Source: an uncultured Clostridia bacterium
Lineage (GTDB): Bacteria > Bacillota_I > Bacilli_A > RF39 > UBA660
Length of the DNA: 45,914 bases
Direction of reading: 5' to 3'
Assembly (NCBI GenBank): GCA_947165365.1
Contig: CAMVAF010000010.1
Location: 1 to 45,914, forward strand
The translations under genes were made by a program, and so were the position numbers. This document shows, piece by piece, positions 1 through 45,914 of this stretch (position 1 is the stretch's first letter; each line of letters opens with the position of its first letter). Under the pieces are notes generated by a model that was not told the DNA's origin, searched no databases, and worked only from the letters and a program-made list of their open reading frames with translations.

Positions 1-2
1 TT

Positions 3-44
3 GAAGAGCTTGAGAAGTACCTCGCGCCGATATTGAACAAATGA
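3..44 (+). CDS. possible C-terminal tail of an unknown protein, cut by the window edge
   Basis: The first 44 bases read in one plus-strand frame as the tail EELEKYLAPILNK followed by TGA. Codons such as GAG, CTC, GCG and CCG are unlike the A/T-ending codons used everywhere nearby, so the stretch is richer in G+C than its surroundings. It converges directly on the cut GtrA frame with no intergenic gap. It may be a real gene end joined by recombination or a chimeric contig end. Too little is visible to name a product. Confidence 0.2.
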   Translation, partial: EELEKYLAPILNK

Positions 45-47
45 TTT

Positions 48-218
48 TCATGACATAACATTAGCATAATTATAAAGAATATAGTAAATTAACCAATCAA
101 TTAATGTAGCAATACCACCGACTATTAAAAATTTAATTATTTGAATTAATATTTCTTCAAATTTACTACTTAATTTAATTTTAAATAATTTTAATATTTT
201 TTTTATTTTATCATCCAT
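48..218 (-). pseudogene. GtrA-like flippase, N-terminal fragment
   Basis: The frame starts at 218 with ATG, overlapping the end of the GT2 gene by 8 bases, and has GGAGAAG as ribosome binding site inside that gene. It reads a charged N-terminus and then a first membrane helix, KFLIVGGIATLIDWLIYYIL (residues about 29-48), which is the typical start of the GtrA/DPMS_TMD family. The frame ends in TGA after 56 residues, while complete GtrA proteins are about 120-150 residues with four helices. The break coincides with the G+C-richer sequence at the window edge, so this is either a true truncation or an assembly junction. GtrA proteins are thought to flip polyprenyl-phosphate-linked sugars made by GtrB-type GT2 enzymes, which fits the coupled upstream gene. 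Confidence 0.6.
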
Positions 219-1170
219 TATTCTTCTCCAATAAATTAATATCTATATGATATCTTGGTCTTTTTTTAGTTTCAAAATATGTTTTACCAATATATTCACC
301 AACTATTCCAATAGAAGTTAGTTGAATACCTGATAAAAAGATAATTAAAGAAATAATACTACCTATTCCTAAAGTATGATAATTATTAATATCTAATATT
401 ATAAAAATAATTAAAGAAATAAAACTAATAATACTTTGAATTATTCCTAAAAATAAAATTATTTTTATAGGTTTAGTACTAAAAGATGTAATACCATCCC
501 AAGCAAGAGAAAGCATCTTTGATAAAGGATATTTACTTTCCCCTTTACATCTTTCTCCTCTTTCATAAAAAACGATACTTGATTTATATCCTATTAAAGG
601 AAACATTCCTCTTAAAAACAAATTAACTTCATTATATTTTGAGAAAGATTCTAACACTCTTTTAGAAGTCAATCGAAAATCAGCATGATTATATATAATA
701 TCAACACCCATCTTACTCATTAATTTATAAAATGACTCTGCTGTAAATCTTTTAAAGAAAGTATCAGTTTTTCTTTTACTTCGACAAGCGTAAACTATTT
801 CACTACCTTTTAGATATTCATCAACCATTTTATCAATAGCATTAACATCATCTTGCAAATCAGCATCCATACTGATTATCATATCAGCATAATCTTTACA
901 CGATAATAATCCTGCAACAAGTGCATTTTGATGCCCCTTATTTCTAGATAAAGAAATACCGGAAAATAAAGAATTTTTCTTAGATATTTTACTAATTATT
1001 TCCCATGTTTTATCACGTGATCCATCATTAACAAAAACTACTTTACTATTTTTATCAATCTTTTTTTCTTTAATTAAATTATTCATTTTCTTATCTAATA
1101 CATTAATGGTATCAGAAAGAATTTCTTCTTCATTAAAACATGGTATTACCATATAAAGTACATTTTTCAT
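211..1170 (-). CDS. GT2 polyprenyl-phosphate sugar transferase (GtrB/CsbB/DPM1-like)
   Basis: A family 2 glycosyltransferase of 319 residues. Visible motifs are VIPCFNEEE (8-16), the nucleotide-binding VFVNDGSRDKTW (45-56), the metal-binding DXD region SMDADLQDD (100-108) and DFRLTSKRV (164-172), all typical of enzymes that load a hexose from a nucleotide sugar onto undecaprenyl or dolichyl phosphate. Two hydrophobic helices near residues 230-290 anchor it to the membrane. The start at 1170 is chosen over an in-frame start at 1230 because AGAGGT sits just upstream of it and homologous sequence begins with MKN. It overlaps the GtrA frame by 8 bases and follows the acyltransferase gene, as in serotype-conversion gtrAB clusters. 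The sugar cannot be read from sequence. Confidence 0.9.
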   Translation of the reverse strand: MKNVLYMVIPCFNEEEILSDTINVLDKKMNNLIKEKKIDKNSKVVFVNDGSRDKTWEIISKISKKNSLFSGISLSRNKGHQNALVAGLLSCKDYADMIISMDADLQDDVNAIDKMVDEYLKGSEIVYACRSKRKTDTFFKRFTAESFYKLMSKMGVDIIYNHADFRLTSKRVLESFSKYNEVNLFLRGMFPLIGYKSSIVFYERGERCKGESKYPLSKMLSLAWDGITSFSTKPIKIILFLGIIQSIISFISLIIFIILDINNYHTLGIGSIISLIIFLSGIQLTSIGIVGEYIGKTYFETKKRPRYHIDINLLEKNNG

Positions 1171-1230
1171 TTTTACCTCTATAAATAAAATTATACCAAA
1201 ATAAAGAAAAAAGAAAAAGGTATATGACAC

Positions 1231-2373
1231 TTATTTTTCTTTTTTTAATTTTTTAGTTATTGGTTTTTCAAAGAAATAAGTAAATATTATTGCAACAATT
1301 AAGGAGATAATAATACATAAAAGAAAATATGTCCATTGCCATTTAACATCACCTAAAAAATTAGGGGGAGTATCGCCAGTCCAATAAGGAATTCTAAATT
1401 CTTTTAATTTAACCGCAATAAATTGATGATAAATATATAAATTAAAAGATATAACAGCAATAAATTTCATTAATTTATTTTCTAATAAAAAACGATAATA
1501 TTTAATAGACAAAATGGAACTTATAATAAAAATAGTAAATAAAATAGATAATAATAGTCGGTAATCAATTTGCCATCTTTGAATATCTAAACTTATTGTT
1601 GAACATAAATATTTATATATAAAAATACAAGAAACAGAAACCAAAGTAAAAATTATATCTTTTATAGTATTTCTTTTTTTATTTTTAGTATATTTTACAT
1701 ATAAATAGCATCCCATCATACCATTAGCGTAAACCATAAAGAAGGTTAACGGATTATTAACTAGTAATGAGATATTACTATCATTACTAATGAAATGAAA
1801 AATTATGGTACTAGTAATCCCTATACTCATCATAACTAAATATGTAATAACGGGATGTTTCATAAACTTTTTAGCAAGGTATGGAAAGATTAAATAAAAT
1901 TGCACCTCTAAGGCAACTGTCCATAATACTCCTATATAATTAGTTGATAATAAAGTATCAAGAAAAAGATTATGAACAAAAAATAAGTGTGTTAACGTAT
2001 CTTTAAAAAAGAATGACATAGAAATATTTTTATTGGAAATAATAAGAAAAATAATGGCAATAACCATTGATAATAAATATGATGGTAATATTCTAATAAT
2101 TCTTTTATGGTAAAATGTCTTAGTATTAGGAATATCATCATGATAAATCATACTTCTTGCATATGGCAAAAACAAACAAAAACTAGAAAGGAGTATCATC
2201 ATTTCAACAAATAAATACCCATATCTTGGAATAAAATCTAAACTAATATTTCCAATATGATGAAATATCCAAGATTGTTGCCAAAAATGATACCATACTA
2301 TTATTATTATCGCTAAAGCTCTAATCCCATCTAATACTTTAATATGATTTATTTCATAATCATTATTCTTCAT
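1231..2373 (-). CDS. acyltransferase 3 family membrane protein (OafA-like)
   Basis: A 380-residue multi-spanning protein that starts with the family signature: KVLDGIRALAIIIIVWYHF near residues 13-31 contains the conserved R and H of Acyl_transf_3. About ten hydrophobic helices follow, and the C-terminus is basic. Known members O-acetylate or otherwise acylate cell-surface polysaccharides, peptidoglycan or Nod factors from the cytoplasmic side. The start at 2373 has AGGAGC six bases upstream. The gene overlaps the preceding membrane protein gene by 11 bases, so translation is probably coupled. Context suggests it decorates the same surface glycan as the neighbouring transferases; the acyl donor and acceptor are unknown. 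Confidence 0.85.
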   Translation of the reverse strand: MKNNDYEINHIKVLDGIRALAIIIIVWYHFWQQSWIFHHIGNISLDFIPRYGYLFVEMMILLSSFCLFLPYARSMIYHDDIPNTKTFYHKRIIRILPSYLLSMVIAIIFLIISNKNISMSFFFKDTLTHLFFVHNLFLDTLLSTNYIGVLWTVALEVQFYLIFPYLAKKFMKHPVITYLVMMSIGITSTIIFHFISNDSNISLLVNNPLTFFMVYANGMMGCYLYVKYTKNKKRNTIKDIIFTLVSVSCIFIYKYLCSTISLDIQRWQIDYRLLLSILFTIFIISSILSIKYYRFLLENKLMKFIAVISFNLYIYHQFIAVKLKEFRIPYWTGDTPPNFLGDVKWQWTYFLLCIIISLIVAIIFTYFFEKPITKKLKKEK

Positions 2374-4282
2374 TATTAGCTCCTATTTTATATAATTCTT
2401 CACTTCCAAAACCAATAACTTTTTCTAAATAATTTATCGTATACCAATTATCATTAATCGCTTTTTCATAATCTCCATAATAGATATAAGTAATATTATT
2501 TTCTTTACAAAAATCTTTTAATTCTTCATAATTGCTAAAATACATATTATGTATTTCCATGCTTCTATTATTATATTCATCAATAAATCCATGAAAATAA
2601 ACATAAAGAGATGAACCAACATAAATATTTCTTCCCGCAAGAGATACTATAGGATTTATATGCGTATCACTTGTTAAAAAGATACTTTCACTATCAGTAT
2701 TTTTCTTTATATAATCACTCATTTTTATCATATCATGAGAAAAAGTTTGATAAATACCTCCACTTTTATATTCTCTTCCAATGGTTAAAACACCTGATAA
2801 AGTACCTAAAATAATAATGATGATAGAAAAGAATATTCTTCCTTTAACCCCTTTTAATTTATTAAATAAATATATTAAATAATTAGAAACCATGATTATA
2901 AAAATCATATAACTTACAAAAAATAATTTATTATTATCATATTCATTTGGTTGAAAGATAATAAATTCTGCAAGTAGAAACAAAAGAAAAGCACTTATAA
3001 TTATTTTTTTATTATCTTTATCAGCATAAATAAACGCTGGTATTAAAAAGATAAATGTAATACCCCAATTTTTAACATAAAACCAGATATAAGGATCCAC
3101 TTTATTTACCCAATTAAAATGATATTTTAAAAATGATTCATTACCTATTGTCTGACTAAATGTCCAATAAAATAACTGAGGAAAAGCTATCAAAATAACA
3201 ATTAATCCATAAATTAAATAATTATAAAAAGTTTGTTTTTTATCTTTTTTTATTATTAAATCTATTATCATCATTCCTAAACTAATAACACCTAAAGCTA
3301 AAAAAGAATGAGTATGAATCATTGGCATGGTACTAGCAAGAAGTGCTAATATCACAAAATATTTTCTTTTTCCTGTTTTACTACCTTCTATTAATAACCA
3401 AAGTGTTGGCATAAGCATAAACCATCCGGCCATTGTTGTTCTTTGAGGAATAATCATATCACAAATTGGATTAGCCCATCTAATATTCATTTCATTAAAA
3501 TTAGTTGGCGTGTGATAGTAATCTGTAAATATTCTGGTAAATGATGCAATATCTCCTTTTGCGCCATCCAAAAAATAAATGAAACCAAGTCCTCCTCCAA
3601 GAAAGAAAAAGATACATGAGATAATGGCTGCCCTTTTATTACTAGTAATCTTATATGATAAAAAGTAAAATCCCATTACTAAAGATAATGATAAAACATA
3701 ACTAGGTATTAAAATAGACATTCTTAAAGAAGTACCAAATAAATATAAACTAGATGATAGACTATCCACTAAAAAAGGATAATTAAGTTTTGTTCCTGAT
3801 AAAAAAGCGTAATTTGGAGGAAATACTTTTTGTTCAGCGATACTAGTTATAAAACCTAAATGCATATTAAGGTCCCCATATGTAGATTGACCTGATGCTA
3901 CTGCCCCATTTTCTAGTGGTACTAATATATGATTAGTTAATAAAATGGCAATAACAAAAAAGATAGGAATAATTAAAAGCAAAAATATTTTTCCACTCAT
4001 TTCACCATCATTTAGAAAAGTAAATACTCTCTTTTTAAAAGAATTAAATCCCTTTTTTATAATTATAATAATTAAAGGAATAATAGCAATAATTAATAAA
4101 ATTATATGACTAATAATAGTAAAATCAAAAATAAAAGAAGGTATGATTATTCCAAACATTAAAATAACATTACCAAGAATCATACCTATCCATAAATGAA
4201 AATAGAAATTCTTTTTAAATATGTATTTACTATAAATAAAACCTAAAACTAAGAATAATAAATAATATATAATCCCTATCAT
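2363..4282 (-). CDS. large polytopic membrane protein, probable GT-C type glycosyltransferase
   Basis: A 639-residue protein with at least 12 predicted membrane helices. Its first large outside loop holds YGDLNMHLGFI (acidic residue D137) followed by LNYPFLVDSLSS, an arrangement seen in GT-C enzymes, where an acidic residue in the first loop is catalytic. The C-terminal roughly 120 residues after the last helix are soluble. I do not recognise a named family with certainty; DUF2298-like or YfhO-like proteins are the nearest guesses. The start has AAAGGAG at good spacing. It sits between a GT39-like protein and the acyltransferase, so the inferred role is transfer of a lipid-linked sugar to a surface polymer outside the membrane. 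Confidence 0.6.
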   Translation of the reverse strand: MIGIIYYLLFLVLGFIYSKYIFKKNFYFHLWIGMILGNVILMFGIIIPSFIFDFTIISHIILLIIAIIPLIIIIIKKGFNSFKKRVFTFLNDGEMSGKIFLLLIIPIFFVIAILLTNHILVPLENGAVASGQSTYGDLNMHLGFITSIAEQKVFPPNYAFLSGTKLNYPFLVDSLSSSLYLFGTSLRMSILIPSYVLSLSLVMGFYFLSYKITSNKRAAIISCIFFFLGGGLGFIYFLDGAKGDIASFTRIFTDYYHTPTNFNEMNIRWANPICDMIIPQRTTMAGWFMLMPTLWLLIEGSKTGKRKYFVILALLASTMPMIHTHSFLALGVISLGMMIIDLIIKKDKKQTFYNYLIYGLIVILIAFPQLFYWTFSQTIGNESFLKYHFNWVNKVDPYIWFYVKNWGITFIFLIPAFIYADKDNKKIIISAFLLFLLAEFIIFQPNEYDNNKLFFVSYMIFIIMVSNYLIYLFNKLKGVKGRIFFSIIIIILGTLSGVLTIGREYKSGGIYQTFSHDMIKMSDYIKKNTDSESIFLTSDTHINPIVSLAGRNIYVGSSLYVYFHGFIDEYNNRSMEIHNMYFSNYEELKDFCKENNITYIYYGDYEKAINDNWYTINYLEKVIGFGSEELYKIGANNEE

Positions 4283-4316
4283 AATATCTCCTTTATATCA
4301 TTTTTTTAAATATAAA

Positions 4317-5519
4317 TTATTTCATAACAGTATACATTAAAATTGTACCAAAAACATTCAGAATAACTCCCAAAATAATAATCATAATTTCTAATTTATT
4401 TAATCTATATTCTTTAACATCATTATCATATATTAAACCTAAGAATACAAAAGGTAAAATATCTATTGTATATCTAGCTCCAAATTGCCAAGCTCCTAAA
4501 GTTTTATGCAAACATATTAATATAATATTTATACAAACAAATATCAAAACTAATATATTTAAGAAATTAATTTTTTTCTTTTTTATATATTTTTTTATCA
4601 TCTCATATATATAAACAATTAATATAGGGTTAGCAATAAAAAAACAAAAAGGCATCATGAAATGTAAGTGTAATCTACTATCAACATCAATCTCATTAAA
4701 AAATAATTCTTTTAAATTTGGCAATAAATAGTTAATACTAAATTGACCATTAACTGCTTCTGTAAATTCTGGTAAATAATTATGTCCAAATTCTAATATA
4801 TTATCAAACCTAATATAATTGTAGAACATATAGCATAACCCAATAATAATTGATGGTAACAAATACATAATATTAATTTTTAATTTAACAAACAATTTAT
4901 TTTCTTTATCTGAAACTAAATAATAGATAAAAAACATTATCATGTAAATTAGTGAAAATGGTCTACACCCAACTGCCAAAGCAAGAAATAAAAATACATA
5001 TATCTTTTTCTTATTTAAAAATGAATTAACCGCCAACAAACACAATAAATAATTTAAAAGTTGTGCTAAAAACCAAACACCACTATCCATGGAAATTGAT
5101 ATTAAATTAGTGCCAATAGTAAATGCTAAAGATAAAAGTATTGATATAAATTCATTGTATTTTAATTTTTTTAATATTCGATACAAGATAAAAAAACAAG
5201 AAGAAAATAATATAAATGATATTAAATTAGTCGGTATATTATCACCAAAAACAATAATAAAAGGTAACAAAAAAACAGATGGTAATGGTGGAAAACTAAC
5301 AAAATAATGACCATTATATATAGCAAGTTCTAAATTTTCATAATTATGATCTAAAAAGACTTGCCCTTTTAACCATGCTTTAGCTTGTAACTCATACGAA
5401 TTATAAACACTACTGCCTACAATAGAAGTGTCTATAATTTGATGAATTAAAACAAATATCATAAAAAATGAAAAAATAATCATTAACAAATTACTATATT
5501 TTTTTATAAACTTTATCAT
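4317..5519 (-). CDS. polytopic membrane protein, GT39-like glycosyltransferase
   Basis: A 400-residue membrane protein with about 10 helices. After the first helix an outside loop carries NSYELQAKAWLKGQVFL and then NGHYFVSFPPLPSVFLLPF, a layout common in bacterial GT39/ArnT-like GT-C proteins (acidic and aromatic loop, then a Pro-rich turn into helix 2). Catalytic residues are not certain. The gene overlaps the upstream one by four bases, which indicates coupled translation, and lies 34 bases before the next. The substrate is probably a polyprenyl-phosphate sugar. Confidence 0.6.
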   Translation of the reverse strand: MIKFIKKYSNLLMIIFSFFMIFVLIHQIIDTSIVGSSVYNSYELQAKAWLKGQVFLDHNYENLELAIYNGHYFVSFPPLPSVFLLPFIIVFGDNIPTNLISFILFSSCFFILYRILKKLKYNEFISILLSLAFTIGTNLISISMDSGVWFLAQLLNYLLCLLAVNSFLNKKKIYVFLFLALAVGCRPFSLIYMIMFFIYYLVSDKENKLFVKLKINIMYLLPSIIIGLCYMFYNYIRFDNILEFGHNYLPEFTEAVNGQFSINYLLPNLKELFFNEIDVDSRLHLHFMMPFCFFIANPILIVYIYEMIKKYIKKKKINFLNILVLIFVCINIILICLHKTLGAWQFGARYTIDILPFVFLGLIYDNDVKEYRLNKLEIMIIILGVILNVFGTILMYTVMK

Positions 5520-6730
5520 ACCCTATCCCCACTAAAATACTCCACATACATATTTTTAGAATAAACAACAAGCATAACAAGATATAAAATACTTAAAATT
5601 GATATATCAATAGCAAAACCTGAGAATAACAAATACATATAACCATTAAGTGAAATTAATTCAATAATAATTGGTATATAATATTTATCTTTATGTATAG
5701 ACCAATAAATTAAAGCAATAACATCTCCCATAAATAGATATCTTTCATGCATCTGTGGTAAGAAGAAATTACATATTAAAATAGACCATAGTGCAAAATC
5801 AATAATACTTTTTTTATTAAATTTAATTTTTTTATTAATGACAACAAAAGCTATTATCATAAAAATTATAAGAGTAATAATAATACCAATACTACTCATT
5901 TCTTTTAATGGAGTATTAATTAAATTAGGGTTACTACTATCATATCCTTTAAGAAATATACTATAAAAATTAGGAAGATTTAACGTTAAATAATTATCAT
6001 ATGTACCAGCCTGATTAAAATAAATTCTAAAACCTGTTAAGAAATCATGAGAAAAAATAACTTTTGGGATACTACAAGCAAAAACTACTAATGGAATAAT
6101 TAAAAAGTTTTTAAACCTAATTTTCCTATTAGAGAAATATAAAAGAACATATAATGGAAAGATAAAAATCGCTTGAAATTTAAATGAAAAAGCTAAACTC
6201 CAAAAAATCATTCCTTTTATAAAATCATTCTTAATTAAATAATAAAGAGATATTAAAACAAAAGATGTATATATACTATCACTTTGTGCCCAATAACTAG
6301 AATTTAAAATAATAGTTGGTAATATTAAATAAATACCATAAATAATTAAAGCAATTCTTTTACTATTTTTATTATTTTTAAATAATTCTAGAACTATTTT
6401 AATCAAATAAATACCACCAAGATATTCAAAAATCAAAGATACTATTTTAATTGATATTAAAGAATCTACTGGAATATAAGTAAGAATCGATAAAATAGTC
6501 ATATAAATTGGTGTATAATTTCCAATATTTCTACTTAAAGCAAGTAATCCACCATTAATTTTTAAATCATTAAACCAAGGTTTTAAAAACATATCATAGT
6601 CCCCTGATGGATATTTAAGTAAAAATATTCTAATAACTAAAGAAAAAATAGTTAATAATATAAATAATATAACATATGGATGTTTTTCAATATATTTCCA
6701 TGTTTTATTTTCAATATCAAATTTTTTCAT
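5516..6730 (-). CDS. Gpi18-like mannosyltransferase family membrane protein (GT-C)
   Basis: A 404-residue polytopic protein. The first outside loop contains YPSGDYDMFLKPWFNDL and later NYTPIYM, and a late loop contains LPQMHERYLFMGD. Together these are characteristic of bacterial proteins related to the Gpi18 mannosyltransferase (COG5542), with D-Y-D as the likely catalytic loop. ATG at 6730 is preferred to an upstream TTG at 6754 because AGGGAG lies seven bases before it and MKKFDIENK is a normal N-terminus. Only 11 bases separate it from the PMT gene. It presumably moves a polyprenyl-linked hexose onto an extracytoplasmic acceptor; donor and acceptor are unknown. Confidence 0.7.
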   Translation of the reverse strand: MKKFDIENKTWKYIEKHPYVILFILLTIFSLVIRIFLLKYPSGDYDMFLKPWFNDLKINGGLLALSRNIGNYTPIYMTILSILTYIPVDSLISIKIVSLIFEYLGGIYLIKIVLELFKNNKNSKRIALIIYGIYLILPTIILNSSYWAQSDSIYTSFVLISLYYLIKNDFIKGMIFWSLAFSFKFQAIFIFPLYVLLYFSNRKIRFKNFLIIPLVVFACSIPKVIFSHDFLTGFRIYFNQAGTYDNYLTLNLPNFYSIFLKGYDSSNPNLINTPLKEMSSIGIIITLIIFMIIAFVVINKKIKFNKKSIIDFALWSILICNFFLPQMHERYLFMGDVIALIYWSIHKDKYYIPIIIELISLNGYMYLLFSGFAIDISILSILYLVMLVVYSKNMYVEYFSGDRV

Positions 6731-6741
6731 AAAAATACTCC

Positions 6742-8595
6742 CTAAAAATACCAACTAGATAACCATTTTAATGATTCAATATAATCACTTTCAATACTTA
6801 TTCCAGAAACCACTGGATAAAAGATAAAAAACATAATGATAACAGAATAAATATATATCCAATATACTTTATCGCTTTTAGTTTTTTCTACTAACCATTT
6901 AATTAAAGATACAATTCCTAACATAACAAATGGTAATGTAATAAAATAATGATACATAAACATAATTCTGCCTATAAAGATATATGGAATAAATGATGAA
7001 AGAATAAAAATCAAGATAAATCTACTAAGATTATTTTTCTTTATAGCACTAACAACTAAATAAATAAATCCAGGTATTCCAAACCACCATACTAGAGGGT
7101 TACCAATATCTACAATTGTTTCTCTAAATCCATTAACCATTTCACCAGAATATAACCATACTGGTTTATACATAATAGGCCACTCATACCACTTTGATGT
7201 AAAAGGATGTGTTGCCTCAAGATTAGCATGATAATCATACATCATTTTATTAGTTTTAAAAATACCACTAAATGTTCCATCATAATAACTAAGATTTGGG
7301 AACAATAAATAACTTAAAATATAAATAACAATAGGTATCACAATAAAACTAATCACACAAACAATAAATAATTTAAATAAGTCTTTATCTTTTCTTAAAA
7401 ATTTTATAAATTTAAAGATTAAATATCCAATTATAATTACAAAATAAATAATTACTATTACTTTTGCAATTTGACTATCAAAAACCAAGAAAAACAAATA
7501 ATAAAGCATTACTGGTAATAATAGACTAGAAACTATGTTAATCCAAGTATTTATCTTGATATTCTTAATATATTTAATAACATTAACATGATATTCCTTG
7601 AATAAATGTCTAAAGAAAACAATAGCAAGACCTAAAGCAACATACAAGGCATTCCATTTAACTCCAATAGCTAATCCAATAAATAATCCTGATAACAATA
7701 AATTAATAGTTTTCTTTTTAAATGAATCCCTTTTCCCTAAATTAAAATAATTAACCATAAAAATAACTGATAAAAGAATAAATAATATTTGGAAACTATC
7801 AGATAAAGCAATTCTAGTATCTGCAAAATGAAAATTATCAAACATCATTATAATAGCGCCCAATAAAGCATATTTTCTATTTTCAAATAATTTCTTACAT
7901 AAAATATACATTATAGGTATTAAAAGAATTCCTGCGATATTTCCCATAAGACGCACCGTAAAAGGACTAAAACCAAAAATTAATACAGGTATTGACATAA
8001 TAAGTTTAGCAACAGGAGGATGACTCCATTCAAAAGCATCCAATCCATGTGTATATTCATAAGCACTTCTTGCAAAATAAACTTCATCAAAATATAAACT
8101 ATTCATATAACTAATTTTTTTTGGTATTAAAGAAGTTTCATCTGTTAAAGGACCATCTTGTTTTGGTATATTAATTCTATTTTCAAAATTATCATAAAAA
8201 GCAATATCACCTAAAGTAACACCATCTGTTTTACCAACAAATTTAATTGAATTAAATGATGTATCAATTAAAACATCTTCATATGATAAAACAGAATTTG
8301 TTGTAAAATCTTTTAAAAATTGATAATCCCCATCACCACTTTTAGTCCAAATAGAAATATCACCAATATTATAACCAGTGTAATATCGCATTTTAGATAC
8401 ATAATTTTCATTATTTAAATTAACAACAATTTCATTATTATCATTAAAATTATGAAATGTTTTTGGAGATGACATATCCCCTAAACGATAAAAAGATAAT
8501 ATTCCATAAACCAATACCATAATTCCCATAATAATATAATCTATTTTTTTTATTTTAAAATCAGTATCATTTAATATTTTAAGAAAATTCTTCAT
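6742..8595 (-). CDS. PMT-family protein O-mannosyltransferase-like GT39
   Basis: A 617-residue protein with the PMT core: helix 1 near residues 18-36, the catalytic acidic pair in LYFDEVYFARSAYEYTHG (D170, E171), EWSHPPVAKLIMSIPVLIFG (about 189 onward), and a C-terminal four-helix part with GNPLVWWFGIPG. The family moves mannose from a polyprenyl phosphate to Ser/Thr of exported proteins. Unusually, about 120 residues that look like a small beta domain separate helix 1 from the DE motif. The start at 8595 follows GGGAG at six bases; an ATG at 8607 would contain that site. It is the first gene of the operon, 16 bases downstream of a sigma-A -10 box. Serine/threonine-rich exported proteins elsewhere in the window are possible targets (inference). 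Confidence 0.85.
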   Translation of the reverse strand: MKNFLKILNDTDFKIKKIDYIIMGIMVLVYGILSFYRLGDMSSPKTFHNFNDNNEIVVNLNNENYVSKMRYYTGYNIGDISIWTKSGDGDYQFLKDFTTNSVLSYEDVLIDTSFNSIKFVGKTDGVTLGDIAFYDNFENRINIPKQDGPLTDETSLIPKKISYMNSLYFDEVYFARSAYEYTHGLDAFEWSHPPVAKLIMSIPVLIFGFSPFTVRLMGNIAGILLIPIMYILCKKLFENRKYALLGAIIMMFDNFHFADTRIALSDSFQILFILLSVIFMVNYFNLGKRDSFKKKTINLLLSGLFIGLAIGVKWNALYVALGLAIVFFRHLFKEYHVNVIKYIKNIKINTWINIVSSLLLPVMLYYLFFLVFDSQIAKVIVIIYFVIIIGYLIFKFIKFLRKDKDLFKLFIVCVISFIVIPIVIYILSYLLFPNLSYYDGTFSGIFKTNKMMYDYHANLEATHPFTSKWYEWPIMYKPVWLYSGEMVNGFRETIVDIGNPLVWWFGIPGFIYLVVSAIKKNNLSRFILIFILSSFIPYIFIGRIMFMYHYFITLPFVMLGIVSLIKWLVEKTKSDKVYWIYIYSVIIMFFIFYPVVSGISIESDYIESLKWLSSWYF

Positions 8596-8610
8596 ATTAA
8601 CTCCCATTTA

Positions 8611-8639
8611 ATTATACCAAACATCCAATAGATAAACAA
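8611..8639 (-). promoter_or_regulatory. sigma-A promoter of the glycan operon
   Basis: On the minus strand TTGTTT (8634-8639) and TATAAT (8611-8616) are separated by 17 bases, with a TGG extended -10. The transcript would start a few bases before the PMT ribosome binding site and could cover every gene down to the window's left edge, all on the same strand and nearly all closely spaced or overlapping. Confidence 0.75.
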
Positions 8640-8661
8640 GAATAATTAAAAGATAGAAAAG

Positions 8662-8703
8662 AAAAAAGAATAGTAATTTTTTCTATATTACTATTCTTTT
8701 TTT
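8662..8703 (-). terminator. Rho-independent terminator of lon
   Basis: On the minus strand a 15-base arm ending GAATAGTAA pairs with TTACTATTC and continues into a T run (8662-8676 with 8688-8703). It overlaps the lon stop codon and isolates lon from the glycan operon promoter. Confidence 0.8.
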
Positions 8704-10972
8704 ACTTATATAAATTCAAATATTTTAAAACCTCTTTAACATCGGTAACTGGAATAATATTTAATTTATCAATAATTTCTTTAGAAATATCTTTCAAATC
8801 ATTTACATTATCTTTAGGAATAAACACTTTTTTTATACCAGCTCTTTCGGCTGCCATTAATTTTTCATTTAATCCACCTATAGGCATAACAAGACCTCTT
8901 AAGCTAACCTCTCCTGTCATCGCTATTTTTTCATCAACACGTTTATTAGTTATAAGTGATGCTAAACTTGAAGTTATCGTTATACCAGCTGATGGACCGT
9001 CCTTAGGAACAGCCCCATCTGGTACATGAATATGTAAATCATTATTTTTAAACAGATTTGCCTTTTTAGGATACAAATCCTTAACAAGACTAATAGCAAT
9101 TTGAACACTCTCTTTCATAACATCACCAAGTTGACCTGTAATAATCACCTTACCATCACCTTTAGTTAGAAGTGACTCAATAAATAGAATTTCTCCTCCA
9201 GCAGAAGTCCATGCAAGACCCGTAACTATTCCTGATTTCTTATTTTTAATAGCATGATCATGTTTAATTTCCTTAGTATCAATATATTCACTAACATTTT
9301 TGGCAGTAATATTTATTTTTTCTTCTTCATGAGAAACTATTTTAACAGCAACACATCTTGCTAAATGATTAAGAACTCTTTTTAAATTTCTAACTCCTGA
9401 TTCCATCGTATAACCAGAAATAATTTTATCAAGACCACTATCAGTTATCGTTAAATCTTTTTTTGATATTCCCGTTTTCTTTAATATTTCAGGAATTAAA
9501 TGTTTCTTAGCAATATATTTTTTTTCAATTGGAGTATATCCACTAAATTCAATAACTTCCATTCTATTTAACAAAGCCTCAGGAATATTTCCTATTTCAT
9601 TTGCAGTACAAATAAATAAAATATCAGATAAATCATATGGTACATTCAAATAATGATCAGTAAAAGTATTGTTTTGTTCAGGATCTAATACTTCCAAAAG
9701 AGCACTTGCTGGATCTCCTTCTATTGAGGTAATTAATTTATCAACTTCATCTAAAACTACAACAGGATTTGAAACACCACACTTACTAATACCATCCATG
9801 ATTCTACCTGGCATTGCCCCTACATATGTTCTTCTATGACCTCTTATTTCTGCTTCATCTCTTATTCCACCAAGACTAATTCTTACATATTTTCGATTAA
9901 GTGCATCAGCTATTGCTTTAGCAACTGATGTTTTTCCAGTACCAGGAGGACCAACAAATAACATAATACTTCCTGATTGTTTTTTGTTTAAATTCATTAC
10001 AGCAATCTCTTCAATTATTCTTTTTTTAACTTTTTTTAAGCCATAATGATTTTTATCAAGTATCGCTTTTGCTTCATCAATATCAATTTCCTTAAACCTT
10101 TCTTTTTTCCATGAAAGACTGGTCAAAAAATCAACATAATCATATAGCATACCATATTCTTGTGAATGATTACCCTCTTGCTTCATACGATTTATGACTT
10201 TTAAACATTCTTTTTTGGCAATATCATTCATCCCAGAATCATTAATTTTATTTTCAAATTTTTTTATATCACTTATTTCTTCTGGATGCATTTCATCTAA
10301 CTCTTTTTGCATATACTCTATCTGTTTTTTCAAAGCATGTTCACGATATATTTTTTCAGTTTCTTCTTTTTCACTATTTTCGGCTTCACTACTTATTTTT
10401 TCAACAGATATAAATTCATAAATAATTCTTTCTATTTCCCTACATCTTTCTTTATCAGAATCAATTTCCAGTAAATGATATTTTTCTTCAGAAGATAAAT
10501 GAATAAATTCATTAATTGCCGTAATCATTTCATTAACTGTTTTCCACTCAAAAATAAATCCCCTTGCAAAAAAAGACCACTCATAATTTTGAATAAATCT
10601 TAAAATTTCTTGTTTTAACTTATTTAATATTTCTTGCTCTACTTTATTATTCAAATCTTTTTTTGTTTCATATGGACTAATTTTTATTTCAAATTGATTA
10701 TCACTAACTTTTTCAATATATTCAATTTTAATTCTATCATTAGTTTTAATAATCGTTATTCCATTTTTCTTATCTTCAACTTTACCAATTACTCCAAGAC
10801 GATAAAAATCATCTAAATTAAAATTATTTGTAATACGAGACATTGTTGGAATTATAATAACATCATCATCTATCTCTAATTCTTTTCCATCCATTCCATG
10901 AGCAACATCATTTCTTAAATACAAATATGAATTTGGTAATAAAATATAATTATAAAGATTAATTATCTTCAT
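8702..10972 (-). CDS. lon: ATP-dependent protease Lon (LonA)
   Basis: A 756-residue Lon with a short N-terminal substrate domain, a coiled coil at about 195-240 (rich in E and K), and an AAA+ module with Walker A GPPGTGKT (341-348) and Walker B PVVVLDEVDKL. The C-terminal Ser-Lys protease domain has S661 in PKDGPSAG and K704 in LNEKLMAAE, 43 residues apart as in other Lon enzymes. It degrades damaged and regulatory proteins in the cytoplasm. The start is supported by AAGGAGAG and by the CIRCE operator placed between promoter and gene. It is monocistronic, with its own promoter and terminator, and likely heat-inducible through HrcA. Confidence 0.97.
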   Translation of the reverse strand: MKIINLYNYILLPNSYLYLRNDVAHGMDGKELEIDDDVIIIPTMSRITNNFNLDDFYRLGVIGKVEDKKNGITIIKTNDRIKIEYIEKVSDNQFEIKISPYETKKDLNNKVEQEILNKLKQEILRFIQNYEWSFFARGFIFEWKTVNEMITAINEFIHLSSEEKYHLLEIDSDKERCREIERIIYEFISVEKISSEAENSEKEETEKIYREHALKKQIEYMQKELDEMHPEEISDIKKFENKINDSGMNDIAKKECLKVINRMKQEGNHSQEYGMLYDYVDFLTSLSWKKERFKEIDIDEAKAILDKNHYGLKKVKKRIIEEIAVMNLNKKQSGSIMLFVGPPGTGKTSVAKAIADALNRKYVRISLGGIRDEAEIRGHRRTYVGAMPGRIMDGISKCGVSNPVVVLDEVDKLITSIEGDPASALLEVLDPEQNNTFTDHYLNVPYDLSDILFICTANEIGNIPEALLNRMEVIEFSGYTPIEKKYIAKKHLIPEILKKTGISKKDLTITDSGLDKIISGYTMESGVRNLKRVLNHLARCVAVKIVSHEEEKINITAKNVSEYIDTKEIKHDHAIKNKKSGIVTGLAWTSAGGEILFIESLLTKGDGKVIITGQLGDVMKESVQIAISLVKDLYPKKANLFKNNDLHIHVPDGAVPKDGPSAGITITSSLASLITNKRVDEKIAMTGEVSLRGLVMPIGGLNEKLMAAERAGIKKVFIPKDNVNDLKDISKEIIDKLNIIPVTDVKEVLKYLNLYK

Positions 10973-10984
10973 ATAATCTCTCCT

Positions 10985-11011
10985 TTAGCACTTGAATTAT
11001 TTGAGTGCTAA
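10985..11011 (-). promoter_or_regulatory. CIRCE operator (HrcA site) of lon
   Basis: On the minus strand TTAGCACTC, nine bases, AAGTGCTAA. The consensus is TTAGCACTC-N9-GAGTGCTAA, so one position of 18 differs. It lies just downstream of the lon -10 box and before the ribosome binding site, the usual place for HrcA repression. Lon is more often a CtsR or sigma-32 target in known bacteria; direct HrcA control is less common. Confidence 0.92.
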
Positions 11012-11015
11012 TAAC

Positions 11016-11044
11016 ATTATACAAAAAAAGATAATAAAATGCAA
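11016..11044 (-). promoter_or_regulatory. sigma-A promoter of lon
   Basis: TTGCAT (11039-11044), a 17-base spacer and TATAAT (11016-11021) on the minus strand, immediately upstream of the CIRCE operator. Confidence 0.8.
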
Positions 11045-11068
11045 TAACTTTTACATCATTATCTATTA

Positions 11069-11797
11069 TTAATCAAAAAATCCCTTTTGATATAACTTTT
11101 CTTTAATTTTTCGTTCAAGTTCATCACCCGTGTATTTTCTTGATAATTTAATTCTTATTTTTTCTTTTTCCTTCATCTTTAACTCATCTTGATTATCAAT
11201 AGTAATATTATTTAAACAAGAATTTATTAAGTCTTTATCATAACCTAAATTAATTAAATTAATTAACATTTTGTTTTTAAAAATATATAAACTTTTTTTA
11301 TTAACCTTTAATTGCTTTTCAAGATAGTGATTGATTCTTTCTTTCCAAAATTCATTATCATAACTTAAATATTCATCATAATCATTATAACTTATTTCCA
11401 AATCTTCCAAGTGCTTAATGATTTTTATAGGTCCATCCATTGATAAATTAACGTGATCACTTACATAACACTTAGCGTAATAATTATCATTTAAATATCC
11501 CATATTAATTAATTTATCAATTGTTTCTAATACTCTTTTATTATCATAACCTTTTTTTAATAAATAATTACTCATTCCCATTTTAGATTCTACATGATTA
11601 GATAATCTTCTTAAAGCAATATCATATATTTCATATTCACTATTTATTTTTAATAAATTATCTAAATCATTTATTTCTTTTTTCCATAAAAGATTTTCTT
11701 TTAAAATAACATCTTCATATAATTTTATTTTTTCATTGTTTTCTAAAATTAATTCATATTTATTACTACCTATTTTTTTATATTTAATTATTTTCAT
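11069..11797 (-). CDS. recX: regulatory protein RecX
   Basis: A 242-residue RecX. The repeats of three-helix units are recognisable: IALRRLSNHVESKMGMSNYLLKKGY, then IDKLINMGYLNDNYYAKCYVSDHVN, and a C-terminal KMLINLINLGYDKDLINSCL. RecX binds RecA filaments and limits recombinase activity. ATG at 11797 is chosen because GAGGT precedes it by five bases; ATGs at 11818 and 11812 would place that site inside the gene. It has its own promoter and sits between lon and the tRNA-modification pair; recA is not in the window. Confidence 0.88.
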   Translation of the reverse strand: MKIIKYKKIGSNKYELILENNEKIKLYEDVILKENLLWKKEINDLDNLLKINSEYEIYDIALRRLSNHVESKMGMSNYLLKKGYDNKRVLETIDKLINMGYLNDNYYAKCYVSDHVNLSMDGPIKIIKHLEDLEISYNDYDEYLSYDNEFWKERINHYLEKQLKVNKKSLYIFKNKMLINLINLGYDKDLINSCLNNITIDNQDELKMKEKEKIRIKLSRKYTGDELERKIKEKLYQKGFFD

Positions 11798-11820
11798 TTT
11801 TACCTCAACCATTAACATTA

Positions 11821-11849
11821 ATTATATCAATAAAAATTTTATTACACAA
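11821..11849 (-). promoter_or_regulatory. sigma-A promoter of recX
   Basis: TTGTGT (11844-11849), 17 bases and TATAAT (11821-11826), preceded by GA, on the minus strand, 24 bases before the recX start. Confidence 0.7.
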
Positions 11850-11875
11850 ATCTTTTTTTCAATTATAAAATAAAT

Positions 11876-11900
11876 TTAAAAAAAGCACTTTTTAGTACTT
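11876..11900 (-). terminator. terminator of the tgt-tsaC operon
   Basis: Minus-strand hairpin AAGTACT-AAAA-AGTGCTT (one G-U pair) followed by seven T residues, just after the Sua5-type gene stop. Confidence 0.7.
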
Positions 11901-11903
11901 TCT

Positions 11904-12883
11904 CTATTTTATATAATTATAACTACATGTTCTAATAAGTCTATTCATAATTGCTAGACCAAGTCCAGAAGTATCCACGGCTTCAATTAGTATTATGTCA
12001 CCTTTTATTTTATCAGCTTCTCTTAAAATTCTAAAAATATTATGAGCTATTTCTGGTTTACTATCACCATAATTAAAGTATTTTAAACAGGGAATATTCT
12101 TGTTTTTACTACTACCAATAAGAATACATTTACTATATTTTAAAGATTCTTCAAGTATTTTTTTAGAATCTACTAAAATACATGGTGTTATTGGTGCATA
12201 ATGTTTATATAACATACCAGGACTTTCAGCATTTCCATGAGCCTCTTTCATAACATATTCCGATACTTTACAATTTCCTATAACACTTTCAATATCTTCC
12301 CTAGTTATAAAACCAGGACGTAAAATAGTAGGTATACCATCAATTACTTTAACAACAGTACTCTCAAGTCCAATAATAGTTTCTCCACCATCTATTATAA
12401 AATCAACTTTATTATTAAACTCACTATAAATATCATTAACTCTTGTACCAGATGGTTTTCCTGATATATTAGCAGATGGAGCTGCTATAGGATAATTTAT
12501 GATACTTAATAAATTATGCGCTATCACATGATCTGGAATTCTTATTCCTACAGTATTCATATTACATGTAACATTATCTGGAATAATATCTTTTTTCTCT
12601 AAAATTAGAGTGAATGGTCCTGGCATAAATTTATCAATTAATATTTTTTCAATTTCATTATTAATGATAGCATACTTATCTATTTCATTTTTATCTTTTA
12701 AATGAACTATTAAAGGATTGTTATTTGGTCTTCCTTTTGCAAGAAAGATTTTACTAACAGCCTCTTTATCTAAAGCATTAGCCCCTAATCCATAAACAGT
12801 TTCTGTAGGAAATATTATAATATTACCATTATCAAGAGAATCTTTAGCAAAATTCAAGTCATTACCACTTATAATCTTTGTCA

Positions 12884-12884
<1 letters not shown>
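11904..12884 (-). CDS. ywlC: L-threonylcarbamoyladenylate synthase (Sua5/YwlC type)
   Basis: A 326-residue Sua5-type enzyme that makes threonylcarbamoyl-AMP from threonine, bicarbonate and ATP, the first step of t6A37 in ANN-decoding tRNAs. The YrdC domain (about 1-200) shows IIFPTETVYGLGANA, KIFLAKGRPNNNPLIVH and APSANISGKPSGT. A linker with SPGMLYKHYAP (about 220-235) leads to the C-terminal Sua5 domain, so this is the long form rather than short TsaC. Its ATG shares a base with the stop of tgt (TAATG), and AAGGTG in the end of tgt serves as ribosome site. Both genes modify the tRNA anticodon region. Confidence 0.95.
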
Positions 12885-14050
<1,166 letters not shown>

Positions 14051-14056
14051 CTAAAT

Positions 14057-14065
14057 ATTATACCA
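14057..14065 (-). promoter_or_regulatory. extended -10 promoter of tgt
   Basis: TGGTATAAT on the minus strand, with no good -35 box 17 bases upstream because that position is occupied by the typA terminator hairpin. The same TGGTATAAT element occurs in the promoter of the glycan operon and of the second surface protein gene. Confidence 0.55.
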
Positions 14066-14094
14066 AAAATAGTATAGATATTTCTATACTATTT
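14066..14094 (-). terminator. terminator of typA
   Basis: Perfect 11-base arms AAATAGTATAG and CTATACTATTT around a six-base loop, followed by T residues on the minus strand. It abuts the tgt -10 element. Confidence 0.75.
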
Positions 14095-14115
14095 AATATT
14101 TTATTCTTACAAATC

Positions 14116-15921
14116 TTAATTATTATTTCTTAATGCTTTCTTGCGATCCTCAGCATTTAAAATTTTCTTTCTTAATCTAAAACTTTTTGGAGTTACCTCA
14201 ACAAGTTCATCTTTATTAATATAATCAAGACATGTTTCAAGAGACATAACTCTTGGTCTTTTAAGAACAACAGTATGATCACTTCCAGAAGCTCTTGTAT
14301 TTGTTAAATTCTTTCCTTTAACAACATTAATTGCAATATCATTATCATGATTATGTTCACCAACTATCATTCCTTCATACACTTCATCACCAGGAGATAT
14401 AAACATTGTACCACGGTCTTCCAATTGTCCTAATGCATAAGCCGTTGCTTTTCCATTTTCCATTGAAACTAAAGCACCAAGTTTTCTCTCTCCAACAAAT
14501 CCACCAGCCATCTTACGATATTCAAAGAAGGCATGATTCATTATTCCATAACCTTTTGTTAAAGTCATAAATTCTGTAGCAAAACCTATTAATCCACGAG
14601 ATGGAATAGTATAATTAAGTCTTACACCACTAGGAGTGTTAGCCATATTTTCCATAATACCTTCTCTTCCACCAAGATTTTCAATAACACCACCAACAAA
14701 ATCATTAGGAACATCCATTTGTAACTCTTCAAATGGTTCTTGTTTTTCCCCATTTACCTCTTTAATAATAACAGATGGTTTAGATACTTGAAGTTCAAAT
14801 CCTTCTCTTCTCATATTTTCTATTAAAATAGATAGATGTAGTTCCCCTCTACCAGACACAATAAAACTCTCTTGGTCATATGGAACAACTCTCAAACTTA
14901 CATCTCTTTCACATTCTTTCATTAATCTTTCTTCTATTTTTCTAACAGTTAAAAGTTTTCCTTCTCTTCCAGCAAAAGGTGATGTATTAACACCAAAAGT
15001 CATCTGAAGTGTTGGTTCATCTATTCTAAGTTTTGGAAGTGCCTCTTCACATCCAACTTCACAAATTGTTTCACCAACATTGATATCAGAAAGACCTGAA
15101 ATAGCCACAATATCTCCTGTTTCAGCCTCTTCTATTTCAACTCTTTTAAGACCATAATATCCAAACATTTTCTGTATTCTAAATTTAGTAATACTTCCAT
15201 CTAACCTAACACAACTTACCATTGTACCAACTTTAACTTTACCTCTTTTAATAACACCAATTCCAATTCTTCCTACAAAATCATTATAATCTAATAGCGC
15301 AGGTTGAAACTGTAGAGATCCTTCTTCATATTTAGGTTCTGGAATATTCTCAATAATTGTATCTAAAACATAATCCATAGTATTCTCTTGCGTAGATAAA
15401 TCAGGACTTAAACTACTTGTACCATTAATTGCACTAGTATAAACAATTGGGAAATCAAGTTGATCAATATCAGCACCTAAATCAATAAATAAATCCATTA
15501 CCTCATCGATAACTTCTTTACATCTAGCAGATGGTTTATCAACCTTATTTACAACAACAATAGGTGTTACATGAGCAGCTAGAGCCTTTTTAAGAACAAA
15601 TCTTGTTTGAGGCATAGTACCTTCATAAGCATCTACTACTAATAAAACACCATCAACCATATTCATAATACGTTCTACTTCGCCACCAAAATCAGCATGA
15701 CCTGGAGTATCTAAAATATTTATTCTAACACCTTTATAATCAATTGCTGTAGGTTTTGCAAGAATTGTAATTCCTCTTTCATGTTCTATTGTATTAGAAT
15801 CCATTGATCCTACTTCTTCATTTTCCCTAAAAGTTCCACTCATTTGTAACAATTTATCAACTAAAGTTGTTTTTCCATGATCTACATGAGCAATAATAGC
15901 AATATTTCTAATTTTTTTCAT
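14116..15921 (-). CDS. typA: ribosome-associated translational GTPase TypA/BipA
   Basis: A 601-residue member of the EF-G-like GTPase family that acts in 50S ribosome assembly and stress adaptation. G1 is IAHVDHGKTTL (11-21), G3 is DTPGHADFGGEV (71-82) and G4 is VVNKVDKPSARC. It has domains II and III, a domain V with the family's GREGIMENM and PSRGLIGFATEFMTLTKG, and the TypA-specific C-terminal domain ending in MSLETCLDYINKDELVEVTPKSFRLRK. Full length. The start follows GAGG. It has its own promoter, and an ISLre2 element is inserted only 15 bases upstream of the -35 box without destroying it. Confidence 0.97.
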   Translation of the reverse strand: MKKIRNIAIIAHVDHGKTTLVDKLLQMSGTFRENEEVGSMDSNTIEHERGITILAKPTAIDYKGVRINILDTPGHADFGGEVERIMNMVDGVLLVVDAYEGTMPQTRFVLKKALAAHVTPIVVVNKVDKPSARCKEVIDEVMDLFIDLGADIDQLDFPIVYTSAINGTSSLSPDLSTQENTMDYVLDTIIENIPEPKYEEGSLQFQPALLDYNDFVGRIGIGVIKRGKVKVGTMVSCVRLDGSITKFRIQKMFGYYGLKRVEIEEAETGDIVAISGLSDINVGETICEVGCEEALPKLRIDEPTLQMTFGVNTSPFAGREGKLLTVRKIEERLMKECERDVSLRVVPYDQESFIVSGRGELHLSILIENMRREGFELQVSKPSVIIKEVNGEKQEPFEELQMDVPNDFVGGVIENLGGREGIMENMANTPSGVRLNYTIPSRGLIGFATEFMTLTKGYGIMNHAFFEYRKMAGGFVGERKLGALVSMENGKATAYALGQLEDRGTMFISPGDEVYEGMIVGEHNHDNDIAINVVKGKNLTNTRASGSDHTVVLKRPRVMSLETCLDYINKDELVEVTPKSFRLRKKILNAEDRKKALRNNN

Positions 15922-15947
15922 ATAACTTCCTCTTTTTTAACCTACAT

Positions 15948-15977
15948 ATTTTAGCACAAAAGTAAATAAAATGTCAA
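15948..15977 (-). promoter_or_regulatory. sigma-A promoter of typA
   Basis: Minus-strand consensus TTGACA (15972-15977), an 18-base spacer and TAAAAT (15948-15953) with a TGC extended -10. Confidence 0.75.
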
Positions 15978-15983
15978 TAGTGT

Positions 15984-15992
15984 CTATAAAGA
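15984..15992. repeat. target site duplication, left copy
   Basis: CTATAAAGA, repeated exactly at 17596-17604 on the other side of the insertion sequence. Nine bases is the usual duplication length of the ISLre2 family. Confidence 0.85.
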
Positions 15993-17595
15993 GATAGTGT
16001 AAAATGGTTTCGGATGACAAAAAAGAAAAACCTGATATAATAGTAAATAGATAAAAAATAATACTAGAATCGAGGTTTTTCTATGAAAATTATATCACAC
16101 TTTTTCACAAATATGTTAAAAGAAAGAATAAAAAATAAAATTTCTATGTTATCCGACAATTTAATTGACACTATCATTAATAGTATTAATAATGATAATC
16201 AATTAGATAATAATTACCTTAATATCATTTCTTCTATTTCAGATGAAGCTAATTCTCTTGTTAAATCTATTATTGTAGAAACATTTAAAGAATTAGATGA
16301 TAATTATAGGAATAGTTACGAAAGAAAAGCTAAATACAATATTAACAAATCAAATGTATCTAGAACCATTGTTACTTTGATTGGAGAAATAACTATTACT
16401 AGAACGTATTATGAATCAAAAAATGATGGTCATAAATACTTCTATTTGGATGATGTAATTGGACTTGATAAATATGACCATTATGATCCTATTGTAAAAG
16501 CCGTTGCTATTAACACCGCTTTTGAAACAAACTTTTCTAAAGCCGGTAAATTAACCGGGGAAAGATTAATGCCAATTAAAAGTTATTTTGATGATACAAA
16601 TAAACAATACACTATTCCTAGACAATCTATATGTAATTGGATTAAGGAATGGGAGGCACCTATCATTACATTTCAACAGTGTAATAGAGATGTTAAAACT
16701 TTATTTATTATGGGTGATGAGAAATATATTGGTTGCCAAGATTTAGATAATGATATTATGAGTAAAGCTTTTGTTGTATTTGAAGGTGTTGAAAAAATAT
16801 CTAAAGGTAGAAGAAAGCTTATTAATAAAACTTCTTACACAACTTATTCTGCAAAACCATGGGAAGAACTTATTGACATCTTAAACCAAAAATATGATTT
16901 AGAAAAAATAGAAAATATCTATATATTAAGTGATGGTGCAAGATGGTTAAAGAAAGGTACAGAAGAAATGAAAGTTACCAATAATGTTATGGTTAAATTC
17001 TTATTATGTGAATTTCATTTTAAACAATCTATTAATCGAATAACCTCAGATGCTGATTTAAGAAATAAGTTATTAACTTCATTTAATAATGATAAGAAAA
17101 AAACTTTTATTAACAATGTTGAAGAAATTATTAAAGTCAATCCTGATAGAGAAGAAAATATTAGAAAAAATTTAAATTATATTATTAACAATTATAATAA
17201 TATTAAAGATATGATTAATTTTGAAATTGGTTCATCTATGGAAAGTCATATATCACATAATGTAGCATCATTATTCTCTTCCAGACCTAAAGGCTATGCT
17301 TCAACAAATATTAACAAATATTTTAGAATAAACGATTATAAAAATAATAATTTCAATATATCTAAAATTTATATACAATCTTATAAAAATACCAGTGTTG
17401 TTAACATTAATGAAAAACAAATAAATGCTTTTTTTCCACAATTTAAAGATACATATTCTATTCATGAACTTCAATATAATAAAAAAGATTATCAAACATA
17501 CAAGTTAAAAGCATTAACAATTGTTTAAAATAATCATTTCTATTTACTTATATTTCAATTTTTTCAAAAATTTATCCGAAACTTCTTGACACTAA
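15993..17595 (+). mobile_element. intact ISLre2-family insertion sequence, about 1.6 kb
   Basis: The element is bounded by imperfect terminal inverted repeats: left TAGTGTAAAATGGTTTCGGAT against right (reverse complement) TAGTGTCAAGAAGTTTCGGAT, 17 of 21 matching. It carries one full transposase gene and is flanked by a perfect 9-bp direct repeat. It lies between typA and the small membrane protein gene, just beyond the latter's terminator. Because ends, duplication and gene are all whole, the insertion is probably recent and possibly still active. Confidence 0.9.
16083..17528 (+). CDS. ISLre2-family transposase (UPF0236)
   Basis: A 481-residue protein of the UPF0236/ISLre2 transposase family. 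Recognisable segments are GEITITRTYYESKNDGHKYFYLDD, a helix-turn-helix-like stretch near IPRQSICNWIKEWE, a first acidic segment FIMGDEKYIGCQD, then YILSDGARWLKKG and the downstream histidine-rich LLCEFHFKQSINR. A later ESHISHNVASLFSSRPKGY is typical of the family's C-terminal part. The start has GAGG seven bases upstream, and a TATAAT at 16036-16041 may serve as promoter. No frameshift or internal stop is seen. Confidence 0.9.
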   Translation: MKIISHFFTNMLKERIKNKISMLSDNLIDTIINSINNDNQLDNNYLNIISSISDEANSLVKSIIVETFKELDDNYRNSYERKAKYNINKSNVSRTIVTLIGEITITRTYYESKNDGHKYFYLDDVIGLDKYDHYDPIVKAVAINTAFETNFSKAGKLTGERLMPIKSYFDDTNKQYTIPRQSICNWIKEWEAPIITFQQCNRDVKTLFIMGDEKYIGCQDLDNDIMSKAFVVFEGVEKISKGRRKLINKTSYTTYSAKPWEELIDILNQKYDLEKIENIYILSDGARWLKKGTEEMKVTNNVMVKFLLCEFHFKQSINRITSDADLRNKLLTSFNNDKKKTFINNVEEIIKVNPDREENIRKNLNYIINNYNNIKDMINFEIGSSMESHISHNVASLFSSRPKGYASTNINKYFRINDYKNNNFNISKIYIQSYKNTSVVNINEKQINAFFPQFKDTYSIHELQYNKKDYQTYKLKALTIV

Positions 17596-17604
17596 CTATA
17601 AAGA
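17596..17604. repeat. target site duplication, right copy
   Basis: CTATAAAGA, identical to 15984-15992. Confidence 0.85.
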
Positions 17605-17628
17605 AAAAAGATTATGAAACCATAATCT
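17604..17628 (-). terminator. terminator of the small membrane protein operon
   Basis: Minus-strand arms AGATTATG and CATAATCT with a four-base loop and a T run. The ISLre2 target site begins right at the end of the T run, so transcription reaching the element is stopped. Confidence 0.8.
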
Positions 17629-17875
17629 ATTTTCCTAATAATAATCGGCAAACAAATATTAATACACATGCCCCAACCATTGATTGAATAACAATACCAA
17701 GATATCCGGCAAAAGATATACCTAATAAGTTAAAAATATAACTTCCTAAAAAACCACCGATAATACCAATAATAATATTACGAAGTAGTGACCCTTTAGA
17801 ATTCATAATAAATCCTGCAAGCCATCCTGCTATTGCACCTAATCCCAATGATATTAGGATTGAAACAATATCCAT
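17627..17875 (-). CDS. GlsB/YeaQ/YmgE family small membrane protein
   Basis: An 82-residue, very hydrophobic protein with three predicted helices. The glycine-rich pattern GAIAGWLAGFIMNSKGSLLRNIIIGIIGGFLGSYIFNLLG is the signature of the transglycosylase-associated/GlsB family, small stress-related membrane proteins of unknown biochemistry. The strong site AAAGGAG precedes the start. It follows two genes on the same strand, with 50 bases to the 143-residue protein gene, and shares their terminator. Confidence 0.85.
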   Translation of the reverse strand: MDIVSILISLGLGAIAGWLAGFIMNSKGSLLRNIIIGIIGGFLGSYIFNLLGISFAGYLGIVIQSMVGACVLIFVCRLLLGK

Positions 17876-17925
17876 ATTATCTCCTTTCTAAAAAAAATAA
17901 AAAGAGGGTATAATAATATACCCCC

Positions 17926-18357
17926 CTATTTAAATAAACCTTTTAATATGCTACCTAATCCACTAGATGATTTATTTTTTCCACCTAATAAATTACCAAC
18001 ACCATTAACAACTTCACCTGTTTTAACAGTTCCAATTATTTTACCAAAAATATCAGATACTTCAGAATCATTTACTCCACTTGATAGTGATGTAAGAATT
18101 CCTGATAATCCTTCACTTTTATTACTTGAAATTGTTTTTTTAACTTTTTTCTTAGTATCACTTGATACATCTTCTTTATTAATTATCTTTTTTAACATAC
18201 TAGCAGGTTTTTCTAATAATTTACCTACAAGTTCAGGATTAGAAGCAATAAATGCAAGAATTGCAGCTCCAATCTTTTTTAAATCCGATAAATCAATATT
18301 TAAACCACTTTTATTTGTTTCACTACTTTTAGCTTCAACGATTTTCTTTTCAGCCAT
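17926..18357 (-). CDS. hypothetical protein, 143 residues
   Basis: Family not recognised. The sequence starts MAEKKIVEAKSS, has a helical segment LSDLKKIGAAILAFIASNPELVGKLLEKPASML (about 25-57), a lysine-rich middle, and a Ser/Gly-rich C-terminus ending LGSILKGLFK. There is no clear signal peptide; the one hydrophobic stretch could be a buried helix. ATG at 18357 is chosen over an in-frame start at 18390 because AGGTGA lies before it and it begins one base after the preceding gene's TAA, implying coupling. It may act with the upstream membrane protein, but nothing in the sequence shows how. Confidence 0.65.
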   Translation of the reverse strand: MAEKKIVEAKSSETNKSGLNIDLSDLKKIGAAILAFIASNPELVGKLLEKPASMLKKIINKEDVSSDTKKKVKKTISSNKSEGLSGILTSLSSGVNDSEVSDIFGKIIGTVKTGEVVNGVGNLLGGKNKSSSGLGSILKGLFK

Positions 18358-18358
18358 A

Positions 18359-19153
18359 TTATTCACCTGTTTCAGTTTTTCCCTTTTCAAGGGCTTTAAT
18401 TTCTGTTCTACATGGTTCAGTTAAACCTTCAGCATAAGCTTGTTCTAATGTACCTCTTGTTATTTCACTTGATGTACCTTCTCTATTTAAATGTGTACAA
18501 GTTGAATGTAGATGATACTTTGTACTATGTGGTAACCAGTAAACAATTATTTCACCTTTATCATTTGTTTCATAATCTCCTGTTGCTAATATTTCTGCTT
18601 TAGCATTTGCTAAATCTTCTTTTGATACTGGATTAAAATCATAACTAGATATACCAGCAACAAGTAGCGCTACAACAGCAATTGCTCCAACAATACCTTT
18701 TGATTTCTTATCTAAATCTTTATTTGTGAAAATAAGAATAACTAATGGTAAAAAGGCAATTATAGACATTATTGTTCCTAAATTATTCCATGTCCAAAAA
18801 CCAAGTTTATTTTTTTCACTTCTTGGATCAATATGATTAGCTTTTTTCCAAAGCATAGAACCAATAACTACAAATACCAAATCTAAAACAATAAGAATAA
18901 TTAACCATGTCATCATTTCAAATTTTGGTAATGCCACTTTCTTTAATAATTCTAATATTGCTAATACTTCACATGCTATACCTAAAAACCATAGGACAAA
19001 AGCTCCTACTCTTCTTCCAGTTACACTTCCTTGTGTATACTCTTTTGCACTTCTAATGATGTTTCCATTTGCATCAATTGAATAATCATCTTTACTATTT
19101 TTTTCTACTTTAGAATTAGATGCATATTCAACAATCTTTTTTTCTTTTTTCAT
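18359..19153 (-). CDS. membrane protein with C-terminal Cys/His metal-binding-like tail
   Basis: A 264-residue protein with a hydrophilic N-terminus (1-45), about four helices between residues 48 and 175, and a soluble tail. The tail, VYWLPHSTKYHLHSTCTHLN followed by EQAYAEGLTEPCR, resembles the short domain in which a Tyr-His-x4-Cys element and a late Pro-Cys form a small metal or redox site (a pattern also seen near nucleases and competence proteins). The role is unknown. AAGGAGTGA precedes the start, and a TGGTATAAG extended -10 lies about 30 bases upstream. First gene of a three-gene cluster. Confidence 0.6.
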   Translation of the reverse strand: MKKEKKIVEYASNSKVEKNSKDDYSIDANGNIIRSAKEYTQGSVTGRRVGAFVLWFLGIACEVLAILELLKKVALPKFEMMTWLIILIVLDLVFVVIGSMLWKKANHIDPRSEKNKLGFWTWNNLGTIMSIIAFLPLVILIFTNKDLDKKSKGIVGAIAVVALLVAGISSYDFNPVSKEDLANAKAEILATGDYETNDKGEIIVYWLPHSTKYHLHSTCTHLNREGTSSEITRGTLEQAYAEGLTEPCRTEIKALEKGKTETGE

Positions 19154-19193
19154 TAAAAAATCACTCCTTCAAAATACTTATACCACAAAATAC

Positions 19194-19232
19194 AAAAAAA
19201 GTCATTATTTTTTTTATAATAATAACTTTTTT
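19194..19232 (-). terminator. terminator of ffh
   Basis: Arms AAGTTATTATT and AATAATGACTT on the minus strand (one G-U pair) with a run of seven T residues, directly downstream of the ffh stop. Confidence 0.75.
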
Positions 19233-19235
19233 TTA

Positions 19236-20543
19236 CTAAAAAGGCATCTTAAAATTACCATTTGATATTTGTTTCATCATTTTTTTATAATTTTCAAATT
19301 GTTCAAGTAATCGATTAATTTCTTGAACAGGTCTTCCTGATCCCTTACTAATTCTTTGTTTTCGATCATTTTTTATAATATCCGGATTTTTTCTTTCTTT
19401 CATAGTCATTGAAAGTATTATTGCTTCAATATGAGCTATTTGTTTTGGATCAATCTGAACATTATTAAGTCCCATTTTTTTAGCACCAGGTATTAATTTA
19501 ATTAAATTTTCTAAAGGTCCTAATTTCTTTATTTGTTTCATTTGGGATAAAAAATCTTCTAAGTCATACTTTCCCTTTTGCATTTTTTTAAGAGATGCTT
19601 CGGCTTCTTTTTCATCGATTACTTCACTTGCTTTTTCAACAAGAGAAACAACATCTCCCATTCCTAAAATACGATCAGCCATTCTTGCAGGATCAAAGCC
19701 TTCTAATCCATCCATTTTTTCGGATACACCAATAAATTTAATAGGAACATTAGTAAGATGCCTTACAGATAATGCTACACCACCTCTTGTATCACCATCT
19801 AATTTTGTTAAAATTACCCCCGTAAGCATAAGTTTATCATTAAATCCGGTTATAACATTAATCGCATCTTGTCCCATCATAGAATCAATTACTAAGATAA
19901 TTTCTTCTGGATTAACTTTTTCTTTAATATTATTAAGTTCATCCATTAAATCATTATCAATATGAAGACGTCCTGCGGTATCAATAATTACATAATCATA
20001 ATTATTATCTTTTGCATAATTAATGGCATTAAAACTGGTGTTAACTGGATTATTAAGTCCCTCATCATATACTGGAATATTAAGTTCTTTTCCAATAGTT
20101 TTTAATTGATCTATTGCCGCTGGCCTATATACATCACACGCAACAAGCAGTGGTTTTTTAGCATGTTTTTTTCGAAGAAGATTAGCAAGTTTCCCAGCCG
20201 TAGTCGTTTTACCACTACCCTGTAATCCCACAAGCATCAATATTGCTGGATTTCCTTTTAATTTTAATGGTTTAGCCTCTCCTCCAAGTAATTCTGTTAA
20301 TTCATCATTTACAACTTTAACAAACAATTCACTCGGTTTAAGACTAGTAATTACTCCCATTCCAATTGCTTTTTCTTTAACACTATTAGTAAATTCTTTA
20401 ACTACTTTATAATTAACATCAGCTTCCAAAAGCGCCAATCTTATTTCTCGTAATATATCGCTTATATTATCTTCTGTTATTTTACCATAACCTTTAATTT
20501 TATGAATAACCCCTTCTAATCTATCTTGTAAACCCTCAAACAT
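19236..20543 (-). CDS. ffh: signal recognition particle protein Ffh (SRP54)
   Basis: A 435-residue SRP GTPase that binds signal sequences and the 4.5S/6S SRP RNA. It has the N domain (1-90, FEGLQDRLEGVIHKIKGYGKITE), the G domain with GLQGSGKTTTAGKLAN and the DTAGRLHID and TKLDGDTRGG motifs, and a methionine-rich M domain from about residue 300 ending in KMMKQISNGNFKMPF. The start has the perfect site AGGAGG, and a TATAAT lies at 20562-20567. In many Firmicutes ylxM directly precedes ffh; here it is with ftsY instead, with two other genes and a terminator in between. Confidence 0.97.
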   Translation of the reverse strand: MFEGLQDRLEGVIHKIKGYGKITEDNISDILREIRLALLEADVNYKVVKEFTNSVKEKAIGMGVITSLKPSELFVKVVNDELTELLGGEAKPLKLKGNPAILMLVGLQGSGKTTTAGKLANLLRKKHAKKPLLVACDVYRPAAIDQLKTIGKELNIPVYDEGLNNPVNTSFNAINYAKDNNYDYVIIDTAGRLHIDNDLMDELNNIKEKVNPEEIILVIDSMMGQDAINVITGFNDKLMLTGVILTKLDGDTRGGVALSVRHLTNVPIKFIGVSEKMDGLEGFDPARMADRILGMGDVVSLVEKASEVIDEKEAEASLKKMQKGKYDLEDFLSQMKQIKKLGPLENLIKLIPGAKKMGLNNVQIDPKQIAHIEAIILSMTMKERKNPDIIKNDRKQRISKGSGRPVQEINRLLEQFENYKKMMKQISNGNFKMPF

Positions 20544-20591
20544 AATTCCTCCTAAAGAAATATTATATACTTTTTTTTGTTAATTTAAAAG

Positions 20592-20614
20592 AAAAAAGCA
20601 TTAATAATTAATGC
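20592..20614 (-). terminator. terminator of the ftsY operon
   Basis: Palindrome GCATTAAT-T-ATTAATGC and six T residues on the minus strand. The stop codon of the cadherin-like gene is inside the stem. Confidence 0.85.
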
Positions 20615-22236
20615 AAATCTCTATTTTTCACCCAGAATCTTATAGATACCAACAAAATAATAACTGCGATAATAAAGAATAAATAACACAAAACATTTGT
20701 TTTCATAGTTGCATCTTTTTCGATTTTTATTTCATAAGTTCTTTCAATATTACCATCAACAACTTTTACAGTAATTACACTACCATTTTTAAGATGAGTA
20801 TTATTTAATACCGTATAATCAATATTATTTGGTGAAATACTAATATTTAATTCTTGGACATCTCTATCAATTTTTAGATTGTATTGACTTTTATTAATAT
20901 CAAAATCCAAATTATATCCAGAAACAACAATTTTTTCAAATTTTACTTCTTCAACAACATCCGCTTTAAGAGTATTTTGAGATATCGTAATAACATATTC
21001 ACTAAAATCCTTATTTGGCGCTTCTACTTTAATAACCACCACATTATCTTCATTTTCTTTAATTTCAATATTTTCAAAAGTTACTTTAGCTTTTTCATCA
21101 TTAGCTATCGCTTTAATATCTGTCATATGATATTCGCTTGGTACTTCTATTTCATAATTAAATTCATTTGGGTTTAATATTATATCAATATCATTTACCA
21201 TCAAACTTTTAAGTGTTGTATCACCACTTAAAACCTTATCCCTGGTAATATTTAATGAATATGTTTTAATTTCACCATTTTCCGCTTGAACCTTAATTTG
21301 AAAACTATTCTTACCTTCTTCTAATTTAACATCTCTTGGTCCAAATTTTGATACAAAGCTTGCTTTTTCTTCCTGTAATATTGCCTTAATTGTTAAATCA
21401 GTTATTTTATTATCTACAGTAATATCAAAACTTGTTTTTTTATTATCAAAAGTAAAATTAATTTTCTCATCTTGATTAAATAATTCAATATTATCCAAAT
21501 TATTATTAGAATTCTTTTCAACCGTAATATTTTGATTTTCCTTGACATATGTTATTCCCAATGAATAAGTACATCTTTCGCCATTTTCTGCAGTTACAAT
21601 AACAGAAATATCTTTTTCCACATTTTCTGTTAACAAAGCATTACCAAGTCCTGTAGCAGAAGAGCGTTCATCACTTCTTTTAGCATCCAAAAAGACAATT
21701 CTTTTATTTGAAACAATTCCGTTATATTTATACTTAGTTGGATTAAAATTAGGAACACTTACCCCATCAACAGTTAAACTACTTAAATTACAATTATTTG
21801 ATAATTCTTCTTCAGTTATAATAGATATCATTTTTTCTTGATTATCTAAACTATAACTTACATCATTACTTGTAACTCTAATATTTTTTAATAATATTTT
21901 TTTATCACCTAATTTACCATCATTATTAATAAGTTTAACATTTAATATTTTTATATTATTTGGTGTAATAGCATTTTTATACTTTAAGGTTACTTTATTA
22001 TCATTTACTGACAAAAGAGTTTCTGCCCCTTCAGTAAAAGATACATTCATTTCACTATCATAATTAAATTCCACCAAAGATACTGGCGAATCATAACTCA
22101 ACATAACATCACAATTAGTATAGCCATCTTTAAACATCTTCGGTGTATTACATACTAAATCAAAAGAATTACTAGCTTTTACATTAATTATGGTCATAAT
22201 ACCAATAATTAACAACACATATTTTAACTTCTTCAT
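20608..22236 (-). CDS. exported, C-terminally membrane-anchored protein with cadherin-like repeats
   Basis: A 542-residue surface protein. It has a signal peptide (MKKLKYVLLIIGIMTIINVKAS), an N-terminal beta domain reminiscent of cohesin-type folds (about 25-140), and then four repeats of a beta-sandwich module resembling PF12733. Each begins with a phrase such as LSSLTVDG, LKSLMVND or FEKIVVSG, includes an asparagine-proline-tyrosine-like turn (NPTKYKY, NPNEFNY, NKSQYNL) and ends in a YSL/YVI/YEI strand. A transmembrane helix (about 515-535) and a short positive tail close it. ATG at 22236 overlaps the ATPase stop as ATGA, with GGAG before it. No enzymatic residues are seen; adhesion or scaffolding is inferred. 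Confidence 0.8.
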   Translation of the reverse strand: MKKLKYVLLIIGIMTIINVKASNSFDLVCNTPKMFKDGYTNCDVMLSYDSPVSLVEFNYDSEMNVSFTEGAETLLSVNDNKVTLKYKNAITPNNIKILNVKLINNDGKLGDKKILLKNIRVTSNDVSYSLDNQEKMISIITEEELSNNCNLSSLTVDGVSVPNFNPTKYKYNGIVSNKRIVFLDAKRSDERSSATGLGNALLTENVEKDISVIVTAENGERCTYSLGITYVKENQNITVEKNSNNNLDNIELFNQDEKINFTFDNKKTSFDITVDNKITDLTIKAILQEEKASFVSKFGPRDVKLEEGKNSFQIKVQAENGEIKTYSLNITRDKVLSGDTTLKSLMVNDIDIILNPNEFNYEIEVPSEYHMTDIKAIANDEKAKVTFENIEIKENEDNVVVIKVEAPNKDFSEYVITISQNTLKADVVEEVKFEKIVVSGYNLDFDINKSQYNLKIDRDVQELNISISPNNIDYTVLNNTHLKNGSVITVKVVDGNIERTYEIKIEKDATMKTNVLCYLFFIIAVIILLVSIRFWVKNRDLH

Positions 22237-23984
22237 TTCGTTATACTCCATTCATTAATAATATTAACATTATCACTACTTGGTATGGGATTTGGTAAAT
22301 CCATTTTTATAATTAGTGGAACTTTAAATGCTGTTCCAAAACCTAAACAATAACCCGATTGTAAACTTTTTTGTTTTTCTATTATTTCATCAGTAATATA
22401 AGGAATCATTTGCGTTATATACTCTAAATCTCTAGGATGTGTTGTCTTAAAAATAATGAAGTTAGAACACTGTGACATAACCGTTTCCGAAAGTTCTACA
22501 GGTCTTTGTGATATAAGATTTAATAAAACTCCATATTTTCTTCCCTCTTTGCTTATTCTATCAAAAATATTATATCCAATTAAATCAATATCCTCACCCG
22601 TTTTAATATAACGATGTGCCTCTTCTACAAAGATATTAAAAGGAACACTACCTCTTTGTGGAAGTTTCTTAGCATATTCAAAAATCATTCTACTCATTAT
22701 TTTAACAATAACTTTAGCCAAGCCATCATCAATATCTTCCAAATTAATATCCAATATTTGATTTTTTCCACCATTATCCATTAATAAACTAGCAAGATAA
22801 GCCTCAACACTAACATTACCAGGAAAATTAAAATATTCCGCCGTATTACTTATTGTTATCGAATGTAATTTAACTTTTAAGGTAATAGCATCACTGTATG
22901 TTTTAGGATTATTTAACCAATCTTCTGAAACCAATGCGAAAGCAAGAGCTTTTTCAAGATCTGATAATGAATAACTATTATATGTCCTTGGTTCATAATC
23001 ATCATATTCATTATATATAAAACTAGAAATATAATCAGTAACTAAAATACCTTCTGTAAATACCCCATTGGCATCCACATGAAAGCAATCTCTAAATTTT
23101 CTAGTATATCCTGCTCCTTGAACCATAGCTTCCATATTAAGTTCCTTAGTTTGACAAGTATTAAAAAGTCCAAAAATATTATTCCTTTTAGTAACAGGTA
23201 AATCATTAGAATACAAAATAGATAACATTGCTTTAGCCAGTAAATGATTTTTAAATTTCGTACTTGTATCATCATTTTGCGAAAATATTCTTGCTAACTT
23301 AATCATTCTTTCAATTAATATCAATTGATTTGAAGTTTTTGCAGAAAGTAATAAAGCAATATCATCAACAGATAAAAGCCATAAAGGAATAGATAATTTT
23401 TTATATTGATTATACATATTAGTTGAAACAACTTTAAAGTGATAATTAGGATTAATTTTATTTAAATTTTCAAAAGCAGTAATATATTCTCCATTGTTTT
23501 CAAAAAAGATAATACTTGCTTTATATGGCAAAAAACCTTGCGTTGTGAAAATACTTTGCATAATTCTTGCTGTACCATAACTTTTTCCACTACCGGAATT
23601 ACCCAAAATAATTGCATGATTACTAAAGAAATTATTAATATCAATATATACTCTTTGATTATCATAAAAAGGACTAGTACCAAAAGTAAAACTACCACTT
23701 CCACTAATACCAGTGATTAATAAGATTTCATCACTATCCATTAGTCTTATATTAGCGTTAACATCAGGTTTATTTATAACACCATTATAAAACTTACCTT
23801 CTCTTATCTCACCAATAAAATGAGTGTAACATATTCCTTCATTAACACTATCTATTTCACAAATAACTTTATTTTGTCCACTTTCTAGTACTAAATGAAG
23901 TCCCATTAAATTTATATTAGCTGGTACTTCCCCTAATTTTATATTAGCACCACGATCATTTATTTTAATAATTTCTCTAAACAT
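22233..23984 (-). CDS. HerA-type ATPase (DUF87/FtsK-HerA superfamily)
   Basis: A 583-residue protein with an N-terminal HAS-barrel-like beta domain (1-110) and a HerA/DUF87 ATPase: Walker A GNSGSGKSYGTARIM (about 148), a Walker B-like PFNIFVEEAHRYIKTGED and LISQRPVELSETVMSQCSNFI (sensor/arginine region). HerA enzymes are hexameric DNA translocases, usually paired with NurA nuclease in archaea; bacterial versions also appear in defence systems. No NurA, SIR2 or other effector is adjacent. GGAGG overlaps the ylxM stop codon, so this gene is co-translated with the SRP genes, and its own end overlaps the cadherin-like gene. Confidence 0.85.
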   Translation of the reverse strand: MFREIIKINDRGANIKLGEVPANINLMGLHLVLESGQNKVICEIDSVNEGICYTHFIGEIREGKFYNGVINKPDVNANIRLMDSDEILLITGISGSGSFTFGTSPFYDNQRVYIDINNFFSNHAIILGNSGSGKSYGTARIMQSIFTTQGFLPYKASIIFFENNGEYITAFENLNKINPNYHFKVVSTNMYNQYKKLSIPLWLLSVDDIALLLSAKTSNQLILIERMIKLARIFSQNDDTSTKFKNHLLAKAMLSILYSNDLPVTKRNNIFGLFNTCQTKELNMEAMVQGAGYTRKFRDCFHVDANGVFTEGILVTDYISSFIYNEYDDYEPRTYNSYSLSDLEKALAFALVSEDWLNNPKTYSDAITLKVKLHSITISNTAEYFNFPGNVSVEAYLASLLMDNGGKNQILDINLEDIDDGLAKVIVKIMSRMIFEYAKKLPQRGSVPFNIFVEEAHRYIKTGEDIDLIGYNIFDRISKEGRKYGVLLNLISQRPVELSETVMSQCSNFIIFKTTHPRDLEYITQMIPYITDEIIEKQKSLQSGYCLGFGTAFKVPLIIKMDLPNPIPSSDNVNIINEWSITK

Positions 23985-23993
23985 AATAGCCTC

Positions 23994-24287
23994 CTAAAAT
24001 AAAGACATCAATTTTTCTTTTATATCCTTATCATCTATTAACTCTATTATATCATTAATTTTATTTTTTTTATCATATATTTTTAATTTTTTTTCATAAA
24101 AATTCAATTTATCACTAGTTATCCTCAATTGATTAAAGATTGCATTACGACTAACAGAATATTTTTCCGCTATTTCAGAAAGAGATAAATCATTAAAATA
24201 ATAATCCATAAAATACTTTCGTTGTTTATCTGTTAATAAATCTTTATAAATATCAAACAAAAAAGTCAAATATAACATCTTTTCCAT
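23994..24287 (-). CDS. ylxM: YlxM/p13-like SRP-associated DNA-binding protein
   Basis: A 97-residue UPF0122 protein. It has a sigma-region-4-like helix-turn-helix: LLTDKQRKYFMDYYFNDLSLSEIAEKYSVSRNAIFNQLR. The family is genetically linked to ffh and ftsY and has been reported to modulate the SRP GTPase cycle. The ATG shares its A with the ftsY stop (TAATG). Length and position are normal apart from the distance to ffh. Confidence 0.93.
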   Translation of the reverse strand: MEKMLYLTFLFDIYKDLLTDKQRKYFMDYYFNDLSLSEIAEKYSVSRNAIFNQLRITSDKLNFYEKKLKIYDKKNKINDIIELIDDKDIKEKLMSLF

Positions 24288-25264
24288 TACATCATATCCT
24301 TAAATAAACTATAAATATATTTTTCAATATCAAATTTTCTTAAATCATCTAATTTTTCACCAAGACCAATATATTTAACCGGTATATTTAATTCTTCTTT
24401 AATAGCTAAAACAATACCACCTTTAGCAGTTCCATCCATCTTACTTAAAACAAGACCTGTAACATTAGTTATTTCTTTAAAGTTTTTAGCCTGACTAATA
24501 CCATTTTGTCCAGTTGTTGCATCAAGTACAAGTAAAGTTTCATGAGGAGCCCCTTCTATTTTACTTCCAATAACTTTATTGATTTTTTCAAGTTCTTTCA
24601 TTAAATTAACTTTATTTTGAAGTCGTCCTGCTGTATCAATTAAAACAATATCCATTTTATCTTCCATTGCTTTATCAAGTCCTTCATATATAACACTAGC
24701 AGGATCAGATCCTTCTTCTTTCGCGAAAAATTCACAATCGACCTTTTTACTCCACTCCTTAAGTTGATTAATAGCACCGGCTCTAAATGTATCAGCAGCT
24801 ATCATCATTACTTTTTTACCACTTTGTTTTTCTAAATTAGCAAGTTTCCCAATCGTAGTAGTTTTCCCAGTTCCATTAACCCCAACAAATAAGATTACTG
24901 TCATTCCATTATCATTATAATTAATCTTACTTGAAATAATATCATCATTAACATAAATAATAAATAATTCATCAACAATAATTTCTTTTAAATCATCTGG
25001 ATTTTCTATTTTTTCTTTTTTTACACGACTCTTTATTTTATCAATTAAATTCATAACTGTATTAACACCAATATCAGCCATAATTAAGATATCCTCAAGT
25101 TCTTCAAAATACTCTTCATCTATTTTTTTATGATGAATAGATAAATTACTTAGTCTTGATACAAAACTTTCTCTTGTTTTAGTTAATCCACTATCATATA
25201 CACTATCTTCTACTTCCTTTTTATCTTTTTTAAATATCCCTTTAATACTTTTAAATAATCCCAT
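24287..25264 (-). CDS. ftsY: SRP receptor FtsY
   Basis: A 325-residue SRP receptor GTPase. There is no long acidic A domain, only a short lysine-rich N-terminus (MGLFKSIKGIFKKDKKE) that can sit on the membrane. The NG domain follows, with LFVGVNGTGKTTTIGKLAN, the IBD AADTFRAGAINQL, DTAGRLQNKVNLM, LSKMDGTAKGG and GLGEKLDDLRKFD near the end. The start at 25264 has AAGGAGG at good spacing; an in-frame ATG at 25282 lacks a site. First gene of a four-gene operon ftsY, ylxM, HerA-type ATPase, cadherin-like protein. Confidence 0.97.
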   Translation of the reverse strand: MGLFKSIKGIFKKDKKEVEDSVYDSGLTKTRESFVSRLSNLSIHHKKIDEEYFEELEDILIMADIGVNTVMNLIDKIKSRVKKEKIENPDDLKEIIVDELFIIYVNDDIISSKINYNDNGMTVILFVGVNGTGKTTTIGKLANLEKQSGKKVMMIAADTFRAGAINQLKEWSKKVDCEFFAKEEGSDPASVIYEGLDKAMEDKMDIVLIDTAGRLQNKVNLMKELEKINKVIGSKIEGAPHETLLVLDATTGQNGISQAKNFKEITNVTGLVLSKMDGTAKGGIVLAIKEELNIPVKYIGLGEKLDDLRKFDIEKYIYSLFKDMM

Positions 25265-25280
25265 ATAATCCTCCTTAATC

Positions 25281-25309
25281 ATTCTATCAAAATAACAAAA
25301 TAAAGTCCA
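25281..25309 (-). promoter_or_regulatory. probable promoter of the ftsY operon
   Basis: TGGACT (25304-25309), 17 bases and TAGAAT (25281-25286) on the minus strand, 17 bases before the FtsY start. Confidence 0.5.
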
Positions 25310-25384
25310 TAATTAAGATTAATTTTATTTATAATTCAATAATATAAGTAAAGATAATTTTTACTTAAATTGATAAAGAATTAA

Positions 25385-25421
25385 GTAAAAAAAATATCAT
25401 ATTTATATATTATATGACATT
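25385..25421 (-). terminator. terminator of the first toxin-antitoxin operon
   Basis: Minus-strand arms AATGTCATAT and ATATGATATT (one G-U pair) followed by a run of eight T residues just after the toxin stop. A second palindrome, TTACTTAA/TTAAGTAA, follows at 25368-25388. Confidence 0.65.
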
Positions 25422-25423
25422 TA

Positions 25424-25729
25424 CTATTTTAAGATTGCTAAATAATTCATTTTTTTGTATAAAATTCTCGAGATGATAATTTTTCTATTCTTTTCATCAA
25501 CTACATAAAATATAAGAAAATTTTTTACCATTTCTCTCCGATATTCATATTTCAAATTACCATTATATATTGGTGAACCATATGGGAAAATTGTTATTTT
25601 CTCAATTATTTTAATTAATTCTATTTTTAGTTTATGAGCAGCAGCTTTATTTTTTAAAACATTTAATATGTAATTAAAAATTTCATCAATATCATTATCT
25701 GCAAGCGGTAAATATTCAACACTATACAT
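25424..25729 (-). CDS. RelE/ParE-family toxin
   Basis: A 101-residue toxin. The pattern YSVEYLPLADNDIDEIFNYI, a long middle helix, FPYGSPIYNGNLKYEYRREMVKNFLIFYVVDE, and KIIISRILYKKMNYLAIL is that of the ParE/RelE fold (plasmid stabilisation protein). Members either cut ribosome-bound mRNA or poison gyrase; the final residues do not decide which. It lies three bases after the RelB/DinJ antitoxin with AGGAT as ribosome site, so the pair is one operon. Confidence 0.88.
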   Translation of the reverse strand: MYSVEYLPLADNDIDEIFNYILNVLKNKAAAHKLKIELIKIIEKITIFPYGSPIYNGNLKYEYRREMVKNFLIFYVVDEKNRKIIISRILYKKMNYLAILK

Positions 25730-25732
25730 ATT

Positions 25733-26002
25733 TTATCCTATAATTTTATCAATATGATTAATTATTTCATCAGTACTATATCTTTTATTTGTAGAACTAA
25801 TTTGCTTATCTGCTTCTAAAAGTTTTTTGTAAATAATCTCATCATTTAATCCACTCTTTATTTCAAAAGGTAATTTTTGTTCCATTAAAACATTTTTGAT
25901 ATACATATTGATAGCAGTTGATATATTCATACCAACATTATTACAAAATAATTCAAAGTTTTTCTTATCGTTAGAATCAACTCTAACATTTATCGTTTCC
26001 AT
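25733..26002 (-). CDS. RelB/DinJ-family antitoxin
   Basis: An 89-residue antitoxin. The ribbon-helix-helix N-terminus ETINVRVDSNDKKNFELFCNNVGMNISTAINMYIKNVL matches RelB/DinJ and should bind the operator in its own promoter; the C-terminal part (about 45-89) would wrap the toxin. AAGGAGTG precedes the start. Neutralises the adjacent ParE/RelE-like toxin and represses the operon. Confidence 0.9.
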   Translation of the reverse strand: METINVRVDSNDKKNFELFCNNVGMNISTAINMYIKNVLMEQKLPFEIKSGLNDEIIYKKLLEADKQISSTNKRYSTDEIINHIDKIIG

Positions 26003-26022
26003 TATTCACACTCCTTGTAGTT

Positions 26023-26071
26023 ATTATATAATCATTTTAATACATTGTCAATATTTTTTTACACAATGTAT
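26023..26071 (-). promoter_or_regulatory. promoter and operator of the first toxin-antitoxin operon
   Basis: Full consensus TTGACA (26046-26051), 17 bases, TATAAT (26023-26028). A perfect 9-base inverted repeat ATACATTGT/ACAATGTAT (26040-26048 and 26063-26071) overlaps the -35 box, which fits autorepression by the ribbon-helix-helix antitoxin. Confidence 0.8.
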
Positions 26072-26186
26072 CACAATTTTTTATAAAATTATTACATTAT
26101 TTTTTGATAGATATGTAACCTGACTTTTTGTTAAAATCAAATAATTTGACCTCAATAATTCTGTTTACTAATATTTTTTTATTTCT

Positions 26187-26218
26187 AAATAAAAATAAGT
26201 AAAATCGATTTACTTATT
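26187..26218 (-). terminator. terminator of the second toxin-antitoxin operon
   Basis: Arms AATAAGTAAA and TTTACTTATT on the minus strand with a short loop and T-rich tail; the toxin stop codon lies in the first arm. Confidence 0.7.
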
Positions 26219-26522
26219 TATCAAACAATTCTGAGTGTGATCCAGTTGCAAATAACAATAAGATTAATTCATTATCGTTTATTTTATATACAAGTAACCA
26301 ATCAGGAGTTATGTGACACTCTCCACAATTTTTATATCTTTTGCTATTAGTTAACATATGATTTTTATATTTTTCTTCTAATTCTTCTCCATTAGCAAGT
26401 TTATATATCACATTTTTTATTTTTTCTAAATCTTTTCCTTGTTTCTTTATTTTTTTAATATCCTTTTTGAAATCACTTGTATATTTTACAGTATATTTTG
26501 TTGTTTCTAAATCAATCATCAT
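26214..26522 (-). CDS. yafQ: YafQ-family mRNA interferase toxin
   Basis: A 102-residue toxin of the YafQ branch of RelE. The catalytic signature is visible: KNHMLTNSKRYKNCGECHITPDWLLVYK and ATGSHSELF, holding the histidines and aspartate of E. coli YafQ (H50, H63, D67, H87). It would cleave mRNA on the ribosome. It starts with a double ATG and overlaps the antitoxin by 11 bases. Confidence 0.93.
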   Translation of the reverse strand: MMIDLETTKYTVKYTSDFKKDIKKIKKQGKDLEKIKNVIYKLANGEELEEKYKNHMLTNSKRYKNCGECHITPDWLLVYKINDNELILLLFATGSHSELFDK

Positions 26523-26805
26523 TTTCTAATGCCTCAAATAATTCTTCAATGTTGTTATACCCTTTATACTTTTCTGGATGCTTAATCATATAGTCAGCTT
26601 CTTTTAATGCTTTTTTTAGTTTTCTACTTGGCTTTGGTTCTTCAATTTTAAATGGAATGCTTGCTGTTTTAACACACTTCGTTAAAAACATGTTAATTGC
26701 CGTACTCATATTTAAGCCTAAATCCTTGAATAGCATATCACTTTCCTGCTTTAATGTTGCATCAACTCTAACATTTAAATTAGCAGTATTAGAAATATTT
26801 TCCAT
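26512..26805 (-). CDS. dinJ: RelB/DinJ-family antitoxin of YafQ
   Basis: A 97-residue antitoxin. The ribbon-helix-helix region is ANLNVRVDATLKQESDMLFKDLGLNMSTAINMFLTKCV, and an acidic C-terminal tail (EELFEALENDD) should cover the toxin. GAGGAGATG precedes the start. It is related to, but clearly different from, the antitoxin of the neighbouring module, so cross-talk cannot be assumed. Confidence 0.92.
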   Translation of the reverse strand: MENISNTANLNVRVDATLKQESDMLFKDLGLNMSTAINMFLTKCVKTASIPFKIEEPKPSRKLKKALKEADYMIKHPEKYKGYNNIEELFEALENDD

Positions 26806-26829
26806 ATAATCATCTCCTCTTTTATGTTC

Positions 26830-26858
26830 ATTATATAATATTTATATTTTTTTGTCAA
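26830..26858 (-). promoter_or_regulatory. promoter of the second toxin-antitoxin operon
   Basis: Full consensus TTGACA (26853-26858), 17 bases, TATAAT (26830-26835). Upstream, at about 26866-26884, the motif TGTAATG occurs twice 11 bases apart and may be the antitoxin operator. Confidence 0.7.
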
Positions 26859-26925
26859 GACATTATCATTACATTTGCATTACAAATATTTTGGCGTTTT
26901 ATTATAATTGTGTAATTAAATAAGG

Positions 26926-26999
26926 GTGCAAATATCCCTTATCTTTCTAATTTACTAATATTATTCTTTTTTAGTAATATAATTAAGGACCATTTGCAC
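26926..26999. repeat. nested inverted repeat between dinJ and the PBP gene
   Basis: Outer arms GTGCAAAT (26926-26933) and ATTTGCAC (26992-26999) are followed inwards by a second complementary pair, ATCCCTTA and TAAGGA, and by inner arms TTACTAA (26952-26958) and TTAGTAA (26971-26977). The structure ends three bases from the PBP stop codon. It lacks a T run on the minus strand, so it is not a classical terminator; a structured 3' RNA or a small inverted-repeat element is possible. Confidence 0.5.
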
Positions 27000-27001
27000 A
27001 A

Positions 27002-28951
27002 TTAACTAAATTTATATAAATTATCTGTTATTTCTCTTATAACATTTTGATTAATAGGATACTTATATCCACTATTTGGAGTACTGATATTAGGACTATT
27101 AATACTAATAGCATACTTAGGATTCTTAATAGGTGTATACATCACAAAATTAGTAGAAATAGTTTCTGTATCTATTTTACCATCATGATTACTATCATAA
27201 AAACTCTCACTAGTACCCGTTTTTCCTGCAGCATTTATATTAACGTAGTGTTTTCCACTACCATATGTTGTTACTGCCTTAAGACCCTCTCTTACTCTAT
27301 TTAAATATTTACTATCTACATCAACTTTATTTAAAATAGTATCTTCTATTTTTTCCATAACTTTTCCAGAATTATCTAATATTGCATCTAATAAATGAAG
27401 TTTATATCTTTCTCCTCTTGCAACAGTACTTATATATTGATTAAGCTCCGCATTAGTATATGTATCATATTGTCCTATTGCAAAATTAAGAAGTAATCCA
27501 GGAGTTCTACTACTTCCCTTGAAACCTGTTGATTCATTAGAAAGCTCTATTCCTGTTTTAACACCTAATCCAAAACGACTAAAATATTCCCTATAAATAT
27601 CAAATGCTTTTTCATTTATCTTTAAACTTCCGTTATATCTATATTTAGCTCCAGCTACTTTCATCGCTGTTTTAAACTGATAAACATTACTACTATAAGC
27701 TAAAGCATTAATATCATTAATATTACCCATTGTATAAACCGAACATTTCTTAGGAGTATCTTTAATCTTGATACATTCATCTTTCATTACTTCACCTATT
27801 TTAATAGCACCAGTATCAAACCCCACAATCATACTAGCAGCCTTAACAACACTTCCAGGAGTTACTGTATCAGTAATATTTCCAATAGCTGAATCAATTA
27901 TTTTCCCTTTATTATATTCTTTACCAGACATTACTAAAACCTTTCCTAATGTATCAGTAATCATTACATAAGAATGACTATAGTATTTCGTATTATAAGC
28001 ACTCTTTGCCTTTTTAACTTCTTTAGATAAAACATTATCAACAAACTTTTGTAATTCAATATCGATTGTTAATCTAATATCACGTCCTTTTACCCCTTTC
28101 TTTACTAATCTTTTTTCATTATTATTTATTAAATAAATATTTTTACTACCTCTTAAAATATCATCATAAACCATTTCGATATTAGAAAGTCCTACAATAT
28201 CATTAATTTCATAACCCTTGTTTATATAATAATCCTTATATTCTTTAGGAATATTTCCAATATTTCCAATAATTCCTCTTAAAGTATCCCCATAAAGATA
28301 TTCTCTTCCATAACTAAATTTGGTATTAAAACCATTTAAATGATGACTATTTTCTGAAAAATACATAAATTCAGAAATTGTTGCATTTTCTTTAATTATT
28401 TTTTCCATATAACTATAATTATTATTCATTAAGTAATATAAATATATTGCTTTTTTATCATCATCATTATATATCTTTAAATCATCAAGAGTTACCATAC
28501 TCTTTTTTAAATTATAAAAATCATTATTAGAAATCATTCTTCTTTCATATTTTAATAAATCATCCTTATTTAACCTTTTAGTTATTTCAGTATCATTTTG
28601 CATTAAATAAAAGTCCTTTAAGTAACTATTAGTTAATTTATGATAATCAAGATCAATTTTTTTACTAACAAGATATGCAAGTTCTATTTCCTCATCCCTA
28701 CTTAAATTATTAGTATTTTGATAATAGATAGTTAAAATAAGTTTATTATCTACTAATAATTTATTATTCTCATCATATATTCTTCCTCTTAAATTACTAT
28801 CTTCATAAACTATTTTATTATTTCTTGATGATAGCTTCTCTAAATAATAATTATTATCAATTATTTGTAAATAAAATAATCTTCCAATAATAATACTAAA
28901 TAATAAATAAGTTAAAATATTTAAAAATATTATTTTCTTTTTTTTTCTCAT
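27002..28951 (-). CDS. class B penicillin-binding protein (PBP2/FtsI family)
   Basis: A 649-residue monofunctional peptidoglycan transpeptidase. It has an N-terminal membrane anchor (8-30), a dimerisation/pedestal domain with SNLRGRIYDENNKLLVDN, and a transpeptidase domain whose three motifs are present: S367-V-V-K370, S420-S-N422 and K577-T-G579. It cross-links stem peptides outside the membrane and acts with a SEDS-family polymerase that is not in the window. The ATG at 28951 has no recognisable ribosome binding site (ACTAATATT precedes it), unlike most genes here. Sequence alone does not separate elongation PBP2 from divisional FtsI. Confidence 0.92.
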   Translation of the reverse strand: MRKKKKIIFLNILTYLLFSIIIGRLFYLQIIDNNYYLEKLSSRNNKIVYEDSNLRGRIYDENNKLLVDNKLILTIYYQNTNNLSRDEEIELAYLVSKKIDLDYHKLTNSYLKDFYLMQNDTEITKRLNKDDLLKYERRMISNNDFYNLKKSMVTLDDLKIYNDDDKKAIYLYYLMNNNYSYMEKIIKENATISEFMYFSENSHHLNGFNTKFSYGREYLYGDTLRGIIGNIGNIPKEYKDYYINKGYEINDIVGLSNIEMVYDDILRGSKNIYLINNNEKRLVKKGVKGRDIRLTIDIELQKFVDNVLSKEVKKAKSAYNTKYYSHSYVMITDTLGKVLVMSGKEYNKGKIIDSAIGNITDTVTPGSVVKAASMIVGFDTGAIKIGEVMKDECIKIKDTPKKCSVYTMGNINDINALAYSSNVYQFKTAMKVAGAKYRYNGSLKINEKAFDIYREYFSRFGLGVKTGIELSNESTGFKGSSRTPGLLLNFAIGQYDTYTNAELNQYISTVARGERYKLHLLDAILDNSGKVMEKIEDTILNKVDVDSKYLNRVREGLKAVTTYGSGKHYVNINAAGKTGTSESFYDSNHDGKIDTETISTNFVMYTPIKNPKYAISINSPNISTPNSGYKYPINQNVIREITDNLYKFS

Positions 28952-29007
28952 AATATTAGTATTAGTAAAAATTTGTAAAATATTGCATAAAATTAAATGG
29001 TGATGAT

Positions 29008-29262
29008 ATGAATTATCTAATTAGTGAATACATAAAAAAATTAACACTAGATGATATCTTTACTTTTGCTAATAAAAATAATATTAATATTAATAGAAAT
29101 GATGCAAATACATTATATTTTTACGCTAAAAATCATTATAATGATTTTCTATCAGGAAATGATTCTAAATTAATTAAAGAAATAAAAGATAAAATAGATC
29201 CATCAACTTTTAAAGAAGCTTATAAAATATATTTAGAATATAAAATAAAATACTTGAAATAA
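29008..29262 (+). CDS. DUF2624-like (YqfT) protein
   Basis: An 84-residue, fully helical protein: ISEYIKKLTLDDIFTFANKNNININRNDANTLYFYAKNHYNDF, then KLIKEIKDKIDPSTFKEAYKIYLEYK. The pattern of a short helix, LTxDDI, a residue-spaced helix and a DPxT helix resembles the DUF2624/YqfT family of Bacilli, whose function is unknown. GGTGAT precedes the ATG. It is divergent from the PBP gene and followed by its own terminator and by rnhC. Confidence 0.65.
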   Translation: MNYLISEYIKKLTLDDIFTFANKNNININRNDANTLYFYAKNHYNDFLSGNDSKLIKEIKDKIDPSTFKEAYKIYLEYKIKYLK

Positions 29263-29275
29263 AGTATTTTTTTTT
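29248..29275 (+). terminator. terminator after the DUF2624-like gene
   Basis: AAATACTT and AAGTATTT arms with a run of T residues; the stop codon lies in the loop. Read-through into rnhC is still likely, since that gene starts within 25 bases and no separate promoter is evident. Confidence 0.6.
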
Positions 29276-29298
29276 ATAAAATGATATTGGTGATGGAA

Positions 29299-30252
29299 AT
29301 GACAATAACTTTAAAAACTTGTGAAAAAACAAGAAATATGATGGAGGAATTCTATAAAGATATGAAAAGAGAAAAAACACCACAATACGCTTTATTTCAA
29401 GCAGATGATGGTGATACTGTTCTTACTCTTTATCAAAGTGGAAAAGCTGTTTTTCAAGGTACGGACGCTGATATCGCAAGCTCATACTGGATAGAAACAG
29501 AAAAAATTAATTCTGGAAAAGTCGAATACACTAATAGTGATAATAAAGAAAAAAAGAAAGTTAAAGAAGAACAAGAAAAAAAAGAAAATAATCTTTATCA
29601 TAATGTTAATAGTGTCGGCAGTGACGAAGTAGGAACCGGAGATTATTTTGGACCAATTGTTGTAACAAGCACTTATGTTACCAAGGAAGATGTAAATTAC
29701 CTTGATGAATTAGGTGTAATGGATTCTAAAAAAATAAATGATGAAAAAATTCTTAAAATAGCTCCACTTATTGCTAAAAGAGTTAAATATAAAAGTATGA
29801 TTTTAAATAATTTAGATTATAATACCTTTCATAGTAAAGATTATAATATGAATAAAATAAAAGCTATTCTTCATAATAAAGTACTTTACCAGATGATTAA
29901 TGAAGAACACCCAAAATATGATTATATTATAGTTGATCAATTTGCCATGGAACACAAGTATTATGAATATATCAAAGACTCACCCAACATTCAAAAAGAC
30001 ATAACCTTTATGACTAAAGCGGAAGATAAATGTTTATCCGTTGCTTGTGCTAGTATCATAAGTCGTTATATCTTCTTAAAAGAATTTGATAAATTATCAA
30101 GTAGTCTTCATATACCACTACCTAAAGGTGCCGGAAAAGATGTAGATAAAATTGGTGAAGAAATCGTCGAAAAATACGGAAAAGAAAAACTAAAAGAAGT
30201 TGCTAAATTAAACTTTCTTAATACTGAAAGAATTTTAAAAACCAAAATATAA
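29299..30252 (+). CDS. rnhC: ribonuclease HIII
   Basis: A 317-residue enzyme that removes RNA from RNA-DNA hybrids. The N-terminal TBP-like domain (about 1-85) is followed by a charged linker of Lys/Glu (80-98) and the type 2 RNase H core: VGSDEVGTGDYFGPIVV with the D109-E110 pair, DYIIVDQFAM with the third aspartate, and KAEDKCLSVACASIISRY. HIII rather than HII is indicated by the N-terminal domain and the GTGDYFGP sequence. The start is uncertain: ATG codons at 29281, 29293 and 29299 are in frame, and GGTGATGG favours 29299. Confidence 0.92.
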   Translation: MTITLKTCEKTRNMMEEFYKDMKREKTPQYALFQADDGDTVLTLYQSGKAVFQGTDADIASSYWIETEKINSGKVEYTNSDNKEKKKVKEEQEKKENNLYHNVNSVGSDEVGTGDYFGPIVVTSTYVTKEDVNYLDELGVMDSKKINDEKILKIAPLIAKRVKYKSMILNNLDYNTFHSKDYNMNKIKAILHNKVLYQMINEEHPKYDYIIVDQFAMEHKYYEYIKDSPNIQKDITFMTKAEDKCLSVACASIISRYIFLKEFDKLSSSLHIPLPKGAGKDVDKIGEEIVEKYGKEKLKEVAKLNFLNTERILKTKI

Positions 30253-30283
30253 AAATTGATAAAATTAATTATCAATTTTTTTT
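30253..30283 (+). terminator. terminator of rnhC
   Basis: AAATTGATAA and TTATCAATTT arms (30253-30262, 30269-30278) followed by T residues, immediately after the rnhC stop. Confidence 0.8.
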
Positions 30284-30349
30284 ATCAAATTACTATTTTA
30301 AGAAATTTTTCAAATTTTTATATTGATTACTATAAGTAATTACAATAAT

Positions 30350-31225
30350 TCACTTTCTACTTCTAGGATGTGTTTTATAATATACTTCCTTTATATGTTC
30401 CGTTGTAACATGAGTATAAATACCTGTTGTACTAATAGAGGCATGACCAAGAAGTTCTTGAACTGTTAATAAATCACATCCATTATTAAGCAAATGAGTT
30501 GCAAAAGTATGTCTTAAAGTATGAGGATGAACATTTTTAATAATTGAAGTATTTCTTATTACTTTATCCATTATTACTCTAATGCCTCTTGTTGTAATAC
30601 CATTACCATTATGATTAATTATTAAATAATTATCATGTCTTATATCTTTACTTTCCTTAATAAATCTTTCTAATAAATCCTTGCATACTTTATTAAAGAA
30701 AACTATTCTTTCTTTTCTACCCTTACCAAAAACATTAATACTTCTCCTATTTAAATTAATATCTTCTAACTTGATATTAACAAGTTCTGATACACGAACA
30801 CCTGTTGCATACAATAGTTCCATAATTAATCTATCTCTTAAAGAGAAAACATCAACTATTTCAATAGAATCAAAAATATCTATTACTTCATTATAATTTA
30901 AAAATTGTGGTAATTTCTTTTCTTTTTTAGGTAATGTCACATAGATAAAAGGATTATCCTTACATAAATTATTTCTACATAAATATTTATAAAAACCCTT
31001 TAAACTACTAATCTTTCTTCTAATACTAAGATTCTTTAATCCTAAACTATGATAATATTCTAATAAAAATCTAATATCACTATACTCTACTTCATATAAT
31101 TTTAAACATTCTCTATCTAAATATTCTAAATATTCTTTAATATCATTAGAATAATTAATAATAGTATTATCACTATAATTTTTATTATATTTTAAATAAT
31201 CTAAATACTTTTCTAAATCTTTCAT
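30350..31225 (-). CDS. tyrosine recombinase, XerC/XerD family
   Basis: A 291-residue recombinase with the SAM-like N-terminal domain (1-90) and a complete catalytic set: R144 in ATGVRVSEL, K168 in VFGKGRKER, H235 and R238 in HPHTLRHTFATHLL, H261 in LGHASISTT and Y270 in GIYTHV. Length and motifs fit chromosomal XerD/XerC, which resolve chromosome dimers at dif, but a dedicated site-specific recombinase cannot be excluded. The start has GGTGG. A palindromic segment lies 30 bases upstream and an IS4 element beyond it. Confidence 0.88.
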   Translation of the reverse strand: MKDLEKYLDYLKYNKNYSDNTIINYSNDIKEYLEYLDRECLKLYEVEYSDIRFLLEYYHSLGLKNLSIRRKISSLKGFYKYLCRNNLCKDNPFIYVTLPKKEKKLPQFLNYNEVIDIFDSIEIVDVFSLRDRLIMELLYATGVRVSELVNIKLEDINLNRRSINVFGKGRKERIVFFNKVCKDLLERFIKESKDIRHDNYLIINHNGNGITTRGIRVIMDKVIRNTSIIKNVHPHTLRHTFATHLLNNGCDLLTVQELLGHASISTTGIYTHVTTEHIKEVYYKTHPRSRK

Positions 31226-31255
31226 ATTCCACCAAATTTCAAATTATAATTAAAA

Positions 31256-31321
31256 TGTGTACCTTAAACTATCCCTCCATTCGAGCATTTACTCTATTAA
31301 GCTGGATAGCTTGTGTACACA
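31256..31321. repeat. 66-base interrupted palindrome upstream of the recombinase gene
   Basis: Left arm TGTGTAC, six bases, CTATCC (31256-31274); right arm GGATAG, five bases, GTACACA (31304-31321). The two halves are exact complements outside the spacers, around a 29-base centre. It lies in the recombinase leader, just before the left end of the IS4 element. It could be a recombinase binding region, a small inverted-repeat element or a regulatory hairpin; no known site matches. Confidence 0.5.
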
Positions 31322-31389
31322 TTACCTACGGACAGTTTTTGAAAACTAATTAAGTAGAGGAATTTATCGTTCCTCAACATTTATTTCTT

Positions 31390-31416
31390 AAAAGGTCTAA
31401 AAATGGCCTTTTTTAT
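31390..31416 (+). terminator. hairpin blocking read-in to the IS4 transposase
   Basis: AAAAGGTC and GGCCTTTT arms followed by T residues, between the left end and the transposase gene; a second hairpin, GAGGAA/TTCCTC, lies at 31357-31375. Confidence 0.6.
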
Positions 31417-31486
31417 ATTCTTGATTATATGACACATTTCTATTATATTTATATCGTAAACAAAAGAATATAAAGAGGTGTGTCAT

Positions 31487-32650
31487 ATGTTTAAATTATA
31501 TAATACTCAAGAAGATATTGCAATGAAATTAACTGAATTTTTAATAAAAACTAATCCAATTATACGTAAAACCCAGCTTAATATTATTCCCTATATTGCT
31601 TTAGGTATGATTGATGCTGAATCTTCTGTTGCTTCTGATATTGCTAAAAAACTTAAAGGTAATTTTTCTCTAGTTCAATTTGATTCTGTCACTAAAAGAA
31701 TTAGAAGACTTTTTAACAACAAACATTTTGACCCTTATTCTTTTTATGAAAATATTATTAAATATGTCATTAATAATTATAAAGTTAAACATTCTAATAA
31801 CAAGATTCATATTATTTTTGATCATATGTACTCTAAAGAAAATTATACTGTTTTTATGTTTTCTTTAAGAGTTGGTAAGCAAGGAATTCCTTTATTATTT
31901 AGATGTTTTGAAGGTATTAATAATCCTAATGCTTTCACTGATGATACTATTGTTCAATGTATTAAAATTATTAGTTCTTATTTTAAAAATACTAATTTTA
32001 AACTTGTATTTCTTGCTGATAGATGGTTTAATTCTTTTCAAATCCTTAATACTATTTCCTCTCTAGGTCACATTTATAATATTAGAGTTAAAGGTAATAT
32101 TAAAGTTAAGATCTTTGACAATGTTAAAAACACTTATATTTATAAATATACATCTGAATTATCTTCTAATAAATATAAAGGCAAATATTATACTGATGTT
32201 TTCATCTATGAAAATTCTTCTTTAAAAACTAACATTACCATAAGTAAAAATGATTCTATTGATGAACCTTGGATTATTGCTACTAATGGTAATCCTAATG
32301 AAGCTATTCGTGATTATTCACATCGTTTTGGTGGTATAGAATGTATTTTCAAAAACCAAAAATCCAATGGTTTTTATATTGAAAATATTTGTAATGCTAA
32401 TATTAAATCTTTTACTTCTATGTTTGCTATTGTTTGTTTTTCAATTTTATTTCTTACTATTTTAGGGTGTAAATATTCTAAAAATAATTCTTGCTATAAA
32501 AATTTTAAAATTGAAACTCACAAGAAATATAAGAATATTAAACAACGAGTTATTTCTCTTTTTAATACTGGTCTTATTCTATTTCAACGTGCTTATAATT
32601 CCTCTGTTTATATTAGAATTCCATTTAATTTTATTCTTTATGATATTTAA
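31487..32650 (+). CDS. IS4-family DDE transposase
   Basis: A 387-residue DDE transposase. The acidic residues are seen in IIFDHMYSKEN and LVFLADRWFNSF and in the family signature YSHRFGGIECIFKNQKSNG, which approximates the IS4 Y-x2-R-x3-E-x6-K motif with one extra residue between R and E. ATG at 31487 is chosen over a GTG at 31478 because GAGG (31475-31478) sits eight bases before it. No frameshift or internal stop is visible. Confidence 0.88.
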   Translation: MFKLYNTQEDIAMKLTEFLIKTNPIIRKTQLNIIPYIALGMIDAESSVASDIAKKLKGNFSLVQFDSVTKRIRRLFNNKHFDPYSFYENIIKYVINNYKVKHSNNKIHIIFDHMYSKENYTVFMFSLRVGKQGIPLLFRCFEGINNPNAFTDDTIVQCIKIISSYFKNTNFKLVFLADRWFNSFQILNTISSLGHIYNIRVKGNIKVKIFDNVKNTYIYKYTSELSSNKYKGKYYTDVFIYENSSLKTNITISKNDSIDEPWIIATNGNPNEAIRDYSHRFGGIECIFKNQKSNGFYIENICNANIKSFTSMFAIVCFSILFLTILGCKYSKNNSCYKNFKIETHKKYKNIKQRVISLFNTGLILFQRAYNSSVYIRIPFNFILYDI

Positions 32651-32677
32651 CATCATTTCTTAACTTATCTTTTTTTG

Positions 32678-32726
32678 AAAATTCAGACACTGAATATTTT
32701 TTATCGTGTCTGAATTTTAATTTTTT
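32678..32726 (+). terminator. terminator of the IS4 transposase
   Basis: Perfect 13-base arms AAAATTCAGACAC and GTGTCTGAATTTT, then T residues. Confidence 0.8.
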
Positions 32727-32855
32727 GTAAAATTTACTTTCATTTACATCTCTATTACGTTTATCTTATGTAAATAATCATTTAAAAATACAATACATGG
32801 ACGACATTTTATCTGTACTTTTCGTTGATATATCTACGTTTAAGAAAAACTGTCC

Positions 32856-35336
32856 TTAGTTAAGTATTACATATGGAGATGTAGATGTTCCATCACCGCT
32901 TACTACTGGCATTCCAGGTTTAAGTGAAACGGACGGGCGCAAACCGCCGGTAACGTCCACATCGCGGTCGTCGATGCTGCCATTGATCACGTAGAACCCG
33001 CTGGCACCGGTGTAGTTAAAATCAGAAGGCGACAAAGACCAATAATATGTACTTCCGTTATTTAAATAAAATTGACTTGGACTTCCTCCTAAACCTCCTG
33101 CTAATACCATTTCATCTTCCGTTAATAATGCAACCGGATATGTTAATTTTTGATTTCCATTTCCATTACTTACTGTAAACGCATCATTTCTATTTGCACA
33201 TATTAAACTTGGCCCATTTTTTACTGTACTTGCACTACTTGCATAATTACTTCTTTCATATGCTCCGTATAATATAGAATTATCTTTATAATCAGTTCCC
33301 CAACTTCCTGTTGCACTCCATCCATTTGCTTTTCCTATACTTCTATCATTACACCATACTGTATCTTCCAATTTACTTGTTACAGTATTCATGTTACTTG
33401 CATACCATGTATCTATTTGTGTTTTTGCATTTGAATTATTAGTATTAGTATTCATTTTAATAAGAGTTTCTTCTACTCCATCTCCTCCTGTTAAAGTTAT
33501 GTAATACTTTGTTGCATTATTATTGTAAGTATAATATACATATCTTAAATCTGTGCATGTTGCATCTGCATCTGTAGAATTACAACTATAATGATGTGTT
33601 GCATCTGGGGTCGTTACTGTTGCATCTACCAATTTATAATTTGTTCCATCCCATGTAAAACTACTTCCAAATTTTGCTCCACTTGTCCAATTTGATGTAC
33701 TATATGGATAAACAGTTCCATACATATATCCTACATATGCTGGTGAATTACTATTTGTATTAAATGCAAACTTATTTGTTCCTAATATATTTATATGAGT
33801 ACTTTCACCAGTATTACCACATCCTAATTCTCCTGTATCTTTTTCCATTAAAACAGTATAATCATTCTTTGTCAACTTTGTTGTATTTTGCTGCATACTC
33901 ATTTTAACTGTAATTCCACAAGAGGAAGAGGTAGAGCTACCACTAATTACCATTTTTATAACATTAGAAGCTGTTAGTGTTCCATATGAATATGAATAAT
34001 TTATTGGATTTCCACCACCTTGTGATGTACCATTAACTTGAACACCATCTTTGTATACTCCAATACCACCACCACATGTAGATCCTGTTGTTCCAGTTAT
34101 TACAATATTATAATTATCTCCAGCAGGTACTTTGAAACTTATTTCGCGATTGGTTCCATCACTCACTTCATAGTTCCATGTATTGTCTGTGCTATCAAAT
34201 GTAAACATATCTCCGGCATTTTCACTAGCATAAGTATCTGGATCAGTAAATTCTCTACTACGTACTGTAATCTGTTCTCCACTATATATTAGTTTAACTC
34301 CACCTGTATCTGTTGTTCTTACTGCTTTCCAACATTTATTATTGAAAACGACATTATTATCTTCTACTGCTCCTCGATAATATACTATTGGATATGCATC
34401 ATTTTCTGTTCCTGCTCTCATATAAATCCCCTGTCCATTTGTACTACTTGAGACTGCGCCAAAGTTAATTCCTGTGCTTGCAGAAACAAATTCACTAGAA
34501 ACATTATCCATTATTGGTTGATTAGTTGTGGTATTTAAATTCTTTGTTCTCATTATATTATCTAGTGTATTATTTACCCATATTCCTTCATTGGCTTCTA
34601 CTTTTATTTGAAATGATACTCCACTACTGGATAATGCATTCCATTCTGTTGTAGTTAATACTGTTTTTCCTTGCGCTAAAGAGTTTGGTGTACCCATATT
34701 ATCTGATTCGGTTCCATCATATGTATCAGATATTAATATTTTATTTTCATCTAAATATGCCTTAATTGTTAACTTACCATTTACTCCTTCAATAGTTCCT
34801 CTTGTTGTATTAGGTTTAATATAACCAACAAGTAACATTTGATCTCCTACTAGGGTATCTCCTACTAACTTTTTATATATCGTTGTATCTTTGCTTTCTC
34901 TGGCTGTGAAATAATTTGGATTAGATGTTCCTAAATTAATAACAGTTACATCTAAACTAATTGGAACTAATTTACCTGTTGATGTTGTAATATGTGTATT
35001 GGTACTTGAAACTAAATATTCTACACCTTGGTCATAATCAGTATCACCTTCAATTTCAATTTCTAATGTACCAACTTTTGTAGTATCATTCATTTGAGTA
35101 TTATCAGTTGGATCTATTGGGAATATATTTGTTAAATTAATGGTATTATTATTCGTTTGTTCGGTACTGAAATATATTCTTCCTGTTCTTAAGGTATTAG
35201 CATTACCTGTTCTTGTATAATTAAAAAAAGCATATGTTGTTCCACCAACAAAAATCATTAAGGTAAATACTGCTATTACCATAATCATTTGTTTTGGACT
35301 TTTAATTAAATATTTTTCTATTTTTCTTTCTCTCAT
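32856..35336 (-). CDS. large TasA-leader surface protein with C-terminal C-type-lectin/FGE-like module
   Basis: An 826-residue exported protein. The N-terminus has a hydrophobic helix (about 18-38) leading into GGTTYAFFNYTRTGNANTLRTG, like SipW-dependent TasA/CalY precursors; a beta-rich region follows (40-270). From about residue 290 it is paralogous to the protein at 41013-43106: shared CWKAVRTTDTGG, DATHHYSCN, LEDTVWCNDRS, FTVSNGNGN, ALLTEDEMVLAGG and the terminal WSLSPSDF to GLRPSVSLKPG. It carries an extra domain of roughly 150 residues (about 355-500) that the paralogue lacks. The terminal module resembles DUF6273/FISUMP and FGE-like lectin folds. There is no LPXTG or C-terminal helix. 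AGGAG precedes the start; codons 774-803 are unusually G+C-rich. Confidence 0.8.
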   Translation of the reverse strand: MRERKIEKYLIKSPKQMIMVIAVFTLMIFVGGTTYAFFNYTRTGNANTLRTGRIYFSTEQTNNNTINLTNIFPIDPTDNTQMNDTTKVGTLEIEIEGDTDYDQGVEYLVSSTNTHITTSTGKLVPISLDVTVINLGTSNPNYFTARESKDTTIYKKLVGDTLVGDQMLLVGYIKPNTTRGTIEGVNGKLTIKAYLDENKILISDTYDGTESDNMGTPNSLAQGKTVLTTTEWNALSSSGVSFQIKVEANEGIWVNNTLDNIMRTKNLNTTTNQPIMDNVSSEFVSASTGINFGAVSSSTNGQGIYMRAGTENDAYPIVYYRGAVEDNNVVFNNKCWKAVRTTDTGGVKLIYSGEQITVRSREFTDPDTYASENAGDMFTFDSTDNTWNYEVSDGTNREISFKVPAGDNYNIVITGTTGSTCGGGIGVYKDGVQVNGTSQGGGNPINYSYSYGTLTASNVIKMVISGSSTSSSCGITVKMSMQQNTTKLTKNDYTVLMEKDTGELGCGNTGESTHINILGTNKFAFNTNSNSPAYVGYMYGTVYPYSTSNWTSGAKFGSSFTWDGTNYKLVDATVTTPDATHHYSCNSTDADATCTDLRYVYYTYNNNATKYYITLTGGDGVEETLIKMNTNTNNSNAKTQIDTWYASNMNTVTSKLEDTVWCNDRSIGKANGWSATGSWGTDYKDNSILYGAYERSNYASSASTVKNGPSLICANRNDAFTVSNGNGNQKLTYPVALLTEDEMVLAGGLGGSPSQFYLNNGSTYYWSLSPSDFNYTGASGFYVINGSIDDRDVDVTGGLRPSVSLKPGMPVVSGDGTSTSPYVILN
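32925..33041 (-). other. candidate diversity-generating retroelement variable region
   Basis: Codons 766 (Trp) to 804 of the surface protein. Of the 30 codons 774-803, 24 end in C or G (19 in C) and none in A, while flanking codons and the paralogue's aligned codons end almost always in A or T. The NNC codons (TAC, ACC, GCC, AGC, TTC, ATC, GAC, CGC, GGC) can all come from AAC by changing only adenines, which is how DGR reverse transcription diversifies a template. The last part, GGCGGTTTGCGCCCGTCC, is G+C-rich like an IMH element. No template repeat or reverse transcriptase is visible in the window. Confidence 0.55.
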
Positions 35337-35422
35337 AAATTTCTCCTTCTATATTTATTATTTCTTTAATTAATATTTTTTTAAGAATCTCTTATTCTAT
35401 AAGAAAATGTCTTTAATAGTGA

Positions 35423-35431
35423 CCCCCCCCC
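35423..35431 (-). repeat. nine-base poly-G tract upstream of the surface protein gene
   Basis: Nine consecutive G on the coding strand in an otherwise AT-rich leader, 87 bases before the start codon. A possible -10 (TAGAAT) lies between tract and gene, which would put the tract just upstream of the -35 position. Next to it the octamer AATGTCAA occurs nearly twice in tandem. Such tracts vary in length by slipped-strand mispairing. Confidence 0.6.
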
Positions 35432-35508
35432 AGGTTGACATTATTTGACATTTATACAATAACATTTACATCACTTCTTTCTATTTTTTATTACTCTTTA
35501 ATCATACC

Positions 35509-35538
35509 AAAAAAAGTAGTATTTTTCAACTACTTTTT
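35509..35538 (-). terminator. terminator of the SNF2 helicase gene
   Basis: Minus-strand AAAAAGTAGT and ACTACTTTTT arms, loop of eight bases, continuing T run, directly after the stop. Confidence 0.75.
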
Positions 35539-38500
35539 CTATTCTTCATTACTAAATGATAATAGATTTTTTATATCTTTTTCTGATAAACTACTAATAC
35601 TTCTTGCATTATCATTATTTTCTATTAAATTATCTGATAAATATTTCTTTTTCTCTTGTAGTTCAATAATTCTTTCTTCTATTGTTCCTTTACAAATTAT
35701 TTTTAAAACACTAACATTTTTCTTTTGACCTATACGATGAGCTCTATCAGTTGCTTGATTCTCTACCTGAGGATTCCACCAAATATCAAGGTGTATTACT
35801 GTATCTGCTCCTATTAAATTAAGACCTGTTCCTCCTGCTTTTAAAGTTATTAAAAAACATGGTGTATCATCATTATTAAAACTATCTACCATCTCTACTC
35901 TTTTAGTACCTTTAACACTTCCATCTATCATATAAGATTTTATATTATTTTGTTTTAACAAATCTTGTAAATTATCTAAAATTCTTTTAAATGATGAAAA
36001 AATTAACATCTTATGATTATTCGAAATATTTTCTTTTATAACATCAATTATCGTTTCCATTTTAATACTTCCACCATCATAATTTTCATAAATAACTTTA
36101 GGATCAATACATATTTCTCTAAGTCTTGTAAGAAGAGAAAGTATCTCCATTTTAGATTTTAAAAATCCTCCTGTTCTAACTAGTTCTTCTATTCTTTCTT
36201 TAGTTTCTTTAACTTCTTTAGCATACAATAATTTTTGTTTAGAGTCTAACTCTACATATAAATTTTTCTCTATCTTATCAGGAAGACTTTTTAAAACATC
36301 ACTTTTCTTTCTTCTTAAAATAAATGGTGTTATTAAATTTTTTAAATTTTTAAGTATCTCTTTATTATTATCATCATCGATATTACTAATACTATATTTT
36401 TCATTAAAATTATGAATATTATTTAAATAACCTGGCATAATAAAATCAAAAATACTCCATAGTTCAGTTAAATTATTTTCTATTGGTGTACCAGTAAGTG
36501 ATATCTTACATTTAGCTTTTATCTTTTTAACTTCTCTTGTCATATTAGCTTTATAATTCTTTATTTTTTGTCCTTCATCAATAACACATAATTCAAAATT
36601 CATTTTTTCATATTCATCATTATCATTTGCTATTAATCCATAGCTTGTTATAAAGATATTATAATTATCTTTATCATTAAATATTTTTCTTCTAATATTT
36701 TTATTATCTGATACCATTACATATTTAAGATTAGGCGCAAACTTATCAAATTCTTTTTTCCAGTTATAAACAAGAGCCGTTGGAGAAACAATTAATATTT
36801 TACTATCATCTTTTTCTTCTAATATCTTTCTTATTAAACATATTGTCTGTAATGTTTTACCTAACCCCATTTCATCTGCTAGAATTCCCCCTAAATCACA
36901 TTTATATATCGTATATAACCATTTAACACCATCTTTTTGATAATCTCTTAAAGTATTTTCTTCAAATTCATTAAACTTTATTTTACTTTTTTGATATTTT
37001 TTAAAATTTGTAATAAATTCATCAAATAAATTATTTGTATCAATATTATGGTATTTATCCTTTATACTATCCATATAAATAGCGCGATATTTAGCTACTT
37101 CAACCTCTCCATCAATTAAATCACCATTCTTGATATTTAAATTTTCTAAAATATCATTCATTTCTTGTAAATCATCATCAAATAAATTAACTATTTTATC
37201 ATTCTTTAAACGATAATATTTTTTCTTTAATCTTAAAGCTTTAAATAAATTATCAAGTTCATCTTTCTCTACTTCATCAATATTAAAACCATATGATAAA
37301 ATATTATCTTCACCAATAGAGAATTTATTCTTGATATTAAGAGTTTCAATAAACTTCGTATTTTCTAATTTCTTATCTAAAAATACATGATATTTATTAT
37401 TAAAATCAACAAGTTTTTCTTTAATAAAATCATATATTTTATCTTCATCATCTAAGATAAAATAATCTTTATCTATCATAAAACCATTATTAATTAAATC
37501 ATCTTTAACTATCTCTTCATCATCAATACTTCTAAATGATTCCATTTTATCAAAATAATTAATTTTATTACCATTATAATCAAGTTCTAATTTACATTTT
37601 AAATAATTTTTTATATCAAAATATAAGTTAATTTCTGGTTTTTTAGGAATAACTACTTCCTTAATATTATCATCTACAATAATATTTTTCTTAATATCAT
37701 TAAATAATCCATTTTTAAAGTTATCAATTTTTTCTTTACTAAAACTTACTTTATCTAATGAATTATCAACCATAATATTAATTAGTCTTTTTTCTTCATT
37801 CGATAAAATATACAAATTTTTATTATATAAAATATATTTACAATTATCTGTTAATAAATGATAGTTAGAAAAATCATCAATAGTTATAGTATAATTATCA
37901 CTTAGCGATAAATGATAACTTGTAGGCATACCATAAATAATATTATTTATCTTACCATAATCTTTTATATAAATATCACGATTTTTTAATATCTCTAATA
38001 AATAATTAAATTCTCTATTAGATAATAAATAAGGATTATTTCTTGAATATGCATCATGCCTGTAATCAAGCAAAAAATTAATTATTTTCATATCTTCTTC
38101 ATCAAAATAATTTAAATTACCATCAAAAGTAAAATTTTTACCAAATTCCATTTTTTCTTTATTTTTTATAGCATGTAAGAAACTATTTAATTTACTATCT
38201 GTAATAACATATAATTTATCAAGACCAATTGATAATCTAAATAATACATTACTACCACTGAAAACTAATTCACATTTTAAATTAACTTTTCTTCTAATAT
38301 TATTTTTAATATCAATAAATTTATTATTAAATTTTGATAATATTCTTTCTCCTACAATTAAATCATCAACATACTCATTTCTAATTAAATAATAATATTC
38401 ATTAGCTAAAACAGCCGCTACATGTTTACACATACCATTTTTTTCAAATTCATGACAAGTACAATGATATTCATAAAAAGTAGTCCCATTATTTTTAACA

Positions 38501-38667
38501 TTAACACCATATCTAAAACTTCTATTTAAATCATCTCTTACTATATATTCGTGAGAATATATTGGTTTATTAAAAGTAGTACTTTTTCTTTCAATATTAT
38601 AAGAATTATACATTCTTCCACGAAAGAAATATTCTCTTCCTAAAATTTCAACTAAATCATAATACAT
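35539..38667 (-). CDS. SNF2-family DNA translocase/helicase with SWIM zinc finger
   Basis: A 1042-residue protein. The N-terminus has a SWIM finger, YHCTCHEFEKNGMCKHVAAVLA (CxC...CxH, about residues 68-90). A long middle region (100-580) follows, then the SNF2 ATPase: LADEMGLGKTLQTICLI (motif I), ILIVSPTALVYNWKKEF (Ia), VIDEGQKIKN (II, DEGQ instead of the usual DEAH), ISLTGTPIENNLTELWS (III), and the C-terminal helicase domain with LKAGGTGLNL and ATDRAHRIGQ. Family members move along double-stranded DNA or remodel proteins on it, often during transcription or repair; some belong to defence islands. The start has GGGAG. It is monocistronic, between a surface protein and a mobile nuclease gene. 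Confidence 0.92.
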   Translation of the reverse strand: MYYDLVEILGREYFFRGRMYNSYNIERKSTTFNKPIYSHEYIVRDDLNRSFRYGVNVKNNGTTFYEYHCTCHEFEKNGMCKHVAAVLANEYYYLIRNEYVDDLIVGERILSKFNNKFIDIKNNIRRKVNLKCELVFSGSNVLFRLSIGLDKLYVITDSKLNSFLHAIKNKEKMEFGKNFTFDGNLNYFDEEDMKIINFLLDYRHDAYSRNNPYLLSNREFNYLLEILKNRDIYIKDYGKINNIIYGMPTSYHLSLSDNYTITIDDFSNYHLLTDNCKYILYNKNLYILSNEEKRLINIMVDNSLDKVSFSKEKIDNFKNGLFNDIKKNIIVDDNIKEVVIPKKPEINLYFDIKNYLKCKLELDYNGNKINYFDKMESFRSIDDEEIVKDDLINNGFMIDKDYFILDDEDKIYDFIKEKLVDFNNKYHVFLDKKLENTKFIETLNIKNKFSIGEDNILSYGFNIDEVEKDELDNLFKALRLKKKYYRLKNDKIVNLFDDDLQEMNDILENLNIKNGDLIDGEVEVAKYRAIYMDSIKDKYHNIDTNNLFDEFITNFKKYQKSKIKFNEFEENTLRDYQKDGVKWLYTIYKCDLGGILADEMGLGKTLQTICLIRKILEEKDDSKILIVSPTALVYNWKKEFDKFAPNLKYVMVSDNKNIRRKIFNDKDNYNIFITSYGLIANDNDEYEKMNFELCVIDEGQKIKNYKANMTREVKKIKAKCKISLTGTPIENNLTELWSIFDFIMPGYLNNIHNFNEKYSISNIDDDNNKEILKNLKNLITPFILRRKKSDVLKSLPDKIEKNLYVELDSKQKLLYAKEVKETKERIEELVRTGGFLKSKMEILSLLTRLREICIDPKVIYENYDGGSIKMETIIDVIKENISNNHKMLIFSSFKRILDNLQDLLKQNNIKSYMIDGSVKGTKRVEMVDSFNNDDTPCFLITLKAGGTGLNLIGADTVIHLDIWWNPQVENQATDRAHRIGQKKNVSVLKIICKGTIEERIIELQEKKKYLSDNLIENNDNARSISSLSEKDIKNLLSFSNEE

Positions 38668-38779
38668 ACTCCCACTTCCTTAACAACACATTATTATATA
38701 TTAACTATCTTCTTTTACAAAGAAAAAAGTTATAATATTATAATTTTTTATAACTTTTTCTCAAAAAATAAAATATTTA

Positions 38780-39724
38780 TTATTTTATACCAACTATATT
38801 TTTAACTTCATCAATAGTTATACCAGAAACATCTACAATATCACTTATATCATATCCTTTATTGTACATCTTCATAATCATTTCTTTTTTATTTTGAAGT
38901 ATTCCTTCTGTAATACCATCTGCGTGAGCTTTTCTTTTAATCTCTTTCATTATGCCATTTCTTATTCTTTGTTCCTCTTCATCTTTATCGTAAAATAACG
39001 ATACTAATTCATCTTGGTTATTCATATCTTCTGATACCTCCATAATCATCTCTTTTACAGATTTATCTATTTCTATCTTACTTAGGGCATATTCAAAATC
39101 CTTTTGTTTTTTGGTTTCCAATGCACATGATAAATAGAACAAATCACGTTCATAAGAGTTTCTAAATTTCATATCATTATCATACAATAATTTAAAACAT
39201 TCTTCAATATTTATGCATAATATTTCTTGTTTTTCTGTTAAGATATGTCCATATTTATTTTGGATATAATAATAATCAAATATATCTTGACGGATATTAT
39301 CAGTGTAAAAATTATTAAAATTAACTAATAAGACTTTTTCTAATTCTTCATAATCTTCCCCACTTTTTAATTTAGAGGTAAATAACCTATTCATATAAAA
39401 TAAATTACGATTCATTATGGTTTCATATAAACTATCTCTAATATTAATTTCTATTATTAATCCTACTTTATTAGTATTAGTATTAAAGTTAACAATAATA
39501 TCAGATTCCGTTTTCTTTTTTCCTATTTGGTAATTATTTTGTCTAGGATTAACAAGTTCAATGTTTCCTTCAACTTCTTTATATGAAATCCCTAATATAA
39601 GTGATACTAAAAAGTTTAGTGGTTCCATCCTATTAGGATTGGTAAACATTATTCTAGCTGCTTCATCGAAAGATAGTGGTATCTTTTCTCCTGGTGCTAA
39701 TTTAGTTCTTTTATTTTCTTTCAT
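38780..39724 (-). CDS. Rpn/PD-(D/E)XK nuclease family transposase-like protein
   Basis: A 314-residue protein of the PDDEXK_2/Rpn group. The N-terminus LSFDEAARIMFTNPNRMEPLNFLVSLILG is followed by the nuclease core, ESDIIVNFNTNTNKVGLIIEINI (aspartate, then E-I-N in place of the common ExQ/ExK), and a C-terminal helical region ending KKEMIMKMYNKGYDISDIVDVSGITIDEVKNIV, the usual Rpn tail. Rpn proteins promote RecA-independent recombination and are often multicopy. ATG at 39724 with GGAGG is chosen over an in-frame start at 39769. Confidence 0.85.
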   Translation of the reverse strand: MKENKRTKLAPGEKIPLSFDEAARIMFTNPNRMEPLNFLVSLILGISYKEVEGNIELVNPRQNNYQIGKKKTESDIIVNFNTNTNKVGLIIEINIRDSLYETIMNRNLFYMNRLFTSKLKSGEDYEELEKVLLVNFNNFYTDNIRQDIFDYYYIQNKYGHILTEKQEILCINIEECFKLLYDNDMKFRNSYERDLFYLSCALETKKQKDFEYALSKIEIDKSVKEMIMEVSEDMNNQDELVSLFYDKDEEEQRIRNGIMKEIKRKAHADGITEGILQNKKEMIMKMYNKGYDISDIVDVSGITIDEVKNIVGIK

Positions 39725-39816
39725 ATTCCTCCATTTATAACCGGTTATCTTTGCATGCAATAAAATCATATCAAGAAAATAATAAAAAAAGCAAATCTCT
39801 CCAAATCCTATTTTAA

Positions 39817-39853
39817 TTTAAAAAAATAGAACAAATCATTATTTTGTTCTATT
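39817..39853 (-). terminator. terminator downstream of the gene fragment at 39952
   Basis: Perfect 11-base arms AATAGAACAAA and TTTGTTCTATT with a run of T residues on the minus strand. Confidence 0.7.
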
Positions 39854-39951
39854 AAAAAATCTAATTTAAAATAAATTATTTTTCAAATATTAGTTTTGCT
39901 ATATATAATTTGAATATAAAAATTTTACATAATTTTACATATTATTTTTTT

Positions 39952-40093
39952 CTAGATAATTTCTTCTGGATATTCCATATAATAAATACTATCTAATGGA
40001 CATTTTTCTTTTTCACTAAGTTCTTCTACTTCTTTTTTGATTCTAAAATATTCTTGATAATCATTATAATTATAAATCATATTTAATAATTTA
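39952..40093 (-). pseudogene. 3' remnant of an unknown gene cut by the TnpB element
   Basis: The frame reads KLLNMIYNYNDYQEYFRIKK, an acidic stretch EVEELSEKEK, then CPLDSIYYMEYPEEII and TAG. It has no start codon with a ribosome site: the only internal ATG (40080) is preceded by AT-rich sequence without one. The frame remains open into the RNA end of the adjacent element, but that part is not protein-like. Most likely the end of a gene whose front was lost when the element inserted. Product unknown; a downstream terminator supports a once-functional gene. Confidence 0.4.
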
Positions 40094-40254
40094 GGTGACC
40101 TGCTCCCACCACTTAACATCGTTAGAAGTGGGGGCTTCCCTCTTAAGTAATATGAAATATTACATACAAGTAACGACAGTTGGTCCAACCACCGATGCTA
40201 TTTTTATATAGCAAACATAGCTACTTGTTTATCCATTTCTTTTTGGAAAAATAA
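40094..40254 (-). ncRNA. omega-RNA (reRNA) scaffold region of the TnpB element
   Basis: Sequence from the tnpB stop to the element's right end. It holds stems GCTAT/ATAGC, GTTGG-A-CCAAC and the long G/C-rich hairpin next to the element end, in the order typical of TnpB guide RNA scaffolds of Firmicutes. Bases beyond 40093 (AAATTATTAAATATG on the minus strand) would be the guide. Assigned by position and folding by eye. Confidence 0.5.
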
Positions 40255-40525
40255 CTATATTCCTTCTTCTCCTATATTTATTGCAGCATTAACATCTCGA
40301 TTAATTATATTACCACATGTACAACTATAGGTTCTATCACTTAATTTTAAGTCTTCTTTAATATGTCCACATTTAGAACATCTCTTACTTGATGGATAGA
40401 ATTTCCCTACTTTTATTAATTCTTTTCCTAAGATACTTAGTTTATATTCTAATTTTCTTATTTATAAGTTTTTGCTGTGTTTTATTATGATATAATCTTA
40501 TCTTTAATGCAAGATTACTTTTCAT
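40255..40525 (-). pseudogene. tnpB: tnpB with a large internal deletion and frameshift
   Basis: ATG at 40525 opens MKSNLALKIRLYHNKTQQKLINK, a normal TnpB start. It then joins, in another frame, to LEYKLSILGKELIKVGKFYPSSKRCSKCGHIKEDLKLSDRTYSCTCG and NIINRDVNAAINIGEEGI, the C-terminal zinc finger (CxxC...CxC) and the final catalytic-aspartate segment NRDVNAA. Around 300 residues, including most of the RuvC domain, are missing. Nuclease activity is not possible. Confidence 0.85.
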
Positions 40526-40656
40526 TTCTATCATCCAAATCTATTATCTATGTAGTTAATAAATTACTCTACAATATAATCTTGTCAAAAAAGTCCACAT
40601 TTATCAATATTCTTGACATAATTTTATAAATTTTCAAAAAATGCTTTTACTTATTT

Positions 40657-40812
40657 TTATTTATTATTTTCTTTTTTAGAGAAGACAAAAATTTTTTTAT
40701 TATCACTATTCCATTTTATAGGAATAACACCTTTAAATGTTTCCTTATTAGATACATTAAGTCTTTTCATATTCCAAAAATTATCAGAAATAACAATCTT
40801 TTTATTTTTCAT
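40657..40812 (-). CDS. small hypothetical protein, 51 residues
   Basis: The frame begins at ATG 40812 after the strong site AAGGGGG and ends in TAA at 40657. The protein starts MKNKKIVISDNFWNMKRLNV, contains GVIPIKWNSDNKKIFVFSKK and is basic, with no signal or membrane helix. No family is recognised. It sits directly upstream of the decayed TnpB element and downstream of the surface-protein cluster. The good ribosome site is the main support. Confidence 0.45.
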   Translation of the reverse strand: MKNKKIVISDNFWNMKRLNVSNKETFKGVIPIKWNSDNKKIFVFSKKENNK

Positions 40813-40846
40813 AAAGGACCCCCTTAATTAATAATATAAGTAACAT

Positions 40847-40993
40847 TTATAATATACAATATATATTTATCACCCACCTTGCTTTATCACAAGGTGGGTG
40901 ATATATTGTTCTATCATTATTTTTTAAAATTTCACTTCCGACTTCCAAAAGTTTTTTTGAAAGACTCCCCATTCTATCTTTTTTCTTGTCCAT
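40847..40993 (-). CDS. possible 48-residue peptide overlapping a strong hairpin
   Basis: ATG at 40993 opens MDKKKDRMGSLSKKLLEVGS, then EILKNNDRTIYHPPCDKARW, then a stop at 40847. No clear ribosome site precedes it. The first 28 residues look helical and protein-like; the rest is encoded by the hairpin at 40868-40903. It may be a remnant of a longer gene. Confidence 0.25.
   Translation of the reverse strand: MDKKKDRMGSLSKKLLEVGSEILKNNDRTIYHPPCDKARWVINIYCIL
40868..40903 (-). terminator. strong G/C-rich hairpin downstream of the second surface protein gene
   Basis: Perfect 14-base arms TATCACCCACCTTG and CAAGGTGGGTGATA around an eight-base loop. It lacks a T run, so it may be an attenuating or RNA-protecting hairpin rather than a classical terminator. 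Confidence 0.5.
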
Positions 40994-41012
40994 TGGAGTG
41001 TGGAACTAACTT

Positions 41013-43106
41013 TTAACTTGTGTATTTCACAACATATGGCTTAGTTGTCGTACCTTCTCCTCCTTCAACAAAATCTGTTCCAGATTTAAGAGATATTACT
41101 GGACGTACACCATCAACACCATACACATTACGATTAATTATATTACCATTAGAATGTACAGAAAATTCAAAGGAATTATCAGCACTAAAATTATAAGGCG
41201 ACATTGACCAAAAATTGTTTGATATATATAAATAATAACTTGTATTACTTGTATAACCATTTCCAGATGCACCAGCTAAAACCATTTCATCAACAGTTAA
41301 TAATCCAACAGGATATTTTAATTTTCCATTTCCATTATCATTACTTACAGTAAATTTATCCACATCATTTACACAAACAAAGGTAGGAATATGCGTTGTA
41401 CTATACCAATTTCCATTATTCCACCTTGTTCTAGCATTAAAATGCATATCAGTTTCTAAACTTCCACCGTTAGGATTCCATCCTGATAAATTAAATGTAT
41501 TGCTACCAACTTGTTGATAAGATCTATCATTACAAAAAACAGTATCTTCTAAATAATTTTGAAAATTTATTTTTGTTGAATCTACTTCATTAGTTAAATT
41601 TTCCTTAAACCAATTTTCTATTAATGTTTTTAATGCTGAATCATTCTGATTTAAAACATAACTTGCATTTTTTGCTTTTGTTTCACTACTACCATTTCCC
41701 GTCATTTTATATAATGCATCCTCAATAAAATCTCCATCTGTTAAAGTGATATAATTATAATTTGAACCACTATTATAGTAATAATATCTAATACTAGAGC
41801 ATGTTCCAAATTCATTTGTCATATTACAGGTATAGTGATGGGTAGCATCAAGGGTTGTACTAGTTGTCCCAGCTTTTAAATTGTAAACTTTATTTGTTTC
41901 ATCATATTCTGCTTCTGTTGCAAAATATGCTCCTGTTATGGCTTCATCATTAGTATATGAATATCTCTTGTTATACATATAACCTATATCTGACATAGAT
42001 GTATTGTTCGAATTAAATCTTGTCGTACTTGCAAGTTGTCTTGCTGTACCCACAGCATTCTCACACGTTGGATTTTCCGTTGTTCCTGTTGCTACACCAT
42101 TATAGATCATTTTAGTTCCACCAGTTTCAGTGGTTCTTACGATTAACCAACAAAATCCGCCAAAAATGACATTATTGTTTGTTACGGCACCTCTATAGTA
42201 ATATATTGGATTAACATCATTCTCTGTTCCAGGTAGGATATACACACCTTTTCCATTAGTATCGCTTGATATTTCTCCAAAGTTAATTGGATTAGTCGGT
42301 GTTATAACATTTTTCTTCATAACATTAAGTCCTGTTAATGGCCATTCGGCAACTACTGTGATATCTTCAATTCCTACAAAACCTGTAAGATCATTTACTT
42401 CATCTTCACCCTTCATCCATTTAATAACACCTGTAATATTAGGGAAATCTCCATAATCATCTCCTGATTTAATATATTTAAAGGTATAAGTTCCTCTATT
42501 ATCATCAGAATTAAATGTTAATTTATGATAATCTTCTTTATCAATATTAACTGCATATAAATAGATATCAAATTGATAATTACCAGTAATTAATCCTTCA
42601 CTTGCTTCATCTAACCATATTCTTAATCGATAATTATTTGTTGTTGTTTTACTAGTACCATTAGGATTACCTTCTATTATTCTTTGATTTAATATTTTAC
42701 CATTATTTTTTTTGCTATCAATTAATTCATTATAAGTATATATTCCTAATACTTCACTATCATTTTGATCTGTTAAATATATTTTTACATGATCAAGTTG
42801 TTCACTTGTTAAACCAGTTTGGACAAGTTCTACTTCATAAAGAATTTCTTCCGTATCAGCAACTCCTTCAATTGAAAAATCTAATCCAGCGCTTAATTTA
42901 CCTTGTCCATCAGAACTAGATGATATATTATTACTAGTAATAGTCTTTTTTTCTCCAACAAAGTTAATACCAATACTTCCTGCAGATAAATCTGCCATAA
43001 CAACTTCCTTTTCATACATAAAATATGAATAAGTAATTCCAACACTCATTATAATAAAACCTAGTATTGCTACAATATAAACAAAATTTTTATACTTTCT
43101 AATCAT
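41013..43106 (-). CDS. TasA-leader surface protein, paralogue of the one at 32856
   Basis: A 697-residue exported protein. A hydrophobic helix (about 8-27) runs into GITYSYFMYEKEVVMADLSAGSIGINF, again a SipW/TasA-type leader. A beta-sandwich region (60-190) precedes a short InlB/Listeria-Bacteroides-like repeat (about 192-255, LTFNSDDNRGTYTF to TVVAEWP). Then comes the core shared with the other surface protein: CWLIVRTTETGG, DATHHYTCN, LEDTVFCNDRS, FTVSNDNGNGK, GLLTVDEMVLAGA and the last module WSMSPYNF to DGVRPVISLKSG. In this copy the terminal module uses ordinary AT-rich codons. No LPXTG motif. AGGTGA precedes the start. It ends the sortase-led cluster and also has its own promoter. Confidence 0.8.
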   Translation of the reverse strand: MIRKYKNFVYIVAILGFIIMSVGITYSYFMYEKEVVMADLSAGSIGINFVGEKKTITSNNISSSSDGQGKLSAGLDFSIEGVADTEEILYEVELVQTGLTSEQLDHVKIYLTDQNDSEVLGIYTYNELIDSKKNNGKILNQRIIEGNPNGTSKTTTNNYRLRIWLDEASEGLITGNYQFDIYLYAVNIDKEDYHKLTFNSDDNRGTYTFKYIKSGDDYGDFPNITGVIKWMKGEDEVNDLTGFVGIEDITVVAEWPLTGLNVMKKNVITPTNPINFGEISSDTNGKGVYILPGTENDVNPIYYYRGAVTNNNVIFGGFCWLIVRTTETGGTKMIYNGVATGTTENPTCENAVGTARQLASTTRFNSNNTSMSDIGYMYNKRYSYTNDEAITGAYFATEAEYDETNKVYNLKAGTTSTTLDATHHYTCNMTNEFGTCSSIRYYYYNSGSNYNYITLTDGDFIEDALYKMTGNGSSETKAKNASYVLNQNDSALKTLIENWFKENLTNEVDSTKINFQNYLEDTVFCNDRSYQQVGSNTFNLSGWNPNGGSLETDMHFNARTRWNNGNWYSTTHIPTFVCVNDVDKFTVSNDNGNGKLKYPVGLLTVDEMVLAGASGNGYTSNTSYYLYISNNFWSMSPYNFSADNSFEFSVHSNGNIINRNVYGVDGVRPVISLKSGTDFVEGGEGTTTKPYVVKYTS

Positions 43107-43132
43107 TTTATCACCTATCTTCTATCATAAAA

Positions 43133-43164
43133 AAATTATACCACAAAGGTATAATTTATGTAAA
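43133..43164 (-). promoter_or_regulatory. promoter of the second surface protein gene inside a palindrome
   Basis: TTTACA (43159-43164), 18 bases and TATAAT (43135-43140) with TGG extended -10. Perfect arms AAATTATACC and GGTATAATTT (43133-43142, 43148-43157) with a T run after them also make a terminator for the upstream gene, so one sequence may both end the sortase transcript and start the surface protein transcript. Confidence 0.65.
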
Positions 43165-43181
43165 TTATTTTTCATAATTTT

Positions 43182-43568
43182 TTAATATTTATATCTTACA
43201 CAACCGTAAACTAATAAACTAGATAAAATAATCATTGGTATCACAAATGTATAATGAATAAATTCCATAATACCATTACTTACAAATATTCTAACAAGTC
43301 CTACAATAAACATTGATATAGCAGTAGATAAAATAAAGGGATTTATATTAGCAAAAAACTTATCACTATAGAAATAGAAATATATTCCAAAGATAAAAGT
43401 ATACAAAGGAAATAATAATCCTAATCCCATAATTATAACATTACCATTAGCTACTGTTATATCACCAAATAAATATCCATAAAAATTAGAAAAACTCGTA
43501 AGAGAATAACTAAATCCTACAATAACTAAAAGTAATCCCAATACCTTCATATAAATAAACTTTCCCAT
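43182..43568 (-). CDS. hypothetical membrane protein, 128 residues
   Basis: Four predicted helices with short loops (about 8-24, 44-66, 77-97, 103-122); no conserved polar motif or protease residues. The start follows AGGAGAG and comes two bases after the stop of the 164-residue membrane protein. Family not recognised. Its place between sortase and a surface protein suggests a part in surface-protein assembly, but no sequence motif shows this. Confidence 0.6.
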   Translation of the reverse strand: MGKFIYMKVLGLLLVIVGFSYSLTSFSNFYGYLFGDITVANGNVIIMGLGLLFPLYTFIFGIYFYFYSDKFFANINPFILSTAISMFIVGLVRIFVSNGIMEFIHYTFVIPMIILSSLLVYGCVRYKY

Positions 43569-43570
43569 TT

Positions 43571-44065
43571 TTACTCTCCTTTTTTTATTAATCTATTATA
43601 AAATCGATACCCATTATTTATTATTAACCATATAATACTTGTTCTTGATATATATCTTATACATAATAAACTATTTTCACTATACAAATTATTAAATGAA
43701 TTTACATTAATATTTAAAGATAAAAAGATAATATACGCTATTATAATAAAACTAGCAAAAGTATAATTAATAATTCTTAAAGTATCATTTATATCTTCTC
43801 TTATAATATTAATTAAAAACAAAATAATACTAATAATAACACAAGCTAAAATACTTGAAAAAGTTGGAAAATATATATATCTAATAACAATAGATATTAA
43901 ATAATCCATTACTATTTCATTGATAAAGAATAAAGAAGTTATTAATACTAACATAAACACTATAAAACTATATTTAATTACTTTACTCCTATCAGTTAAA
44001 TTTAATACAAGAATTATATATAAAATAAAATAAACCATTATTGAAAGTGATATTACATATTTCAT
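43571..44065 (-). CDS. hypothetical membrane protein, 164 residues
   Basis: Four or five helices (about 4-22, 30-48, 54-78, 92-116) and a short basic C-terminus (NNGYRFYNRLIKKGE). No recognised family. Its ATG overlaps the sortase stop by four bases (ATGA), with GGAGAG before it, so the two are translated together. Confidence 0.6.
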   Translation of the reverse strand: MKYVISLSIMVYFILYIILVLNLTDRSKVIKYSFIVFMLVLITSLFFINEIVMDYLISIVIRYIYFPTFSSILACVIISIILFLINIIREDINDTLRIINYTFASFIIIAYIIFLSLNINVNSFNNLYSENSLLCIRYISRTSIIWLIINNGYRFYNRLIKKGE

Positions 44066-44739
44066 TTCTTATCACTCTCCTCACTAATTAAATTAAGTAC
44101 ATAAACTGTTTGTTCAGTCTTACTTCCTTTAGTACAAGTAATTAAAGTTAATGTTTTCTTATATATATCTCTTCGAATATTAACTGTCCCTGTTTTAGGT
44201 ACATTATATATATTATTAACACGATAAGTATAAACTTTATCCTTATAATATATTTTAGCTTCATCATTAATCTCTAATTTATATAAATTTTTAAAATAAG
44301 ATATCGAACTTGTTCCTGAATGAGCTGCTAAAATAACATTACCATTCTCTTCATCAGGATAATTAGAAGATTTAATTATTTGAATATTTCGATTAACATC
44401 ATTGTAATAAGAATTCTTTGATACTAATCCCTGTTTTAAATTAATTTTACTAATTTCTAAATATCCTATATATTCTTTTTTATTAACACTTACTTTTTTA
44501 ACTTTTTTTTCTTCAACAATATCAGTATCTATATCACTAATTATCTCATCATTATTATCTATAGAAATTTTTTCTTCCTTTTTATTCTCTTCATATTTTA
44601 ATAATTCTACCTCATCAAAAACATTACTCTTTATTAATTCAATTTTATCATACATTATAAGAACAATAGATAAAATTATTAATAATATACCAATAGATAA
44701 GAGAATAACATTCTTATATTTCATAATTATCTTTAACAT
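44062..44739 (-). CDS. sortase
   Basis: A 225-residue membrane-anchored transpeptidase: helix 10-29, an acidic/lysine-rich spacer (45-85), then the sortase barrel with H140 in NVILAAHSGTSSISYF and C202 in LTLITCTKGS. The third catalytic residue, normally an arginine after the TLxTC strand, appears to be Gln210 (KTEQTVYVLNL), which is unusual but seen by eye only. Class D/E-like by short size. Target proteins with LPXTG-type signals are not in this window. AGGAGG five bases before the ATG fixes the start. First gene of the cluster, with a promoter 27 bases upstream. Confidence 0.88.
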   Translation of the reverse strand: MLKIIMKYKNVILLSIGILLIILSIVLIMYDKIELIKSNVFDEVELLKYEENKKEEKISIDNNDEIISDIDTDIVEEKKVKKVSVNKKEYIGYLEISKINLKQGLVSKNSYYNDVNRNIQIIKSSNYPDEENGNVILAAHSGTSSISYFKNLYKLEINDEAKIYYKDKVYTYRVNNIYNVPKTGTVNIRRDIYKKTLTLITCTKGSKTEQTVYVLNLISEESDKK

Positions 44740-44765
44740 CTTATCCTCCTATTCTTATCAAAATA

Positions 44766-44794
44766 ATTATATCAATAATCATTAATTATTTCAA
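44766..44794 (-). promoter_or_regulatory. sigma-A promoter of the sortase cluster
   Basis: TTGAAA (44789-44794), 17 bases, TATAAT (44766-44771) on the minus strand. Confidence 0.7.
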
Positions 44795-44835
44795 GAAAAA
44801 TAAATAATATTTACCAAGAAATCATATATTATATT

Positions 44836-45914
44836 ATGAATACTAAAATATATATTGAATATGATAACAATAGTTTATCTAATTTATCAAATAAGTTATA
44901 TAATTTATTTGATAAAAATAATTATAATGTCCAATTATTAGGAAATAATCTTTCTCTTAATGAAAAGATTAATATAATAAATAATAATGATAATAAAAAA
45001 TTTATTATTAGCAATAAAGTAAATTCTAATAATAATTTTCTTGAAATAATATATGCTTTAAGGGATAATGATACTTTATCTAAAACTTTAAGTAATAACT
45101 TAGGTAATATTGTAAATAAATATTATCAACTAAGAAGTTCGGAAAATACTAATCTAGATTATTATGAATTATTAAGAAATATTAATAATAATCAAGGTAT
45201 AATAATTAAATATGGATCTGATTTTTTTAATGATAATAATATTATTAATATCATTTATAATACGATAAATAAATATTTAAATGAAGAAAATATATATCTT
45301 GTTCAAAGTGGTGATTCACTTTATTCCATTGCAAGAAAGTTTAATACTACTGTCGATGATTTAAAAAAAATAAATAACTTAACTAGCACTAATCTTTCTA
45401 TTAATCAGAAATTAATCATACCTGAAAATAATTCTAATGATTCCAATAATCAAGATAATTCTAATAATCAAGAATATATTGTTAAAAGTGGGGATTCTTT
45501 ATATGCTATTGCAAGAAAATTTAATACAACAGTAGATGATCTAAAAAAATTAAATAACTTAACTAGCAATAATCTTTCTATTAATCAAAAATTAATCATA
45601 CCTAATAACCAAGATAATTCTAATGATCAAATATATACGGTAAAAAGTGGAGATTCATTATATTCTATTGCAAGAAAATTTAATACAACAGTAGATGATT
45701 TAAAAAAGATTAATAATTTAACTAGCAATAATCTTTCTATTAATCAAAAATTAATCATACCTAATAATCAAGATAATTCTAATAATCAAATATATACTGT
45801 AAAAAGTGGAGATTCACTGTATTCCATTGCCAAAAGATTTAATACAACAGTAGATGATTTAAAAAAATTAAATAACTTAACTAACAATAATCTTTCTATT
45901 AATCAAAAATTAAT
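44836..45914 (+). CDS. LysM-repeat protein with degenerate amidase-like N-terminal domain (partial)
   Basis: Starts at ATG 44836 and runs off the right edge after 359 codons. Residues 1-150 follow the Amidase_3 pattern, but the zinc and catalytic positions are lost: no GHGG near the start, FIISNKVNSNN where IHxN is expected, and GIIIKYGSDF where the catalytic Glu of VEYGF is expected. Then come four LysM modules of nearly identical sequence (YxVKSGDSLYSIARKFNTT, VDDLKKxNNLTSNNLSINQK, LIIP), joined by Asn/Asp/Ser/Gln linkers; the last is cut. LysM binds peptidoglycan or chitin-like glycan, so this is probably a wall-binding protein. No signal peptide and no clear ribosome site are seen; secretion is unclear, and a spore or forespore role is possible. 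Confidence 0.8.
   Translation, partial: MNTKIYIEYDNNSLSNLSNKLYNLFDKNNYNVQLLGNNLSLNEKINIINNNDNKKFIISNKVNSNNNFLEIIYALRDNDTLSKTLSNNLGNIVNKYYQLRSSENTNLDYYELLRNINNNQGIIIKYGSDFFNDNNIINIIYNTINKYLNEENIYLVQSGDSLYSIARKFNTTVDDLKKINNLTSTNLSINQKLIIPENNSNDSNNQDNSNNQEYIVKSGDSLYAIARKFNTTVDDLKKLNNLTSNNLSINQKLIIPNNQDNSNDQIYTVKSGDSLYSIARKFNTTVDDLKKINNLTSNNLSINQKLIIPNNQDNSNNQIYTVKSGDSLYSIAKRFNTTVDDLKKLNNLTNNNLSINQKL
45292..45914 (+). repeat. four tandem LysM-encoding DNA repeats
   Basis: Units begin near 45292, 45472, 45631 and 45790 and are highly similar in DNA, not only in protein. Spacing is about 160-180 bases. The high nucleotide identity suggests recent duplication or ongoing homogenisation, and the array may continue beyond the window. 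Confidence 0.85.

Follow-up and report, generated by a model that had tools for sequence, protein, structure and literature searches.

The stretch of DNA analysed here, which we call the window (45,914 nucleotides), is the whole of contig C10 of a genome assembly, G000, of 1.41 Mb in 51 contigs, with a completeness of 82.1% and a contamination of 4.1%. On its minus strand, an open reading frame at 32856-35336 is translated into a surface protein of 826 aa with an N-terminal hydrophobic segment and a C-terminal variable module; a search of this protein against Pfam and NCBIfam gave no family name. Codons 774-803 of the gene form an island of unusual composition: 24 of these 30 codons have G or C at the third position (C in 19 cases) and none has A there, a count already given in the preliminary description and found again in ours. 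The background of the contig is very different, with a GC3 of 12.9% and a C3 of 4.1% over the 30 open reading frames counted in the window, and the runner-up among the 12,115 30-codon windows compared has only 12 codons ending in G or C and 8 ending in C. The borders of the island had been described as sharp, and we could locate them at codon level: it begins right behind TGG-TCT-TTG-TCG-CCT and stops at GGT-TTG-CGC-CCG-TCC-GTT. The first of these strings (WSLSP; 33027-33041, minus strand) is common to the paralogues, and partly to a template of a genome of the same family, G144. Between it and a 3' end which by sequence comparison is IMH-like (TCCGTTTCACTT; 32922-32933, minus strand) lies the putative variable region (VR), at 32934-33026 on the minus strand, made mostly of NNC codons and co-located with islands of sister genomes for which the templates (TRs) are known. 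As in the targets of diversity-generating retroelements (DGRs), the VR occupies the 3' end of a coding gene and closes in the IMH-like sequence.

Directly behind the stop codon of this gene we find an IS4-like insertion sequence (31330-32855, plus strand; transposase at 31478-32650; terminal inverted repeats GGACAGTTTTT). It abuts the stop codon, at a place often taken by a hairpin in other targets of the genus. In several of these targets the hairpin is perfect, with a stem of about 10-11 bp and a loop of 4 nt, and in the same genome the copies on contigs C32 and C46 have one with an 11-bp stem and a 4-nt loop. No hairpin was found after the stop codon of the window copy, because the insertion sequence sits there. 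Given the role of such a hairpin in the Bordetella phage BPP-1, discussed below, its absence suggests that the target is likely no longer rewritable. A downstream hairpin or cruciform is needed only in a subset of DGRs and does not define all of them. On the other side of the insertion sequence, between it and a XerC-like recombinase gene (30350-31225), the interval 31206-31330 contains an imperfect inverted repeat, AATGTGTAC...GTACACATT, with an inner repeat AGCTATCC...GGGATAGT; this is possibly a recombination site near the surface-protein gene.

A search of the genome gave six copies of the C-terminal module. In four of them (the window gene and the copies on C8, C32 and C46) the GC-rich island with C-ending codons is present at exactly the same place, while it is absent from the other two, one on C12 and one in the window itself. 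The latter belongs to a paralogous surface protein of 697 aa (41013-43106, minus strand), in which this copy spans 41028-41210 and the aligned module, at 41079-41210, has the AT-ending codons and the Asn-rich stretch SNGNIINRNV which the preliminary description had quoted. Both AT-coded copies have T at most third positions.

If the copies had diverged by drift, or if a segment had been imported, their differences should fall mostly at the third codon position; a DGR with a template made of AAC and AAT codons would place them at the first and second positions. Over 14 islands, the rates of difference at codon positions 1, 2 and 3 are 0.55, 0.50 and 0.35 in the VR, as against 0.29, 0.33 and 0.38 upstream of it. 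The ratio of positions 1 and 2 to position 3 is thus 1.51 in the VR and 0.8 in the flank, where it never exceeds 0.86 in upstream windows of equal length. The islands are related sequences and so cannot be counted as independent trials, but the direction of this excess is clear, and it favours a DGR over drift or import. The AT-coded copies keep the excess, with a ratio of 1.34. Hence they resemble retired VRs in which C at third positions has given way to T by drift, and we read the module at 41013 as such a retired VR, the composition of which would since have ameliorated.

Complete DGRs are found in sister species. Among the other four genomes of the genus, two give an RVT_1 match, the rumen MAGs RUG12925 (G002) and RUG14705 (G003), and both loci show the full layout of a DGR. 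In G002 (locus L012, on contig C24, which has the target of CACZTI010000024.1) the VR is at 66-200, the TR at about 522-650, an Avd-like gene at 762-1178 and the reverse transcriptase (RT) gene at 1159-2631. In G003 (locus L013) the target is at 4628-6898, the TR at about 7148-7270, the Avd-like gene at 7444-7809 and the RT gene at 7790-9265. The two RTs have IGAVTSQ and IGAMTSQ, together with YMDD; the motif (I/V/L)GxxxSQ is a mark of DGR RTs (PMC3521204). The Avd-like neighbours match bAvd weakly, under the Pfam cut-off (E 2.5e-4 and 6e-4), and also match the PHROG "Avd protein of DGR". When TR and VR are compared, both genomes show no mismatch other than at adenines inside 60-nt core windows. 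Over 119 nt, the pair of G003 has 24 adenine mismatches and one other, which falls at the IMH; the VR of G002 is one codon longer than its TR. Further TR/VR pairs differing at adenines only, or nearly so, stand beside RTs in other genera of the family. As a separate observation, the C-terminal parts of both RTs (L012 1159-2631 and L013 7790-9265) match MutS domain I (MutS_I; E 1.5e-4 and 1.1e-6), a match of which we found no mention in the DGR surveys checked.

Several facts link the window copy to these DGRs. The orthologue of the window gene in G003 is a second target, located about 4 kb downstream of the RT of the complete DGR, and it too bears a WSLSP-type island. At its 3' end the window copy has the initiation sequence of the sister DGRs, CCGTTTCACTT. 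Across the genus, VRs terminate in GTTTCACTT or in something close to it where the TRs read ATTTTC; those of the sister DGRs end in CCGTTTCACT/CGTTTC, the matching TR positions being CATTTTCACT/ATTTTC. In G144, a template beside an RT shares the 5' edge, TGGTCTTTGTCGCC, and continues with Asn codons. In four genomes of the genus, 18 of the target modules that we compared have, by our own count, a GC3 of at least 0.5 in the VR, as against 0.08-0.20 in the flanks. Sequence comparison thus shows the island to be homologous, position for position, to VRs which stand beside complete DGRs of the same genus and which differ from their TRs at adenines only. This supports the proposal of the preliminary description that the segment is a DGR target.

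The same proposal held that the target is served from elsewhere in the genome, and suggested looking there for a DGR RT and for a repeat differing at adenines. This is supported only in part: neither an intact RT nor a template turned up in the 82%-complete assembly. Searched with base-or-adenine patterns allowing up to 3 mismatches, G000 and the four congeners gave, as templates for the window VR, only the VRs themselves. The Asn-run pattern TTYAAYRAYRRYAAYGCNAAY has exact matches only in G002 and G003, and when 2 mismatches are allowed it matches about as often as a reversed control does. A TR model, R1, built on seven TRs, found no template in G000: its matches are VRs, at 26 bits at most, plus an AT-coded paralogue at C18:26211. 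It matches the window VR itself at 32934-33033 with 21.9 bits, when true TRs reach 94-106 bits. A scan of the window and of the target loci for the TR leader motif gave none in the window, a search of viral contigs (IMG/VR) gave no relative, and RVT_1 has no match in G000. What G000 does contain, in place of the RT with (I/V/L)GxxxSQ of a complete cassette, is an RT fragment of about 120 aa (query residues 16-132) with one stop; it lies at C46:2792-3139, a short way downstream of the target on that contig. Between that target and the fragment is a short reading frame weakly similar to a winged helix-turn-helix. Judging from this fragment, one DGR core of the source lineage appears decayed; the unassembled portion of the genome could still contain a working one. 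The same contig carries, at 3440-8870 (L046), tandem genes for YhcG-like nucleases (DUF1016) and ORF6N proteins, some of them truncated. Short GC-rich palindromes such as GGTGCCCCACTGGGGCACC occur inside the coding sequence of this run, at a similar place in successive copies.

We consider it very probable that the gene is a remote DGR target and that the segment is its variable region, on which a DGR acted in trans. The mechanism would be the following: an adenine-mutagenic RT, together with its Avd partner, would copy a template RNA rich in AAC and AAT codons, and the resulting cDNA would replace the 3' end of the surface-protein gene up to the IMH, so that AAC codons would become NNC codons. 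The C at third positions, and with it the GC-rich look of the island in an AT-rich genome, would reflect this conversion of AAC into NNC. A TR serving the window VR would be expected to carry TGGTCTTTGTCGCC...TTTTCACTT. We infer that the window copy was diversified likewise, in trans, in the recent past. It is probably frozen now, because an insertion sequence occupies the hairpin site and because the assembly has no intact RT or TR.

A variant of this explanation gives the island the same origin and denies only that the target is frozen: a DGR still active, with its RT and its template in the roughly 18% of the genome which is unassembled, would continue to serve it. The incompleteness of the assembly and its 51 contigs leave room for such a core, the sister species have an intact RT, and the codons of the window copy still have C at third positions when those of the two retired copies have drifted to T. 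Against this, the sole trace of an RT is a fragment with a stop, the TR model finds no template, and the insertion sequence stands where targets often have their downstream hairpin. We regard continued activity as possible but rather doubtful.

The action of DGRs on distant targets is made plausible by other genomes of the family. In G087, one contig bears both a template (C2:219157; L196, L197) and, 183 kb away, the best RT match; a VR situated on a different contig differs from this template by 11 adenine mismatches, nearly all A to G, and no other in 45 nt. In G100, a VR on contig C13 and a template on contig C10 of that genome show 8 adenine mismatches and no other in 45 nt; contig C38 carries the RT. 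Contig C7 of G003 has a deleted template-like element after a target, without RT. In our tally, an RT match is present in 39 of the 46 genomes of the family which have a VR- or TR-like match (G000 being counted through its remnant) and in 34 of the 99 which do not, an association which is partly circular since the query peptide also detects templates. We also noted that G045 (C20:7000-14500; L169) has two identical templates, each with GC-rich VRs alongside, and that the RT query has no match in this 91%-complete genome.

Tandem arrays of template-like units, devoid of coding capacity, occur in other genera of the family. One array has at least 12 units with a spacing of about 280 bp (G142:C11:11500-15000; L167) and another has five (G100:C25; L168), neither with an RT beside it; a third, of eight full units, comes just after an RT (G145:C50; L170). 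In all three the leader and the 3' end of the units are conserved, and the substitutions are concentrated at adenines. Sorted by the base of the consensus or master template, the variation between the units of G142 is 0.15 at A, 0.08 at C and 0.01-0.02 at G and T; in G100 it is 0.24 at A and 0.07-0.09 elsewhere, figures which are approximate because of codon indels. The units may be templates, but they may also be recipients or relics. We found no description of arrays of this kind in the literature, of which our coverage was partial.

Such arrays, and the fact that the module is common to several paralogues, could suggest that GC-rich modules are shuffled by gene conversion from silent cassettes, in the manner of pilin or vlsE. 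This is highly improbable: no such array was found in the assembly, the islands differ almost codon by codon without sharing long blocks of variants, and the TR/VR relation in the sisters involves adenines only. Least probable of all, and rejected here, is the alternative raised in the preliminary description, recombination with a higher-GC relative without any DGR, which would equally give a sharp compositional edge but leaves unexplained the recurrence of the island at the same codons, four times in the genome and again in three further congeneric species, the concentration of differences at codon positions 1 and 2 and the true TR/VR pairs of the sisters, the target genes of the relatives being, moreover, AT-rich outside the island as well.

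Returning to a remote DGR target, we may tentatively picture the family as a distributed DGR network, although we think it rather unlikely: it would have one RT, several scattered templates, some of them lone and others grouped into tandem arrays (5-12 non-coding units, which themselves vary mainly at adenines), and surface-protein targets, all paralogous, numbering up to about a dozen across the genome. The window gene would be one retired node of this network, and the arrays a stored library of alternative scaffolds for diversification. The dispersed templates and the tandem arrays of template-like units may be new. If the arrays are functional, their architecture is unusual in that the templates vary, and not the targets alone. 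More generally, when an AT-rich genome shows an island of NNC codons, this can reveal a target of hypermutation even without template and enzyme; orphan targets of this sort would be missed by DGR finders based on TR/VR pairs. Remote DGR targets are hereby extended to a small-genome family of the rumen; in this family, deposited under the name of uncultured Erysipelotrichaceae, surface proteins appear to undergo diversification at many loci.

A C-type-lectin or FGE fold had been expected for the C-terminus, an expectation which our models did not confirm. They are of middling quality (pLDDT 67-68, pTM 0.67-0.70), and with them Foldseek gave no significant lectin match, C-type lectin domains and the C-terminal domain of Legionella Lcl appearing only at E >1.

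An orphan or remote DGR target is of a kind already known. In isolates of Treponema denticola, DGR targets occur without a core DGR (PMC4891356): there too, surface-protein genes bearing a VR persist without RT and TR, and remote targets exist, but here the target is immediately followed by an insertion sequence, and another target still has an RT fragment beside it. Cyanobacterial DGRs have remote CLec targets with dispersed paralogues (PMC7517822), and are similar to ours in that the paralogous targets are dispersed, with the VR at the 3' end, for one or few RTs; they differ by the phylum, and they have a CLec fold, whereas the present family gave no significant lectin match. The degenerate DGR loci of Thiohalocapsa PB-PSB1 (PMC10907252) are likewise eroded by transposons, with RT or TR missing and targets thought to be diversified in trans; their activity was shown by population reads, whereas our case is described from assembled sequence. 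Finally, the target site of the Bordetella phage BPP-1 consists of an IMH plus a hairpin which is important for the efficiency of homing (PMC3240598). The genus has in common with it a 3' IMH in the VR which is altered in the TR, and a hairpin with a 4-nt loop after several targets, for instance GGTGAATGAAA-ACCC-TTTCATTCACC on C32. The loops of the genus are ACCC, AACC, AAAC or CTCA and not GRNA, and the window copy has lost the element.
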